DNA of 64,000 bases from Synechococcus sp. RedBA-s (GTDB lineage: Bacteria; Cyanobacteriota; Cyanobacteriia; PCC-6307; Cyanobiaceae). Position 1 is the stretch's first letter, and every line of letters starts with the position of its first letter. The notes beneath the pieces were generated by a model. That model saw only the letters and a list, made by a program, of their open reading frames with translations. It was not told the DNA's origin and searched no databases. Shown here in pieces: positions 1-64,000 of the stretch. The translations under genes were made by a program, and so were the position numbers. The stretch lies in contig NZ_JAGQBF010000001.1 in the NCBI RefSeq assembly GCF_024345495.1, forward strand, positions 62,001 through 126,000. The letters are read 5' to 3'.

Positions 1-274
<274 letters not shown>

Positions 275-343
275 CAGTCCTTCTCAGGGCGGAGTCAAGG
301 GCGCTGGCACTGGGTAACTTGCGGGTTCCCCTGCGCCCCAGCC

Positions 344-511
344 ATGTCGGTGACCAAGGAAGACGGCGGCAAGCTCAACGCCTTCGCCAGGGAGCCCCGC
401 ATGGAGGTGATCGAGACGGGGACAAGCCGCAGCCGCTCAACCACCATCCTGCTGCTGGCGGGCCTCGCTCTGGTGCTGGTGATGGTGGCGGTGGCGGCGG
501 GGATCAGCTGA
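344..511 (+). CDS. psb34: Psb34-type photosystem II assembly protein (ssl1498 family, Hlip-like)
   Basis: This is a 55-residue single-pass membrane protein. The N-terminus carries the family motif GGKLNAFAREP at residues 8-18, and one hydrophobic helix follows at about residues 34-54. Proteins of this type (Synechocystis ssl1498, Thermosynechococcus Psb34) bind near CP47 in photosystem II assembly intermediates and resemble high-light-inducible proteins without being true chlorophyll a/b-binding Hlips. The ATG is the only sensible start. The gene sits between thiG and sqdB, about 90 bp upstream of sqdB on the same strand. The symbol is by family resemblance; the assembly role is known from other species and not shown here. 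Confidence 0.8.
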   Translation: MSVTKEDGGKLNAFAREPRMEVIETGTSRSRSTTILLLAGLALVLVMVAVAAGIS

Positions 512-602
512 GCTCCTGGATCCCGACCGCCTGCTGGGGGGGTCGGAACGCCTGTAGTAGCTTGCCCCCAGGAGCATCGGCTCGTTCAGCAGGAGTTCAG
601 AC

Positions 603-1799
603 GTGAAGGTTCTCGTTCTCGGCGGCGACGGCTTCTGCGGCTGGCCGTGCTGCGTAAATCTGGCCGAGGCCGGCCATGAGGTGGTCATGGTCGACAACCT
701 CAGCCGGCGCAAGATCGACGTGGATCTGGGGGTGGAATCGCTCACCCCGATCGCCACCGTGCATGACCGCCTGCGGGCCTGGGAGGAGACGGGCGGCCGC
801 GCCATCCGCTTCGTGCACCTGGACATCGCCCAGGACTACCAGCTGCTGCTGGAGCTGCTGCGCAGCGAGCGCCCGGAGGCCGTGGTCCATTTCGCCGAGC
901 AGCGGGCGGCTCCCTACTCGATGAAATCCAGCGCCACCAAGCGCTACACCGTCGACAACAACGTCAACGGCACCCACAACCTGCTCTGCGCGATCGTTGA
1001 AAGCGGCCTCGACATCCACATCGTGCACCTGGGCACCATGGGGGTCTACGGCTACGGCTCCCACCGGGGCGCCACGATTCCCGAGGGCTATCTCACCGTC
1101 GAGGTCCCCCAGGCCGACGGCAGCCGCTTCCGCGAGAAGATCCTGCACCCCACGGATCCCGGCAGCATCTATCACATGACCAAGACGCTGGATCAGCTTC
1201 TTTTTTACTACTACAACAAAAATGACGGCATTCGCGTCACCGACCTGCACCAGGGCATTGTCTGGGGCACCAACACCGATCTCACCGATCGCGATCCCCG
1301 CCTGGTGAACCGCTTCGACTACGACGGCGATTACGGCACGGTGCTCAACCGCTTCCTGATGCAGGCCGCGATCGGCTATCCCCTCAGCGTGCATGGCACC
1401 GGCGGCCAGACCCGCGCCTTCATCCACATCCGTGATTCGGTCAAATGCGTGGAGCTGGCAATCGATCACCCGCCCGCCTCCGGCGAGAAGGTGCGCATCC
1501 ACAACCAGATGACCGAGAGCCACAAGGTCAAGGATCTTGCGGAGAAAGTGGCGGCGGTCACCGGCGCCCAGGTGAGTCACCTGCCCAATCCGCGCAAGGA
1601 GGCGATCGAAAATGATTTGATTGTGGATAACCGCAGCCTGATCGAGCTGGGCCTCAAGCCCACCACCCTCGAAGACGGCCTGCTCAGCGAAGTGGTGGAT
1701 GTAGCCCGGCGCTGGGCCGACCGCTGCGACCGCTCACGCATTCCCTGCGTCTCCTCCTGGACCACCACCCAGGCGGCCGCCCTCAAGGCCGTTGTCTGA
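603..1799 (+). CDS. sqdB: UDP-sulfoquinovose synthase
   Basis: SqdB is an extended-SDR enzyme that joins sulfite to UDP-glucose to give UDP-sulfoquinovose, the head-group donor for the thylakoid sulfolipid SQDG. The 398-residue protein has the N-terminal NAD-binding motif GGDGFCG (residues 8-14), a Thr145 in HLGTMGVYG, and the catalytic Tyr190-x-x-x-Lys194 pair in SIYHMTK, matching the residues known from plant SQD1. Translation starts at GTG 603, with an AGGAG element about 10 bases upstream. It is followed 30 bp later by sqdX, so the two SQDG genes form a probable operon, as in other cyanobacteria. Confidence 0.97.
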   Translation: MKVLVLGGDGFCGWPCCVNLAEAGHEVVMVDNLSRRKIDVDLGVESLTPIATVHDRLRAWEETGGRAIRFVHLDIAQDYQLLLELLRSERPEAVVHFAEQRAAPYSMKSSATKRYTVDNNVNGTHNLLCAIVESGLDIHIVHLGTMGVYGYGSHRGATIPEGYLTVEVPQADGSRFREKILHPTDPGSIYHMTKTLDQLLFYYYNKNDGIRVTDLHQGIVWGTNTDLTDRDPRLVNRFDYDGDYGTVLNRFLMQAAIGYPLSVHGTGGQTRAFIHIRDSVKCVELAIDHPPASGEKVRIHNQMTESHKVKDLAEKVAAVTGAQVSHLPNPRKEAIENDLIVDNRSLIELGLKPTTLEDGLLSEVVDVARRWADRCDRSRIPCVSSWTTTQAAALKAVV

Positions 1800-1829
1800 G
1801 CCCGGGACCATGCACCGACTGCGGCTGCC

Positions 1830-2963
1830 GTGAAGATCGCCCTGTTCACTGAAACCTTCCTACCCAAGGTGGACGGCATCGTCACGCGTCTCACCAAGAC
1901 CGTGGAACATCTGGTGCGGGCCGGGGATGAGGTGCTGCTGTTCTGCCCAGAGGGAGCCCCCTCGATTTACAGGGGCGCGCGGGTGATCGGCGTACCGGCC
2001 CTGCCCCTGCCGCTCTACCCGGAGCTGAAGCTCGCCCTGCCCCGTCCGGCCGTGGCCGAAGCCCTGGAGGCGTTCCAGCCCGATGTGGTGCATGTGGTCA
2101 ACCCGGCGGTGCTGGGGCTGGGGGGCATCTGGATGGCCCGCACCCGCCAGATCCCGCTGGTGGCCAGCTATCACACCCACCTGCCCAAATACCTGGAGCA
2201 TTACGGCATGGGCGTGCTCGAGCCCCTGCTCTGGGAACTGCTCAAGGCCGCCCACAACCAGGCCGTGCTCAATCTCTGCACCTCCTCGGTGATGGTGGAG
2301 GAGCTCGCTCAGCGGGGCATCCAGCACACCGCCCTCTGGCAGCGGGGGGTCGACACCGAGATGTTCCGGCCCGAGCTGCGCTCGGAGACCATGCGGCGGC
2401 GGTTGATGGGGCCCCATCCCGACAGCGACAGCCTGCTGCTCTATGTGGGTCGACTGTCAGCCGAGAAACAGATCGAGCGGATCCGGCCGGTGCTCGACGC
2501 CCTGCCCCAGGCCCGGCTGGCCCTGGTGGGCGACGGCCCGCACCGGGGGCAGCTGGAGAAGGTGTTCGAGGGAACCGCCACCACCTTCGTGGGCTATCTG
2601 GGCGGCGAGGAGCTGGCGAGCGCCTATGCCAGTGCCGATGCCTTTCTCTTCCCCTCCAGCACCGAAACCCTGGGGCTGGTGCTGCTGGAGGCGATGGCGG
2701 CGGGCTGCCCCGTGGTGGGCGCCAACCGCGGCGGCATCCCCGACATCGTCACCGATGGGGTCAACGGCTGCCTCTACGACCCCGACGACGACGCCTCCCT
2801 CACCGCCGCCACCCTGCGGCTGCTGGCCAGCCCCGAGCGGCGCGAGCAGCTGCGGCTGGCAGCCCGCCAGGAAGCCGAGCGCTGGGGCTGGGCCGGAGCC
2901 ACCGCCCAGCTGCGCCGTTTCTACCGCGATGTGGCCGGCAGCCCCCTTCAGCTGGCGGCCTGA
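1830..2963 (+). CDS. sqdX: Sulfolipid synthase, GT4 glycosyltransferase
   Basis: SqdX transfers sulfoquinovose from UDP-sulfoquinovose to diacylglycerol at the membrane to make SQDG. The 377-residue protein is a two-domain GT-B fold. The N-terminal half begins KIALFTETFLPKVDGIV, and the C-terminal half carries LLYVGRLSAEKQIE and the GT4 nucleotide-binding E-x7-E region in STETLGLVLLEAMAAGCPVV. The start is GTG at 1830. The 3' end overlaps the converging PBP2 gene by 16 bp. Position directly after sqdB supports the specific assignment over a generic GT4 enzyme. Confidence 0.95.
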   Translation: MKIALFTETFLPKVDGIVTRLTKTVEHLVRAGDEVLLFCPEGAPSIYRGARVIGVPALPLPLYPELKLALPRPAVAEALEAFQPDVVHVVNPAVLGLGGIWMARTRQIPLVASYHTHLPKYLEHYGMGVLEPLLWELLKAAHNQAVLNLCTSSVMVEELAQRGIQHTALWQRGVDTEMFRPELRSETMRRRLMGPHPDSDSLLLYVGRLSAEKQIERIRPVLDALPQARLALVGDGPHRGQLEKVFEGTATTFVGYLGGEELASAYASADAFLFPSSTETLGLVLLEAMAAGCPVVGANRGGIPDIVTDGVNGCLYDPDDDASLTAATLRLLASPERREQLRLAARQEAERWGWAGATAQLRRFYRDVAGSPLQLAA

Positions 2964-4657
2964 GCCGGCTTGAACCAGGTGGCCAACAGGGCCTTCACCA
3001 TCGGCACGGCGATGGTGCCGCCGTAGCCACCACTGTTCTCGCCGAGGGCAATGATCACCAGATCGGGCTTCTCAGCTGGGGCATAGCCGCCGAACCAGGC
3101 GTGGTCCGGGCGCGGCGGGTCTTCGGCCGTGCCGGTCTTGCCGGCCACCGCCGGCAGCCTGGGATCGTTGAGCATGGTGGCGGTGCCGCTCGTGACCACC
3201 TCGCGCAGACCCTGGCGCAGCACCTGGAGCGTGGTGGGCTTGAGGCCGATCCAGGTGCGGGGGGTATCGCGCTCCACCAGGTGGGGCGTCACCAGCCAGC
3301 CGCCGTTGGCCACAGCCGCATAGAGGCGCGCCATCTGCAGCGGCGTCACTGAAACGGCCCCCTGACCGATCGCTGAAGTGATCGTGTCAACGGATGTCCA
3401 GGATTCGCCCAGCACTTTTTTCTTCCAGGCCTTGTCCCCCAGCAACCCCGGACTCTCCTCATCGCGCAGTTCAATGCCGGTGAGGCTGCCGTAGCCCAGG
3501 CGCCGCGCCGCTTTGAACAGCTCCTCGGAGCCCACCTTCAGGCCCAGTCGGTAGAAGAAGCTGTTGCTGCTCACTGCCAGCGCGAAGGGGAAACCGATGC
3601 TGCCGAAGCTGCCGTGATCGGCGTAGCACTGACCGTCGTAGCAGAAGGAGCCGGAGGTGGAGATCGTGGATTTGGGGCCGTAGCGGCCCGATTCGAGGCC
3701 GGCGATCGTGCTGATCAGCTTGAAGGTGCTGGCGGGGGGGAAGGACCGCATCGCCCTGTTGAGCATGGGCGCTTCCGGGCGGTTGATGTTGTTCCACTGG
3801 GCCGTGGTGGGTCCTGTGGAGAAGATGTTGGGGTCGAAGTTGGGACGGCTCGCCATGGCGCGGATGGCGCCGGTGCGGGGGTCCATCGCCACGATTGCCC
3901 CTTTGCTCACCCCATCAAGGGCCTTCTCAGCGGTGCGCTGCAGCTCCAGATCCAGGGTGAGGCGCAGGTCCTTGCCGGCGCGGGCCTGTTTGTCCCCCAG
4001 CACCCGCTGCACCTGGCCCTCGGCATTCACCTCCAGCTGCTGGCCGCCCCACTCGCCGCGCAGGTGGGATTCATAGACCTGCTCCAGCCCGGTGCGCCCG
4101 ATGCGGTCCTGCACCCGGTAGCCCTTGTCGGCCAGACGGGCGAATTCCTCCTCGGTGATGCCGCTGGTGTAGCCGAGCACATGGGCGGCCAGGGGACCGC
4201 CGGGGTAGGAGCGCAGATAGTCGACATCGACTTCGGCGCCATCGAGATTGGCCGCCTGCTCCCGGAAGCGCAGCGCCTGGACACTGCTGAGGGAACTGGC
4301 CAGCTCGATGCGGTAGCCGTCGCCGTGGAGCCCCTCGGTGTAGTTCTGCTCCAGCTGCTTCGCCGGCAGTGCCAGCAGCTTTGAGAGCTGGTTGCGCAGG
4401 GCCGGCCAGCGCTCCTTCGGCACCAGCCGGGGCTGGAGGTAAAGGTTGTAGGTGAGGCGGCTGGTGGCCAGCACTTCCCCATGGCGGTCGAGCAGGCGGC
4501 CGCGGACGGGGTGACGGGGCACCAGGCGGATGCGGTTCTGGTCGGCCCGCAAGCGGTTTTCGGGGCCCTGGGCCAGCTGCAGCCAGGCCAGACGGGCCCC
4601 CATCGCCCAGGCCGCCAGCAGCACCACCGCCAGCAACCAGGCCGGCTGATGACTCAT
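2948..4657 (-). CDS. mrdA: Penicillin-binding protein 2 (peptidoglycan D,D-transpeptidase)
   Basis: This class B PBP crosslinks peptidoglycan, normally with RodA during elongation. With the ATG at 4657 it has 569 residues: one N-terminal membrane helix (about 6-28), a pedestal/dimerisation domain, then the transpeptidase domain. The active-site motifs are all present: SxxK as STFK at 310-313, SxN as SSN at 363-365, and KTG at 507-509. An in-frame ATG at 4699 would add 14 polar residues before the membrane anchor, so the inner start is preferred. The C-terminus overlaps the end of sqdX by 16 bp. Family resemblance is to PBP2/MrdA more than to the division protein FtsI. Confidence 0.92.
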   Translation of the reverse strand: MSHQPAWLLAVVLLAAWAMGARLAWLQLAQGPENRLRADQNRIRLVPRHPVRGRLLDRHGEVLATSRLTYNLYLQPRLVPKERWPALRNQLSKLLALPAKQLEQNYTEGLHGDGYRIELASSLSSVQALRFREQAANLDGAEVDVDYLRSYPGGPLAAHVLGYTSGITEEEFARLADKGYRVQDRIGRTGLEQVYESHLRGEWGGQQLEVNAEGQVQRVLGDKQARAGKDLRLTLDLELQRTAEKALDGVSKGAIVAMDPRTGAIRAMASRPNFDPNIFSTGPTTAQWNNINRPEAPMLNRAMRSFPPASTFKLISTIAGLESGRYGPKSTISTSGSFCYDGQCYADHGSFGSIGFPFALAVSSNSFFYRLGLKVGSEELFKAARRLGYGSLTGIELRDEESPGLLGDKAWKKKVLGESWTSVDTITSAIGQGAVSVTPLQMARLYAAVANGGWLVTPHLVERDTPRTWIGLKPTTLQVLRQGLREVVTSGTATMLNDPRLPAVAGKTGTAEDPPRPDHAWFGGYAPAEKPDLVIIALGENSGGYGGTIAVPMVKALLATWFKPAQAAS

Positions 4658-4703
4658 GCCCGAGTGCCGCGATGGGCCGGGCTGGAATCCAATGGCCATC
4701 GCC

Positions 4704-5093
4704 TCAGGCCCCGAGGCGGCGCTCGAGGTTCTCCAGGCGCCCGGAAATGCGCGCCAGAGCCTCCTGCAGCGCCAGCCGTTCGTCAGCTCCGCTGGCGGCG
4801 GCGGGCGGCGGGCCGCTCAGATCCGTAGAGAAATCAGAGGGCACATCACGCACCTCCACTTTCAGCACAGGGTTGCCCAGTCCGGGTTGCACCTGATCCA
4901 GGCTTTCACGCACGGCCTTGGCGGCCGCATCCCCCTCCTGGCGCAGCTGGGCCAGGGGGTCGTCGGTGGCGGTAAAGGCCTCGACCACCTGGCGGGGTCC
5001 GCCCCGGCGGGCCCGGTCCACCATGGCAATGCCCACGGGAAGGATCTCCTCCATCAGGGTGAGCCGCAGGGCATCAAAGGGATCGGCAGCCAT
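4704..5093 (-). CDS. Conserved cyanobacterial protein of unknown function
   Basis: This is a 129-residue acidic soluble protein with no domain I recognise. It starts MAADPFDALRLTLMEEILP, continues with a predicted helical region, and ends in a helical or coiled-coil segment (LALQEALARISGRLENLERR). The start chosen is the ATG at 5093, which has an AGGAG element just upstream in the transcript; the longer in-frame reading from 5132 lacks this. It lies 46 bp upstream of PBP2 and 83 bp downstream of another unknown gene, all on the minus strand. I recall similar proteins only from cyanobacteria. Confidence 0.7.
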   Translation of the reverse strand: MAADPFDALRLTLMEEILPVGIAMVDRARRGGPRQVVEAFTATDDPLAQLRQEGDAAAKAVRESLDQVQPGLGNPVLKVEVRDVPSDFSTDLSGPPPAAASGADERLALQEALARISGRLENLERRLGA

Positions 5094-5176
5094 GGCAGAA
5101 CTCCTGAAGCGAACGCCGCTGGCAAGCACCATCGGACCGTTTCGCCAGTCTGACGCCCAGCAGAGCGCCGGAGGGT

Positions 5177-5785
5177 TCAGGGGGTGCGCTGGATCCCGGG
5201 CTCGAGGATCACCCCCCGACAGAACTCACGGGACCCCACCCACCAGCCGCCCACCACGGCCAGGGCCAGGGCAGCGGTGATGGGCAGCAGCGCCTGGCGG
5301 GTCATGTCGAGGCTGAACCACTCCCCCCAGCCCCGCAGGGTCCGCTCACGATCAAAGCGGCGGCGCTCGCGCTGCTCCAGCTTCAAGCGACGCTGCAGCG
5401 ATTTCTCCACCCAGCGCTCAAAGGCCCGCTTCTTGGTGACCGCCATCTTGCGCTCCACCTCCAGCAGGTGGCCGGCGCTGAGATCGGGGTGGAAGGTGCT
5501 GATCAGCTCCAGACTCTTGATGAACATCTCCACGGCGCCATCCTTGATCTGGCGCTCACCGTCACTGATTTCCTCCCAGTGCACTTCCGGGTAGAAACGG
5601 CCACGGTTGGCCAGAATCTGCTCCTCCGGCAACTGACCGGGTTCGCGCAACCAGCGATCGGTGTTGGCATCGAAGCGGCGCCAGTAGAGAAAGGGATTGA
5701 GATAGATGGTCTTCCCCCCCAGCACGATGCTGTCCTGCTGCAGGCGGCGCTGCACCTGGGGATCCTGCTGGGTGACGGCGGTCAA
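5177..5785 (-). CDS. Conserved cyanobacterial protein with C-terminal membrane helix
   Basis: The product is about 202 residues. The first half is a soluble region with many aromatic residues (YLNPFLYWRRFDANTDRW), the middle is very basic (KKRAFERWVEKSLQRRLKLE, followed by RERRRF), and the C-terminus has one membrane helix (LLPITAALALAVVGGWWVG). This suggests a tail-anchored cytoplasmic protein. The frame opens at a TTG (5785), with a GTG at 5755 as an alternative; no ATG is available in a sensible place, so the start is uncertain. It lies 58 bp downstream of guaA on the same strand. Function unknown. Confidence 0.72.
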   Translation of the reverse strand: MTAVTQQDPQVQRRLQQDSIVLGGKTIYLNPFLYWRRFDANTDRWLREPGQLPEEQILANRGRFYPEVHWEEISDGERQIKDGAVEMFIKSLELISTFHPDLSAGHLLEVERKMAVTKKRAFERWVEKSLQRRLKLEQRERRRFDRERTLRGWGEWFSLDMTRQALLPITAALALAVVGGWWVGSREFCRGVILEPGIQRTP

Positions 5786-5843
5786 GGAAAACAGGCTGGG
5801 AGCCGATGGTATCGAACACAGGCCGGTGGGGCCAGCGCTGCGC

Positions 5844-7442
5844 CTATTCCCACTCGATCGTGCCGGGGGGCTTGCTGGTGATGTCGAGCACCACCCGGTT
5901 CACCCCCTGCACCTCATTGACGATCCGGTTGGAGATGCGCTCCAGCAGGTCGTAGGGCAGGCGGGACCAGTCGGCGGTCATGCCGTCTTCGCTGGAGACG
6001 CAGCGCAGCACGATCGGATAGGCATAGGTGCGCTTGTCGCCCATCACACCGACGCTGCGCACCGGCAGCAGCACGGCAAAGGCCTGCCAGATCTCGTGAT
6101 AGAGGCCGGCGGTATTCACCTCTTCGCGCACGATCAGGTCAGCGTCGCGCAGGATGTTGAGCTTCTCAGCGCTCACCTCGCCGAGGATGCGAATCGCCAG
6201 GCCAGGGCCCGGGAAGGGGTGGCGGCGCACGATTTCCTCGGGCAGGCCGAGGCTGCGGCCCACCTTGCGCACCTCATCTTTGAACAGGCGCCGCAGGGGC
6301 TCCACCAGCTTGAACTGCAGATCCTTGGGCAGCCCGCCCACGTTGTGGTGGCTCTTGATCTTCACCGCCACCCGCTCGCCGGTTTTGGGATCGAGGTTGG
6401 TGCCGGCCGACTCGATTACATCGGGGTAAAGTGTGCCCTGGGCAAGGTAATCGAAGGGTCCGAGCCGCTTGCTTTCCTCCTCGAACACACGGATGAATTC
6501 AGCACCGATGATCTTGCGCTTCTGCTCAGGATCGGTGATGCCATCGAGCTTGGCGAGGAAGCGATCACGGGCATTGATGTACTCAACTCGAATATGGAAT
6601 TGCGCATCAAAGAACTCAGTGAGGAACTCCGGCTCACCCTTGCGCATGAATCCCTGATCGATGAACATGCAGGTGAGCTGATCACCGATGGCCCGGTGCA
6701 GCAGGAAGGCCAGCGTGGAGGAATCAACCCCGCCGGAAAGCGCCAGCAGCACACGCTTATCCCCCACCCGCTCACGCACATCGGCCAGGGCTTCGTCAAT
6801 GAAGGTGGCCGTGGTCCAGTCAGGTTCGCAGCCGCAGATGTGATAAACGAAGTTGCGGATCATCGCCATTCCGCCTAGGGAATGCACCACTTCGGGGTGG
6901 AACTGCACGCCATACAGACGACGCTGGTGATCGGCCACCGCCGCTTCCGGGGTGTTGTCGGTGTGGGCGAGGCGGCTGAAGCCCGGCGGCAGGGCCTGAA
7001 CCGAATCCCCGTGGCTCATCCACATCGTTGAGCCGTGCTCCACGTTGATGAGCAGATCGACCGGGTCATCCACGTAGAGGGGCGCCTTGCCGTACTCGCC
7101 CCGGCCGGCGGCCACCACCTGACCGCCGAGCTGCTGCACCATCAGCTGCATGCCATAGCAGACCCCCAGCACCGGAATGCCCAGGCCCCAGATGGCGGGA
7201 TCGCACAGGGGTGCCCCCTCCTCGTAGACCGAACTGGGGCCGCCGCTGAGGATGATTCCCTTTGGTGCCAGCCGTTGGATCTCCTCCACGCTGGTGGCAT
7301 AGCCCAGCACCAGGGAATAGACCTCGGTTTCCCTGACCCGCCTGGCAATCAGCTCGGAGTACTGGGAGCCGAAATCAAGGATGACGATCGCCGGCAGGCG
7401 TGAGCTCTCGGGCTGTTCGGTCGAGGGGGACGGGTGGGACAT
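5844..7442 (-). CDS. guaA: GMP synthase (glutamine-hydrolysing)
   Basis: GuaA aminates XMP to GMP using glutamine and ATP. The 532-residue protein has an N-terminal class I glutamine amidotransferase domain with the nucleophile in LGVCYGMQL and the His-Glu pair in QFHPEV. Next come an ATP-pyrophosphatase domain with the PP-loop [10 protein letters not shown] and a C-terminal dimerisation domain ending IEWE, as is usual. An ATG at 7442 is chosen; the longer reading from 7481 would overlap the cbiD stop. It lies just downstream of cbiD on the same strand. Confidence 0.97.
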
Positions 7443-7477
7443 AACGACCGAATCACGGCCTGCCTGGCCTTTTGGGC

Positions 7478-8650
7478 TCACCCTAGGTCGTGCCGGAAAG
7501 CCTTCAGCAGCTCCTGGCCGCAGGGCCCCGCCACCCGCAGCTGCCGTGCTCGATCGAACAGCGCCGCCCCGATCCGGGTGGGGAAACGGCCGTAGCGGGC
7601 CAGGTAGGCCTGGCTGCGGGTCTCGATTGCCAGGGCCAGGCGTGCCTCGATCCGGGCCGCCAGCGGCCCATCGAGCTCCTGCAACTCCGCCAAAGCAGCC
7701 TCCACCGTGGGCGCCTGGAACAAGCGCTGCAGCTCGGGGCCGCCCATCCCCTCAAGCGCCGCCAGAGCCGTGAGCACCTCGGCGCGTCCATCGGCCAGGT
7801 GGTGATGGGTGTGGAAGATCCCTCCCGCCAGCTTGATCAACTTGCCGTGGTAACCGAACAGCAGCAGCCGCTCCACGCCGGCTTCGGCCGCCGCCACGAT
7901 CAGGGGGCCGAGCCAGTTGCCGGCCTTGAGCAGCAGGCCGGCGGGCAGACCCAGCCGGGGCGCCAGATCCAGCCCGTTCTCTCCGATCACCAGCACCAGA
8001 TCGCGGGGATGGGGCGAGCGGGGCCACTGGCGCAAGGTTTCGAGGCACTGCTCCAGCCGATCGGGAGCGGCGCTGCTCTGGACCACGGCCTGGGTGCCGA
8101 TCAGAGCCAGGCCGTCCACCACCCCGAAGGCTTCATTGCTGGTGCGGCCGGCCAGCTCCCTGCCCCGGGGGAACACCAGCTGCAGCCGCAATCCGCGCCC
8201 CGCTGGCAACAGGGGCAGGAGATTGACCTCCAGCAGGCGGCGGGCATAGGCGGAGAGGCAAAGCTCCCGGCTGCCGGCCAACACTCCCAGCCCCTCCCCC
8301 GCCTCCAGCAGCAGCCGCTGGGATGGCCCCTTCCCCTGGGGCGGCTCCTGGGGCGGCTCCCACCAACTGGCCCGCACCCACACCAGCAGGCCCCGGGTGA
8401 GGTCGAGGCCATCGCCCGGATCGCAGCGGGCCATGCCCAGGGCCTGACCATCGCCGAGGGCGGCGGCGGCCTCCACCGGCACCAGCTCAACGCCGGGCGG
8501 CTCCAACAGCTCCAGCGGCTGGGCCTCGCTGCTGCCCCTGGGAGTCGCGGCGTCAGGCGCCCGGGCCTCGGCCTGCAGCAACGCCTCCAGGGCGGCACGG
8601 GCTGCCGCAGCCACCCAGACCGGCAGGGTGAAGGGCGTCGCTTGGGTCAT
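7478..8650 (-). CDS. cbiD: Cobalt-precorrin-5B C1-methyltransferase
   Basis: CbiD methylates C-1 of cobalt-precorrin-5B in the anaerobic (cobalt-early) route to cobamides. The 390-residue protein opens with [18 protein letters not shown], an N-terminal helix in place of the usual Gly/Thr start, and has the family signatures [18 protein letters not shown] near the middle and [20 protein letters not shown] in the second half. The start is set at the ATG 8650; the frame stays open to 8728, but the extra Ser/Pro-rich residues look non-coding. Picocyanobacteria make pseudocobalamin by this route. The gene ends 35 bp before the guaA start. Confidence 0.9.
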
Positions 8651-8784
8651 CGGCTGGGACCTGGCTGCGGAGTGGATCGGGAGGCTGGATGGGGAGCTGG
8701 GGCTAGACGCTGAAGTGGGCGGTGTCACCTTCGTTTTTTAAGGTGGTGAATTGGGCCGCCGCGCCCGTCCCCCCAGCGCCCCCC

Positions 8785-9936
8785 ATGCAGGACAAGCTCA
8801 CCCTGATGATCCCCGGCCCCACGCCGGTGCCTGAAACCGTCCTGCTGGCCATGAGCCGCCACCCGATCGGCCATCGCAGCGCCGAATTCCAGGCGATCGT
8901 GAAGCGCACCAGCGCGCAACTCAAGTGGCTGCATCAAACCGAAGGTGATGTGCTGGCCATCACCGGCAGCGGCACCGCCGCCATGGAGGCGGGCATCATC
9001 AACGTGCTGAGCCGGGGCGACAAGGTGCTCTGCGGGGACAATGGCAAGTTCGGTGAGCGCTGGGTGAAGGTGGCCCGGGCCTACGGCCTGGAGGTGGAGG
9101 TGATCCGCGCCGACTGGGGCCAGCCCCTGGATCCGGAGGCCTTCCGCCAGGCCCTTGAGGCCGACAGCGACAAACAGATCCGCGCGGTGATCCTCACCCA
9201 CTCGGAAACCTCCACCGGGGTGATCAATGACCTGGAAACGATCTCCCGTCATGTGCATGCCCATGGCCAGGCCTTGGTGGTGGCTGACTGCGTCACCAGC
9301 CTGGGGGCCTGCCCGGTGCCGGTGGATGCCTGGGGCCTCGACGTGGTGGGCTCGGGCTCACAGAAGGGCTACATGATGCCGCCGGGCCTGGCCTTTGTGG
9401 CCATGAGCGAGCGGGCCTGGCACGCACACAAGCGCTCCGACCTGCCCAAGTTCTACCTGGATCTGGGCAAGTACCGGAAATCAGCCGCCGCTGACAGCAA
9501 CCCCTTCACGCCGCCGGTGACGCTGTACTACGCCCTGGAAGCCGCCCTCGAGATGATGCAGCAGGAAGGATTGGAGGCCATTTTCGCCCGCCATGCCCGG
9601 CTGCAGCGGGCCACCCAGGCCGCCATGCGCGCCATCGGCCTGCCCCTTTACGCCGCTGACGGCCACGGCAGCCCGTCGATCACGGCGGTGGCCCCCGAAG
9701 GCCTCGACGCCGAGGTACTCCGCAAAAAAGTGAAGGAGCGCTACGACATCCTGCTGGCGGGCGGCCAGGACCATCTGAAGGGCAAGGTGTTTCGCATCGG
9801 TCACCTGGGCTTCGTCTGTGATCGCGACGTGCTCACGGCAGTGGCCGCCATCGAAGCGACCCTGCAGGAGCTGGGGGCTGCCCGCCAGCCGGTGGGATCA
9901 GGTCTGGCCGCCGCGGCCAGGGAGCTGGCGGCCTGA
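8785..9936 (+). CDS. Class V aminotransferase, alanine/serine-glyoxylate type
   Basis: This PLP enzyme of fold type I has 383 residues. Family features are the start LMIPGPTPVPETVL, the cofactor-binding GSGTAAMEA around residue 61, the Asp in VVADCVTSLGA (168), and the Schiff-base lysine Lys194 in VGSGSQKGYMMPPG. Proteins of this group are alanine- or serine-glyoxylate aminotransferases and work in photorespiratory glyoxylate disposal; they are sometimes mislabelled as a soluble hydrogenase subunit. The exact amino donor cannot be read from sequence. The ATG at 8785 is preferred to the earlier one at 8722, which would add a low-complexity leader. It is divergent from cbiD. Confidence 0.9.
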   Translation: MQDKLTLMIPGPTPVPETVLLAMSRHPIGHRSAEFQAIVKRTSAQLKWLHQTEGDVLAITGSGTAAMEAGIINVLSRGDKVLCGDNGKFGERWVKVARAYGLEVEVIRADWGQPLDPEAFRQALEADSDKQIRAVILTHSETSTGVINDLETISRHVHAHGQALVVADCVTSLGACPVPVDAWGLDVVGSGSQKGYMMPPGLAFVAMSERAWHAHKRSDLPKFYLDLGKYRKSAAADSNPFTPPVTLYYALEAALEMMQQEGLEAIFARHARLQRATQAAMRAIGLPLYAADGHGSPSITAVAPEGLDAEVLRKKVKERYDILLAGGQDHLKGKVFRIGHLGFVCDRDVLTAVAAIEATLQELGAARQPVGSGLAAAARELAA

Positions 9937-10007
9937 GGAACGGCAGCAAGGCCCGGGGTTGACGCGTTCAGTTCCGGGCTGATCACTCTTTGCTAGGGTA
10001 AAGGAAT

Positions 10008-10079
10008 GCGGGTGTAATTCAGTGGTAGAATGTCAGCTTCCCAAGCTGAACGTCGCCGGTTCGAGTCCGGTCACCCGCT
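10008..10079 (+). tRNA. tRNA-Gly (anticodon CCC)
   Basis: The 72-nt cloverleaf is complete. The acceptor arms GCGGGTG/CACCCGC pair fully, the D-loop region contains AATTCAGTGGTAGAAT, the anticodon stem is TCAGC/GCTGA with loop TTCCCAA, and the T-arm is GCCGG-TTCGAGT-CCGGT. The loop gives anticodon CCC, which reads GGG. The 3' CCA is not encoded, as is common in cyanobacteria. A weak -10-like TAGGGT lies 9 bp upstream (9994-9999). Confidence 0.95.
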
Positions 10080-10105
10080 TGCGATCTCAGAATCAACCAG
10101 GACGT

Positions 10106-10297
10106 TCAGGATCTGGGCTTGATCAGCTGAAGGATCTGTGGTCCGACGCTGCCAGCGCGCCTTTCGCAATCCAAAGACTTGAGCACAGCCTGGGCGGCCT
10201 CAACGAGATCACCACGCTGCGCGGCTGCTTCGGCACGGGATTCATGCTGAGCCGCATCCCGCAGAAACTGGCTTCGTTGCTCGGATCCCTGTGACAT
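10106..10297 (-). CDS. Small unknown protein (63 aa)
   Basis: This predicted soluble, helical protein starts MSQGSEQRSQFLRDAAQHE and ends PQILQLIKPRS. An alternating Ala/Arg/Glu pattern suggests two helices around the sequence GDLVEAAQAVLKSLDCERRA, reminiscent of a single helix-turn-helix repeat of TPR type. The start ATG 10297 is preferred to 10330. It converges on the tRNA-Gly gene. I believe similar short proteins occur in other picocyanobacteria, but I cannot check; treat as probable gene of unknown function. Confidence 0.5.
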   Translation of the reverse strand: MSQGSEQRSQFLRDAAQHESRAEAAAQRGDLVEAAQAVLKSLDCERRAGSVGPQILQLIKPRS

Positions 10298-10425
10298 GGC
10301 GATCGAAGATCGCGTTTGAACCGCAAGCACAACTTCAGGTCAATCTGCAGCCACGTTAACGCTTGGGCGCGAAGTTAGCAGCAAAGAGAGAAAAAATTCA
10401 GACACCAAAAGCCGCAATCAGCTGA

Positions 10426-10647
10426 TCAGGTGCCTGGCTCTTCGCCATGATCACCGAGGGCGTCGATCTGAGTTCTCAGCTCACTGGCCCGGCTGCTGTC
10501 TCCGCGGCTGATGGCGATGGCCAAGGCAAATTCCAGCTTCTCGAGCTGGTGGCCGCCTTCGATGTAGCCCGGGCGGTGAACAGTGCTCTGGGGTGCCATG
10601 GACCCCCCGTGACGGGGCAGGGGGCAGGCCGGATAGCTGTGGGCCAT
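10426..10647 (-). CDS. Small unknown protein with a UVR-like helical motif (73 aa)
   Basis: The first 30 residues are Pro/His-rich. Residues 35-62 (starting LEKLEFALAIAISRGD, then SSRASELRTQI) form an amphipathic hairpin resembling the UVR motif of UvrB, UvrC and ClpC, a protein-protein contact module. The ATG at 10647 is used; a second at residue 17 is possible. It lies between two other tiny minus-strand ORFs. The real existence of the gene and any binding partner remain unproven. Confidence 0.45.
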   Translation of the reverse strand: MAHSYPACPLPRHGGSMAPQSTVHRPGYIEGGHQLEKLEFALAIAISRGDSSRASELRTQIDALGDHGEEPGT

Positions 10648-10768
10648 GGTTGTCTTTCTTTTCATTCTGCCACTGCGCACCAGCTCACCGCCAGATCGGG
10701 TGGTAGAGGTCCACTCCCTTGGTCAAGCACCACCACCATCTACTCCAGGCAACAGCTGAGCCCACGGG

Positions 10769-11053
10769 CTAGGCGGCCAGATCCAGTTCCTGGGGCGGGG
10801 CCGGCTCGATCGCCACCGGAGCGGGCAGGGGAGCGGACGTCTCCAACAACTGACGGCAATCCCGCAGCAGCACGTCCACATTGGCGAGGGACTGGAGCTG
10901 TTCGAGCTCCGGTTGCTGCTCCTCCTCCAGCGCCATCTCCAGCAGGCCAAGCCGTTGCTCCAGATGCACCAGCCGGTGCGAGAGGGCCGCCACCGTCTGG
11001 GCGAGATCTTCCGCCGTGCGGGTGATGCGGAACGACACGGATTCAGGGGCCAT
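10769..11053 (-). CDS. Small coiled-coil protein of unknown function (94 aa)
   Basis: The start MAPESVSFRITRTAEDLAQ is followed by a long amphipathic helix with heptad-like leucines (VAALSHRLVHLEQRLGLLEM, then ALEEEQQPELEQLQ), then a helix with NVDVLLRDCRQLLE and a Pro/Ala-rich tail. This suggests a coiled-coil dimer. The ATG at 11053 is chosen because residues upstream in frame look non-coding. It is divergent from the AbrB-type transporter, 92 bp away. No domain was recognised; I think it is limited to cyanobacteria. Confidence 0.55.
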   Translation of the reverse strand: MAPESVSFRITRTAEDLAQTVAALSHRLVHLEQRLGLLEMALEEEQQPELEQLQSLANVDVLLRDCRQLLETSAPLPAPVAIEPAPPQELDLAA

Positions 11054-11145
11054 GGCGATCGAGCCAAGAAGGCCGATCACAGCACAGAACCTCCCAGCGC
11101 TCAAGCCATCTACCAGACTGAGTCGTCGTGGCATCACCTGTAGGC

Positions 11146-11667
11146 ATGTCCAGCCTGGCCACCCTGACGATTTATCTGCTGGCCGGCCTCGGCGGTGGCT
11201 TGCTCGCCCTGCGGACCGGAATTCCGGCGGCCCCCCTGGCGGGCGCCCTGCTCGGCGCCGGCCTGGTGAGCATGAGCGGACGCTGGGATGTGGCCCAGTG
11301 GCCCCCTGGAACCCGCACCGGCCTGGAGATCGCCATCGGCACCGTGATCGGCACCGGCCTCACCAGCTCTGCGCTGAGCGAACTGCGACAGCTGTGGCGG
11401 CCGGCGATCCTGATCACCGTCAGCCTGGTGGCCACCGGACTGGTGGTGGGTCTCTGGAGCAGCCGCCTGCTGGGGGTCAGTCCGATCATCACCCTGCTGG
11501 GGGCGGCCCCCGGCGGCATCAGCGGCATGAGCCTGGTGGGCGCTGAATTCGGCGTCGGTGCCGCCGTGGCGGCCCTGCACGCAGTGCGGTTGATCACTGT
11601 GCTGCTGGTGGTGCCCATGGTGATCCGGCTGGTGCTGTCATTCACAGCTGGTCATTCCTCCAGCTGA
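11146..11667 (+). CDS. AbrB-type membrane protein, single-repeat form
   Basis: The 173-residue protein is almost entirely membrane-embedded, with about five or six hydrophobic segments. It carries the family hallmarks of the AbrB / ammonia-monooxygenase-like transporter group: an N-terminal GLGGGLLALRTGIPAAPLAG and the loop LLGAAPGGISGMSLVGAEFG. Typical bacterial members have about 350 residues built from two such repeats; this one has a single repeat, so it would have to dimerise to form a full-size unit. ATG 11146 is preferred over GTG 11128. Substrate unknown. Confidence 0.75.
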   Translation: MSSLATLTIYLLAGLGGGLLALRTGIPAAPLAGALLGAGLVSMSGRWDVAQWPPGTRTGLEIAIGTVIGTGLTSSALSELRQLWRPAILITVSLVATGLVVGLWSSRLLGVSPIITLLGAAPGGISGMSLVGAEFGVGAAVAALHAVRLITVLLVVPMVIRLVLSFTAGHSSS

Positions 11668-11746
11668 GCAGCCCCTGAACCCCCCTCGACAGTTCGGAGT
11701 CGACCGATACGTTGGTGGCCGATGCCTGGCCCCACGAACCGACTCG

Positions 11747-12253
11747 ATGCTGACCCGTCTCCCCCGCCTCTGCCCCACAGAAACGGCGTCCGCCTGCGGC
11801 CGCGGCCGCAGGCTGAGGTGGGCCCTGCGGGGGACTCTGGTGCCCGCCCTGCTGCTGGCCAGCACGCTGCCCCTGTTGAGCCAACCTTTGCTGGTGGCCC
11901 AGCTCAACCAGCCAGACCCCAGCAATCCGGGCTCCAAGGGCGCCGAGGTCTACTGCTTCATGCGCAAGGCCGGCAATGACCACGAGGTGAGCTGGACCGC
12001 CGCCTATGCCCTGATCAAACGCCAGAGCGCCAGTTTGTTCAAGACCTCCCCGGAACACGCCGCCGTGATGATCACCGAGGCCGTGGTGAAGTCTCCGGAG
12101 ACCTACCCCGATTGCGGCCGTTTCATTGGAGCTCTCTACGGCAGTGAGAAACCGGCGCCACTCCAGTCCGACATTCCCGCCAGCGGCAGCACGGGCCCCG
12201 TTCCCATCCCCAGCGGTGGCGGCACCACACGCCATGACCGCTATTCCTACTGA
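11747..12253 (+). CDS. Conserved cyanobacterial secreted protein of unknown function
   Basis: The 168-residue product has an Arg-rich start followed by a hydrophobic signal segment (about 30-50, TLVPALLLASTLPLLSQPL). The mature part is a compact domain with two cysteines, one in VYCFMRKAGNDHEVSW and one in YPDCGRFIGALYG, which could form a disulphide outside the cytoplasm. Similar proteins are annotated in picocyanobacteria with a domain of unknown function (possibly DUF6554; from memory). The last 20 bp overlap the start of a lipoprotein gene, implying co-translation. Confidence 0.75.
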   Translation: MLTRLPRLCPTETASACGRGRRLRWALRGTLVPALLLASTLPLLSQPLLVAQLNQPDPSNPGSKGAEVYCFMRKAGNDHEVSWTAAYALIKRQSASLFKTSPEHAAVMITEAVVKSPETYPDCGRFIGALYGSEKPAPLQSDIPASGSTGPVPIPSGGGTTRHDRYSY

Positions 12254-12662
12254 CTCCCCTCGCGTTGAACCCCTTCGGGGGCTCTGGTGCGCCCTGGCGC
12301 TGACCCTCGCCCTGGCCGGTTGTGCGCCGGCGGAGCCACCGACCACGGAAGCGCCACTGCTGCGCCAGGACGAGTGCCTCGATGAGGTCAAGGTGGATCG
12401 GCTTGATCAGGCGCTCGAACGCTGCGACCGGGTGGTGAGCACCTACCCACGCCAGGCCCGTCCCCTCAGCGATCGCTTCGTGATCCACACCCTCAGGGGC
12501 GAGCAGGGCAGGGCCTGCCAGGACATTGACCGGGCCGCCGAGCTGATCAAGGCCAATGGCGACGACTCACCCCCGGCGGAAGCCGGCGATCCCCAGCTGG
12601 TCACCGACATCCGGGTCCGCCAGGAAAGCTGCCGGGATACCCAGGCCGTCAGCTCACCCTGA
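12234..12662 (+). CDS. Predicted lipoprotein of unknown function
   Basis: The ATG at 12234 lies inside the preceding gene. The 142-residue product has a signal peptide ending in the lipobox LAGC, making Cys30 the lipidated residue. The mature part contains four further Cys (in DECLDE, LERCDR, RACQDI and ESCRD) and TPR-like helices (LDQALERCDRVVSTYP). It is therefore probably anchored in the periplasm or thylakoid lumen face of a membrane. It converges on the helicase gene, with stop codons one base apart. Function unknown. Confidence 0.75.
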   Translation: MTAIPTDSPRVEPLRGLWCALALTLALAGCAPAEPPTTEAPLLRQDECLDEVKVDRLDQALERCDRVVSTYPRQARPLSDRFVIHTLRGEQGRACQDIDRAAELIKANGDDSPPAEAGDPQLVTDIRVRQESCRDTQAVSSP

Positions 12663-12663
12663 T

Positions 12664-14280
12664 TCACCAGGCCTCCAGCAGCTGGCGCACCATCGCCGGC
12701 AGGGCCTGGCGGCGCAGGATCGCCTGACGGCCGCCGAGGGTCAGGGCGATTCGCTCGGCCTTGCTGGCGATCAGCCCATCCACCAGCTGATCGGCCACCC
12801 CCAGCTGCAGCCAGTGGCTGGTGAGGGCGCCACCCATACCGATGCGATGGGCGCGGTCCTCCGCCTGCTCGGTGTCCCCCGGAGTCCAGGGCCTCTCCAG
12901 CAGCAACACATGGCTGGCGCGATGCAGGGTGAAGCCAAGGCCCCCCACCGCGAAGGTGGCCACCAGCAGGGGCACCCGGCCCGCCTGGAAGCGTTCCACC
13001 TGGCGCTGGCGCTCCGGCGGCCTTAGCCGGCCTGTGAGCAGGGCACCGCCCAGGTTCTCCGCCAGGCGCTCGGCGGGGGCCACGAAAGCCGTGAACACCA
13101 CCACCGACGCTCCACTGGCGAGCAGCTCACTGACCAGCGCCTGGGCCGCCGGCAGCTTGTAGGCCGCTCCGATCTGCCTCAGGGCCGTGAGCATCGCCAG
13201 AGATTCCGCATCACGGCGCACCTCGCCGCGGGCCGCCCGCAGGCGGTACTGCTCCACCCGCTGCTGCAGCTCCCGCTCGAACCCCAGAGCCTCGCTGCCA
13301 TCGAGCTCCACAGGACAGTGCAGCCGCCGCTTGGGGGGAAGGTCGAGGCAATCCTGCTTGCGCCTGTGCAGCAGCAGCGGCTGGATCAAGCGGTGCAGCT
13401 CCTCCAGCCGTTCAGCGCCGTTGGCCTGCCAGTGGCGGCGCCCGCCGCTGTCGCGCCAGTGGCCCTGGCAGTAGGTCTGCTCAAAGCTGAGCTGATCACG
13501 GCCGAGGGGGTGATCGATGGCGGCCAGCAGGGGGAAGAGCTGCACCGGGCGGCCGTTCTTCATCGGGGTGCCGCTCAGGAGCCAGATCGCCCGCAGGCGG
13601 GGGTGGCGGGCCAGGCGCAGCAGGGCGCGGGTGCGGGCCGCGCCCAGGTTCTGGGCGAAGTGGGCCTCATCAACGATCAGCACCGTGCCGGCAGGGGGCA
13701 GCTCCGACGGCAGCCGCGCCCAGCTGATCAGCTCCACGGCCAGCTCCAGGGCCAATGACTCCTGCCGCCAGAAGCCATGCAAACCCACCGGAGCGACCAC
13801 GGCAATGCGGCAGTCGGCGCAGCGGGAGAGGGCCCGGGCCGCCACCAGGGCTGTGAGGGTCTTGCCCAGCCCCATGGCATGGGCCAGCACCGCCCCCCGG
13901 CGAGCAAGCAGCCAGCGGGCCGCCGTGCGCTGGTGGCTGAACAGGCGCCGCCCGTCGGGCAGGGGGACCGTGAGCTGGGCCGCCGCCACCAGCGCACGGT
14001 GCGGGGGCAGGGGGGGCAGGGGCTGACGCAGCCAGGCCATCCACTGGAGGAGTTCGGGCTCGATGGCGAAGCGTCCCCCCAGCAGCGCCTCCAGCTGACC
14101 GGCGGCCTCCAGCGGGAACTCCCAGCTTTGGCGCTGGGCCCGCCAGCGGCCCGCGGGCCTGATCGTGCGCAGCTGGGCCTGAGTGACCGGATCGAACGGG
14201 GAGATCACCTCGATCAGGCCGCAGGACCCGAGCCGCATCAGGCAGCGCGGCGGTGCCCCATGCGTGGCTTGCAGGGACAC
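12664..14280 (-). CDS. SNF2-family DEAH-box helicase with HARP-like N-terminal module
   Basis: The 538-residue protein begins with a short module (about 28-75) containing RPAGRWRAQRQSWEFPLE, which resembles the HARP/RPA-site module of SMARCAL1-type annealing helicases. The SNF2 core follows: LFSHQRTAARWLL (113-125), Walker A in AMGLGKT (135-141), DEAH at 204-207, LLSGTPMKN, and the C-terminal RecA lobe with VATFAVGGLGFTL and the motif VI stretch QAEDRAHRIGMGG. No zinc finger or nuclease domain is fused to it. It should translocate on double-stranded DNA; a role in fork remodelling or repair is inferred from the HARP resemblance. An HNH nuclease gene starts 132 bp away on the other strand. Confidence 0.88.
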   Translation of the reverse strand: MSLQATHGAPPRCLMRLGSCGLIEVISPFDPVTQAQLRTIRPAGRWRAQRQSWEFPLEAAGQLEALLGGRFAIEPELLQWMAWLRQPLPPLPPHRALVAAAQLTVPLPDGRRLFSHQRTAARWLLARRGAVLAHAMGLGKTLTALVAARALSRCADCRIAVVAPVGLHGFWRQESLALELAVELISWARLPSELPPAGTVLIVDEAHFAQNLGAARTRALLRLARHPRLRAIWLLSGTPMKNGRPVQLFPLLAAIDHPLGRDQLSFEQTYCQGHWRDSGGRRHWQANGAERLEELHRLIQPLLLHRRKQDCLDLPPKRRLHCPVELDGSEALGFERELQQRVEQYRLRAARGEVRRDAESLAMLTALRQIGAAYKLPAAQALVSELLASGASVVVFTAFVAPAERLAENLGGALLTGRLRPPERQRQVERFQAGRVPLLVATFAVGGLGFTLHRASHVLLLERPWTPGDTEQAEDRAHRIGMGGALTSHWLQLGVADQLVDGLIASKAERIALTLGGRQAILRRQALPAMVRQLLEAW

Positions 14281-14412
14281 CGCCGCGCTTCGTGGAATTC
14301 GATTCTAGTCAGTCTGGCGCGGCGAACAAGCCTTGGCGATCAGGTTGAAGAAATGAAGTCTTCGACACATTGACAGATCAGAAGCCAAGGGCAAACTGTC
14401 CGCAACCGAGGC

Positions 14413-14835
14413 ATGGGAATGCAGGTCAGGGATGCGGTTTTCCTTGAGGACCTCTGCCCCAAGTTGCGCGTTAGACGCTGGAGACAATCTCTGCACAAAC
14501 AGACCCAACATCGCTGTATTTATTGCGGCAATCGCTCCGAATCCATTGATCACGTGCTGCCGCGCTGCCGCGGTGGCCTGAGCGTCACCGAGAACTGCGT
14601 TCCCGCCTGCCTGGGCTGCAACGGCCACAAGAGTGACGCCGACGCCTTCGACTGGTATCGGCGTCAGCGCTTCTACGACCCGCGCCGGGCCATGGCGATC
14701 CGGGCCTGGATGGACGGCGATCTGCGCCTGGCCGTGCGCCTGCTGCAGTGGGCCACTCCCGAGCCGGCGGCGGCCAACCAGGCCTCAGCTCTGCCCCAGG
14801 CCCAGGGGCCAGCCCTGAGACTGCAGGCGGCCTAA
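14413..14835 (+). CDS. HNH endonuclease domain protein
   Basis: The 140-residue protein holds a single HNH nuclease fold. Two zinc-binding CxxC pairs are visible, Cys35-x-x-Cys38 (CIYCG) and Cys66-x-x-Cys69 (ACLGCN), with the catalytic Asp46-His47 in SIDHVLPRCRGG and Asn61 in TENC. After the nuclease core comes a conserved basic helical region (FDWYRRQRFYDPRRAMAIRA). There are two close ATGs (14413 and 14419). The 132-bp gap from the divergent helicase leaves room for a shared control region. Substrate unknown; not obviously a homing or restriction enzyme, as no intron, intein or methylase is near. Confidence 0.88.
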   Translation: MGMQVRDAVFLEDLCPKLRVRRWRQSLHKQTQHRCIYCGNRSESIDHVLPRCRGGLSVTENCVPACLGCNGHKSDADAFDWYRRQRFYDPRRAMAIRAWMDGDLRLAVRLLQWATPEPAAANQASALPQAQGPALRLQAA

Positions 14836-14847
14836 AAGCGACCGCTC

Positions 14848-15072
14848 TCACCAGACGCGGCAGGCGGCGGGCCCGCTGTGGCGTTGACAGAGGGCCGCGA
14901 GCTGCTCGGGCTGCTCTGGTGCCACCAGGGCAGCCGTGAGCACCAGGGCCACCACCAGCCAGGGGAGGGCCCCGAGGGAACGGGGGAGACTCCAGGACCA
15001 GGGCCGGGCCCGGTCTGGGCGGACCTGGCCCGCGGAGAGGAGCCGGGGCGGAGAGAAGCTGGAGGCAGCCAT
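14848..15072 (-). CDS. Small membrane protein of unknown function (74 aa)
   Basis: The product has a basic, Pro-rich N-terminus, one hydrophobic helix (about 33-51, SLGALPWLVVALVLTAALV) and a short C-terminal segment with two cysteines in LCQRHSGPAACRVW. The two Cys could form a disulphide on the outer face. The ATG at 15072 is used. It converges on the HNH gene and is divergent from the SDR gene, 32 bp away. I recall similar C-terminal motifs in other picocyanobacterial small proteins, but cannot verify. Confidence 0.6.
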   Translation of the reverse strand: MAASSFSPPRLLSAGQVRPDRARPWSWSLPRSLGALPWLVVALVLTAALVAPEQPEQLAALCQRHSGPAACRVW

Positions 15073-15104
15073 CAGTGGAACCAGGCAGTGATACAGGTGT
15101 ACTC

Positions 15105-16067
15105 ATGGTGAGCGCTGTTGTCAACCGCGGCCCCTGGACGGGGGCCTCCGGCCGGATGCTGGTGCTGGGGGGCGGCTACAGCGGCCGGCGCTTCGCCGCG
15201 GCCGTGGCCGCCACCGGCATGCCGGTGCTGATCAGCCACCGCCCCGGCAGCGATCCCCTGCTCGGTGAAGGGATCCGTTCGGTGCCCTTCGCCAGCGAGC
15301 TCAGGCCGGGGATCGAGCCCGGCGCCCTGGAGGGCATCACCCATGTGCTGGTCACCGTTCCCCCTGGCCGTGACGGCAGGGATCCGGTGCTGGAGAGCCT
15401 GGGGACCAGCCTGGCCGGCCTGCCGCTGCAATGGCTGGGCTACCTCTCCACCTCCGGGGTCTATGGCGATCGCGGCGGCGCCTGGGTCGAGGAAAACGAC
15501 ACGCCCAACCCTGGGCTGCCCCGCAGCCGCGCAAGGCTGGCCTGCGAACAGGCCTGGCAGGCCAGTGGTCTACCCCTGCAGGTGTTCCGCCTGCCGGCGA
15601 TCTACGGGCCAGGACGCTGCCCGTTCAACGGCCTGCGCGCCGGCAGCAGTCGCCTGATCCACAAACCCGCCCAGGTGTTCAGCCGCATCCACGTCGATGA
15701 CATCACTGGTGCCCTGCTGCACAACCTGGCCCTGCCAGCCAGCCAACGACCAGCAGTGCTCAACGTGGCGGACGACAGGCCCTGCCCCTCCAGTGAAACC
15801 CTGGGCTACGCCGCCCATCTGCTGAACTGCCCATTGCCCGATGTGGAGTCCTACAGGCGGATCCAGGACAGCCTCAGCCCCATGGCCCGCAGCTTCTGGA
15901 GCGAGAATCGGCGCACCAGCAACCGACGGCTCCGCCTCGAGCTCGGCTACCAGCTGCTCTATCCCAGCTACCGGGAAGGCTTCAGGGCCTCCCTTCAGGA
16001 GGAGCAGACCCTTCAGCGAGGGGCGGGCAGCACCTCCTCAGGGCAGACCGGAGCCGCCAGCGGCTGA
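15105..16067 (+). CDS. SDR-family NAD(P)-dependent epimerase-like protein
   Basis: This 320-residue protein is an atypical extended SDR of the YeeZ-like type. The dinucleotide-binding glycines are in MLVLGGGYSGRRFA (18-31). A YLSTSGVYGDRGG stretch corresponds to the substrate and catalytic region, although the usual Tyr-x3-Lys is not obvious. VFRLPAIYGPGRCPFNG and RIHVDDITGALLHN are typical of the family. No substrate can be named. ATG 15105 is preferred; an earlier GTG in frame is less likely. Its end overlaps a small minus-strand gene by about 55 bp. Confidence 0.82.
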   Translation: MVSAVVNRGPWTGASGRMLVLGGGYSGRRFAAAVAATGMPVLISHRPGSDPLLGEGIRSVPFASELRPGIEPGALEGITHVLVTVPPGRDGRDPVLESLGTSLAGLPLQWLGYLSTSGVYGDRGGAWVEENDTPNPGLPRSRARLACEQAWQASGLPLQVFRLPAIYGPGRCPFNGLRAGSSRLIHKPAQVFSRIHVDDITGALLHNLALPASQRPAVLNVADDRPCPSSETLGYAAHLLNCPLPDVESYRRIQDSLSPMARSFWSENRRTSNRRLRLELGYQLLYPSYREGFRASLQEEQTLQRGAGSTSSGQTGAASG

Positions 16068-16192
16068 AGATTGGTGAGGCTGGGGATGCTCAGGTCTGTC
16101 TTCAGACGGCACCAATCGATCACCACCCATTGCTTCTGCAACCCCTGAGCCAGGCCAAACACCAGTCCCCCCAGAAGCAACCAGCGGATCAT
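16013..16192 (-). CDS. Small membrane-anchored protein of unknown function (59 aa)
   Basis: The predicted protein opens with a hydrophobic helix (MIRWLLLGGLVFGLAQGL) and continues with a polar tail containing WVVIDWCRLKTDLSIPSL. The ATG at 16192 shares two bases with the pdxA start on the opposite strand, and the 3' end overlaps the SDR gene by about 55 bp. Such close packing makes the call uncertain, but the amino-acid pattern looks protein-like. I believe short proteins of this kind occur next to pdxA in picocyanobacteria; this is from memory only. Confidence 0.5.
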   Translation of the reverse strand: MIRWLLLGGLVFGLAQGLQKQWVVIDWCRLKTDLSIPSLTNLQPLAAPVCPEEVLPAPR

Positions 16193-17213
16193 GACTCTCG
16201 AGTCCACCAACCACAACGCTAAGCAAGGGGTCATCGCCCTGGCTCTGGGGGATCCTGCCGGCATCGGCGCTGAGGTGACCCTCAAGGCGTTGGCCGCCCT
16301 GCGGGCGCGCGGTGCAGATGGGACTGTGCTGCTGGTGGGCTGCCGCCGCTGGCTGGAGCAGACCTACATGGACCTGCGCGAGCGCAGCGCCACGCCGCTG
16401 GCGGATCCGGGGGCCTACCCCATCCTCGACAGGCCCCTGACAGAGACCATCGCCCCGGGCCAGGGGACGGCCGCCAGTGGTGCCGCCAGCTTCGACTGGC
16501 TGAGCGCGGCAGTGGATCTGGTGCTCAGCGGCCAGGCCGGCGCCCTGACCACCGCACCGATTGCCAAACACGCCTGGCACGCCGCCGGCCACCACTACCC
16601 CGGTCAGACCGAGCGGCTCGCGGAACTCTGCGGACAGGAGCGCGCCTCGATGCTGTTCACCGCCCGTTCTCCAGGGGGTCACTGGCGGCTGAACACACTG
16701 CTGGCCACCACCCACATCCCCCTGGCCCGGGTGCCCCAGGCCCTCACCCCGGCCCTGGTGGAACACCAGCTGGAGATGCTGCTGGCGTTCTGCCGGCGCT
16801 TTGAGCCCCAGCCCAGGCTGACCGTGGCCGGCCTCAATCCCCACGCCGGTGAAGGGGGCCAGCTGGGGATGGAGGAACAGCAGTGGCTGATTCCGTTGCT
16901 GGACAGCTGGCGGCAACGGCACCCCACGGTGAGCGTGACGGGGCCATTGCCTCCGGACACCTGCTGGCTGGGGGCCGCCGCCGCCTGGCGGGGCGAAGGG
17001 CAGGGCGCCGATGGCTACCTGGCGCTCTATCACGATCAGGGGCTGATCCCGATCAAGCTGCTGGCCTTCGATGCGGCGGTGAACACCACCCTCGGGCTCC
17101 CGTTCCTGCGCACCTCACCGGATCATGGCACCGGCTTCGACAGGGCCGGCGCCGGCCTGGCCCGCCCCGACAGCATGGTGGCAGCCCTGGAAACCGCCTG
17201 GGAGCTGGGCTGA
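16191..17213 (+). CDS. pdxA: 4-hydroxythreonine-4-phosphate dehydrogenase
   Basis: PdxA oxidises 4-phosphohydroxy-L-threonine in the deoxyxylulose-dependent pathway to pyridoxal phosphate. The 340-residue protein has the N-terminal LALGDPAGIGAEVTLKAL. The metal-binding histidines lie in GQTERL-proximal and AGLNPHAGEGGQLG stretches and in YHDQGLIPIKLLAF, all hallmarks of the family. The C-terminus contains GLPFLRTSPDHGTGFD. The ATG at 16191 fits the usual length. The gene ends one base before the accB stop on the other strand. Confidence 0.96.
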   Translation: MTLESTNHNAKQGVIALALGDPAGIGAEVTLKALAALRARGADGTVLLVGCRRWLEQTYMDLRERSATPLADPGAYPILDRPLTETIAPGQGTAASGAASFDWLSAAVDLVLSGQAGALTTAPIAKHAWHAAGHHYPGQTERLAELCGQERASMLFTARSPGGHWRLNTLLATTHIPLARVPQALTPALVEHQLEMLLAFCRRFEPQPRLTVAGLNPHAGEGGQLGMEEQQWLIPLLDSWRQRHPTVSVTGPLPPDTCWLGAAAAWRGEGQGADGYLALYHDQGLIPIKLLAFDAAVNTTLGLPFLRTSPDHGTGFDRAGAGLARPDSMVAALETAWELG

Positions 17214-17214
17214 C

Positions 17215-17706
17215 TCAGGTGGGCTTGAGCCGCAGCAGCACCTGACCGAATTCCACCGGTGTGCCGTTCTCCACCAGGATCTCCACCACTTCACCGCTGA
17301 CTTCAGCCTCCAGCTCGTTCATCAGCTTCATCGCCTCAAGGATGCACACGGGCTGGCCGGCACTGATGCGGCTGCCGATCTCCACGAAGGCGGCATCGGT
17401 GGGCGAGGGAGAGCGGTAAAAAGTTCCCACCATCGGGGCCGTGATGTCCACCAGATCGGCCCGGAACGCGGAGGGTGCCGGCGGCGGGCTGGAGGGGGCC
17501 GTGGTGCTGGCGGGGCCCGGCGCCGGAGCGGCAGGGGCCACTGCGGGCGCAAGCAGCGGGGCCGGAGCGGGGGCGAGCGCCACCGGGGACGGCAGGTTGC
17601 GGCGCACCTCCAGGCGGAAGTCGTCACCCTCGAGCTTCAGCTCCTGGATGTCGCTCTGCTCCAGGAAGATGAGCAAGTTGTGAAGTTGGTCGTTGTCGAG
17701 CTGCAT
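17215..17706 (-). CDS. accB: Biotin carboxyl carrier protein of acetyl-CoA carboxylase
   Basis: BCCP carries CO2 on biotin between the biotin carboxylase and carboxyltransferase subunits in the first step of fatty-acid synthesis. The 163-residue protein has an N-terminal cap domain, a long Ala/Pro-rich linker (about 39-80), and a biotinyl domain with the modified Lys127 in LEAMKLMNE. It lies 5 bp downstream of efp on the same strand, the efp-accB pairing common in cyanobacteria and many other bacteria. Confidence 0.97.
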
Positions 17707-17711
17707 GGCGA

Positions 17712-18272
17712 TCAGGACTCCCGGCCGAGATAACTGTCGTTGCGTGTGTCGATCTTGATCTTCTCGCCGATGGTGATGAACAGGGGCACCATCACCTGGG
17801 CGCCGGTCTCAACGATGGCGGGCTTGGTCCCCCCCGTGGCGGTGTCGCCCTTGACGCCGGGATCGGTCTGGGTGACCTCGAGCACCACCGAGTTGGGGAG
17901 CTCCACTTCGAGGGGGGAGCCGTTCCAGGCCACCACATTCACCTCCATGCCCTCCTTGAGGTACTTGCGCCCATCACCGATCTGCTTGGCGGTGAGGCGG
18001 GTCTCCTCGTAGGAGGACATGTCCATGAAGACATACTCATCCGCCTCCATGTAGGTGTGTTGCAGGGTGGATTTCTCGAGCTGGGCCTGGGCGACGGTTT
18101 CGCCGGCGCGGAAGGTCTTCTCCACCACGCTGCCGCTCTGCACGGCCTTGAGTTTGGTGCGCACGAAGGCGGAACCCTTGCCGGGCTTGACGTGAAGGAA
18201 CTCGACGACCCTCCAGACCTGTCCATCGAGCTCGATGGTGGTGCCAGTTCGGAAGTCGTTGCTCGAGATCAT
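17712..18272 (-). CDS. efp: Elongation factor P
   Basis: EF-P enters the ribosomal E site to relieve stalling at polyproline. The 186-residue protein starts [17 protein letters not shown]. The tip of domain I carries Lys32 in KPGKGSAF, at the position that is post-translationally modified in many bacteria. The C-terminal OB domains end in the family signature [19 protein letters not shown]. The frame is open for another 44 codons upstream but without family similarity, so ATG 18272 is used. accB follows at once. Confidence 0.97.
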
Positions 18273-18402
18273 TCCGGGGGAACGGGTGAGCGGGATTGTA
18301 CGGCTGGCCGTTGAACCCCCCTTCGGCACTGGATCTGGGCCCCGGCCAGCTGTGCCAAAGTCCGGTGATCGGCAGAACGCCCGGAGACCGGCAGGGACAG
18401 CC

Positions 18403-19560
18403 ATGAACAGGAGTTCTCAGCACACGCGGGCCCGCCGGCCAGAAGAGCTGCAACCCGGCGAGCAGCAATCGGGTCTGGCCAGGAGCCCCTGGCGGTCCCT
18501 GGCGCTGACGCTGCTGGCCCTGGTGCTCGCCTGCGGCGCCAGCATCACCCGGGTCAGCCCGGTGGCGGCGGCCCTGCCACCGGGAAACGCCGTCACCGAT
18601 CCGGCCGCCCTTCTGCGCAATGCCCTGCCGATCGAGCAGCCGGATCTGCAGAAACTGCAGCATCGCCTCGAAGACAGCAGCGATGACCTGCGGGCCAAAC
18701 GCTGGAGCGCCCTCACCGGCAACGCCCGCAAGGCCCAGGGGCAGCTGAGCAGCCGACGCTCCGCCCTGCTGGCGGCGTTCCCGATCGAGCAGCGGCAGGA
18801 GGCCACAGCCCTGCTCGACGGCCTCGAATCTGAACTGCAGGCCGTGGCCGAAGCCGCCGAGCGTCAGGACCGCGAAGCCTTCCTGACCGCCCGCCGCCGG
18901 GCCCTGAGCACCATCGGTGCAGCCGAAGCCCTGCTGGTGGGGCCCTTCCCCTTCGACATTCCTGAGGAGTTCGCCGACCTGCCCCGGCTGCTGGGTCGCG
19001 CCACCGTGAAGCTCACCACCACCAAAGGCGACCTGACCGCTGTGGTGGATGGCTACAACGCCCCGCTGACCGCCGGAGCCTTCGTCGACCTGGTTCAGCG
19101 GGGCTTCTACGACAAGCTGCCCTTCATCCGCGCCGAGGATTTCTACGTGCTCCAGACCGGCGATCCCAAAGGATCGGCCAGTGGCTACGTGGACGCCTCC
19201 GGCCAGGAGCGCCAAGTGCCCCTGGAGATCATGGTGCCGGGCCAGGGCAAGCCCTTCTACAACCAGACCTTCGAGGACCTCGGCCTGTTCAAGGCCACTC
19301 CGGTGCTGCCTTTCGCCACCAAGGGAACCCTGGGCTGGGCCCACTCCGACACCGCTCTGAACGATGGCTCCTCCCAGTTCTTCCTCTTCCTGTTCGAGGC
19401 GGAACTGACCCCGGCTGGCCTCAATTTGATCGACGGTCGCTATGCCGCCTTCGGCTACGTGGTGGAGGGCTTCGATGTGCTCCAGGAGCTCACCGCCGAC
19501 GACGGCATCGTCAAGGCGACTGTGGTGGAGGGGGCCGACAACCTACGGCCCCATGCCTGA
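18403..19560 (+). CDS. Cyclophilin-type peptidyl-prolyl isomerase, TLP40/CYP38-like
   Basis: The 385-residue protein has an N-terminal signal (hydrophobic 32-45, with a possible cleavage after VAA near residue 56). A helical domain (about 65-175) resembling the PsbQ-like bundle of plant CYP38 follows, and a cyclophilin domain (about 195-385) with [20 protein letters not shown] and [14 protein letters not shown] completes it. Plant and cyanobacterial relatives are lumenal and assist photosystem II assembly; their isomerase activity is weak or absent. Location and role here are inferred. Its last 8 bp overlap thiL. Confidence 0.88.
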
Positions 19561-20575
19561 GGGCGCCAGCCAAGCGCCAACCCTGGCCGACCTGGGGGAA
19601 TGGGAGCTGATCGAGCGGCTGGGAGCCTTCGCTCCCCCCGGTCAGTTCGCCGATGACGCCGCCCTGCTGGCTGGCCATGGCCAGCAGGCCCTGGTGGTGA
19701 ACAGCGACGTGCTGGTGGAGGGCATCCATTTCAGTGAGGCCACCACGGCCGCCGCCGATGTGGGCTGGCGGGCGGCGGCGGCCAACCTCTCGGACCTGGC
19801 GGCCATGGGCAGCCGGAAGGTGCTGGGACTGACGGTGGCCCTGGTGGCGCCAGCGACCACCCCCTGGGCCTGGGTGGAGGGGGTGTACCAGGGGCTGAGC
19901 GCCGCTCTGGAGTGCTACGGCGGCACGCTGCTGGGGGGCGACTGCAGCGGCGGTGACCAGCGGCTGCTGGCCATCACAGCCCTGGGGCAACTGGGGGATC
20001 AAGGGCCGATCCGGCGCCGGGATGGCCGCGCCGGCGATGCCCTGGTGAGCACGGGGGCCCATGGGCTCAGCCGCCTGGGCCTCGCGGCGCTGCTGCAGGA
20101 GGCCCCGGCGCCCGGAACTCCAGACTGGCGCCAGGCCGCTCCGACCCTGCTGGAGCGAGCTCTTCAGGCCCACCGCAGGCCACGGCCTCGGTTGGATGTG
20201 GTGGAGGCGCTGGCCTCCTGCCAACCGGCGGGCTGCCCCTGGAGGGTGGCCGGCACCGACAGCAGCGACGGGCTGGCGGCAGCGCTGAAGGCCCTGGCCC
20301 GGGGGAGCGGCTGCGATGCCCTGCTGGAGCACAGGCTGCTGCCACTGGATCCGGAGATGGCTGCCCTGGCCGGGGCTGAAACGTGGTGCCTAAGCGGCGG
20401 CGAAGATTTCGAACTGGTGCTGGCCCTGGATCCCGCCTGGGCCCAACGGCTGATCCAGTCCCTGCCCGGGACCCACCGGATCGGATCCCTGAGCCCTGGA
20501 TCGGGGCTGCTGCGCTGGGCCGGTAGCCGCTCACCCCTGGAGGACGCCGCTGAAGGCTTCACACATTTTCACTGA
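19553..20575 (+). CDS. thiL: Thiamine-monophosphate kinase
   Basis: ThiL phosphorylates thiamine phosphate to the active diphosphate. The 340-residue protein shows the N-terminal GEWELIERLGAF, the metal-binding FADDAALL, the VLVEGIHF and NLSDLAAMGSRK blocks, the GGDCSGGD loop and the late VAGTDSSDGLAAAL and CLSGGEDFELVLAL motifs. ATG 19553 lies inside the end of the cyclophilin gene (8-bp overlap), suggesting translational coupling. It works downstream of thiG, whose 3' end opens this window. Confidence 0.94.
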   Translation: MPEGASQAPTLADLGEWELIERLGAFAPPGQFADDAALLAGHGQQALVVNSDVLVEGIHFSEATTAAADVGWRAAAANLSDLAAMGSRKVLGLTVALVAPATTPWAWVEGVYQGLSAALECYGGTLLGGDCSGGDQRLLAITALGQLGDQGPIRRRDGRAGDALVSTGAHGLSRLGLAALLQEAPAPGTPDWRQAAPTLLERALQAHRRPRPRLDVVEALASCQPAGCPWRVAGTDSSDGLAAALKALARGSGCDALLEHRLLPLDPEMAALAGAETWCLSGGEDFELVLALDPAWAQRLIQSLPGTHRIGSLSPGSGLLRWAGSRSPLEDAAEGFTHFH

Positions 20576-20616
20576 ACAGCGGCAGAAAGCCCCTCTGCAT
20601 CCCTGCCCGGTGCCAT

Positions 20617-20643
20617 AAAAAAGCCGTCCCCCAGGGGAACGGC
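20617..20643 (-). terminator. Rho-independent terminator of gap2
   Basis: Read on the minus strand, a GCCGTTCCC / GGGGACGGC stem (nine pairs, one G-T) with a three-base loop is followed by six T. It lies 28 bp after the gap2 stop codon, in the right orientation to end that transcript. On the plus strand there is no T-run, so it should not stop thiL transcription efficiently. Confidence 0.85.
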
Positions 20644-20670
20644 CCGAGTGATGAGCTCAGCGAGCTGAAC

Positions 20671-21693
20671 TCACTTCCAGTTCTTAGCCACCAGCTCGGC
20701 CAGATCGACCACCCGCTGGCTGTAACCCCACTCGTTGTCGTACCAGGCGATGACCTTGACCATGTTGTCGCCCATCACCAGGGTGAGATCCGCATCCACG
20801 ATCGTCGACTCATCAGTGCCGGCATGGTCGGAGGAAACCAGGGGAAGATCGGAGTATTTGATGATGCCCTTCATGCCGTTCTCGGAGGCTTCCTTGAGCA
20901 CGGCATTAACCTCTTCACGACTGGTACCACGGCTGACTTCCACCACCAGGTCGACCACCGACACGTTGGGGGTGGGCACGCGCATGGCGATGCCATTCAG
21001 CTTCCCCTTCATCGGTGGGTACACCAGAGCGACCGCTTTGGCAGCGCCAGTGGAGGTGGGAACAATGTTGATGGCGGCGGCACGGGCGCGGCGAAGATCG
21101 CGGTGGCTGGCATCAAGAATGCGCTGGTCACCGGTGTAGCTGTGGGTGGTGGTCATCGTGCCCTTGACAATGCCAAAGGACTGGTCAAGCACCTTGACGA
21201 GAGGTGCCATGCAGTTGGTGGTGCAGCTGGCGTTGCTGATCACATTGAAGTCGTCGTGGCGGTAATCCTCGTGGTTAACCCCGACGACGAAGGTGCCGAT
21301 ACCATCGCCCTTGCCCGGAGCCGTGATCAGCACCTTGCTGGCTCCGGCCTTGATATGTTTGCCGGCGCCCTCGGTGTCAATGAACACGCCCGTGGCTTCA
21401 ATCACCAGGTCAACGCCCCAGTCCTTCCAGGGCAGGTTGAGAGGATTGCGATCAGAAAAGCACTTGATCGGCTTTCCATTCACCGTGATCGTGTCGCTGG
21501 TATAACCCACGACGGTGTCACGAATCTTGCCCAGCATCGAGTCGTACTCGAGCAGATGGGCATTCGTGTGTGGATCGGACGTGTCGTTGAGACCAACCAC
21601 CTCGATGCCGGTGTTTTCGCCCCTGCTGAGCCAACAACGCATGAAGTTGCGACCAATCCGGCCGAATCCATTGATCGCAACGCGCAGGGTCAT
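20671..21693 (-). CDS. gap2: Glyceraldehyde-3-phosphate dehydrogenase (Calvin-cycle type)
   Basis: Gap2 is the cyanobacterial GAPDH that uses NADPH or NADH, works in carbon fixation and is normally regulated by CP12. The 340-residue protein has the NAD(P)-binding [10 protein letters not shown], the catalytic Cys157 in SNASCTTNC, and a C-terminus ending [19 protein letters not shown]. There is no C-terminal CP12-like extension as in plant GapB. A terminator follows directly and murC is divergent 164 bp away, so the gene is probably monocistronic. A possible -10 element (TATGAT on the minus strand, 21738-21743) lies upstream. Confidence 0.96.
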
Positions 21694-21857
21694 GGCAGGA
21701 ACGGGAAACCCGTTGACAAGGGGGAGTTTGGCTGCCGATCATACAGAAATGGCCTCCCCCTCCAGGAGCCGCGACGGCAGCAGATCCTCCCTCGGAACCA
21801 AACAAGCGTGAAAAAGGGAGAGACAAAAGCGGCGTCAGCACCTACCTTCGGGTGCGC

Positions 21858-23333
21858 ATGGAGACGCATTTGGCACCGCTGCTCGACCACCGGGCTCCCC
21901 TTCACTTCATCGGGGTCGGCGGCATAGGAATGTCGGCCCTGGCCGGGATCCTGGCCGACCGCGGTTTTCAGGTGAGCGGATCGGACACCCGTGACAGTCC
22001 GGTGCTGGAGTCGCTGCGTCGCCGTGGGGTGCGGGTGTTCGCCCACCAGGACGCCGGTACCATCACCGCCCTCAACCGGGATGGCGACAGCTCAGCGCTG
22101 GTGGTGATCAGCACGGCGGTTCCGGAGACCAATCCCGAGCTGATGGCGGCCCGCCAGGCCGGCTTGAGCATCTGCCACCGCTCCGACGTGCTGGCGGACC
22201 TGATCAACGCCCAGCCGTCGATCTCCGTGGCCGGCAGCCACGGCAAGACCACCACCAGCACCCTGATCGCCACCCTGCTGGCGGCCACCGACCAGGACCC
22301 CACCGCCGTGATCGGCGGCATCGTGCCGGCCTTTCAGAGCAATGCCCGCAGTGGCCGCGGCCGGGTGCTGGTGGCCGAGGCCGATGAGTCCGACGGCTCC
22401 CTGGTGAAATTCAGATCCAGCCTCGGGCTGATCACCAACCTGGAGCTGGACCACACCGATCACTACCCCGACCTCGAGGCTCTGATCCAGACGCTCCAGC
22501 GCTTCGCCGCCGGCTGTGGATCTCTGCTGGCCAATGCCGACTGTCCGGTGCTGAGCCAGCATTTCCAGCCCGGAGCCTGGTGGTCGATCGAGCGCAGCGA
22601 CGGGGTGGAGTTCGCCGCCCTGGCGGTGGAGGAGCACGGCGAAGGCACCGTGGCCGACTTCTACGAAAATGGTGAGCTGGTGGGACGTTTCAGCCTGCCC
22701 CTGCCCGGTCGCCACAACCTCAGCAACGCCACCGCCGCCCTGGCGGCCTGTCGCCTGGAGGGTGTCCCCTTCGGCGCCCTGGCCACGGCGATGGCAACCC
22801 TGCGCTCCCCCGGCCGTCGTTTCGACTTCCGCGGCCCCTGGGCCGGCCGCCAGGTGGTCGACGACTACGCCCACCACCCCAGTGAGGTGGAGGCCACCCT
22901 GCTCATGGCCCGCCTGATGGTGACCAGCGGCCGCAGCCCCCTGCCGGAGGTGCCCCAACGAGTGGTGGCTGTGTTCCAGCCGCACCGCTACAGCCGCACC
23001 GCCGAATTTCTCGATGCATTCGCCGCTGCACTCGCCCTCGCCGACACGGTGCTGCTGGCCCCTCTCTACGCCGCTGGCGAAGCGCCCATCGCCGGCGTCA
23101 ACAGCCAGGCTTTGGCTGATCGCCTCCAGCACCTGCGCCCTGAGCTGCCCCTGGCGGTGAGCGCCAGCCTCGACCAGCTGGCTGAACAGGTGGTGCGCCG
23201 CACCCGGCCCGGTGATCTGGTGCTGGTGATGGGAGCGGGCGATGTGAATGGCCTCTGGTCTCGCCTGGAGGACCTCGCGGATCTGAGCTCACCCGATGCA
23301 CCGGATGCACCCGCCGCTCGCCTGGCGGCCTGA
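21858..23333 (+). CDS. murC: UDP-N-acetylmuramate--L-alanine ligase
   Basis: MurC adds the first amino acid to the peptidoglycan stem peptide. The protein of about 491 residues starts with a Rossmann-like domain ([14 protein letters not shown], 18-31), has the ATP-binding GSHGKTT (126-132), [11 protein letters not shown] and [13 protein letters not shown] in the central domain, and [12 protein letters not shown] in the C-terminal domain. ATG 21858 is preferred to the in-frame GTG 21852. murB follows after 3 bp, so the two are co-transcribed. Confidence 0.96.
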
Positions 23334-23336
23334 ACG

Positions 23337-24251
23337 GTGCCCGTCACTCCGGCCCACGAACGAACCCTGAGCCAGATCTCCCTGGCCGACTTCACCACCT
23401 GGAAAGTGGGTGGGCCGGCTGAATGGTTCGCGGAGCCGGCTAGTGGCGAGGAACTGGTGGCCCTGGCCCGCTGGGCCTTGACCGAAAAACTGCCCCTGCG
23501 TCTGATCGGAGCCGGCTCCAACCTGCTGGTGAGCGACGGCGGCCTGGCCGGCCTCACCCTCTGCAACCGCAGGCTGCAGGGCAGCGTGATCGATGCGGCC
23601 AGCGGGCTGGTGGAGGCCCAGGCTGGCGAACCGATCCCGACTCTGGCGCGCAAGGCAGCCCGCGCGGGTCTGAGCGGCCTGGAGTGGGCGGTGGGCATCC
23701 CCGGCACTGTGGGCGGTGCTGCCGTGATGAACGCCGGTGCCCAGGGGGGCTGCACGGCGGACTGGCTCCAGGAGGTGACCGTGCTGGATCCCGGCCGGGG
23801 GGATGGCCCCTTCGTGCTGCAGGCCAGCGAGCTGGAGTTCGACTATCGCCACAGCCGCCTGCAGGCGGAACCCCTGCTGGTGCTCTCGGCCCGGTTCCGC
23901 CTCAGCTCGGGCCATGATCCAGCCGAGATCAGCCGGCGCACCAGCGCCAACCTCTCCAGCCGCACCAGCAGCCAGCCCTACCAGCAGCCCAGCTGCGGCA
24001 GCGTGTTCCGCAACCCGGAACCGCGCAAGGCCGGCCAGTTGATCGAGCAGCTGGGACTCAAGGGTCTGGCGCTCGGAGGGGCCATGGTCTCGCCGATCCA
24101 CGCCAATTTCATCGTCAACACCGGCGGCGCCTCTGCCGCCGACATCGAGCAACTGATCCGGCTGGTGCAGCAGCGGGTCTTCAGCGTCCACGGCATCGAG
24201 CTGCACACCGAGGTGAAGCGGCTGGGGGACTTCCCTTGCGGCGTAGCCTGA
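23337..24251 (+). CDS. murB: UDP-N-acetylenolpyruvoylglucosamine reductase
   Basis: MurB is the FAD enzyme that reduces enolpyruvyl-UDP-GlcNAc to UDP-MurNAc using NADPH. The 304-residue protein has the flavin-binding [50 protein letters not shown] and the C-terminal [19 protein letters not shown], matching type IIb MurB. It starts at GTG 23337, three bases after murC stops. The product is the substrate for MurC, so the pair covers two consecutive steps. Confidence 0.95.
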
Positions 24252-24272
24252 ACCAGCGCTCTTGATTCCTGC

Positions 24273-24608
24273 ATGGCCGGCTTCGGACTTCCCAACTTTG
24301 GACAGCTGACCGAAGCCTTCCGCAAGGCCCAGCAGATCCAGCAGGACGCCCAGAAGCTCCAGGACGAGCTCGACGCCATGGAACTGGAGGGCAGCAGTGC
24401 CGATGGCCGAGCCAGCGTCTGGCTGACCGGCAACCAGCAGCCCTTGAAGGTGCGGCTCTCCGCCGAACTGCTGGCCGATGGTGCCGAGGCCACCGAGGCC
24501 GCCACCCTTGAGGCCCTCAAGGCCGCCTACGACGTCTCCACCGGCACGATGAAGGAGCGGATGGAGGAACTCACCGGTGGCCTCAACTTGCCCGGCCTGG
24601 GGGGCTGA
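24273..24608 (+). CDS. YbaB/EbfC-family nucleoid-associated protein
   Basis: The 111-residue protein begins [20 protein letters not shown] and has the long helix with [20 protein letters not shown], then the sheet region [15 protein letters not shown] and a Gly-rich tail, matching the YbaB/EbfC family of dimeric DNA-binding proteins. It follows murB by 21 bp on the same strand and converges on rsgA. Confidence 0.92.
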
Positions 24609-24631
24609 GGCGGCGGGAGATTCATCGCTGA

Positions 24632-25633
24632 TCAGCCCAGATCAGGCTCCTGCTGACGCTGACGGCGGCGGGATGGGCCGCTGGGGGGTCGCTGGGGGCG
24701 GGTCTCGAGGGCCGCGGCACTGGCCAACTGCAACTCGGCCAGGCCCTCGGCGTAGTAGGGGTAACGGTCCCAGGCGGTGCCCACCCGGCAGCCTGGATCA
24801 CCGCGGTGCCGGCAGTTGCTGAAGCGGCAGGGACCGTCCCGCAGGGCAGCAGCGATCTCCGGGAACAGGGCCGGCAGCACAGCGGGATCGCGGGGCAGCT
24901 CGGGCCGGTTGAAGCCAGGGGTGTCGGCGATCAGGGCACCGGGGGCCAGGGGGAAAAGCTCTACATGGCGGGTGGTGTGGCGTCCGCGCCGGAGCCGTCC
25001 TGAGACAGTCCCGACCCGCAGGGCCAGGGCCGGCACCAGGGCATTGAGCAGGCTGCTCTTGCCCACCCCGGAGGGGCCGCAGACCACGGCGATGCCGCGC
25101 TGGGCCAACCGTTCCTTCAGGTGGGCCAACCCATCGCCGCTGGCTGTGCTGACCGCGATCGGGTCATAGCCCCAGCTTCTGACCCGTTGCCGCCAGCTCT
25201 CGAGCTGATCGGGCGGAACCAGATCCGCCTTGGAGAACACCACCTCCACCGGTTGGCCGCTGTGCTCGGCGGTAAGCAGAAAACGGCTGAGCTGCTCGGG
25301 ATCCGGCTCGGGCTCGGCCATGGCGATGACCACCACGATGCGGTCGCAATTGGCCACCGGTGGGCGCCCCAGCAGGCTGGTGCGCGGCAGCAGATCCCCT
25401 ACGGCGGCACGGCCCGCCGGCCAGTCGATGCCCTCCAGCCCCACCCGATCGCCCACGTGGATGCGCGCACCCGCCTGACCCAGCCGGCTGCGCCGGGTGC
25501 AGAGCAGCTGCTCCAGCCCACCGGGGCCGGGAATCTCCAGGCTCACCTGGCAGAAATTGGCCTGAATTGCGGTGACCAGACCCTGGACCATGGGCTGTCT
25601 CCCCTCAGCCCTGGCCTCGCCCTCAGCCCCCAT
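24632..25633 (-). CDS. rsgA: Ribosome small-subunit biogenesis GTPase RsgA
   Basis: RsgA is a circularly permuted GTPase that checks late maturation of the 30S subunit. The order of motifs shows the permutation: G4 (FSKADLV) comes before G1 (GPSGVGKSSLLNAL) and G3 (DTPGF). An N-terminal OB domain precedes and a C-terminal zinc-binding Cys/His cluster follows (CRFSNCRHRGDPGC). ATG 25633 gives 333 residues and an 11-bp overlap with the upstream tusA-like gene; an inner ATG at 25591 is possible. It is last in a grpE-dnaJ-tusA-rsgA cluster. Confidence 0.93.
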   Translation of the reverse strand: MGAEGEARAEGRQPMVQGLVTAIQANFCQVSLEIPGPGGLEQLLCTRRSRLGQAGARIHVGDRVGLEGIDWPAGRAAVGDLLPRTSLLGRPPVANCDRIVVVIAMAEPEPDPEQLSRFLLTAEHSGQPVEVVFSKADLVPPDQLESWRQRVRSWGYDPIAVSTASGDGLAHLKERLAQRGIAVVCGPSGVGKSSLLNALVPALALRVGTVSGRLRRGRHTTRHVELFPLAPGALIADTPGFNRPELPRDPAVLPALFPEIAAALRDGPCRFSNCRHRGDPGCRVGTAWDRYPYYAEGLAELQLASAAALETRPQRPPSGPSRRRQRQQEPDLG

Positions 25634-25943
25634 GACGGCGAATCCACAAGCTGACCCCCTCCTGGACCTGGGCGATCTGGGTGTCTTCGGCGTCCCCAGC
25701 GACCCTGGCGTCCTCGCTGGCTGCAGGCCCCTGAATAACCAGGTGACCCTCCTGGCGCAGGCCCTCCGCCACCATCCACTCGGGTTCACCGGCGTCGAGG
25801 TTGAGCTGCAGCCACTCACCGACCGCGATCGTCTCGAGCGCCAGCCGGCTGCGGATGAAGTTGAGCGGGCAGGGGGTGCCGCGCAGATCGAGCCGCCGGG
25901 CGGGCTCCCTGGGTGGAGACCCCGAAGCAGGGCTGAAGGTCAC
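25623..25943 (-). CDS. TusA-like sulfurtransferase family protein
   Basis: The 106-residue protein has the TusA fold signature LDLRGTPCPLNFIRSRLAL, with the candidate sulfur-carrier cysteine at the CPxN position (CPxP in E. coli TusA). It is followed by a region matching GEWLQLNLDAGEP. An insertion of about 15 acidic residues sits before the last strand. Such proteins carry persulfide sulfur to tRNA or molybdopterin pathways; the acceptor here is not evident. It lies 15 bp after dnaJ and overlaps rsgA by 11 bp. Confidence 0.82.
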   Translation of the reverse strand: MTFSPASGSPPREPARRLDLRGTPCPLNFIRSRLALETIAVGEWLQLNLDAGEPEWMVAEGLRQEGHLVIQGPAASEDARVAGDAEDTQIAQVQEGVSLWIRRHGG

Positions 25944-25958
25944 AGGCAGGGCATGGCG

Positions 25959-27080
25959 CTAACCGAACAACCCGCCGAACAGGCCGCTCTTATGGGGATG
26001 GTCCTTGCTGGAATGGTGGCCAGCCAGCTCCTCCAGCAGCTCCCGTTCGTGGCTGCTGAGCTTGGTGGGCACCTGCACCTTGACGCTGAAGAGGTGGTTG
26101 CCGCGGGCCACCGGATTGCCCAACTTGGGGATCCCCTTGCCGCTGAGGGTGAGGCTGGTGCCCGGTTGGGTGCCCGCCGGAATCTCCAGGGTGGCCGCTC
26201 CATCCACCGTGTCCACCTCGATGGTGTCGCCGAGGATGGCCTGGAGGTAGTTCACCGCCACCTCGGAGTGGATATGGATCCCATCGCGGCGCAGCTTGTC
26301 GTGGGCCTGAGCGAACAGGTACACGTAGAGATCACCGGCGGGGCCGCCTCTCTGGCCGGCATTGCCCTCACCGGCCACGCGCAGGCGGGTGCCGGAGTCG
26401 ACGCCGGCGGGGATGGTGATGCGCAGCTTCTTGCGCACCTGCTGCACCCCTTGGCCGCCGCAGGCGCCACAGGGATCGGCGATCACCTGGCCGCTTCCCT
26501 CGCAGGTGGGGCAGGGGGCCACCTGGGTGAAGCTGCCAAAGGGGGTGCGGGTGGCCCGGCGCACCTGACCCTGGCCAGCGCAGGTGCCACAGGTGGTGGG
26601 ACCGCTGCCGCTCTTGGCGCCGCTGCCCTGGCAGGTGGTGCAGGTTTCCAGGTGACGGATCTGCACCTCTTTCTCCTGGCCGAAGACCGCTTCGTTGAAG
26701 CTGATGCTCAGATCGAGGCGAAGATCGTCCCCCTGACGGGGGCCACGGCGGCGGGGACCAGCGCCAGCTCCACCGCCAGCAGCGGCCCCACCGAAGCCAC
26801 TGAAGAAGGTCTCGAAGAGGTCAGCGAACCCGCCCATGTCACCCATGTCGGGGGCACCGGCAGCGGAGACACCCGCTTCACCGAACTGGTCGTAGCGAGC
26901 CCGGGTCTGAGGATCACTGAGCACCTCATAGGCCCGACCGATCTCCTTGAAGCGGTCCTCCGCACCGGGCTCCTTGTTGATGTCGGGGTGGTACTGGCGG
27001 GCCAGGCGTCGGTAGGCCCGCTTGAGGGTGTCGGCATCCGCGTCGCGGGACACCCCCAGCAGGTCGTAGTACTCGGCCAT
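25959..27080 (-). CDS. dnaJ: Chaperone protein DnaJ (type I Hsp40)
   Basis: DnaJ stimulates the ATPase of DnaK and delivers unfolded clients. The 373-residue protein has a complete J domain with HPD (in [10 protein letters not shown]), a Gly/Phe-rich region, a zinc region with four CxxCxGxG-type repeats ([32 protein letters not shown]), and the C-terminal client-binding domains. The start codon overlaps the grpE stop by one base (TGATG), so translation is coupled. No dnaK lies nearby. Confidence 0.97.
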
Positions 27081-27790
27081 CAGCTGGATTCCTCAGCACC
27101 CGCTGTCCCGTCCTGGGCCAGGGGCGCTGCCCCCTGCGAGGCCCCGGGGCCCGGTCCCATCGAAACTTTGACCAGAGCATGGCGCAGCACGCGCCCGTTC
27201 AGCTGATAACCGCGCTGGAGTTCCTCGATCACCAGATCCTCGTTCACCAGATCACTGGGCTCGCGCAGCACCGCTTCGTGCAGGTTGGGATCGAAGGGTT
27301 CACCCTCCACCCGCATCGGGGCCACCCCCAGTTGCTTGAAAGCATCCACCAGCTGCTTGTAGAGGTTCTGATAGCTGCGGTGCAGGGCCTGCGCCTCCTC
27401 GCTCTGGGGATCGAGCTGCTGGCGGGCGCGGTCGAAGTTGTCGACCACCGGCAGAATCTCGCTGAGGGTGGAGCAGGCGATCTGCAGGCGCAGGTCCTCC
27501 TGATCGCGACTCTGGCGCTTGCGGAAGTTGTCGAAGTCGGCGGCGATGCGCATGTACTGGGAGCGCATGGTCTCGTGCTCCCGCCGCAGGGTCTCCAGTT
27601 CCGCGGCCAGCCGCTGGGCCAGGGGCTCGCCGTCCCCATCGGCCGCGGCCGCGGCCTGTGGATCACTGGAGGCCGGCTCCTGGGGGCCGGTGTCAGCCGG
27701 AGTGTCCCCCCCCGACTGATCAAGGTCCTGAATCAGGGAGTCCGCCTCGGCGGAGGGATCCTGGGGGAAGGGAGTGGCTTCGCCGCTCAT
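27080..27790 (-). CDS. grpE: Nucleotide exchange factor GrpE
   Basis: GrpE releases ADP from DnaK. The 236-residue protein has an acidic, Gly/Ala-rich N-terminal tail (1-75), the long coiled-coil helix with [20 protein letters not shown], and the C-terminal beta domain with [13 protein letters not shown] and [14 protein letters not shown] 27790 gives the usual length; the frame stays open upstream without similarity. No CIRCE element (TTAGCACTC-N9-GAGTGCTAA) is visible in the 102 bp to divergent pilB. Confidence 0.95.
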
Positions 27791-27892
27791 GCTGACTGCA
27801 ACGCCGTTCGGTCCTAAACATGTTGCTGGTCGACGGGCTCCTCCCACAAGCGGCGGAAGCCCGCACCTGCTCCCTTCGGCCCCCACTCGGCC

Positions 27893-29701
27893 ATGACTCT
27901 TTCGCTGACACGCCCGGTCCCTGCGGCCGAAACGCTCCAGCAGCGGCGACTGGAGGCCGAGCTGCTCAGCGGTGAGAAGCTGCTGCTCCCCGTGGACCTG
28001 CATCAGGCCGACCCGCGGGCCGCTGAGGCCTGCCCCAGGATTGATGCCCAGCACTGGCGGGAGTGGGTGGCCCTACCCCTGGTGCGCCAGGGAGAGCAGC
28101 TCTTGATCGCCATCCCCAGCTACTGGCCTGCGCAGCAGCGCCAGCAACTGGAGGCGGCGGTACTAGCCAACGGCATCACCCCTCAGTTGCGCCTGGGGCT
28201 GCAGGAGGAGATCAGCGAAGCGCTTCAGCAGAAGATGGCCGACCGTCGCCATCGCCCCAGCGAAGACAGCGCCCAGACCTCCCAACCCAACGGCCTCTCG
28301 CTGCTGGAGGGCCTCAGCCTGGAAGACCGCCTGGAGGAGGCGCCCCCTGCCGAGGAGCAGGACCTGGATCTGGAGGCCAGCCTCAAGGCCTCCAACGCCT
28401 CACCGGTGGTGAGCCTGGTGAACCGCATCCTGATCCAGGCGATGGAGTCGGAATCGAGCGACATCCACGTGGAGCCCGAGGAAGACGGACTGCGGATCCG
28501 CTTTCGCCAGGACGGTGTACTGCATCCGGTCGAACACCTGCCCAAAAGCCTGGCACCCGCGGTCACCTCGCGCTTCAAGATCATGGCCGAGCTGGACATT
28601 GCCGAACGGCGAATGCCCCAGGACGGCCGCATCCGCCGGATGTTCCGCGGCCGCACGATCGAACTGCGGGTGAGCACCCTGCCCGGTCGCTGGGGGGAGA
28701 AGGTAGTGCTGCGCCTGCTCGACAGCGGCAGCACCCGCCTGGGCCTTGACCGGCTGATCACCGAACCCGCCGCCCTCAATACCGTTCGCTCGATGGGCTC
28801 GCGGCCCTTCGGCATGGTGCTGGTGACCGGGCCCACCGGGTCGGGGAAATCCACCACGCTCTATTCCCTGCTGGCGGAGCGCAACGAACCCGGCATCAAC
28901 ATCTCGACGGTCGAGGATCCGATCGAGTACATGCTCAAGGGCATCACCCAGACCCAGGTGAACCGCGACAAGGGCTACGACTTCAGCACCGCCCTGCGGG
29001 CCTTCATGCGCCAGGACCCAGACGTGCTGCTGGTGGGGGAAACCCGCGATGGAGAAACGGCCAAGACCGCCATCGAGGCGGCCCTGACCGGCCACCTGGT
29101 GCTCACGACCCTGCACTGCAACGACGCGCCCAGTGCCATCGCCCGGCTCAACGAGATGGGCGTCGAGCCCTTCATGGTGAGTGCCTCCCTGATCGGGATC
29201 GTCTCCCAGCGGCTGCTGCGCAAGGTCTGCGAGTCGTGCCGTAGGCCCTACCACCCAGGGGAGGAAGAGCTGGGCCATTTCGGCCTCTTCGCCAGCCAGG
29301 AGCAATCGATCACGTTCTACAAAGCCCAACGGGGAGCCAGGGCCGACGGCAGCAGCTGCCCCACTTGCCAGGGACGAGGCTACAAGGGCCGCATCGGCGT
29401 CTTTGAAGTGCTGAGGATCAACGACAACCTCGCCAGTGCCATCGCCAAGGGCGCCAGCACCGACGTGATCCGCAACCTGTCGATCGAGACCGGCATGAAA
29501 ACCCTGCTGGTCTATGGCCTGGAACTGGTGCGCCACGGCCAGACCACCCTTGAGGAGGTGGAGCGGATGCTGCTCACCGACACCGAACTGGAATCCCAGC
29601 GGCGCGCCCAGGCACTCACCACCCTGACCTGCCAGGGCTGCGGGGCAGGACTCAGGGATGAATGGCTGGAGTGCCCCTACTGCTTGACCCCCCGGCGCTG
29701 A
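27893..29701 (+). CDS. pilB: Type IV pilus extension ATPase PilB
   Basis: PilB powers pilus assembly. The 602-residue protein has an N-terminal MshEN-like region, then the secretion-ATPase core: Walker [11 protein letters not shown], Asp box VEDPIEYML, Walker [16 protein letters not shown] and the His box [13 protein letters not shown]. The family zinc site is present (CESCRRP with CPTCQGRG). Unusually, the extreme C-terminus adds another Cys4 pattern, Cys580-x-x-Cys583 and Cys594-x-x-Cys597. It is first in a pilB-pilT-pilC cluster and divergent from grpE. Confidence 0.95.
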
Positions 29702-29757
29702 GTGTTGCGGGCCACCGGTGCGGCCTTCAGAATCCAGGAGAATCCAGCACGGCTTTG

Positions 29758-30837
29758 ATGGAGCTCCAGATCGAGGAGTTGATGGAAGAGCTGGTGGAGC
29801 AGAAGGGCAGCGACCTTCACCTCTCAGCCGGCCAGCAACCCTACGGGCGCTTCAACGGAGAACTCAGGCCGATGCGGGAGCAGGCCCTGAGCGAGGAGTC
29901 CTGCAATCGCATGATCTTCTCGATCCTCAGCAACTCCCAGCGCAAGCAGCTGGAGCAGACCTGGGAACTCGATTGCTCCTATGGCCTGCGCGGCCTGGCC
30001 CGCTTCCGCATCAACGTCTTCAGCCAGCGCGGCACCTATGCCGCCTCGATGCGGGCCCTGAACAGCAAAGTACCCACCCCCCAGGAGCTGGGCCTGCCTC
30101 CGGTGGTGGTGGACATCACCAAGCGACCCTCAGGATTGGTGCTGGTGACGGGACCGACCGGATCAGGCAAGAGCACAACCCTGGCCTCGCTGCTGGATCA
30201 CATCAACCACAGCCGAGCCGAGCACATCATCACAATCGAGGATCCGATTGAATTCGCCTACACCAATGACAAGAGCCTGATCCATCAACGTCAGCTAAAC
30301 GAAGACACCAAAAGTTTCAGCAATGCCCTGCGGGCGGCCTTGCGCGAGGATCCCGATGTGATTCTGGTGGGGGAAATGCGTGATCTGGAAACGATCCAGC
30401 TGGCCATCACCGCTGCCGAAACCGGTCACCTGGTGTTCGCCACCCTGCACACCAGTTCCGCCGCCCAGACCGTGGATCGCATGGTGGATGTGTTCCCAGC
30501 GGGCCAACAGGCCCAGATCCGTACCCAGCTCAGCAGCAGCCTGGCGGCGATCTTTGCCCAGACGCTCTGCCTCAGAAGCTCCCCCTCCAGCCACAGCTAT
30601 GGCCGGGTGATGGCCCAAGAGATCATGATCAACACACCGGCCCTGGCCAATCTGATCCGCGAAGCGAAAACAGCTCAGATCTATTCGCAGATTCAGACCG
30701 GCGGCCAGCTGGGCATGCAGACCCTGGAGAAAGCCCTGGCCGACATGGTCAAGCAGGGGGACATCGCCCTGGAGGAAGCCCGCACCCATTCCACCAAGCC
30801 AGATGAGTTGAACCGGCTGCTGGGCAATTCCCTCTGA
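29758..30837 (+). CDS. pilT: Type IV pilus retraction ATPase PilT
   Basis: PilT disassembles the pilus and drives retraction. The 359-residue protein has GSDLHLSAGQQPYGRFNGEL near the N-terminus, Walker [11 protein letters not shown], the Asp box EDPIEFAY, Walker B DPDVILVGEMRDLET, and the characteristic C-terminal LIREAKTAQIYSQIQTG. ATG 29758 lies 56 bp after pilB. Presence of both PilB and PilT implies retractable pili, as needed for DNA uptake or twitching. Confidence 0.96.
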   Translation: MELQIEELMEELVEQKGSDLHLSAGQQPYGRFNGELRPMREQALSEESCNRMIFSILSNSQRKQLEQTWELDCSYGLRGLARFRINVFSQRGTYAASMRALNSKVPTPQELGLPPVVVDITKRPSGLVLVTGPTGSGKSTTLASLLDHINHSRAEHIITIEDPIEFAYTNDKSLIHQRQLNEDTKSFSNALRAALREDPDVILVGEMRDLETIQLAITAAETGHLVFATLHTSSAAQTVDRMVDVFPAGQQAQIRTQLSSSLAAIFAQTLCLRSSPSSHSYGRVMAQEIMINTPALANLIREAKTAQIYSQIQTGGQLGMQTLEKALADMVKQGDIALEEARTHSTKPDELNRLLGNSL

Positions 30838-30849
30838 TCAGGATCCACC

Positions 30850-32250
30850 ATGCCTGCCTTTCTGGCCACGTACACCAGCACCCTGGGGGAGCTGCGGGAG
30901 CTACGGGTTGAGGCCTCGGACCTGCCCACTGCCCGCCGCAACCTGCGCCGGCGGGGCATCCTCGCCCAGTCCCTGGTTCCGGCCAGGGAAGGGCCCACCG
31001 CCATCTTCACCGCCACCTACGCCAACCAGCGGGGCCAACAGAAGGTGGTCCAGCTCAAATCCCCTGATCTGGCCACCGCCAAGCGCGAACTGCGCCGTCG
31101 AGGCATTGCCGCCACCTCCGTGGTGCCGATTGCCTCGACCCGCTCGGTGCAGGCAAGCGGCAAGGGGGGAGCCAGTCTGTTCAGCCAGGATCTAGGGACG
31201 GTATTCCAGGCCAGGCCCAATGTCCGGGAAAAGGCGCTGTTCGCCAGCAAGCTCTCGGCACTGGTGGATTCTGGCGTGCCGATTGTGCGTGGCCTCACCC
31301 TGGTGGCCAAGCAGCAGCAGAAGCCGATTTTTCGGCAAGCCCTCGAATCCCTCGCCAGCGATGTGAGCCAGGGGGTGAGCCTGGGGGTGGCGATGCGCCG
31401 CTGGCCCAAGGTCTTCGATCGAATCACTATTGCCATGGTCGAAGCCGGTGAGCTCGGCGGGGTTCTCGATGAAACCCTCAAACGGCTCGCCCTGTTGCTG
31501 GAGCAGAACGCCAAGCTCCAGAATCAGATCAAGGGGGCCCTAGCCTATCCGGTGATCGTACTGCTCATCGCCATTGCCGTGTTCCTCGGCATGACGATTT
31601 TCCTGATCCCCACCTTCGCCGATATCTTCGAGCAACTGGGTGCGGAGCTGCCGGTTTTCACCCAGATGATGGTGAATCTGAGCGCGCTGCTGCGCTCGGC
31701 TTTCTCCCTGTTCCTGATCGCCTTTCTGATCCTGGCTGGATGGCTGTTCGTCGGCTTCTACAAAACGCCTGTGGGCAAGCGCAGGGTTGACGGCTTCATC
31801 CTGAAGATTCCTCTATTCGGTGATTTGATCCAGAAAACTGAAACAGCCCAGTTCTGTCGAACCTTCAGCTCACTGAGCAAAGCCGGTGTGCCGATTCTGA
31901 TGAGTCTGGAAATTGTTCGAGACACCTCAAGCAATTCAATCTTTGCCGATGCAATCGAGGACTGCCGAGTGGAGATTCAAGATGGCATACCTGTGAGTGT
32001 GGCCCTCGCTCGTAAGCACGTCTTTCCGGAAATGGCCCTCAGCATGCTGGCCATTGGCGAAGAAACCGGGGAAATGGATGCCATGCTCTCCAAAGTGGCC
32101 GACTTCTACGAAGATGAGGTGGAAGTGGCCGTGAAGGCACTGACCTCGTTGCTGGAGCCGATCATGATCGTGCTCGTTGGCATCATCGTGGGGGCCATTC
32201 TCGTGGCCATGTACCTACCGATGTTCTCCGTCTTCGACAAGATCCGCTGA
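30850..32250 (+). CDS. pilC: Type IV pilus inner-membrane platform protein PilC
   Basis: PilC is the polytopic platform on which PilB and PilT act. The 466-residue protein has two GspF-type domains, with KALFASKLSALVDSGVPIVR in the first and TAQFCRTFSSLSKAGVPIL in the second, and membrane helices near residues 230-250, 280-305 and 435-460. The N-terminus is odd: a 42-residue module (3-44) is repeated at 51-93 with shared LRRRGI and S(L/V)VP. The gene follows pilT by 12 bp and overlaps the converging flavoprotein gene by 36 bp. Confidence 0.94.
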   Translation: MPAFLATYTSTLGELRELRVEASDLPTARRNLRRRGILAQSLVPAREGPTAIFTATYANQRGQQKVVQLKSPDLATAKRELRRRGIAATSVVPIASTRSVQASGKGGASLFSQDLGTVFQARPNVREKALFASKLSALVDSGVPIVRGLTLVAKQQQKPIFRQALESLASDVSQGVSLGVAMRRWPKVFDRITIAMVEAGELGGVLDETLKRLALLLEQNAKLQNQIKGALAYPVIVLLIAIAVFLGMTIFLIPTFADIFEQLGAELPVFTQMMVNLSALLRSAFSLFLIAFLILAGWLFVGFYKTPVGKRRVDGFILKIPLFGDLIQKTETAQFCRTFSSLSKAGVPILMSLEIVRDTSSNSIFADAIEDCRVEIQDGIPVSVALARKHVFPEMALSMLAIGEETGEMDAMLSKVADFYEDEVEVAVKALTSLLEPIMIVLVGIIVGAILVAMYLPMFSVFDKIR

Positions 32251-33537
32251 ACGCCCAGCCACCGCCAATCCCGTCTGGGCGGCCTGGGCAATGGCGCCGC
32301 CGGCCACCCAGCCGCTGGTCCAGCAGTGCTGGAAGTTGAAGCCGCCGGTGACCCCGTCCACATCCAGCAGCTCACCGGCGAAGTACAGGCCCGGCTGCTT
32401 GCGGCTCTCCATCGTGGCCAGGTTCACCTCCCCCAGACTCACGCCGCCGGCCGTGACGAATTCCTCGCCAAAGGGGCCGCGGCCCCCCACCGCGTAGGAG
32501 GTGGAGCGCAGGGCGCCCATCAGCCTGTCCTCGTCGCGCCGGCGCAGATCAGCCCAGCGCTGGTCGGGGGCCACCCCATGGCGCTCCAGCACGTGGATCC
32601 AGAGGCGGCGGCTGAGCTCGGGCCAGGGGCGGGCATTGAGCAATTGGCGGCGGGCCTGCTGGCTGCGGGCGGCCGAGAAGAGCTGGCTGAGCTCCTCGGC
32701 GCTGCTGCCGCCGCTCCAGTCGATGCGCAGCTCACCGCGGTACCCGCACTCCTTCAGCGCCCGGGCCGCAAAGGCGGTGAGCCTCAAGGTGGCCGGACCA
32801 CTCACCCCCCAGCCGGTGATCAGCAGCACCCCGCGCTCGCGAAAGCGCCCGCAGGGCAGGCGCAGCTCCAGTCCCACCGGATCCATCACCACCCCACGCA
32901 GGGCCGCCAGGGGATTGGCCTCCAGGGCCAGGGTGAACAGGGAGGGCACCGGTGGCACCACGGCATGGCCCAACTGGCTGGCCAGCTGACGACCACTGGG
33001 ATGGCCCCCGGTGGCGAGGAGCAGGCGATCGGCGCTGATGGCGCTGGAAGCCCCATGGGCCAGCCCCGCCGCCAGCCGCAACGTCAGCTGGAAGCCACCC
33101 CCCGCGCGCACATCCACCTGGCGCAGGGAGGCCCCCCTCCAGACGGTCACCCCGGCGGCGGCGGCGGCGGCCTCCAGCACGGCCACCACGCTGCTGGAGC
33201 GATTGCTGCGGGGAAAGAGGCGGCCATCGGGCTCCTCTACAAGCTCCAGCCCCCGCTCGGCGAACCAGGCCAGGCAATCGCCGGTGGCGAAGCGGCTGAA
33301 TGGTCCACGCAGGGCCCGCGAGCCCCGGGGGTAGTGGCCCACCAGGGCCAGGGGATCCCAGCAGGCATGGGTGACGTTGCAGCGCCCGCCGCCGCTGATC
33401 AGCACCTTGCCCAGCGGCTGGGGCGTGGCCTCCAGCAGCAGCACCCCCGCCAGCCCCTGCTCCGCGGCGGTGATGGCCGCCATGTAGCCGGCGGGTCCGC
33501 CCCCGGCGACTACCAGGGACCAGTCGACAGGCAGCAT
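32215..33537 (-). CDS. BaiN/HI0933-family FAD-dependent oxidoreductase
   Basis: The 440-residue flavoprotein has an N-terminal FAD-binding motif (VVAGGGPAGYMAAI), the family signature KVLISGGGRCNVTH, and a C-terminal GLYFAGELLDVDGVTGGFNF typical of the HI0933 / BaiN group. The group's physiological substrate is largely unknown. The start at ATG 33537 is required by the N-terminal beta strand, yet it is only 6 bp from the dusA start on the other strand. The 3' end overlaps pilC by 36 bp. Confidence 0.88.
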   Translation of the reverse strand: MLPVDWSLVVAGGGPAGYMAAITAAEQGLAGVLLLEATPQPLGKVLISGGGRCNVTHACWDPLALVGHYPRGSRALRGPFSRFATGDCLAWFAERGLELVEEPDGRLFPRSNRSSSVVAVLEAAAAAAGVTVWRGASLRQVDVRAGGGFQLTLRLAAGLAHGASSAISADRLLLATGGHPSGRQLASQLGHAVVPPVPSLFTLALEANPLAALRGVVMDPVGLELRLPCGRFRERGVLLITGWGVSGPATLRLTAFAARALKECGYRGELRIDWSGGSSAEELSQLFSAARSQQARRQLLNARPWPELSRRLWIHVLERHGVAPDQRWADLRRRDEDRLMGALRSTSYAVGGRGPFGEEFVTAGGVSLGEVNLATMESRKQPGLYFAGELLDVDGVTGGFNFQHCWTSGWVAGGAIAQAAQTGLAVAGRSADLVEDGEHR

Positions 33538-33543
33538 GGGCGG

Positions 33544-34554
<1,011 letters not shown>

Positions 34555-34556
34555 GG

Positions 34557-35978
34557 CTAGGGGGCTGGCGCCTGGGGTTCCTGCGGTCCGAGGCGCTCTC
34601 GGCAGCGCTGGAGCTGCTCGGCCACCCGCTCAAAGCCCGTGCCCCCCTCACTGCGGCGGGCGGCCACCACCTGCCGCGGCTCGATAGCGGCATGGATGTC
34701 GGCCTCGAAGGCGGGATGGAGCTCTCGCCAGCGCTCCAGGGGCAGATCCTTGAGCAGCAGCCCCTCGCTGAGGCAGGTTTTCACCAGGCCGCCCACCAGC
34801 TGATAGGCCTCACGGAAGGGCACCTCCCGGGCCACCAGGTAGTCGGCCACATCGGTGGCATTGGAGAAATCAGCCGCCACGGCCTGCTCCAGCCGCTCGG
34901 GCCGGAAGCGAATGCCCTCCTCCAGCAGGATCGCCATCGCTTCGAGGCAATCCGCGGTGGTGCGCACCACATCGAAAAGGGCCTCCTTGTCCTCCTGGAA
35001 GTCCTTGTTGTAGGCCAGGGGAAGCCCCTTGATCATCGTCAGCAGACCCATCAGGTGGCCGAAGACCCGGCCGGCCTTGCCGCGCACCAGCTCAGGCACA
35101 TCGGGGTTCTTCTTCTGGGGCATCAAGCTGCTGCCGGTGGCGCAGCGGTCGGTGAGGCGCACAAAGCCGAACTCCTCGCTGGCCCAGAGGATCACCTCCT
35201 CCGAGAGGCGGCTGAGGTGCACCAGGATCAAGCTGGCGGCGGCGCTGAACTCCACGGCGAAGTCGCGGTCGCTGACGGCATCGAGGCTGTTGGCATAGAT
35301 CGCCTCGAAGCCCAGGTCTTTGGCCGTCAGCCGCCGATCGATCGGCACCGGCGTACCGGCCAGGGCCGCTGCCCCCAGGGGCGAGATGTTCACCCGGCCG
35401 CGCACATCCGCCAGGCGCTGGCGGTCGCGTTCGGCCATCTCGACATAGGCCAGCAGGTGGTGAGCCAGGGAGAGGGGCTGGGCCCGCTGCAGATGGGTGT
35501 AGCCGGGAATGAGGGTGTACAGGTGGTTGTCCGCCTGGTCGAGCAGGGCCTGCTGGAAGCGGCGCAGACCGGCATCGAGGCCATCGATCGCCTGGCGCAG
35601 CCAGAGGCGCAGATCAGTGCCGACCTGGTCATTGCGGCTGCGGCCGGTGTGCAGCTTCTTGCCCAGGGGCCCGATCAGGGCGATCAGGCGGTGCTCCACC
35701 GCGAAGTGCACGTCTTCGTCTTCAAGCCCAGGGCGAAAGTGGCCGTCGGCCGCCTCGGTGCGCACCGTTTCGAGGGCCGCGATCAGCTGGTCGGCCTCGG
35801 CGACGCTGATCACCCCGCAGCGGCCGAGCATGCGGGCGTGGGCGATGGAGGCATCGAGGTCCTGCTGCAGCAGGGTGATGTCGAAGCCGATCGAAGCATT
35901 GAAGCGCTCGATCGCCGGGTGGAGCCCTTCCTCGAAACGGTCACTCCATCGCGCCGGTTGGGAAGCCTGTGCCGCCAT
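34557..35978 (-). CDS. argH: Argininosuccinate lyase
   Basis: ArgH splits argininosuccinate into arginine and fumarate. The 473-residue protein shows [20 protein letters not shown] at the N-terminus, the [16 protein letters not shown] motif, [17 protein letters not shown], and the flexible-loop signature [15 protein letters not shown] containing the catalytic serine. It converges on dusA (stop codons 2 bp apart) and lies 85 bp downstream of the RsbU-like gene on the same strand. Confidence 0.97.
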
Positions 35979-36063
35979 CGAAGCCGAACCTTGCCGCGAA
36001 GGGTCAGCTTCGCATCCGAGCCTGGGGGATTTTCCTGCCGGGGCGACTTGCGCGGGGCCGCCC

Positions 36064-37428
36064 TCAGCTGGGCAGGGAGGGGAGCATCACCTCCTCGCGC
36101 ACCTTCAGCACCACCATCGAGGCATCGTCGCTCAGCTGGCGATCAGCACCCACGAAACGATCGAGCCGCTGGAAGAGGCTATCGAGCACAGCCTGGGCGC
36201 CCTTACCGGCACGGCAGGCCTCCCCCAGGTGCCGCTGCAGGCGCTCCTCCTCAAATCGATCACCGCTGAGGCCGAGCGCCTCACTGACCCCATCGGTGTA
36301 GTAGAGCACCACATCGCCGGGCTCCAGCACCACCCGCTCACAGCCGTAGTGGGCCTCCGGTTGCAGGCCGATCAGCAGCCCCGGGGCATCGAGCCGCTCC
36401 ACCCCGTGGCCCTGGTACCGCCAGAGCAGGGGCGGATTGTGGGCGGCGTTGGCATAGCGCAGCAGGCGGCTGCGGGGGTCGAAGTCGGAATAGAAGAGGG
36501 TCACGAAGCGGTGAGAATGGGCCAGGTCCTCCTGCGCCAGTTCGTTGAGGTCGTGCAGGATCCGGTCGGGAGCATGGCCGCTGAGCACCTCGGCCCGCAG
36601 CATGCCCCGCAGCAGGGTCATCAGCAGACCGGCGGGCACCCCCTTGCCCATCACATCGCCCATCACCAGGGCCCAGCGGGACGTTTCGCGGCGACGACCC
36701 GTGAGCCGGGGCCGGGTCGGGATGAAGTCGTAGTAGTCGCCCCCCACCTCGAAGGCCGGGCGGCAGCGGGCGGCCAGCTCCACCCCCTCGATCACCGGGC
36801 ACTGGTCAGGCAGCAGCTGGGCCTGGATCTCTGCGCCGGTGTTGAGCTGGCGATCGAGGCGCTCATGGCGGCGGCGATCGTCCTGCAGCTGCTCGGTTTC
36901 GATCGCCACGCCCGTGAGGTCGGCCACCAGCTGCACGTGGCGGCGGTGGACATCGCTCCAGGCCAGGCCTTCAGCGCTGCCGAAGACGTAGAGGCGTCCG
37001 CGGGCCCGGTTGCGGGCCACCACGGAGGTGCCGAACAGCTGCACCTCCCCCAGCAGACGACGCACCTGCAGGTCCAGCTGGGAGACCTCCTCCTCGTCAG
37101 CCAGGCCGGCGGGCAGATCCAGCTCCCCCAGCAGCCGCACCAGTTCAGCGCTGCGGGCCACGGGACTGGCCTGGGTGTGCTCCCGCCAGAGGCGACCGTC
37201 GGGGTGAAACACCACCAGCAGACCGGCCTCGGCACCCACCAGGCGGGAGGACACCAGGGGAACCAGCTCCAGGAAGCGGTTCAGGTTGGTGAAGCTGCGC
37301 AGGGCGAAGCCCAGGGAAGCCAGCAGCTCCTGGTTGCGCCGTTGCTCCCGGCTGAGGCTGTCGAGCAGCTGCCGCAGGGAAGCCGATGCCGTGAGAGCCT
37401 GATGGGGCCGGGGCGGTGGCAGGGGCAC
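36064..37428 (-). CDS. GAF plus SpoIIE/RsbU-type PP2C phosphatase
   Basis: The product of about 454 residues has an N-terminal helical stretch, a GAF-like sensory domain (about 45-185) and a SpoIIE-type PP2C domain (about 205-450). The metal-binding aspartates are in EVGGDYYDF and [17 protein letters not shown], with [10 protein letters not shown] near the end. RsbU-type phosphatases dephosphorylate anti-sigma antagonists, but no STAS or HPK partner is visible nearby. The GTG at 37428 avoids overlap with ftsY; the frame opens earlier, so the start is uncertain. Confidence 0.85.
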
Positions 37429-37504
37429 GCGAGCTGGCGGCCTGCGGCTCGAAACATGCGGCAGCAGGGGCCGAACGGTAGCAGGATTCCCCGCAACCAG
37501 CCGC

Positions 37505-39019
37505 TCAGCTGGAGAGCAGCGCCTCGACGAACTCAAAGCTGTTGAAGGGCCGCAGGTCACGGATGCCCTCGCCGGCGCCGATGAAGCGAATGGGCAGGCC
37601 GGCTTCGGAGGCCACCGCCAGGGCGACGCCCCCCCGGGCACTGCCATCGAGCTTGGTGAGCACCACCCCAGTCAGGCCGGCGGCACTGGCGAAGGCCATC
37701 GCCTGGCGCAGGCCGTTCTGCCCCTGGCTGGCGTCGAGCACCAGCAGCGATTCCACCGCCGCCTCTGGAGCCAGCTTGTCGATGATGCGCCGCACCTTGC
37801 TCAGCTCCTCCATCAGGTTGTGCTTGGTCTGCAGCCGGCCGGCGGTGTCCACCAGCACCAGCTCGGTGCCCTTGGAGCGGGCCGCGCCGATGGCGTCGTA
37901 CACAACGGCGGCCGGATCGGCATTGGCGCTGGGGTTGGCGATCACCGGCACACCGCTGCGCTCGCCCCAGACGCTGACCTGCTGCACGGCGGCGGCGCGA
38001 AAGGTGTCGGCGGCGGCGATCAGGCAGCTGTAGCCGCTGCGCACCGCCAGGTTGGCCAGCTTGCCCAGGGTCGTGGTCTTGCCCACCCCATTCACCCCCA
38101 CCAGCAGCCAGATGTTGAGTCGATCGCGCCGGGGGGCCAGCAGCGGCTCGCCGCTGGCCGTGATCGGTGTGTCCAGCAGGCCGCGCAGCTGCTCCTTGAG
38201 AAAGCGAAGGCCTTCCGCCGGCTCCACCACCTCTTCATTCAGACGCCGGCGCAGGGCTTCGAGCACATGGTCGGTGGCCTGCACGCCCACATCGGCGCGC
38301 AGCAGGCTCGTTTCGAGATCGTCGAGCACCTCCGGGGTGAGGGGATCGTCGCCGAGGTTGTCGAGCAGCTGGGTGACCAGGCCGCGGCGAGTCTTCTCCA
38401 TGCCGCGGCGCAGGCGGCTGAGCCAGTCGATCTCCTCAAGCGACACCTGATCGACGCTCCGACCCTGGGCCGCGAGCACCTCAGCTGACCAGGTGAAATC
38501 GGCATCGAAGGAGCCCAGCTGGGGACTGACCTCTTCACCGGGGGGAGCCGTGGGCCGGGCCTGGGGCTCGGGGACCGTGATGGGGGCGACCACGGCCTGC
38601 TGCCGCTCGGCCCGGCTGGCCGCGGCCAGCTCCAGCAGGGAGGGGCCAGCGGGGCAGGGCGCCTCCGGCTCTGGAGGCTGCTGTGGGGAAGTCTCCGGCT
38701 CTGGAGCAGAAGAGAGTTCCGGTGGAGGCACCTCGGCCACAACGGGTTCCGACGTCGGTTCAGCGCCCTGCTGGCTGCGCTCCTGCTCCGCCTTGAGGCG
38801 GGCATAGGCCTGGCGGGCCCAGTCCAGCGCGTCCTGATCCACAGAGGGAGCGGAGGCAGAAGACTGGGCGGCCGGCTGGGGTGCGGGCTCAGCGGCTGGC
38901 ACGGCCGGAGCGGGGGGATCAGCTGGAGGTTGTGCAAGCGCCTCTGGCGCAGGGGCAGGGGCAGAGTCAGCCGCCGGCTCGCTGCTGGTTGTGCGCCGCC
39001 GGAACCAGTCGAAGACCAT
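37505..39019 (-). CDS. ftsY: Signal recognition particle receptor FtsY
   Basis: FtsY is the membrane-associated GTPase that receives SRP-ribosome complexes. The 504-residue protein has a Pro/Ala/Glu-rich acidic A-domain (about 1-175) followed by the N and G domains. GTPase motifs include GVNGVGKTTTLGKLA, the insertion-box region AADTFRAAAVQQ, DTAGRLQTKHNLMEEL and the late TKLDGSARGG, ending with the GEGIRDLRPF closing motif. nusB ends 6 bp upstream. Confidence 0.97.
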   Translation of the reverse strand: MVFDWFRRRTTSSEPAADSAPAPAPEALAQPPADPPAPAVPAAEPAPQPAAQSSASAPSVDQDALDWARQAYARLKAEQERSQQGAEPTSEPVVAEVPPPELSSAPEPETSPQQPPEPEAPCPAGPSLLELAAASRAERQQAVVAPITVPEPQARPTAPPGEEVSPQLGSFDADFTWSAEVLAAQGRSVDQVSLEEIDWLSRLRRGMEKTRRGLVTQLLDNLGDDPLTPEVLDDLETSLLRADVGVQATDHVLEALRRRLNEEVVEPAEGLRFLKEQLRGLLDTPITASGEPLLAPRRDRLNIWLLVGVNGVGKTTTLGKLANLAVRSGYSCLIAAADTFRAAAVQQVSVWGERSGVPVIANPSANADPAAVVYDAIGAARSKGTELVLVDTAGRLQTKHNLMEELSKVRRIIDKLAPEAAVESLLVLDASQGQNGLRQAMAFASAAGLTGVVLTKLDGSARGGVALAVASEAGLPIRFIGAGEGIRDLRPFNSFEFVEALLSS

Positions 39020-39025
39020 GGTGGC

Positions 39026-39640
39026 TCAGGAGACGGAGGTGGTGAGGCGGCGCAGGATGCCGTTGATCATCCGGCGGCCCTGTTCATCGCTGTAGCGATT
39101 GGCCAGCTCCACCGCCTCGTTGCAGGCCACCGGAGCGGGGGTTCCAAACGTGTGCAGGTCCACGGCCGCCAAACGCAGGATGTCGCGGTCGATGCGGGGC
39201 AAACGGCCAAGGCGCCAGCCCTCCATCACCCCATCAAGCCGGGAATCCAACGCCTCGCGCTCCTGCAGCACGGCGCGGGTGCGGGCGATCGCCCCCTCGC
39301 GGATCTCGCCCTGGTCGGCGAGCATCAGCAGCCGCGGCAACTCCAGGCTGGCCGAAAGCCGGTTGAGGGCCTGCTCGGCATGGGTCAGGCCCCGCTGCAG
39401 CAGATCCCGCACCCGGGGAATCTGCTCGGCCCCATCGATCAGCTCGCTCTCCAGCAGGTGTTGCTGCGCCTGCTGCAGATCGAGCTCGGAGTTGTCGAGG
39501 GCCTCGCGCACGTGCTGGCCCAGGCTGGCGAGGGCCTGCTGCAACAGCGTTTCAAGCGGCAGATCAGCCGGGGGCACGCGGTCATTGACCTGGCCCAGCA
39601 TCAGCAGGGCCAGTTCTCGGGAGACGGATCGACTCGACAT
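39026..39640 (-). CDS. nusB: Transcription antitermination factor NusB
   Basis: NusB with NusE (S10) binds boxA RNA in rRNA antitermination. The 204-residue protein has the N-terminal RSVSRELALLMLGQV and the C-terminal helical core with LPRIDRDILRLAAVDL and NEAVELANRYSDEQGRRMIN, the strongest family signatures. It is longer than the E. coli protein (139 residues) because of a central helical insertion of about 60 residues, common in cyanobacteria. It is sandwiched between a DUF502 gene and ftsY. Confidence 0.93.
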   Translation of the reverse strand: MSSRSVSRELALLMLGQVNDRVPPADLPLETLLQQALASLGQHVREALDNSELDLQQAQQHLLESELIDGAEQIPRVRDLLQRGLTHAEQALNRLSASLELPRLLMLADQGEIREGAIARTRAVLQEREALDSRLDGVMEGWRLGRLPRIDRDILRLAAVDLHTFGTPAPVACNEAVELANRYSDEQGRRMINGILRRLTTSVS

Positions 39641-39669
39641 CAGGTGGGGCGAGGGTGGCAGGCCGCGGA

Positions 39670-40422
39670 TCAGGGCTTGTTGGGCGTAACGGAGGAGAAG
39701 ACGGGAGCGCGCAGCTGGGCCAGCAGGCTGGAAAAACTGCGACTGGCGGGGGTTTCACGCTCATCATCAGGGCTGACGATCCCGGCGGAGATGATCGTGC
39801 GGAAGGCATCCTCCACCGAGAGGTCCAGATCGCGGACCGCGGTTTCCGGCACCACGGCGTACCAGCCGGTGGTGGGGTTGGGTGCCGTGGGGATGAACAC
39901 ACTCAGCATCGGCTGATCAAAGCCCCCCTGCATCACATTGCCCAGCACTCCGGTGACGAAACCAAGGGCAAACAGTCCCTTGCGTGGATATTCCACGAGC
40001 ACCACCCGGCGGAAGCGGGTGGAATTGTCGCGGAACACGGTTTCCAGCAGCTGCTTGAGGGTCTTGTAGACCGAGCCCGCCAGGGGAATGCGCTGGAGAG
40101 TTTCCTCGCCGAAATCCAGCAGCCAGCGCCCGACGATGTTGCGGGCCATCAGGCCGATCAGCAGGATTCCCAGCAGGGGAACCAGCAACCCCACCCCCAG
40201 GTTGATCAACTCCTGCAGGAGTGGATTGAGGGTATTGAACGGATTGAACTGCTTGGGAATCGAAGTGAGAAAAGCCAGCACGAAGCGGCTCACCGTGGTG
40301 GCCAGCCAGATGGTGGTGGCCAGGGGAATGACCACCAGCAGACCGGCGATCAGATCGTTCTTGAGGTCCTGCTGCAGCCGGGCCCCCAACGGTTGATCAG
40401 GTCTGGGGCTCGACTGCACCAA
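39670..40422 (-). CDS. DUF502 family membrane protein
   Basis: The 250-residue protein has two membrane helices (about 26-52 and 83-105) and a soluble C-terminal domain. Family marks include LIAGLLVVIPLATTIWL, IPLAGSVYKTLKQLLETVF, VVLVEYPRKGLFALGFVTG and VFIPTAPNPTTGWY. Members are widespread and unassigned; roles in envelope or membrane trafficking have been suggested only by homology. It lies 29 bp upstream of nusB on the same strand. Confidence 0.9.
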   Translation of the reverse strand: MVQSSPRPDQPLGARLQQDLKNDLIAGLLVVIPLATTIWLATTVSRFVLAFLTSIPKQFNPFNTLNPLLQELINLGVGLLVPLLGILLIGLMARNIVGRWLLDFGEETLQRIPLAGSVYKTLKQLLETVFRDNSTRFRRVVLVEYPRKGLFALGFVTGVLGNVMQGGFDQPMLSVFIPTAPNPTTGWYAVVPETAVRDLDLSVEDAFRTIISAGIVSPDDERETPASRSFSSLLAQLRAPVFSSVTPNKP

Positions 40423-40513
40423 CGATGGTCTCGGTTGTCCGGTTTTCGGATTGCTCAGAGCAACCTAGCCAGCCGCCCGGGCCGGCAGCAGTTCCAGGCG
40501 TAGCTGGGGAAAT

Positions 40514-41161
40514 TCAAAGCAGAGCGGCCAGGGCCAGCAGGGTGAAGGCCACGGCCTGCACCGCGGCCGAACCGGTGCCGGCAAAGCGGCGCTGGTTCAC
40601 CGCCAGACCCTGGGCCCGCTCCGCTTCCTGGAACTGCTGCTCCATCTGCTGGAGCTGGCGGTCAATGAAGCCGCGGGCGGCCTGCTGTTTCTGCTCTTGG
40701 GTGGCCTGGGGAGGCACCTGCCCCGACTGTTCGGCCTGGCGCACCAGCTGCTCCAGCACCTGGGGATTCTGGCTCTGCTGCTTGGCCATCTCCAGCTGGC
40801 TGCGCTGGGCGGTGAGGGTCTGCTCGGTCTTGGCGGTCAGCACGCCATCGCCGCTGATGGCCATCGGCACCGACACTGCCAGGCCAATGGCCAGCAGGGC
40901 CGCCAGGGCCGCCACCAGCCAGCGCAGGGGGGTGCGGGGATCGGTCTGATCCAGGCGAGAGCCGAACAGGGCCAGCAACAGGCCCACCAAGGCCATCGGC
41001 GACTGGGTGATCAAACGCTCAATCACCATCTGGCGGAAGGCCTCCTCCTGCCAGCTCCAGGCGGACACCACCGCCGCCAGTTGCAGCCCCAGCAGCACGA
41101 CGAGGGTGAGGCCGAGCCAGCGCAGGAGATAGCCAAGACGGCCGGTGGGGGCAAAGGTCAC
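40514..41161 (-). CDS. HpsJ-like cyanobacterial membrane protein
   Basis: The 215-residue protein starts TGRLGYLLRWLGLTLVVLLG and has about four hydrophobic segments (15-36, 55-70, 83-102, 198-213), with a long Gln/Glu-rich coiled-coil between the last two. The layout resembles HpsJ, known from hormogonium polysaccharide loci of filamentous cyanobacteria, but the name is from memory and should be treated as provisional. It is divergent from queG by 35 bp. Confidence 0.65.
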   Translation of the reverse strand: MTFAPTGRLGYLLRWLGLTLVVLLGLQLAAVVSAWSWQEEAFRQMVIERLITQSPMALVGLLLALFGSRLDQTDPRTPLRWLVAALAALLAIGLAVSVPMAISGDGVLTAKTEQTLTAQRSQLEMAKQQSQNPQVLEQLVRQAEQSGQVPPQATQEQKQQAARGFIDRQLQQMEQQFQEAERAQGLAVNQRRFAGTGSAAVQAVAFTLLALAALL

Positions 41162-41196
41162 AGCAGGATGGCAATCAAGCAGGAATCACTGTACGG

Positions 41197-42195
41197 GTGA
41201 GTTCAGGCCATCCCCAGCAACCGTTCTCGTCGGCCGGCTCGGAGCGCCGCCTGCAGGAGCTGGCGGCTGCGCTCAAGGACCAGGCCAGGGCCCAGGGATT
41301 TGAGCCGGTGGGCCTGGCCGCCCTGCCGGGAGATGAGCGGATGCCCCTGCGCCATGCGGCGCTGGAGCGTTGGCTGGAGGCCGGTCACCAGGCGGGCATG
41401 GCCTGGATGGCCGATCCCCGCCGCCGCCAGATCAGCAGCCTGCTGCCGGGTGCGCGCAGCCTGCTGGCAGTGGGCTTGAACTATCACGTGGCCACCAATC
41501 GAGCGCCGGGCAGCCTGGCCGTCGCTCGCTATGGCTGGGGCAGGGATTACCACCGGGTGATCGATGGGCGCCTGCGCCGGCTGGGGCGTTGGCTGGAGGA
41601 GCAGTGCCCCGGAGTGGGCTGGCGGGCCTGCGTGGACAGCGCCCCCCTGCTGGACAAGGCCTGGGCCGAACAGGCGGGTCTGGGCTGGATCGGCAAGAAC
41701 GGCAACCTGATCCATCCCCGCCGGGGGTCGTGGATGCTGATCGGCCATTTGCTCACCACCGTCGATCTCCCGGGCGATGCGCCCTCTGAACCTCTCTGCG
41801 GCTCCTGCAGCCGCTGCCTCGAAGCCTGCCCCACCGGCGCCATCAGTGAGCCCTTTGTGGTGGATGCCAACCGCTGCCTGGCGTATCACACGATCGAGAA
41901 TCGAGACGAGACCCTTCCCGCCGCCATGGTGGCGGCCATGGGCCCCTGGGTGGCCGGCTGCGACATCTGCCAGGACGTCTGCCCCTGGAACCGTCAGCCC
42001 CTGCCCAGCTCGGAGGATCCAGACCTGCAGCCCAGGGACTGGCTGCTGAACCTGCGGGCCGACGAAGCCCTCAGCTGGAGTGATGCCGATTGGGACGAGC
42101 GGCTGCGCGGGTCAGCCCTGCGCCGGATCAAGCCCTGGATGTGGCGGCGCAATCTGCGGTCGGCCCAGTCCAGGACCCCAGAAGCGGCCCCCTAG
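41197..42195 (+). CDS. queG: Epoxyqueuosine reductase
   Basis: QueG converts epoxyqueuosine to queuosine in tRNA anticodons, using cobalamin and two [4Fe-4S] clusters. The 332-residue protein has the N-terminal QARAQGFEPVG, RYGWGRDYHRVID, and DSAPLLDKAWAEQAGLGWIG. Both cluster motifs are intact: CGSCSRCLEACPTGAI and CDICQDVCPWNR. It starts at GTG 41197 and runs toward the TPR gene, 8 bp further on. Confidence 0.94.
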   Translation: MSSGHPQQPFSSAGSERRLQELAAALKDQARAQGFEPVGLAALPGDERMPLRHAALERWLEAGHQAGMAWMADPRRRQISSLLPGARSLLAVGLNYHVATNRAPGSLAVARYGWGRDYHRVIDGRLRRLGRWLEEQCPGVGWRACVDSAPLLDKAWAEQAGLGWIGKNGNLIHPRRGSWMLIGHLLTTVDLPGDAPSEPLCGSCSRCLEACPTGAISEPFVVDANRCLAYHTIENRDETLPAAMVAAMGPWVAGCDICQDVCPWNRQPLPSSEDPDLQPRDWLLNLRADEALSWSDADWDERLRGSALRRIKPWMWRRNLRSAQSRTPEAAP

Positions 42196-42203
42196 GCTGA
42201 GCC

Positions 42204-43124
42204 ATGGATCGAGACGCTGGCATGGCTGCGCGCTGGTTGAAATGTCTAGCGACGGCTCCCCTGGCCCTGGCCCTGGCGATCGGCCCGGCTGCTTCGGCGC
42301 AGGCCCTAGTGCCTTATGTCTTTGTGCCCAAGGGGGAGGAACTGGAGGCGGCGGGCCTGGGCATCGCCCAGGCGGCCACGCGCCTGCTGCGTCTGGGTCA
42401 AGCCGATGACGCCGCCCGGCTGGCGGGCCTGACGGTGCAGCTCCTGCCCAACGACCCCCGTGGCTGGGTGCTGCTAGCGGAAGCGCAGCTGCGCAGCAAC
42501 CAGATCAAGCCCGCCGCTCAGTCCCTGGCGCGCGCCAAGCAGCTCGATCCGCGCAATGCCGGCATCTGGTTCGCGGAGGGCTCCCTGGCCCTGCGGGATG
42601 GCCAACCTGGCCAGGCCGTCGGTCTGCTGGAGACCGGACTGAAGTTCGAGGGCAAGAATCCCGGCGCCCACTTCGATCTGGGCAATGCCCACCTGCTACT
42701 GAACGATCCCCAGGCGGCCCTGGGGTCGTTTGAGCGGGCCTCGAGTCTGCGCAAGAATTTCTGGGAGGCCATCAACAACCAGGGGCTGGTGCTGTTCGAG
42801 CTCGGCCGCAACGACGACGCCATCCGCCGCTGGCGCCGGGCGCTGGAGATCAACCCCAAGGCCGCTGAACCGCTACTCGCCCTGGCGGCGGCGTTGAATG
42901 CCCGAGCCGGGGATCAGAACGAAGCCCTGGAGATGGCCAGCCGGGCCCTGGCGACCGAGCCCAACTACGTGCTGGAGGCCTACCAGAAGGAGCAGCTCTG
43001 GGGCCCGAAGCTGCGCAGCAGCACCCGCCTGCTACTGGAGAACCCGGCAATCAAGGCCGCCACCGACCGCGCCAATGCCAACGCCACCGGCACGAGCGAA
43101 GGGGAAGACCCCGGGGACGAGTGA
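42204..43124 (+). CDS. Tetratricopeptide-repeat protein, secreted or lumenal
   Basis: The 306-residue protein has an N-terminal signal segment (residues 9-34, ending AASAQA) and then about five or six TPR units between residues 50 and 270, for example AEAQLRSNQIKPAAQSLARA and NQGLVLFELGRNDDAIRRWR. The likely location is periplasm or thylakoid lumen. A short acidic tail follows. It lies between queG and gyrA/parC on the same strand. Partner unknown. Confidence 0.85.
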   Translation: MDRDAGMAARWLKCLATAPLALALAIGPAASAQALVPYVFVPKGEELEAAGLGIAQAATRLLRLGQADDAARLAGLTVQLLPNDPRGWVLLAEAQLRSNQIKPAAQSLARAKQLDPRNAGIWFAEGSLALRDGQPGQAVGLLETGLKFEGKNPGAHFDLGNAHLLLNDPQAALGSFERASSLRKNFWEAINNQGLVLFELGRNDDAIRRWRRALEINPKAAEPLLALAAALNARAGDQNEALEMASRALATEPNYVLEAYQKEQLWGPKLRSSTRLLLENPAIKAATDRANANATGTSEGEDPGDE

Positions 43125-43200
43125 AGCCAGGCGCTGGATGGGGCCATCCCAGAGAGGATCTGTAGGCTGAGCGCCTTCCGCCCTGGGACCTCAGAACCGG

Positions 43201-45663
43201 ATGGCCGAGGAGCGCATCCAGCCGATTGCCCTGCATCTGGAGATGCAGCGTTCGTACCTCGAGTACGCCATGAGCGTGATCGTGGGCCGCGCCCTGCCGG
43301 ATGTGCGCGATGGCCTCAAGCCCGTGCAGCGGCGCATCCTGTTCGCGATGCATGAACTGGGGCTGACCCCGGATCGGCCCTACCGCAAATGCGCCCGGGT
43401 GGTGGGCGATGTGCTCGGCAAATACCACCCCCATGGCGACCAGGCGGTCTACGACGCCCTGGTGCGCCAGGTGCAGACCTTCGCCAGCCGCCATCCACTG
43501 CTGGATGGCCACGGCAACTTCGGCTCGGTCGACGACGACCCACCGGCCGCCATGCGCTACACCGAAACCCGGCTGGCGCCGATCGCCCACCAGGCACTAC
43601 TGGATGAGATCGGCAACGACACCGTCGATTTCACCTCCAACTTCGATGGCTCCCAGCAGGAGCCCACCGTGCTGCCAGCCCAGCTGCCCTTCCTGCTGCT
43701 GAACGGCTGCTCGGGCATCGCCGTTGGCATGGCCACCAGCATTCCCCCCCACAATCTGGGGGAGGTGGTGGAGGCCCTGATCGCCCTGATCCGCAAGCCG
43801 GAGCTGGCCGACGACAAGCTGCTGGAACTGGTGCCAGGGCCTGATTTCCCCACCGGCGGCGAGGTGCTGGTGGGCAGCGGTGTACGCGACACCTACTTGC
43901 AGGGGCGCGGCAGCATCCCCATGCGCGGCATCGCCCACATCGAGGAGGTGCAGCCTGGCAAGGGCCGGCACCGGCGCAGCGCCGTGGTGGTCACCGAGTT
44001 GCCCTATCAACTGAGCAAGGCGGGCTGGATCGAGAAGCTGGCCGACCAGGTGAACGACGGCAAGATCGGCGGCATCGCCGACATCCGCGACGAGAGCGAC
44101 CGGGAAGGGATGCGGGTGGTGATCGAGCTGCGCCGCGATGCCGAGGCCAGCAAGGTGCTCACCGACCTACAGCGGCGCACCTCCCTGCAGAGCAATTTCG
44201 GCGCGATCCTGCTGGCCCTGGTGAACGGCCAGCCCCAGCAGCTCAGCCTGCGCCAGATGCTCAACCACTTCCTGGAGTATCGGGAGCACACCCTCATCCG
44301 CCGCACCAGCCATGCCCTGCGGCGTACCGAAGACCGACTGGAGGTGGTCGAGGGCCTGATCCGTGCCCTCGATGCTCTGCCGGAAGTGATCGAACGGATC
44401 CAGGCGGCCAGCGACGCCGCCAGTGCCAGGGCCAGCCTGCAGGTGCACTTCGATCTGAGCGAACGCCAGGCCGATGCCGTGCTGGCGATGCCCCTACGGC
44501 GGCTCACCAGCCTGGAGCAGGACGGGCTGCGCAAGGAATCGCTGGAATTGATGGAGGAACGGGAGCGCCTGCGCCACCTGCTCGACGATCGTGCGGCCCT
44601 GCTCGAGTCGATGGTGGCCGAACTGAAGGCCCTCAAAAAGCGTTACTCCACCCCTCGCCGCACCCGGCTGGTGGCCGGCGGCGACGACCTGGTGGCCCAG
44701 CGGGCGGCAGCGGTGCGGCCCAACACCGAACTGCAGCGTCAGCAGGCGCTCGAGGCCCTACCCGGGGATGGACGGCTGCTGATCCAGGCCGATGGGGTCG
44801 TGCGGATCGTGACCCCCCAGACGCTGGGGCGACTGCACCTCGATGAAGCGGTTCCGCTGGGGGAGCATCCCTCCCCGGCGCGCCTGATCCTGCCGGTGGC
44901 GATGAAACCATCCCTGCTGGCCTTCAGCGCCAGTGGCCGGGTGGCCATGCTGCGCTGGGAATTCGCCGCCCAGCAGCCCGGTTCCCTGGACAAATTCCTG
45001 CCCGAAGGCCTGCTGGGCGATCCGATCGTGGAGGTGCTGCCCCTGCCGCAGAACGCAACGGGAACCCTGGGTCTGCTCAGCAGCGACGGCCGCTTCAAAC
45101 GGCTGCCGGTCGAGGCGTTCAGCGAACTCTCCGGCCGTGCCGCCACCGTGCTGAAACTCAAGGAGGGGGTCAGCCTCACCCGCGTGGTGCCCTGCTGCGA
45201 CGGCACGAGTCTTGTGGTGGGCAGCAGTTCCGGCCGACTGCTGCGCCTTGATGTGAACGAGACGACCCTGCCGGTGCTGGGGCGAGCCGCCCAGGGCCCG
45301 ACCCTGCTGCGCCTGCTGCCAGGAGAAGCCATCGTGGGAGCAGCCTGCGTGGCGGATGGAGGAGAGGTGCTGCTCGCCAGCCAGCTGGGATTGATCAAAC
45401 GGCTGTCGGTGGCCAGCCTGCGGCCGTGCCAACGGGGCGATCTGGGCCAGATCGGTCTGCAGTTTCTCGAGCGCAGGGATCAACTGATCGACCTCCAGCC
45501 GTTCCTGGACACCACCATCGCCGTCGTCGTGAGCAACAACCGCAGCCAGCGGCTGGACCCAGCAAGCCTGCCCGCCGGGGACCCACCCGCTGCAGCCTTG
45601 GCCCTTGGCCTGGCTGCCGGTGAGAACCTGCGCCAGCTGGTGACTCTGACCACAGCGCTCTGA
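43201..45663 (+). CDS. gyrA: Type IIA topoisomerase subunit A (GyrA/ParC type)
   Basis: The 820-residue protein has the winged-helix and tower domains of GyrA/ParC, with [20 protein letters not shown], the [12 protein letters not shown] region and the DNA-linking Tyr120 in [11 protein letters not shown] helical coiled-coil gate and a six-bladed beta-pinwheel C-terminus follow. I do not find the canonical GyrA-box (QRRGxxG) at the start of the pinwheel, so it may act as a ParC-like (topoisomerase IV) subunit and not a supercoiling gyrase. Many cyanobacteria have two such genes, and the symbol is used loosely. Confidence 0.92.
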
Positions 45664-45736
45664 CAACTCAGCACAGAAGGCAACGCAGCTGTGTCGTTTC
45701 CTGATGATCAAGGCCTGGTCTTGGGACCAATCCAGA

Positions 45737-47233
45737 TCAGATCGTGCCGGCCAGCTTCTTGGCGGCCAGACCGGTGGGCTCAAGCATCAACTTGCTGGAG
45801 CGCACTGAATCGTCCATTTCGATCGGGTAGTTGCCATCGAAGCAGGCGGTGCAGAAGTGGGAGGCGTGGTCGTGGGCGGCTTCGAGCATGCCCTCCTGGC
45901 TGAGATAGGCGAGGGAATCCACCTGGAGGTGATCGGTGATCTCCTGGAGGTTGAAGCGCGCAGCGATCAGTTGGTCCTGGTTGTCGGTGTCGATGCCGTA
46001 GAAACAGGGGTGGGTGACCGGCGGCGAGCTGATGCGCATGTGCACTTCGGTGGCACCGGCGTCACGCAGGGCCTGCACCAGCTTGCGGCTGGTGGTGCCG
46101 CGCACGATCGAATCATCGATCACCAGCACTCGCTTGCCGGAGAGCACATCGGGAAGGGGATTGAGCTTGACGCGGATGCCTGCCTCCCGCATCGCCTGGG
46201 TGGGTTGAATGAAGGTGCGGCCCACATAGCGGTTCTTGATCAGTCCATCGGCAAAGGGGATGCCGCTGGCCTTGGAAAAACCGATGGCTGCGGGAATGCC
46301 GGAGTCGGGAACACCGATGACGATGTCGGCTTCCACCGCCGTTTCCCGTGCCAGCACCTCACCGATGCGGTGACGATAGCTGTAGAGAGATTCGCCGAAG
46401 AAGCGGCTATCGGGCCGGGCGAAGTAGATCATCTCGAAGATGCAGAGCTTGATGGGCTCCTCGCACCAGCGCTGGCGGGCCGGCAGCGGATCCCCGGCGC
46501 TGAAACGGATCAGTTCACCGGGGCCCACGTCACCGTCGTAGGCGGCGCCGATGATGTCGAGTCCGCAAGTCTCGCTGCTCACCACCCACTGGCCCTGGTG
46601 CTTGTCGCCGATGTGGCCAAAGACCAGAGGCCGCACGCCATGGCCATCGCGCAGGGCGAACAGCCCATCGGGGGTGCCGATCGCCAGGCTGAAGGCCCCG
46701 CGGCAGCGGCCGGCCGCATCGCGGATCGCCTCCTCCCAACCCAGCCCCCCATCGACGGCGTGCTGCAGGGCGAAGGCGATCAGCTCGGAATCGGTGGTGG
46801 AGGTGAACTGGATCTCACTGGCCTGAACGGACTGGCGCAGATCTTCAACGTTGACGATATTGCCGTTGTGGGCGAGCGCGAACGGGCCGAGCCTGGTCAT
46901 CAGCACCACCGGCTGGGCGTTGCAGACGCGGCTGCTGCCGGTGGTGGAATAGCGGTTGTGGCCCACGGCCAGATCACCGGGCATGCGATCCAGCACGTCC
47001 TGATCGAAGACCTGGCTCACTAGGCCCATGTCCTTGTGCAGGCGCACCTTGTCGCCGTTGAACACGGCGATGCCAGCCGACTCCTGACCCCGGTGCTGCA
47101 GGGCGTAGAGGCCGAAGTAGGTGAGGTTGGCCACCTCCTGGCCAGGGGCATACACGGCGAAGACCCCACAGGCCTCTTCCATCCGGTCGGGCCGTTCCGG
47201 CGTGGGGTGCGCGCTTGCCACAGGCCCGTTCAC
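45737..47233 (-). CDS. purF: Amidophosphoribosyltransferase
   Basis: PurF makes phosphoribosylamine, the first committed step of purine synthesis. The N-terminal nucleophile amidotransferase begins at the Cys of EEACGVFAVYAPGQE, so a short propeptide must be removed. The phosphoribosyltransferase domain has the PRPP loop VLVIDDSIVRGTTS and late HFCTACFDGNYP, a probable iron-sulfur Cys pair. GTG 47233 with an adjacent AGAAAGG is chosen; GTG 47221 or ATG 47182 are alternatives. It lies 25 bp downstream of purL. Confidence 0.95.
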   Translation of the reverse strand: MNGPVASAHPTPERPDRMEEACGVFAVYAPGQEVANLTYFGLYALQHRGQESAGIAVFNGDKVRLHKDMGLVSQVFDQDVLDRMPGDLAVGHNRYSTTGSSRVCNAQPVVLMTRLGPFALAHNGNIVNVEDLRQSVQASEIQFTSTTDSELIAFALQHAVDGGLGWEEAIRDAAGRCRGAFSLAIGTPDGLFALRDGHGVRPLVFGHIGDKHQGQWVVSSETCGLDIIGAAYDGDVGPGELIRFSAGDPLPARQRWCEEPIKLCIFEMIYFARPDSRFFGESLYSYRHRIGEVLARETAVEADIVIGVPDSGIPAAIGFSKASGIPFADGLIKNRYVGRTFIQPTQAMREAGIRVKLNPLPDVLSGKRVLVIDDSIVRGTTSRKLVQALRDAGATEVHMRISSPPVTHPCFYGIDTDNQDQLIAARFNLQEITDHLQVDSLAYLSQEGMLEAAHDHASHFCTACFDGNYPIEMDDSVRSSKLMLEPTGLAAKKLAGTI

Positions 47234-47258
47234 CTTTCTTTTACCTTTGCATTGTGCC

Positions 47259-49634
47259 TCAGCCGGCTGCGGCCAGTCGTCGCGGCAGTGCATTCTCGTA
47301 GCTCGCCCGCAGCTCCTCCACCCCCACGGCCAGCAGAACGGCACCAGAGTGCTCAACGCTCAGGGCTGAGCCGGCCTCAGCCACCCGGCCGATCGGCGTG
47401 GCCAGCGGCTCGGATTCCAGAGTCGGCTGAGCCGCCAGCAGCTGCCGCCAGGTCTGCTCCTGATCAGGACTGAGCGACACAAGCACCCTGGCGCCCCCTT
47501 CGGCGAAGAGCAGGCGGTCGAGACGACCCGCAGCAGCGCCAAGCTCAAGGACAGCGCCGAGGCCGGAGGCGATGCAACACTCGGCGGCCGACACCGCCAG
47601 GCCCCCATCGCTGAGATCGTGGGCGGAGGCCACCAGGCCCGCCGTGATCGCCTGGCGCAGCAGGCTTTGCACCACCCGCTCCAGCTTCAGGTCGGTGAGC
47701 GGAGGCCGGCCCGTGGCCAGGCCATGGACGCTCTCCAGGTAGCTGGAGGCCGCCAGGGCCAGGCGGTCATCGCCGTCGCTGGCGGCCACGGGCACCCCCA
47801 ACAGCCAGATCTGATCGCCTGGGGCCCGCCAGCCCAGGCCGGTGACGTGATCGAGGTCGTGCACGAGGCCCACCATCCCCACCACCGGGGTGGGGTGAAT
47901 CGGCTGCAGGCTGCCATCGGGCCGCCGGGTTTCGTTGTACAGGGAGACGTTGCCGCCGGTGACGGGGGTCTCCAGGGCCAGGCAGGCCTGCGAGATGCCG
48001 CGGCAAGCCATGGCCAGCTGCCAATAGCCGGTGGGGGTTTCCGGGGAGGGGAAGTTGAGGTTGTCGGTGACCGCCAGGGGTTCAGCCCCGACACAGCTGA
48101 GGTTGCGGGCGGCTTCGGCCACCGCCGCCAGCGCGCCCCGCTCGGGATCCAGGGCCACCCAGCGGTTGGGGCAGTCGACGGTGGCGGCCACCCCGCGGCT
48201 GGTGGCCTCCATAGCGCCCTGACCCCGCTGGGGCCGCAGACGCACCACGGCCGCATCGGCGCCACCGGGGGGCATCACCGTGTTGGCCTGCACCTGGTGG
48301 TCGTACTGGCGATAGACCCAGCGCTTGCTGGCGATGGTGGGGTCATCGAGCAGGTGCAGCAGCACGGCGCCCCAAGTCAGCGGCTGGCCGTCCAGGGGAC
48401 CGGCCGCGGGCGTGATGCCGCGCGCGCCGGCAGCGGGCAGTTCGGCCTCGCTCCAGCGCCAGTGGGCCTGGATGGCGGCCGGCGGCTCGCTGATCAGTTC
48501 GTGGTGGTTGATCGGGGTGTCATCGGCGAGGGCGCTGGCGGGCACTTCCGCTGCCACCGCACCGCCCTGCATCACCCGCACCACGTTGTCGGCCAGCACG
48601 CGACCCACCACGGCGGCCTGCAGACCCCAACGGCGGAAGCGGGCCATCAGGACCTCCTCGCAACCTGGCCTGACCACGAACAGCATCCGTTCCTGCGATT
48701 CGCTGAGCAGGAACTCGTAGGCGCTCATGCCGCTCTCCCGGGCGGGAACCCGGTCAAGATCCAGCTCAATGCCCAGACCCCCCTTGGCAGCCATCTCCGA
48801 GCAGCTGCAGGTGAGGCCAGCGGCCCCCATATCCTGGGCAGCGAGCACATCGCCACTCTGGAACGCTTCGAGGCAGGCCTCGATCAACCCCTTCTCCAGG
48901 AAGGGGTCGCCCACCTGCACCGCCGGGCGGTCATCGAGTGATGCCTCACTAAGCTCGGCCGAGGCAAAGCTGGCGCCGCCCATGCCGTCGCGGCCGGTGG
49001 TGCTGCCGACGTACACCACCGGATTGCCGACCCCCACGGCCCCGGAGCAGACGATCTCCTCGGTTTCCATCAGCCCCAGGGCCATGGCGTTCACCAGCGG
49101 ATTGCCGGAGTAGCTGGGATCAAAGGCCACCTCGCCGCCCACGGTGGGCACGCCCACGCAGTTGCCGTAGTGGGCGATTCCGGCCACCACCCCCTCCATC
49201 AGACCCACATTGCGCTCGTCATCGAGGGGGCCGAAGCGCAGGGCATTGAGCAGGGCGATCGGCCGGGCCCCCATGGTGAAGATGTCGCGCAGGATGCCGC
49301 CCACGCCGGTGGCCGCCCCCTGAAACGGCTCCACCGCCGAGGGGTGGTTGTGGCTCTCGATTTTGAAAGCGAGCCGCTGGCCCTCGCCCAGGTCCACCAC
49401 ACCGGCGTTCTCGCCGGGGCCCACCAAGATGCGCGGCCCACTGGTGGGGAAACCCTGGAGCAGTGGCCTGGAGTTGCGGTAGCAGCAGTGCTCCGACCAC
49501 ATCACCCCGAACATGCCCAGTTCGGCGCGGTTGGGATCCCGGCCCAGCCGGCGGCAGATCTCGTCGTAGTCGGCCTGGCTGAGGCCCTCCTGGCGCAGGG
49601 CCTCAGCGACCGGGAAGGAGGGTATGGCAACCAC
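47259..49634 (-). CDS. purL: Phosphoribosylformylglycinamidine synthase subunit PurL
   Basis: PurL turns FGAR into FGAM with ATP. At 791 residues it is the small form that needs PurQ (glutaminase) and PurS partners. Motifs include the N-terminal [60 protein letters not shown] and [13 protein letters not shown]. It is upstream of purF on the minus strand and follows the PRC-barrel gene by 64 bp. Confidence 0.97.
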
Positions 49635-49698
49635 AGCGGGGACTCAGCAGGGCTCCAGTGTGGCCGAGCCCGGGGCCCAGGCCCGCCGCCGCGGGAGT

Positions 49699-50469
49699 TC
49701 AGATCCAGGGATCCTCCGGTTCGGGCGGATCACCATCAAGGGGCTGAGGGCGCCTTGGCTCCGGCCGGCGTCGGGGCGCGGCCGAATCCTGCCGCAGGGG
49801 CTCGCCCCAGGCCTCCGGGTCATCCCAGTCCTCGCGTGCGTCGAGGGGTTCTGGCTCCTGCCAGGGGGGCTCCTCCAGCCAGCCCTCCAGCCGCTCCTCG
49901 AAGCGTCCGCCCACCTCATCGAACTGCTCCTTCCAGCGGCGGGAGCGCCGCAGCAACTCCTGGCGCACGCTGGCGCGGGCCAGAGGAAGATCATCGAGGC
50001 CCTGCAGGGCCGTCATCACCTGACCGGGCTGCTGATCGAAGATTCGCTCGGGGGAGAGCAGCCATCGGCTGCTGCCGGGCAGGCGCGGATCGCTACGGGC
50101 CACCAGATAACTGACGATGCGGCCGCTGCGCATGTCCACATTGGCGTCAGCGATCACCCCCAGCAGTTGGCTGTCGCCCCCGAGCAGAGCTGCGTCGAAG
50201 AGGGTGGGCAAGCGCTCCAGGGTGGCGGGGTCGGTGTCAGCGGGTTCCCCCTGCACCAGAGCCTCCTGGTCACTGAGGCCGCGCAGTTGGTTGAGCCGCC
50301 ACACCAGGCGGCGACTGCCGAAGGCGGAAGGCTTACTCACCCAGCCCAGCAGGCGGTGCACCGGCGGATGCATCCAGCCCTGCAGACCGGCGCCATGGTC
50401 GATCCCCTGGTGGCAGCGCACCCGGCGGCGCAACAGGTCGCTGAGCAGCAGTTGCTCGGGCAGGCTCAC
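49699..50469 (-). CDS. PRC-barrel domain protein
   Basis: The 256-residue protein shows two PRC-barrel-like halves: LLGWVSKPSAFGSRRLVWRL near the N-terminus and LLGVIADANVDMRSGRIVSY in the middle, the second with the classic strand pattern. A helical segment follows (SVRQELLRRSRRWKEQFDEV), then a low-complexity Pro/Glu/Arg tail. Function unknown; PRC barrels often bind RNA or act in regulation. It starts 4 bp after dnaN ends, so it is co-transcribed with the clamp gene, as in other picocyanobacteria. Confidence 0.82.
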   Translation of the reverse strand: MSLPEQLLLSDLLRRRVRCHQGIDHGAGLQGWMHPPVHRLLGWVSKPSAFGSRRLVWRLNQLRGLSDQEALVQGEPADTDPATLERLPTLFDAALLGGDSQLLGVIADANVDMRSGRIVSYLVARSDPRLPGSSRWLLSPERIFDQQPGQVMTALQGLDDLPLARASVRQELLRRSRRWKEQFDEVGGRFEERLEGWLEEPPWQEPEPLDAREDWDDPEAWGEPLRQDSAAPRRRPEPRRPQPLDGDPPEPEDPWI

Positions 50470-50473
50470 GGCC

Positions 50474-51616
50474 TCAGCTGCGGATCTGAACGGGCATCAC
50501 CAGGTAGGTGAAGCTGGGATCCTGCGCGGAGGTGAGCACCGCCGGGGTGGTGGGGGCATTGCAGCGCAGCTCCACCCGCTCAGGTGTCATCGCCTTGAGC
50601 CCATCAAGCACATAACGCACGTTGAAGGCGATTTCGATCGGTTCACCGCTGATCACCGCCGGCAGGTCTTCGGAGCCGCTGCCCACGTCCTGGGCGTCGG
50701 CACTGATGTGCAGCTGACCACTGGCGGGATCACTGCTGAGCTTGACGACGTTGTTGTGTTGGTCGGCCAGCACCGCCACCCGCTCAAGCGCCTGGATGAA
50801 GCCCCGGCGATCCAGCTCCAGGGTGCGACTGAAGCGCTCGGGAATCAGCTGGCGGTAGTTGGGGTAGGTGCCATCGAGGCTGCGGCTGGTGAGCACCTGG
50901 TCAGCCCAGAGAAACACCACCTGTCCCCGGTCGCAGTACAGGCTGACCGGATCATCACTGCTGCAGGCGGAGAGCAGCCGCTCCAGCTCCCGCAGGGAGC
51001 GGGCCGGCACGGTCACAGCGAAGGGCTCGCTGCCGTCTTCAGCGCCGGAGAAGGCCTTCTCCAGACGCAGCACCGAGAGGCGGTGCCCATCGGTGGCGGC
51101 GCACTCCAGATGCTGATCCGCCAGGCCCAGGTGCACCCCGGTGAGCAACTGCTTGGCCTCATCGCCGCTACTGGCAAACAGCGTGGCCCGCAGCCCCTTC
51201 ACCAGAGCCTCCGGTTGCAAGCGCAGGGGCGTTCCGGTCTGAACGAGGGGCAGATCGGGAAAGTCCTCAGCGGAGAGCCCGCGCATCTGATAACTGCCAG
51301 AGCGGCTGTTGAGTTCCACCTGTTCCTGGCCTTCCTCACAGCTGAGGCTGATCGGGCTGTCGCTGGAGAGCCGGGAAACGATTTCACCGAAGAGTCGAGA
51401 CGGCAGTGTGATCGTGCCACTGCTCTCGACGGAAGCGCTGAGGCTGGTCTGAATGCCGAGGCTGAGGTCGAAACCGGTGAGGCTGAGCCGGCCGGTGCCG
51501 GCATCGGCGGTGAGCAGCACGTTGGCCAGCACCGGATGGGTGGGGCGTGAGGCCACGGCACGGCTGACCAGCTGAAGGCTGGCGCTCAGTTCCGCCTGAG
51601 AGCAGACCAGCTTCAT
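50474..51616 (-). CDS. dnaN: DNA polymerase III sliding clamp (beta subunit)
   Basis: DnaN forms the ring that tethers polymerase III to DNA. The 380-residue protein starts MKLVCSQAELSASLQLVSRA and has the three clamp domains; recognisable pieces include SRPTHPVLANVLL, SGDEAKQLLTGVHLG and the C-terminal YLVMPVQIR. ATG 51616 is used; the upstream open frame lacks similarity. The gene runs leftward, away from the candidate origin next to it. Confidence 0.97.
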   Translation of the reverse strand: MKLVCSQAELSASLQLVSRAVASRPTHPVLANVLLTADAGTGRLSLTGFDLSLGIQTSLSASVESSGTITLPSRLFGEIVSRLSSDSPISLSCEEGQEQVELNSRSGSYQMRGLSAEDFPDLPLVQTGTPLRLQPEALVKGLRATLFASSGDEAKQLLTGVHLGLADQHLECAATDGHRLSVLRLEKAFSGAEDGSEPFAVTVPARSLRELERLLSACSSDDPVSLYCDRGQVVFLWADQVLTSRSLDGTYPNYRQLIPERFSRTLELDRRGFIQALERVAVLADQHNNVVKLSSDPASGQLHISADAQDVGSGSEDLPAVISGEPIEIAFNVRYVLDGLKAMTPERVELRCNAPTTPAVLTSAQDPSFTYLVMPVQIRS

Positions 51617-51738
51617 CGCGACATGACTCCAGAGAGGACAACCCCGCCAAGGGCTCCACCACGCTTCCACACCACTGCCCGAAGCGCAACGAGAGCCCGT
51701 CTGCTCGAACCGCTTTCCCCCGGCCTTTTCCCCAATCC

Positions 51739-51780
51739 TGTTACTGGTTTTGGATTAATTGAAAAGAAAACAAATCCAAT
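51739..51780. other. AT-rich segment, possible unwinding element
   Basis: Within an otherwise GC-rich region, about 42 bases are rich in A and T (for example TGGATTAATTG followed by A-rich tracts). It lies just after the first DnaA-box-like repeat. In known origins such a patch is where the strands first open; that role here is inference. Confidence 0.35.
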
Positions 51781-51796
51781 CCGTAGTCGTAGGGGC

Positions 51797-51814
51797 TGGG
51801 GAAAAGGTGGAAAA
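51797..51814 (-). promoter_or_regulatory. Tandem DnaA-box-like pair
   Basis: Two nine-base repeats abut on the minus strand, TTTTCCACC (51806-51814) then TTTTCCCCA (51797-51805). Direct contact of two boxes is what a cooperative DnaA array would show. Each differs from TTTTCCACA by one base. Confidence 0.45.
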
Positions 51815-52015
51815 GCCCACCGCCTCAGTGTTGGACTGAAGTTCTTGCGATCAGGACTGCGGAATTCTCCAGAGAAAAATCACCGAAATCAGGGTTTTCC
51901 ACTCTTTCCCGGATCTGGGGAAAACGTCAGCGTTTCAGGGGCGCACGCTTGGCCCCGGTTCTCCCCGCCTTGAGGCGACTTTTCCTGTGGACGCTTTGGC
52001 CAGTGACACCGCAAC

Positions 52016-52049
52016 AAAAAGCCCCATGCCGGAACTTCCGGCATGGGGC
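52016..52049 (-). terminator. Rho-independent terminator of thrC
   Basis: A perfect inverted repeat, GCCCCATGCCGGAA and its complement around a single base, is followed on the minus strand by five T. It lies about 32 bp after the thrC stop codon and should stop transcription before it enters the candidate origin. Confidence 0.88.
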
Positions 52050-52080
52050 TGGGTAGATGGTTGGGGTCAGCTGTCCTGGC

Positions 52081-53184
52081 TCAGAAGCCCATCACCTTGG
52101 CCACCACATCCACTTCGGGGGCGAGGCCGGCATGGAAGGCCCCGTCGCAGTTGTCGATGGCCGTGTTGGGATCCTTCAGGCCGTTTCCCGTGAGCACACA
52201 CACCACCGTGGCGCCAGTGGGCACCTGCTCCGCCTGCTGCAGCAGACCCGCCACCGAGGCGGCACTGGCCGGTTCACAGAACACCCCTTCCTCCCGGCCC
52301 AGCAGCTGGTAAGCCTCGAGGATGTCCTGGTCGGTGACGGCGTGGAAGCTACCGCCGCTCTGCTCACGCACGGCAAGGGCCTTCTCGCGGTTGGCGGGAT
52401 TGCCGATGCGGATCGCTGTGGCGATGGTGTCCGGTTGCTCCACCGTGTGACCCACCACCAACGGAGCGGATCCACTGGCCTGGAAGCCCATCATTCGGGG
52501 CAGCCTCCGGCTGTGGCCGGCCTGCCGGTACTCCTGGAAGCCCATCCAGTAGGCACTGATGTTGCCGGCGTTGCCCATGGGGATGCAGAGCCAGTCGGGG
52601 GCGTCACCGAGGGCATCGACCACCTCGAAGGCGGCGGTCTTCTGTCCCTGTAGGCGGTAGGGGTTGAGCGAATTCACCAGGGTCACCGGATAGTTGTCGG
52701 CCACCTCGCGCACGATCGCCAGGGCCCGATCGAAGTTCCCCTTCACCGCCAGCACTTCAGCCCCATACACCAGAGCCTGGGCCAGCTTGCCCTGGGCCAC
52801 ATACCCGTCAGGGATCAGCACGAAGGCGCGCATGCCGCCGCGGCGGGCATAGGCGGCGGCCGCGGCGCTGGTGTTGCCGGTGCTGGCGCAGATCACCGCC
52901 TCGGCGCCAGCTTCCTTCGCCTTGCTCACCGCCATCGTCATCCCCCGGTCTTTGAAGCTGCCGGTGGGGTTCAAGCCGTCGTATTTGAGGAATACCTTGA
53001 TGCCGCGGCCCAGCCGCGACGACACCGCCGGCGCCGGGATCAGGGGGGTGGCCCCTTCGCGCAGGGTGATCACCGGCGTGGAGTCGCTCACCGGCAACCA
53101 GCGCCGGTAGGCCTCGATCAACCCCGGCCAGTCCTGCATCGTGGGCTGCTGGCCCAGTCGCCGAAGAGCTGAAAGCAGGGGCAC
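52081..53184 (-). CDS. thrC: Threonine synthase
   Basis: ThrC turns O-phosphohomoserine into threonine with PLP. The 367-residue protein has [15 protein letters not shown], the PLP lysine in [42 protein letters not shown] and the C-terminal [13 protein letters not shown]. It is transcribed leftward, toward the candidate origin, and has a strong terminator. The DUF1400 gene ends the other side of a 73-bp gap. Confidence 0.96.
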
Positions 53185-53257
53185 GTCGGCAGGAGGTCAG
53201 GCTGAAGCGAATCTACGCGGCCGGTTCCTGGATGCCTCCGGGCGTTGGTTTGCCGGC

Positions 53258-53875
53258 TCAGGGGGTGGGCACTGGTGTGGCCGTGGGCTGATCGCCGCTG
53301 CCGGGTTTGGCGGTTCCATCGCCGCGCAGGCCGTCGAGCGGCGATTCCGAGAAGAAGCGCACCAAATCGGAAATCGAGCTCGCTTTGCTGATCACCCCCA
53401 GCAGGGCGGGAATGTTCACGGCCAGCTCCGGAGACGGATAGGCCTGCAGGAAGCCGGTGGCGCTGAGGCTGCCGTTGCCATTGGCCAGACCCGTGATCAG
53501 GGCGCCGCGGATGGCTTGGACCCCTTTCTGGGGTGCTCGCAAGGGGGAGAAGATTGTTGCCAGCCGCTGCAGCAGGGCTTCGCCGATCCGCGTCGAGAGC
53601 AGTCGGCTGGTGAGCACCAACGGCAGCGAGAGTTGCTGGTTGAGCAGCTTGGACACCGTGGCCGGATCCTGATTGCTGAAGCGCATCACATCGCCCAGCA
53701 GCCCGCGGGCCTCCCCTGTCTGGGCCAGGTGCTCCAGGTCGGCGACCGGAATCGAGCGGCGGAAGGCGCCACTCACGAACACCACCTGCTGGGCAGCCTG
53801 CGCGTGCAGTCCTGGGGTTGCGGCACTCAGGGAAAGCCCCAGCAGGACGGCCAGGAGTTTGGGCGAACGGGCCAA
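53258..53875 (-). CDS. DUF1400-only secreted protein
   Basis: The 205-residue protein has a signal peptide (hydrophobic 6-25, cut near HAQAAQ). One domain follows with VFVSGAFRRSIPVADLEHLA, LSTRIGEALLQRL and AIRGALITGLANGNGSLS, the DUF1400 pattern found at the N-terminus of some cyanobacterial alpha/beta hydrolases. Here it stands alone, ending in a Pro/Thr tail without any hydrolase domain. A full-length relative lies at 60723-62297. Function unknown. Confidence 0.75.
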   Translation of the reverse strand: MARSPKLLAVLLGLSLSAATPGLHAQAAQQVVFVSGAFRRSIPVADLEHLAQTGEARGLLGDVMRFSNQDPATVSKLLNQQLSLPLVLTSRLLSTRIGEALLQRLATIFSPLRAPQKGVQAIRGALITGLANGNGSLSATGFLQAYPSPELAVNIPALLGVISKASSISDLVRFFSESPLDGLRGDGTAKPGSGDQPTATPVPTP

Positions 53876-53902
53876 GAGCTGCAGCCTGGTGGTTGATCGA
53901 CT

Positions 53903-55861
53903 CTAAGAGCTGCCGGTGGCGCTGAGAACAGCGCTCTGCCGCAGCTCGGGAGCCACCAGGACATCTCGCAGCAGGCGCACCACGCTGCGCTCTGCCAGAC
54001 CTTGGGCCAGCTGCACGCCCATGCGGCGCAGATCCGGTTCCCCCAGCAGCCGGGGCAGGCGGCGCAGCAACAGCTGGGGCTCGAAGCCGGGCAGTTCCCT
54101 CAGGATCGTCAGCAGTTGCTGCACCGGCTCCAGGCTGAGCAGGGCCTCCTCTGGGCTCTCCAGCCGGGGGCTGCGCAGTCCCGGCGGTTGCAGGCGGCGC
54201 GGCAGGCGGCTGCCCAGGCGGCGGAAGGCCTGCCAGCCGATCGCATCCACCCGATCCACCACGGCATCGACGAGCTGCTGGCGCAGCAGGCCGCCCTTGG
54301 GGGAGAAGAGAAAGTCGATCACCTGATCCAGCAGGCCCTCCAGGTCCAGCTGGTCCTGCAGGGAGGCGCTGCTGACCAGGTCCTCCAGCCGCTGCCAGCG
54401 GAAGTCCTCTCCGTCGAAGAGCATTTCGCGCAGGCTGCTGCGCAGGGCCGGATCCGGGTCCTCCATCAGCCGGCGGGCGAAGTAGGGGTAGGCGGCGCCG
54501 AGGATCTTGAAGTCGGGGTCCACGCTCAGGGCGATGCCCTCCAGCGTCACTAGGGAGCGGATGATCAGGGCGTAGTAGGGCGGCACCTGGAAGGGGAAGC
54601 GGTACATCACTCCGGAGAGGTCATCGGTGACGGCCTTGAAATCCATGCGGCTGACGCCCATCTCCAGAGCCTGGCCGAAGACGCTCTCGAAGGCCGGAAC
54701 GATTGGCTCGAGATTCACCTCTTCACCAAGGAACCCCAGGCTCACAAAATCGCGCGAGAGCGAACTGAAGTTGCGGTTCACCAGATGCACAACGGCCTGA
54801 ATCAGGCCTGTTCTCGACTCACGGCTCACCTCGCTCATCATGCCGAAATCGAGATAGGCCAGCCGGCCATCGGGCAGGGCCAGCAGGTTGCCGGGGTGAG
54901 GATCCGCATGGAAAAAACCATGCTCCAGCAATTGCTGCAGGCTGCAGTTCACTCCGATCTGCACCATCTCATCGGGGTTGATCCCCAGCGAGCGCACCGC
55001 CTCCAGGTTGGTGAGCTTCACCCCATCGATCCACTCCATCGTCAGCACCCGCCGGCTGGTGACCTCGCGGTAGATGCGCGGCACGGCGATGCGGGGATTG
55101 TGCTGATGCAGCCGCGCGAAGTGCTCGGCGTTGCTGGCTTCGTTGAGGTAGTCCATCTCCTCGAAGACCCGCTTGCCCAGCTCATCGATCAGGGCTACCA
55201 GATCACTGCGGATCAGGCGCACGTTTCTGTTCAGCCAGGCGGCGATCTGACGCACGATGTAGAGATCGAGGGTGATCTGCTCGCGCAGTCCCGGCCGCTG
55301 CACCTTCACCGCCACGGCCTCGCCGCTGAGCAGCACCCCCCGGTGCACCTGGCCCAGGGAGGCCGCTGAGATGGGCTCCCGATCCAGTTGCTGGAACAGG
55401 CTGTTCACCGGGGCGCCGAGGTCTTCCTCAATGCAGGCCATTGCCAAGGAACTCTCGAAGCCCGGCAGCTGATCCTGCAGCTGGGCCAGTTGCTCCAGCA
55501 GCACCGGCGGGATGATGTCCGGCCGAGTGGAGAGGGCCTGGCCCGCCTTGATGAAAGCGGGGCCCAGGGCCGCCAGCAGCTCGGCGCATTCCCGTGCCCT
55601 TGCCCGTGCACGTTCTTCGTTGTTGAGCGCTCCGAAAAATCTGTCGACCGCCACACCGATCAGAAACAGGCTGATGGGCACAAGGGTCTGCCAGAGTCGC
55701 CGCAGCAGGCGCTGGGGGTGGCCGGCGTAGATCCGTGAGATCGTCTGCGGGTCGTAGCTGAGCAGGCCCGCGGCTTCGATGAAGTCGCTGAGTTCCTCGG
55801 GGCTGCTGCTCTGCTCACCGATGCTGTCTCCGGTGATCGTGTCCTGATCCGAGCGGACCAT
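53903..55861 (-). CDS. ABC1/UbiB-family atypical kinase (AarF-like)
   Basis: The 652-residue protein has a short N-terminal region with one membrane helix, the KxGQ motif (FIKAGQALSTRPDIIPP), an Ala-rich nucleotide loop (PISAASLGQVHRG), AVKVQRPGL with the conserved lysine, and HADPHPGNLLALPDGR plus LDFGMM, the catalytic and metal-binding parts. Cyanobacterial and plastid ABC1 kinases associate with lipid and quinone (tocopherol, plastoquinone) metabolism. ATG 55861 is preferred. It is divergent from recN by 76 bp. Confidence 0.92.
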   Translation of the reverse strand: MVRSDQDTITGDSIGEQSSSPEELSDFIEAAGLLSYDPQTISRIYAGHPQRLLRRLWQTLVPISLFLIGVAVDRFFGALNNEERARARARECAELLAALGPAFIKAGQALSTRPDIIPPVLLEQLAQLQDQLPGFESSLAMACIEEDLGAPVNSLFQQLDREPISAASLGQVHRGVLLSGEAVAVKVQRPGLREQITLDLYIVRQIAAWLNRNVRLIRSDLVALIDELGKRVFEEMDYLNEASNAEHFARLHQHNPRIAVPRIYREVTSRRVLTMEWIDGVKLTNLEAVRSLGINPDEMVQIGVNCSLQQLLEHGFFHADPHPGNLLALPDGRLAYLDFGMMSEVSRESRTGLIQAVVHLVNRNFSSLSRDFVSLGFLGEEVNLEPIVPAFESVFGQALEMGVSRMDFKAVTDDLSGVMYRFPFQVPPYYALIIRSLVTLEGIALSVDPDFKILGAAYPYFARRLMEDPDPALRSSLREMLFDGEDFRWQRLEDLVSSASLQDQLDLEGLLDQVIDFLFSPKGGLLRQQLVDAVVDRVDAIGWQAFRRLGSRLPRRLQPPGLRSPRLESPEEALLSLEPVQQLLTILRELPGFEPQLLLRRLPRLLGEPDLRRMGVQLAQGLAERSVVRLLRDVLVAPELRQSAVLSATGSS

Positions 55862-55937
55862 CAAGGAGCAGTTCGACTGTTTCTCTTCTAAACGAAAGCG
55901 ACCGCCGCTACGGTCTGGGCAACCACCGGAGGCCGGC

Positions 55938-57626
55938 GTGCTCACGGGTCTGCGCCTGGAGAACATCGCCCTGATCGATGCTCTGGATCTCAGTTTCAGG
56001 CCTGGGTTCACCGTTCTCACTGGCGAGACCGGTGCGGGTAAATCGCTCCTCCTCGATGCCCTCGATGCGCTGCTGGGTGGTGCCCAGGGCAGTGAGGGCC
56101 TACGGCTGCTGCGCCCGGGTTGTGGGCGGGCGCGCATCGAAGCCGGTTTCTCCTGCTCGGAGCCGCTGCGGGCCTGGCTGATGGAGCAGGAACTCGCCCC
56201 CGAAGAGTCCGAGCTGGTCATCAGCCGGGAGTGGCGCCAGCAGGAGGAACGCATCAGCAGCCGCAGCCGCGTCAATGGGGTGATCGTCAACCGCAGCCAG
56301 TTGCTGGAGCTGCGCCCCCTGCTGCTCGAGCTCACTGTTCAGGGGCAGACCCAGCAGCTGGCGCGCCCAGGGCAGCAGCGCCGCTGGTTGGATCGCTTCG
56401 GCGGGGAGCCGATCGCTGTGGCCCTGGTGGCGGCCCGCTCGGCGGTGCGGGCCTGGAAAGTCGCCGCCGCGGCCCTGAACACCGCCAGGGCCGAGCAGCA
56501 GCGCCAGCAGCTCGATCGGCAGCAGCGGCTGCAGTTGTTGGACGACCTGGAGGCGGCTCAGCTCAACGACCCCCACGAACGCCAGCGTCTGCAGGGGGAG
56601 CAGGACCGACTGGCCCACGCCGTGCGCCTGCAGGAGGGGGTCACAACAGTGGGCGGACGGCTGGTGGAGGGCCTGGAGGGAGCCCCTTCGGTGCTCGACC
56701 ACCTCGCTGCCATCGAGCAGGAGCTGCAGCAGCTGCAGGGCTTCGATGCGGGCCTGCAACCCTGGCTGGAGCGGTGCAGCGAGGCGGCCCAACTGTTGCA
56801 GGAGCTGGCCTCAGGCCTCGATCGTTATGGCGCCGGCCTGGAGAGCGATCCTGAAACGCTTTCTGCTCTGCAGGAGCGCATGGCGCAGCTCAAGGCCCTG
56901 GAGCGGCGCCATGGCCAGGAGCTGGTTGCCCTGATCAGCCTGCGGGATGATCTCCGCCGCCAGTGCGATGCCACTGGGGTGGAGGCTTCGCTGCGGCAGC
57001 TGGAGCAGCAGGAGCAGGTCAGCCGCCTCAGGCGCGATCAGATCTGCTCAGAGCTCAGCCAGCGCCGCCGGGTCGCCGCCACGGCCCTGGAGCGAGAGCT
57101 GATGGACACCCTGCGGCCGCTGGGGTTGGCCCAGGTGCGCTTCAAGATCTCGATCGAGCCGGCCCCGCCCGCAGAGGAGGGGGCCGATGCCATCGGTTTC
57201 CTGTTCTCGGCCAACCCCGGCCAGCCCATCGCCCCCCTGCAGGAGGTGGCCAGCGGCGGCGAGATGAGCCGCTTCCTGCTGGCCCTGAAAACCTGTCTGG
57301 CGGCGGCCGATCCCCAGGTCACCCTGCTCTTCGACGAAATCGACAGTGGCGTGAGTGGCCGGGTCAGCGGGGCCATCGCCGCTCTGCTTCGCCGCCTGGC
57401 TGAGCAGCGTCAGGTGTTCTGCGTCACCCATCAGCCGCTGGTGGCCGCCATGGCCCAGCACCACTTCCGCGTCAGCAAGCAGGTGGAGGCGGGACTTACT
57501 CGCACGGGGGTGACGGCCCTGCTGGAGAGCGGCGAGCGGGAGCGGGAACTGGCTGAGCTGGCCGGCGGGGATTCGGGGGAAACCCTCAGCTATGTGGCCA
57601 GCCTGCTCCAGCAGGGCACCACCTGA
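55938..57626 (+). CDS. recN: DNA repair protein RecN
   Basis: RecN is an SMC-like ATPase that acts in double-strand break repair. The 562-residue protein begins VLTGLRLENIALIDALDLSF, with Walker A GETGAGKSLLLDALDALLGG, a long central coiled coil (about 160-390), and the C-terminal signature EVASGGEMSRFLLALK with Walker B LLFDEIDSGVSGRVS. It starts at GTG 55938 with a GGAGG element upstream. It precedes uvrA by 44 bp. Confidence 0.95.
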   Translation: MLTGLRLENIALIDALDLSFRPGFTVLTGETGAGKSLLLDALDALLGGAQGSEGLRLLRPGCGRARIEAGFSCSEPLRAWLMEQELAPEESELVISREWRQQEERISSRSRVNGVIVNRSQLLELRPLLLELTVQGQTQQLARPGQQRRWLDRFGGEPIAVALVAARSAVRAWKVAAAALNTARAEQQRQQLDRQQRLQLLDDLEAAQLNDPHERQRLQGEQDRLAHAVRLQEGVTTVGGRLVEGLEGAPSVLDHLAAIEQELQQLQGFDAGLQPWLERCSEAAQLLQELASGLDRYGAGLESDPETLSALQERMAQLKALERRHGQELVALISLRDDLRRQCDATGVEASLRQLEQQEQVSRLRRDQICSELSQRRRVAATALERELMDTLRPLGLAQVRFKISIEPAPPAEEGADAIGFLFSANPGQPIAPLQEVASGGEMSRFLLALKTCLAAADPQVTLLFDEIDSGVSGRVSGAIAALLRRLAEQRQVFCVTHQPLVAAMAQHHFRVSKQVEAGLTRTGVTALLESGERERELAELAGGDSGETLSYVASLLQQGTT

Positions 57627-57670
57627 GCCGCAGCTGCAGCCCGTAGACTCCAGGCTGTCAGGGTTGCTGA

Positions 57671-60691
<3,021 letters not shown>

Positions 60692-60722
60692 CGGACAGGC
60701 CCGGAATCCAGCAAGGGAGATC

Positions 60723-62297
60723 ATGGAGGTTCTCGGTTGCCTTCCTGTGTCCGCGCTCCGCTCCGCTTCGGCTGCTCCGCTGCTGCTCACCATCTCCGGG
60801 CTGCTTGGGGCGGCACTCGTCCTGCCTGTCCCGGCGCGGGCCCTGGAGCAGGTTGAGCTCCGCCTGCCTTTCCTCGAGTTCAGCTTCAGCGTCAAGCTGG
60901 AGGAGCTGAGCAATCCTGCAAGCCTGCTCAGCGGCACCAGTGATCTTGCGGAGCTGAATCAGGCCACCAGTGGTGCCGTCGGACGCCAGCTGATCGCCCT
61001 GTTCAACGCCCCCCTGCCCCTGCAGGTGCCGGCGGTGGTGAATGAAGCGGAGGGGTCCCCGATGCTCAACCAGGCGCTGCTGCTGGTTTCGGCCCTGGGG
61101 GGCATTGATGGATTGCCGGCCCAGTTCAACGGCAACGACCTCTCCCGGGTGCTCGACAAGGCGGCGGCCCAGGGACCCCTGACCATGCTCAGCGTGATGC
61201 GGACGTTGCCGGGCAGCACCGCCTCGGTGGACCTGGGTCGGGCTCTGTTCGCGGTGCGACGGCTGGCCTCCCAGCAGCAGCCGGCAGACCGCCTCCTGGC
61301 CGGCAGGACTCCAGCCAGCGTCAGCCCGGCCCTCAGCCAGCCCGGCCCCCTGACGGTGGAGCGCAAGCTGATCACCCTGCCGGCCCCCCACCGGCCCAAG
61401 CCCCTGCAGGTGGTGCAGATCAGCCCAAGCCAAGGGGCGAATGGCCGTCTGGTGGTGATCTCCCACGGGCTCTGGGACGCTCCGGAGAGCTTCGAGGGCT
61501 GGGCCAGCCACCTGGCCAGCCACGGCTACACCGTGCTGCTTCCTTACCACCCCGGCAGTGATCAGGGTCAGCAGCAGGCGATGCTCTCCGGGAAGGTGCC
61601 GCCCCCCGGGGGCGAGGAACTGCGCTTGCGGCCCCTGGATGTGTCGGCGGTGATCGATGGCGCCGCGGCGGGTCTTGGAGGTCTGTCCACCCGGCTGAAC
61701 ACCGATTTTGTGGTGGCGCTCGGCCAGTCGTGGGGCGCCACCACCGTGTTGCAGCTGGCGGGGGCCAAGCCGAACGACTTGCGGCTCAAGGAACGCTGCG
61801 ACGAGGTGCTCAATCCGGAGCGCAATCTCAGCTGGGTGCTGCAATGCAGTTTCATCGGCACGGCCAATCAGGCCGCCCTGGCCGATCCACGGGTCAAGGC
61901 AGGCGTGGCCGTGAGCCCGCCGATGTCGCTGCTCTTTGACACCGGAGCGAGCCAGAGGATGAATGCCCGGGTGCTGCTGGTCAGCGGCAGCCGCGACTGG
62001 GTGGTGCCGCCTGATCCAGAGGCGATCCGGCCGATGCAACTGGCGGCCGCTCGCGGAGAACGCGGCCATCGCCTGGTGCTGGCGCAGGGGGGTGATCACT
62101 TCAACCTGCGCTCCACCCTTCCTGAGGGAGGGGGCTCGTTGCGCGGGCTGCTGCTGGCCTGGACCAACGGGGCCTTTGCCGCCGGTGACGCCGTTCTCCC
62201 CGCCCCCGGCGCGCCCGATCTGCTGCCGGCCAATGGCTGGGGCGATGTGACCGTACCGCTGGTGGAGTTCTCACCGGCCCAGTTGGGAACCCCCTGA
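60723..62297 (+). CDS. DUF1400 plus alpha/beta hydrolase
   Basis: The 524-residue protein has a signal segment (about 15-40), a DUF1400-like region (about 43-195), and a C-terminal alpha/beta hydrolase domain. The catalytic triad looks complete: the nucleophile Ser in GQSWGATTV, an Asp in VSGSRDWVVPP and a His in AQGGDHFNL. A good ribosome site (AGGGAGA) lies just before ATG 60723. The substrate (possibly lipid-like esters) is unknown. Compare the truncated form at 53258-53875. Confidence 0.82.
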   Translation: MEVLGCLPVSALRSASAAPLLLTISGLLGAALVLPVPARALEQVELRLPFLEFSFSVKLEELSNPASLLSGTSDLAELNQATSGAVGRQLIALFNAPLPLQVPAVVNEAEGSPMLNQALLLVSALGGIDGLPAQFNGNDLSRVLDKAAAQGPLTMLSVMRTLPGSTASVDLGRALFAVRRLASQQQPADRLLAGRTPASVSPALSQPGPLTVERKLITLPAPHRPKPLQVVQISPSQGANGRLVVISHGLWDAPESFEGWASHLASHGYTVLLPYHPGSDQGQQQAMLSGKVPPPGGEELRLRPLDVSAVIDGAAAGLGGLSTRLNTDFVVALGQSWGATTVLQLAGAKPNDLRLKERCDEVLNPERNLSWVLQCSFIGTANQAALADPRVKAGVAVSPPMSLLFDTGASQRMNARVLLVSGSRDWVVPPDPEAIRPMQLAAARGERGHRLVLAQGGDHFNLRSTLPEGGGSLRGLLLAWTNGAFAAGDAVLPAPGAPDLLPANGWGDVTVPLVEFSPAQLGTP

Positions 62298-62341
62298 AGG
62301 GGGAGATTCCAAAACCGGAAGACGAGTGGATCCCGCTGGGC

Positions 62342-63406
62342 TCAGGGGCTGGATCCCGCTTCGCCTGATGGCGTTTGTCCTGATCCCGGTTCGCCGGTGT
62401 CCGGCTCCAGGGATGCGGCGTGCTGGGTGTTGAGGTCCGGCATCCAGTAGCTCAGGTCGTCCTGCCAGTAGAGGCGCCCCGCCAGCCGATCGGTGCTGAG
62501 CTTGGTGCTGCCCAGCTTGCTGATCAGATTCCCCAGTTCCAGGGGAGAAAGATCGGTGCTGATGTCGTTGCCGGCGATGCGGAGCAGCTCCGGCAGGCGG
62601 GTCACGGTGCTGGGTTGCGCCAGCTTGCGGAACACTTCCCGGAAGACGATCTTCTGCCGCTCCAGGCGGCCGATGTCCCCCAGTTCATCGTTGCGGAAGC
62701 GCAGGAAGCCCTCCAGGTCCTTGCCCTTGAGCAGCTGCACTCCCGGGTAGAGATCGATGTACAGATCCTGGCGACTGTCGGTGTAATACATCCGCTTCGG
62801 GACATCCACCTCGACACCCCCGAGGGCCTCGGCGAGGTTCTGAACGGAGTCCAGATTCACCAGCAGGTAGCGGTCCACCGGAGTGGTGAGCAGGGAGGTG
62901 AGTTCCTCCTTGACGGCCTCCACCCCACCGGAGGCATAGAGGGCATTGGCTTTGAGCACGCCGAAGCGCTTGGATTCGATGAAGGTGTCGCGCGGCACCT
63001 GGGTGAGCTTGGTGGTGCCGTCTTCGATGTTGACCACCAGCATCACATCGGTGCTGCCGCTGATCTGGTCGGAGCCCAGGATCAGGATGCGGTGCTGATC
63101 CATGGGTAGCGCCGGTACCAGCTTGCCCAGGAAGGGCGCCGAGTCGCTCAGGGCCGCCAGGGCGGGACCGATCAGCCGTGGCAGTGGTCCCGCCAGGCCA
63201 TAGCCCAGGCCGATGCCGCTGGCGAAGGCCACCAGAACCGCCGGGCGCAGACGGCGCAGGAGCCAACCCGTGGGTTTGGGGCTGGCCTCATCGCGACCTG
63301 AGCGGCGGTTGAGGGCCACCACCGAAGCAGCAGCTCGCTCAGCCTGCTGGGCAGCGTCGACCTTGCCTGTGGCTGGACGGTTGGGACGACGCTGGGCCTG
63401 GGCCAT
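62342..63406 (-). CDS. LytR-CpsA-Psr (LCP) family protein
   Basis: The 354-residue protein has a cytoplasmic tail, one membrane helix (about 58-80), and an extracytoplasmic LCP domain with HRILILGSDQISGSTDVMLV, TQVPRDTFIES and FLRFRNDELGDIGRLERQ. These arginines and aspartates bind polyprenyl-phosphate donors in relatives. In Gram-positive bacteria LCP enzymes attach polymers to peptidoglycan; in cyanobacteria the acceptor is not established. ATG 63406 is chosen. It lies 63 bp downstream of purT. Confidence 0.87.
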   Translation of the reverse strand: MAQAQRRPNRPATGKVDAAQQAERAAASVVALNRRSGRDEASPKPTGWLLRRLRPAVLVAFASGIGLGYGLAGPLPRLIGPALAALSDSAPFLGKLVPALPMDQHRILILGSDQISGSTDVMLVVNIEDGTTKLTQVPRDTFIESKRFGVLKANALYASGGVEAVKEELTSLLTTPVDRYLLVNLDSVQNLAEALGGVEVDVPKRMYYTDSRQDLYIDLYPGVQLLKGKDLEGFLRFRNDELGDIGRLERQKIVFREVFRKLAQPSTVTRLPELLRIAGNDISTDLSPLELGNLISKLGSTKLSTDRLAGRLYWQDDLSYWMPDLNTQHAASLEPDTGEPGSGQTPSGEAGSSP

Positions 63407-63469
63407 GGGGAATCCTGATCGCCGCACCATAAAACCGGAAACGGCCCAAAGCTAGGGTGGGAGCACGGC

Positions 63470-64000
63470 TCAGACTGCGGCCACTACCGCGATCCGCCCG
63501 GCGGCCCGATCCGCCCGTGCCCGCGCTTCGGCCACGGTGGCCCCGGCGGCTAGGGCCACACCCATGCGGCGATTGGGACGGGCGTTGGGTTTGCCGAACA
63601 GCAGTACCTGGGTGTCTGGTTCCGCCAGGGCCTCGGCCACTCCGGTGAAGGCCACGGCTTCAAGGGTCTGGTCCGCCAGGATCACCCGGCTGGCGGCGGC
63701 TGAGCTGGAGCGGATGGCGGGGATCGGCAGGCCAAGCACTGCCCGCAGGTGCAGCTCGAATTCGCTCAGGTTCTGCCCCATCAGGGTGACGAGGCCGGTG
63801 TCGTGGGGCCTGGGGGAGAGCTCGGAGAAGACCACCTCCTCCCTGCCGGGCTCGCCGCAGAGAAAGAACTCCACGCCGAACAGCCCGGCTCCCCCCAGCT
63901 CGTCGGTGACGGCGAGGGCCATGGCCTGGGCGGCCGCCAGCTGCGCTTCGCCGAGGGCCGCCGGCTGCCAGCTGCACTGGTAGTCGCCGCGTTCCTGCAC
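63470..64000 (-). CDS. purT: Formate-dependent GAR transformylase PurT, C-terminal part (5' end outside window)
   Basis: PurT formylates glycinamide ribonucleotide using formate and ATP in place of formyl-folate. The last 176 residues are present, with GLFGVEFFLCG, FSELSPRPHDTGLVTL, QNLSEFELHLRAVLGLPIP and FGKPNARPNRRMGVALA, all typical of the ATP-grasp domain of PurT. The N-terminal part lies beyond the right edge. The 3' end faces the LCP gene on the same strand. PurT, PurF, PurL and GuaA together cover several purine steps in this window. Confidence 0.92.
   Translation of the reverse strand: MQERGDYQCSWQPAALGEAQLAAAQAMALAVTDELGGAGLFGVEFFLCGEPGREEVVFSELSPRPHDTGLVTLMGQNLSEFELHLRAVLGLPIPAIRSSSAAASRVILADQTLEAVAFTGVAEALAEPDTQVLLFGKPNARPNRRMGVALAAGATVAEARARADRAAGRIAVVAAV

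Follow-up and report, generated by a model that had tools for sequence, protein, structure and literature searches.

The basal unwinding system (BUS) has been described as two DnaA boxes followed by a GC-rich spacer and DnaA-trios, the trios being defined on the opposite strand, where 3'-GAT-5' with its middle adenine is the commonest, and a BUS functioned with S. elongatus DnaA in vitro (PMC8287927, in the excerpts available). The BUS search rule given there accepts up to two mismatches in the trio-adjacent box, up to four in its tandem partner and a spacer of 0-16 bp, and asks for at least three consecutive NAN trios. B. subtilis DnaA, as seen in its complex, captures the leading G and A of a trio while the third base points away; the G is contacted by Arg202 and Glu228, and the amino group of A by Asn187 (PMC10721633, likewise as excerpted). 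According to this 2023 work, what DnaA reads is the amino group common to A and C. A C in place of A17 in trio 1 keeps the strand-separation rate, A-to-C changes in trios 1-3 support growth and initiation better than A-to-G or A-to-T, and the authors wrote that homologues of DnaA could accept varied sequences.

In cyanobacteria, the origin at dnaN has been reported before (PMC4674748), and the box TTTTCCACA is known to drift to G/C in GC-rich species such as Cyanobium gracile (DoriC 10.0, PMC6323995). An oriC beside dnaN with drifting boxes is thus already known, and the locus described here lies in the ordinary, expected place. It resembles the S. elongatus PCC 7942 oriC, which also lies at dnaN, carries TTTTCCACA-type boxes and runs from tandem boxes through GCCC into trios. 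S. elongatus, however, has 8 boxes (TTTTCCACA or TTATCCACA) and lacks trios with a middle G, whereas our locus has five one-mismatch boxes and C-substituted trios. With the B. subtilis BUS (3'-GAT-5') it shares the tandem boxes, the short GC-rich spacer, the trinucleotide repeats and identical equivalents of the base-contact residues, but in its trios 2 and 4 the middle adenine has given way to cytosine, so that the locus escapes the search rule. The middle cytosine and the amino-group logic are shared with the B. subtilis A-to-C trio mutants (PMC10721633); those mutants were engineered, while the change here is natural and extends across many species. The predicted oriC of Cyanobium gracile PCC 6307 (DoriC 10.0, PMC6323995) shows the same G/C drift of the boxes, and the available part of its description concerns boxes and makes no mention of trios. 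No report of cytosine in natural cyanobacterial DnaA-trios was found in a search of openly accessible article text.

The intergenic region beside dnaN

The window analysed here is a stretch of 64,000 nucleotides (G000:C1:62001-126000) from a genome of 2.72 Mb in 61 contigs, and its dnaN shares 99% identity with that of Cyanobium sp. CZS48M, 98% with that of Synechococcus sp. CS-1329 and 97% with that of WH 5701. The original prediction placed a candidate origin in a gene-free region beside dnaN, and open reading frames indeed flank this region, with dnaN and thrC models matching on its two sides (Table 1). Its statement that dnaN, the PRC-barrel gene, purL and purF point away from the region does not extend to every neighbour, since thrC runs towards it, and the gene at 49699-50469, named there as PRC-barrel, has no Pfam or NCBIfam match at 1e-3. 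On the 3' side of thrC, we noticed by eye a terminator-like hairpin with a T run (52015-52050, minus strand, GCCCCATGCCGGAAGTTCCGGCATGGGGCTTTTT) that could perhaps shield the origin from thrC transcription. For comparison, 80 related loci were aligned with the window, giving 81 rows, of which L017 and L020 share one assembly.

Table 1. Features of the dnaN-thrC region, in window coordinates
Feature	Position	Strand	Remarks
dnaN	50474..51616	-	ORF and match to model TIGR00663
Very probable oriC, intergenic between thrC and dnaN	51617..52080	.	ORFs on both sides; thrC and dnaN models; columns of the 81-locus alignment
Conserved dnaN-proximal element GTTGCGC-N12-TGTGGAAGCGTGG	51659..51690	-	~42 bases before dnaN
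DnaA box TTTTCCCCA, position poorly conserved	51726..51734	+	
Putative AT-rich DNA-unwinding patch, directly past the trios	51734..51780	.	lowest-GC 45-mer
DnaA-trios CTA CGA CTA CGG	51781..51792	-	contact strand is plus, 3'-GAT GCT GAT GCC-5'
GC-rich spacer GCCC, box to trios	51793..51796	-	4 bases
DnaA box TTTTCCCCA, trio-proximal member of tandem pair	51797..51805	-	
DnaA box TTTTCCACC, second member of tandem pair	51806..51814	-	
DnaA box TTTTCCACT, one half of inverted pair	51895..51903	+	
DnaA box TTTTCCCCA, other half of inverted pair	51916..51924	-	
thrC, transcribed towards the origin	52081..~53136	-	ORF and TIGR00260; alternative ORF start 53184, start codon unsettled

The five predicted TTTTCCMCH repeats are all present and span 199 bp (51726-51924) adjoining dnaN; each has one mismatch to TTTTCCACA, and two stand back to back in the same orientation. 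The window contains 6 such sites against 1.04 expected, a number that 0 of 100 shuffles reached, and the genome contains 47, with 32 for the reversed pattern. At the genome rate, at least five boxes in 199 bp corresponds to a Poisson P of ~4e-15, or ~5e-11 over all windows. A window search for TTTTCCACA with one mismatch gave 8 sites against 3.84 expected; because 4 of 100 shuffles reach this total, it is the clustering, with five of the eight in 199 bp, that is unusual, and the cluster of TTTTCCACA-like boxes exceeds chance. The mix of TTTTCCCCA and TTTTCCACN forms, which the original prediction had considered unusual, turned out to be ordinary for the group: base 7 of TTTTCCNCN is mostly C in the 81 loci (C 130, A 66, G 33, T 12), and it is A 180, C 27, G 3 and T 2 in 40 outgroup regions. 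Elsewhere in the genome, the sole other TTTTCCMCH pair within 100 bp lies between two ORFs at G000:C6:61114-61144 (L152 1115-1145), where TTTTCCACA and TTTTCCCCA are 22 bp apart; this might be a DnaA titration or regulatory site.

Upstream of dnaN, the columns conserved among the 81 loci are the tandem boxes (51797-51814), GCCC-CTAC, the inverted boxes (51895-51924) and the dnaN-proximal element. TTTTCCCCA stands at the position of box 51726 in 0 of the 80 related loci and is nearly private to the window; TTTTCCMCG lies at a similar distance in four loci (L013, L023, L062, L063). The inverted pair is recognisable in 37 of 81 loci with a strict pattern and in 47 with a relaxed one, and its exact matches vary.

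Read on the minus strand from 51814 to 51781, the sequence is TTTTCCACC-TTTTCCCCA-GCCC-CTA-CGA-CTA-CGG, after which the AT-rich patch begins. These DnaA-trios adjoining the paired boxes were absent from the original prediction, which had mentioned the patch; the latter is well borne out, as the 45-mer at 51734 is 29% GC, tied lowest among 63,956 in the window. The tandem boxes, each with one mismatch to TTTTCCACA, and the four-base spacer both fall within the BUS limits, and when the spacer was left free in the search it was still four bases in 76 of 81 loci. Three consecutive NAN trios do not occur in the frame CTA CGA CTA CGG ATT GGA or, by eye, at the other trio start offsets from 0 to 16; it is the middle cytosine in trios 2 and 4 that makes the published three-NAN rule fail. 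Across relatives, a run of at least three NAN within six trios of that frame was present in 20 of 93 above-cut regions (101 searched).

The dnaN-proximal element GTTGCGC-N12-TGTGGAAGCGTGG was matched in 70 of 81 loci, with a spacer of 12 bases in 70 of 70. It parses as a -35 element TTGCGC, 17 bp and an extended -10 element (TGTGG then AAGCGT), and is probably the dnaN promoter, located inside the origin; its TGTGGAA also looks like half a DnaA box. One could read the entire box cluster as a DnaA-regulated promoter region of dnaN and not as an origin, given this promoter-like element and the second two-box site at G000:C6. Such a reading is at odds with the trios, the lowest-GC patch, the change of skew that two relatives assembled as one contig show at dnaN (see below) and the experimentally identified S. 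elongatus oriC near dnaN (PMC7198777, as excerpted), and we hold it to be highly improbable.

Strand composition around dnaN

Skews were computed from 20-kb samples of two relatives assembled as one contig, G112 (same genus, dnaN 97% identical; n=36, 16 right and 20 left of dnaN) and G022 (n=20). The p values are uncorrected for the three skews tried and, since the samples lie 60-160 kb apart, the position of a switch is known only to ~0.1 Mb. In G112, the AT skew is -0.024 right of dnaN and +0.023 left of it (p=0.00015), and the keto skew gave p=0.005 at dnaN. The three best positions of the AT scan fall at 1.36-1.40 Mb, with dnaN at 1.412 Mb and dnaA at base 1. The GC skew of G112 gave no signal at dnaN (p=0.63, 36 samples), and the best positions of the GC scan lie at 1.24-1.28 Mb, 0.13-0.17 Mb off dnaN. 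In G022, the AT (p=5e-5), keto (0 of 20,000 permutations) and GC (p=0.0001) skews all switch at dnaN, and the three best AT positions are at 2.32-2.36 Mb, where dnaN is at 2.324 Mb and dnaA at 1.297 Mb. In both genomes the switch is at dnaN and not at dnaA, and dnaA was rejected as the place of the origin.

The sign change of GC skew that the original prediction had offered as a check was seen at dnaN in G022 and not in G112 (p=0.63). GC skew is a poor test of the origin here, and we discarded it as a locator, as it gave nothing in G112 and no usable turn in our own contig C1. In this contig (190,691 bases), the cumulative A-T is +1196 up to the origin and ~+190 after it, with no turn, and the cumulative G-C bottoms out at C1:96,168, ~17.6 kb away; the skew of C1 is compatible with the proposed origin but not decisive. 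The AT and GC skews of the first 10 kb of C1 are exactly zero, which we checked as a palindrome or an error and attributed to chance.

The proposal of an oriC is supported by the box cluster, the AT-rich patch, the position at dnaN, the conserved box-box-trio module and the composition switch at dnaN in the two one-contig relatives, together with a dnaA gene elsewhere in the genome (G000:C28). With these sequence features, we regard it as very probable that a Cyanobium-like cyanobacterium has its chromosomal origin of replication in this region.

Middle bases of the trios in relatives

The trios of relatives were located with a weight matrix. Its first version had seeds that favoured T/G at the middle, and 93 of 101 regions were above the cut; later versions masked the middles of trios 2-4, then all four middles, and then left the spacer free. 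To some extent, the search model itself imposes a constant trio 1, constant first bases and a constant spacer. At a score cut of 12, with the middles of trios 2-4 masked, 13 of 141 regions were excluded from the tallies, namely L116, L117, L120, L121 and L125 among 20 distant same-family regions and L234, L238, L244, L247, L249, L250, L260 and L263 among 40 outgroup regions. By eye, L116, L117, L120, L125 and L263 contain CTA repeats with T middles, and no trio module was seen in the remaining excluded regions.

With the middles of trios 2-4 masked, a site was scored in 81 of 81 loci. On the top strand, the middle base is T in all 81 for the unmasked trio 1; G 51, T 27, A 2 and C 1 for trio 2; T 40, G 38 and A 3 for trio 3; and G 65, T 13, A 2 and C 1 for trio 4. 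Among the non-adenine middles of trios 2 and 3, 89 of 95 are cytosine on the contact strand (top-strand T to G). Masking all four middles left 79 of 81 loci scored with much the same composition (trio 1, T 79/79; trio 2, G 51, T 27, C 1; trio 3, T 38, G 38, A 3). Of the 324 first bases of trios, 316 are C, in part owing to the way the search was set up, and the third base of trio 2 is A in 59 loci and G in 22.

The outgroups, which belong to other cyanobacterial families, were scored in 32 of 40 regions, and trios 1-3 have T in 96 of 96 cells, which is also true of the six regions with an upstream GC of at least 0.50; the trio 4 middles are T 28, C 3 and G 1. The f11 genomes G209 and G228, which we take to be S. 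elongatus-like, read TTTTCCACATTTTCCACAGCCC and then CTA (C/T)TA CTA CTG. In the distant same-family regions (15 of 20 scored), the 30 cells of trios 2 and 3 include 4 G, 1 A and 1 C. A further 18 genomes, of genera g5, g6, g10 and g28 and presumably marine Synechococcus, have G in 22 of 36 cells of trios 2 and 3, T in 14 and A or C in 0 of 36, and trio 1 is CGA in two of the 18. Twenty regions had been fetched, G069 (G, T at trios 2, 3) and G022 (T, A) falling outside the 18; with both added, 23 of 24 non-T cells are G.

The number of T middles in the first three trios is negatively correlated with local GC (rho -0.59, 93 regions, ancestry ignored). Parsimony on a single 81-tip dnaN phylogeny from FastTree, rooted on T wherever this was possible, gave 18 T/G changes, 0 T/C, 1 A>T and 3 G>A or G>C for the middles of trios 2 and 3, whereas 211 control columns, which are poorly aligned, gave 514 T/G, 790 T/C and 545 T/A (Fisher p=1.7e-9). 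Since T>C outnumbers T>G in the controls (340 to 218), composition pressure alone would not be expected to yield the trio pattern.

The main rival to a selected pattern is relaxed selection, with a real oriC whose trios are decaying as the dependence on DnaA loosens, as in Synechocystis 6803 and Nostoc 7120, and whose changes are functionally meaningless. Several cyanobacteria do replicate without DnaA-oriC (PMC7198777, in the part available), the same-family genome G191 lacks both a match to DnaA and a BUS before dnaN, and the inverted box pair is unrecognisable in 34 of 81 loci. Decay, however, leaves the bias to one of three possible substitutions unexplained, with departures at trios 2 and 3 mostly T to G and T/C changes absent from the tree. 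It also sits poorly with a spacer that mostly keeps its four bases when left free, with a trio 1 whose middle, when masked, is T in 79 of 79 loci, and with a DnaA that is matched in 198 of 200 genomes of the order and whose pocket residues do not vary, as described below. We judge decay of the trios quite unlikely.

DnaA and the proposed chemistry of trio recognition

At the equivalents of B. subtilis E183, N187, I190, I193, R202, K222, E223, E228 and R264, placed by alignment, all 47 of the 47 DnaA proteins compared (own family and outgroups) carry the same residues. At position 196, close to the base that is not captured, 45 have Asp, one has Lys and one has Gly. We take 8btg to be the B. 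subtilis DnaA complex; its residues agree with the published ones. The natural pattern, with the first base fixed, the middle A or C and the third mostly T or C, matches what the structure predicts. The captured first base stays G, the uncaptured third base drifts, and the trio adenine is replaced almost only by the base with the same kind of amino group. Sequence evolution would thus independently bear out a structural claim on trio reading made in one organism.

By analogy with the B. subtilis BUS, we infer that two DnaA molecules would bind the tandem pair 51797-51814 on the minus strand and that their AAA+ domains would extend along the plus strand across 51792-51781, each trio placing its leading dinucleotide (G, then A or C) in the pocket between adjacent DnaA protomers. 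The AT-rich patch 51734-51780 would then open and the helicase would load, and the inverted boxes 51895-51924 may have a recruiting role. For trios 2 and 4 (2, 3 or 4 in other species), a change of the middle base from A to C is proposed in this high-GC lineage. Since C retains the amino group met by the Asn187-equivalent of DnaA, the origin would gain GC and keep the recognition chemistry. The sequence elements with their conservation, the substitution pattern, the skew switch of the relatives and the unvaried pocket are observed, whereas a start of replication at this site in the strain, its opening by DnaA via the trios and selection for the amino group as the cause of the pattern are inferred. 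Taken jointly, an oriC at dnaN, opening by DnaA via the trios and A-to-C middles that retain the amino contact make up an account that we regard as highly likely.

A preference for A/C on one strand is a preference for G/T on the other, and sequence alone cannot separate an amino group on the former from a keto group on the latter. The trio pattern is therefore also compatible with a CKA repeat kept not for DnaA but for a different protein reading the top strand, such as a helicase loader or some as yet unknown factor of oriC. The position, spacing and orientation of the repeat and the order of constraint (first, middle, third base) nevertheless fit the captured-dinucleotide structure of DnaA (PMC10721633, as excerpted), and we think a top-strand reader unlikely.

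Under the preferred account, in which DnaA reads the trios, we also lean, with less assurance, to a broader claim: that DnaA reads the amino group and not adenine as such, and that GC-rich picocyanobacteria have repeatedly gained and reverted a natural 3'-G(A/C)Y-5' code that the NAN rule misses, perhaps in some of the 15% of bacterial origins reported to lack a BUS. The trio pattern suggests loosening the search rule from NAN to NMN, and the natural variants make the reading of single-stranded origin DNA by DnaA testable.

Several further observations concern DnaA itself. The two genomes of the order without a DnaA match are G191 and G169, the latter lacking PF00308. G191 (L121; same family, 1.9 Mb, 95% complete) also has no box-trio module before dnaN, and is a candidate for DnaA-independent replication among picocyanobacteria, or for an assembly gap. 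In the helix-turn-helix motif GGKDH[S/T]T (own protein: L153), Ser is found in 8 of 47 proteins and Thr in 39. The Ser type occurs in genera g1, g8, g11, g15, g16 and g25, and the GC-rich G185 has Thr. Box base 7, which shifts from A to C in the relatives of the window, may co-vary with DH[T/S]T, but Thr genomes also carry C-type boxes, and the co-variation is confounded with ancestry and base composition; we keep it as a lead only. A literature search for contacts made by helix-turn-helix residues of DnaA yielded no usable information. Apart from dnaA, G112 carries fifteen stretches with 25-30% identity to part of DnaA, 12 of which share one score, and these partial look-alikes are probably the ATPase of a multi-copy mobile element.
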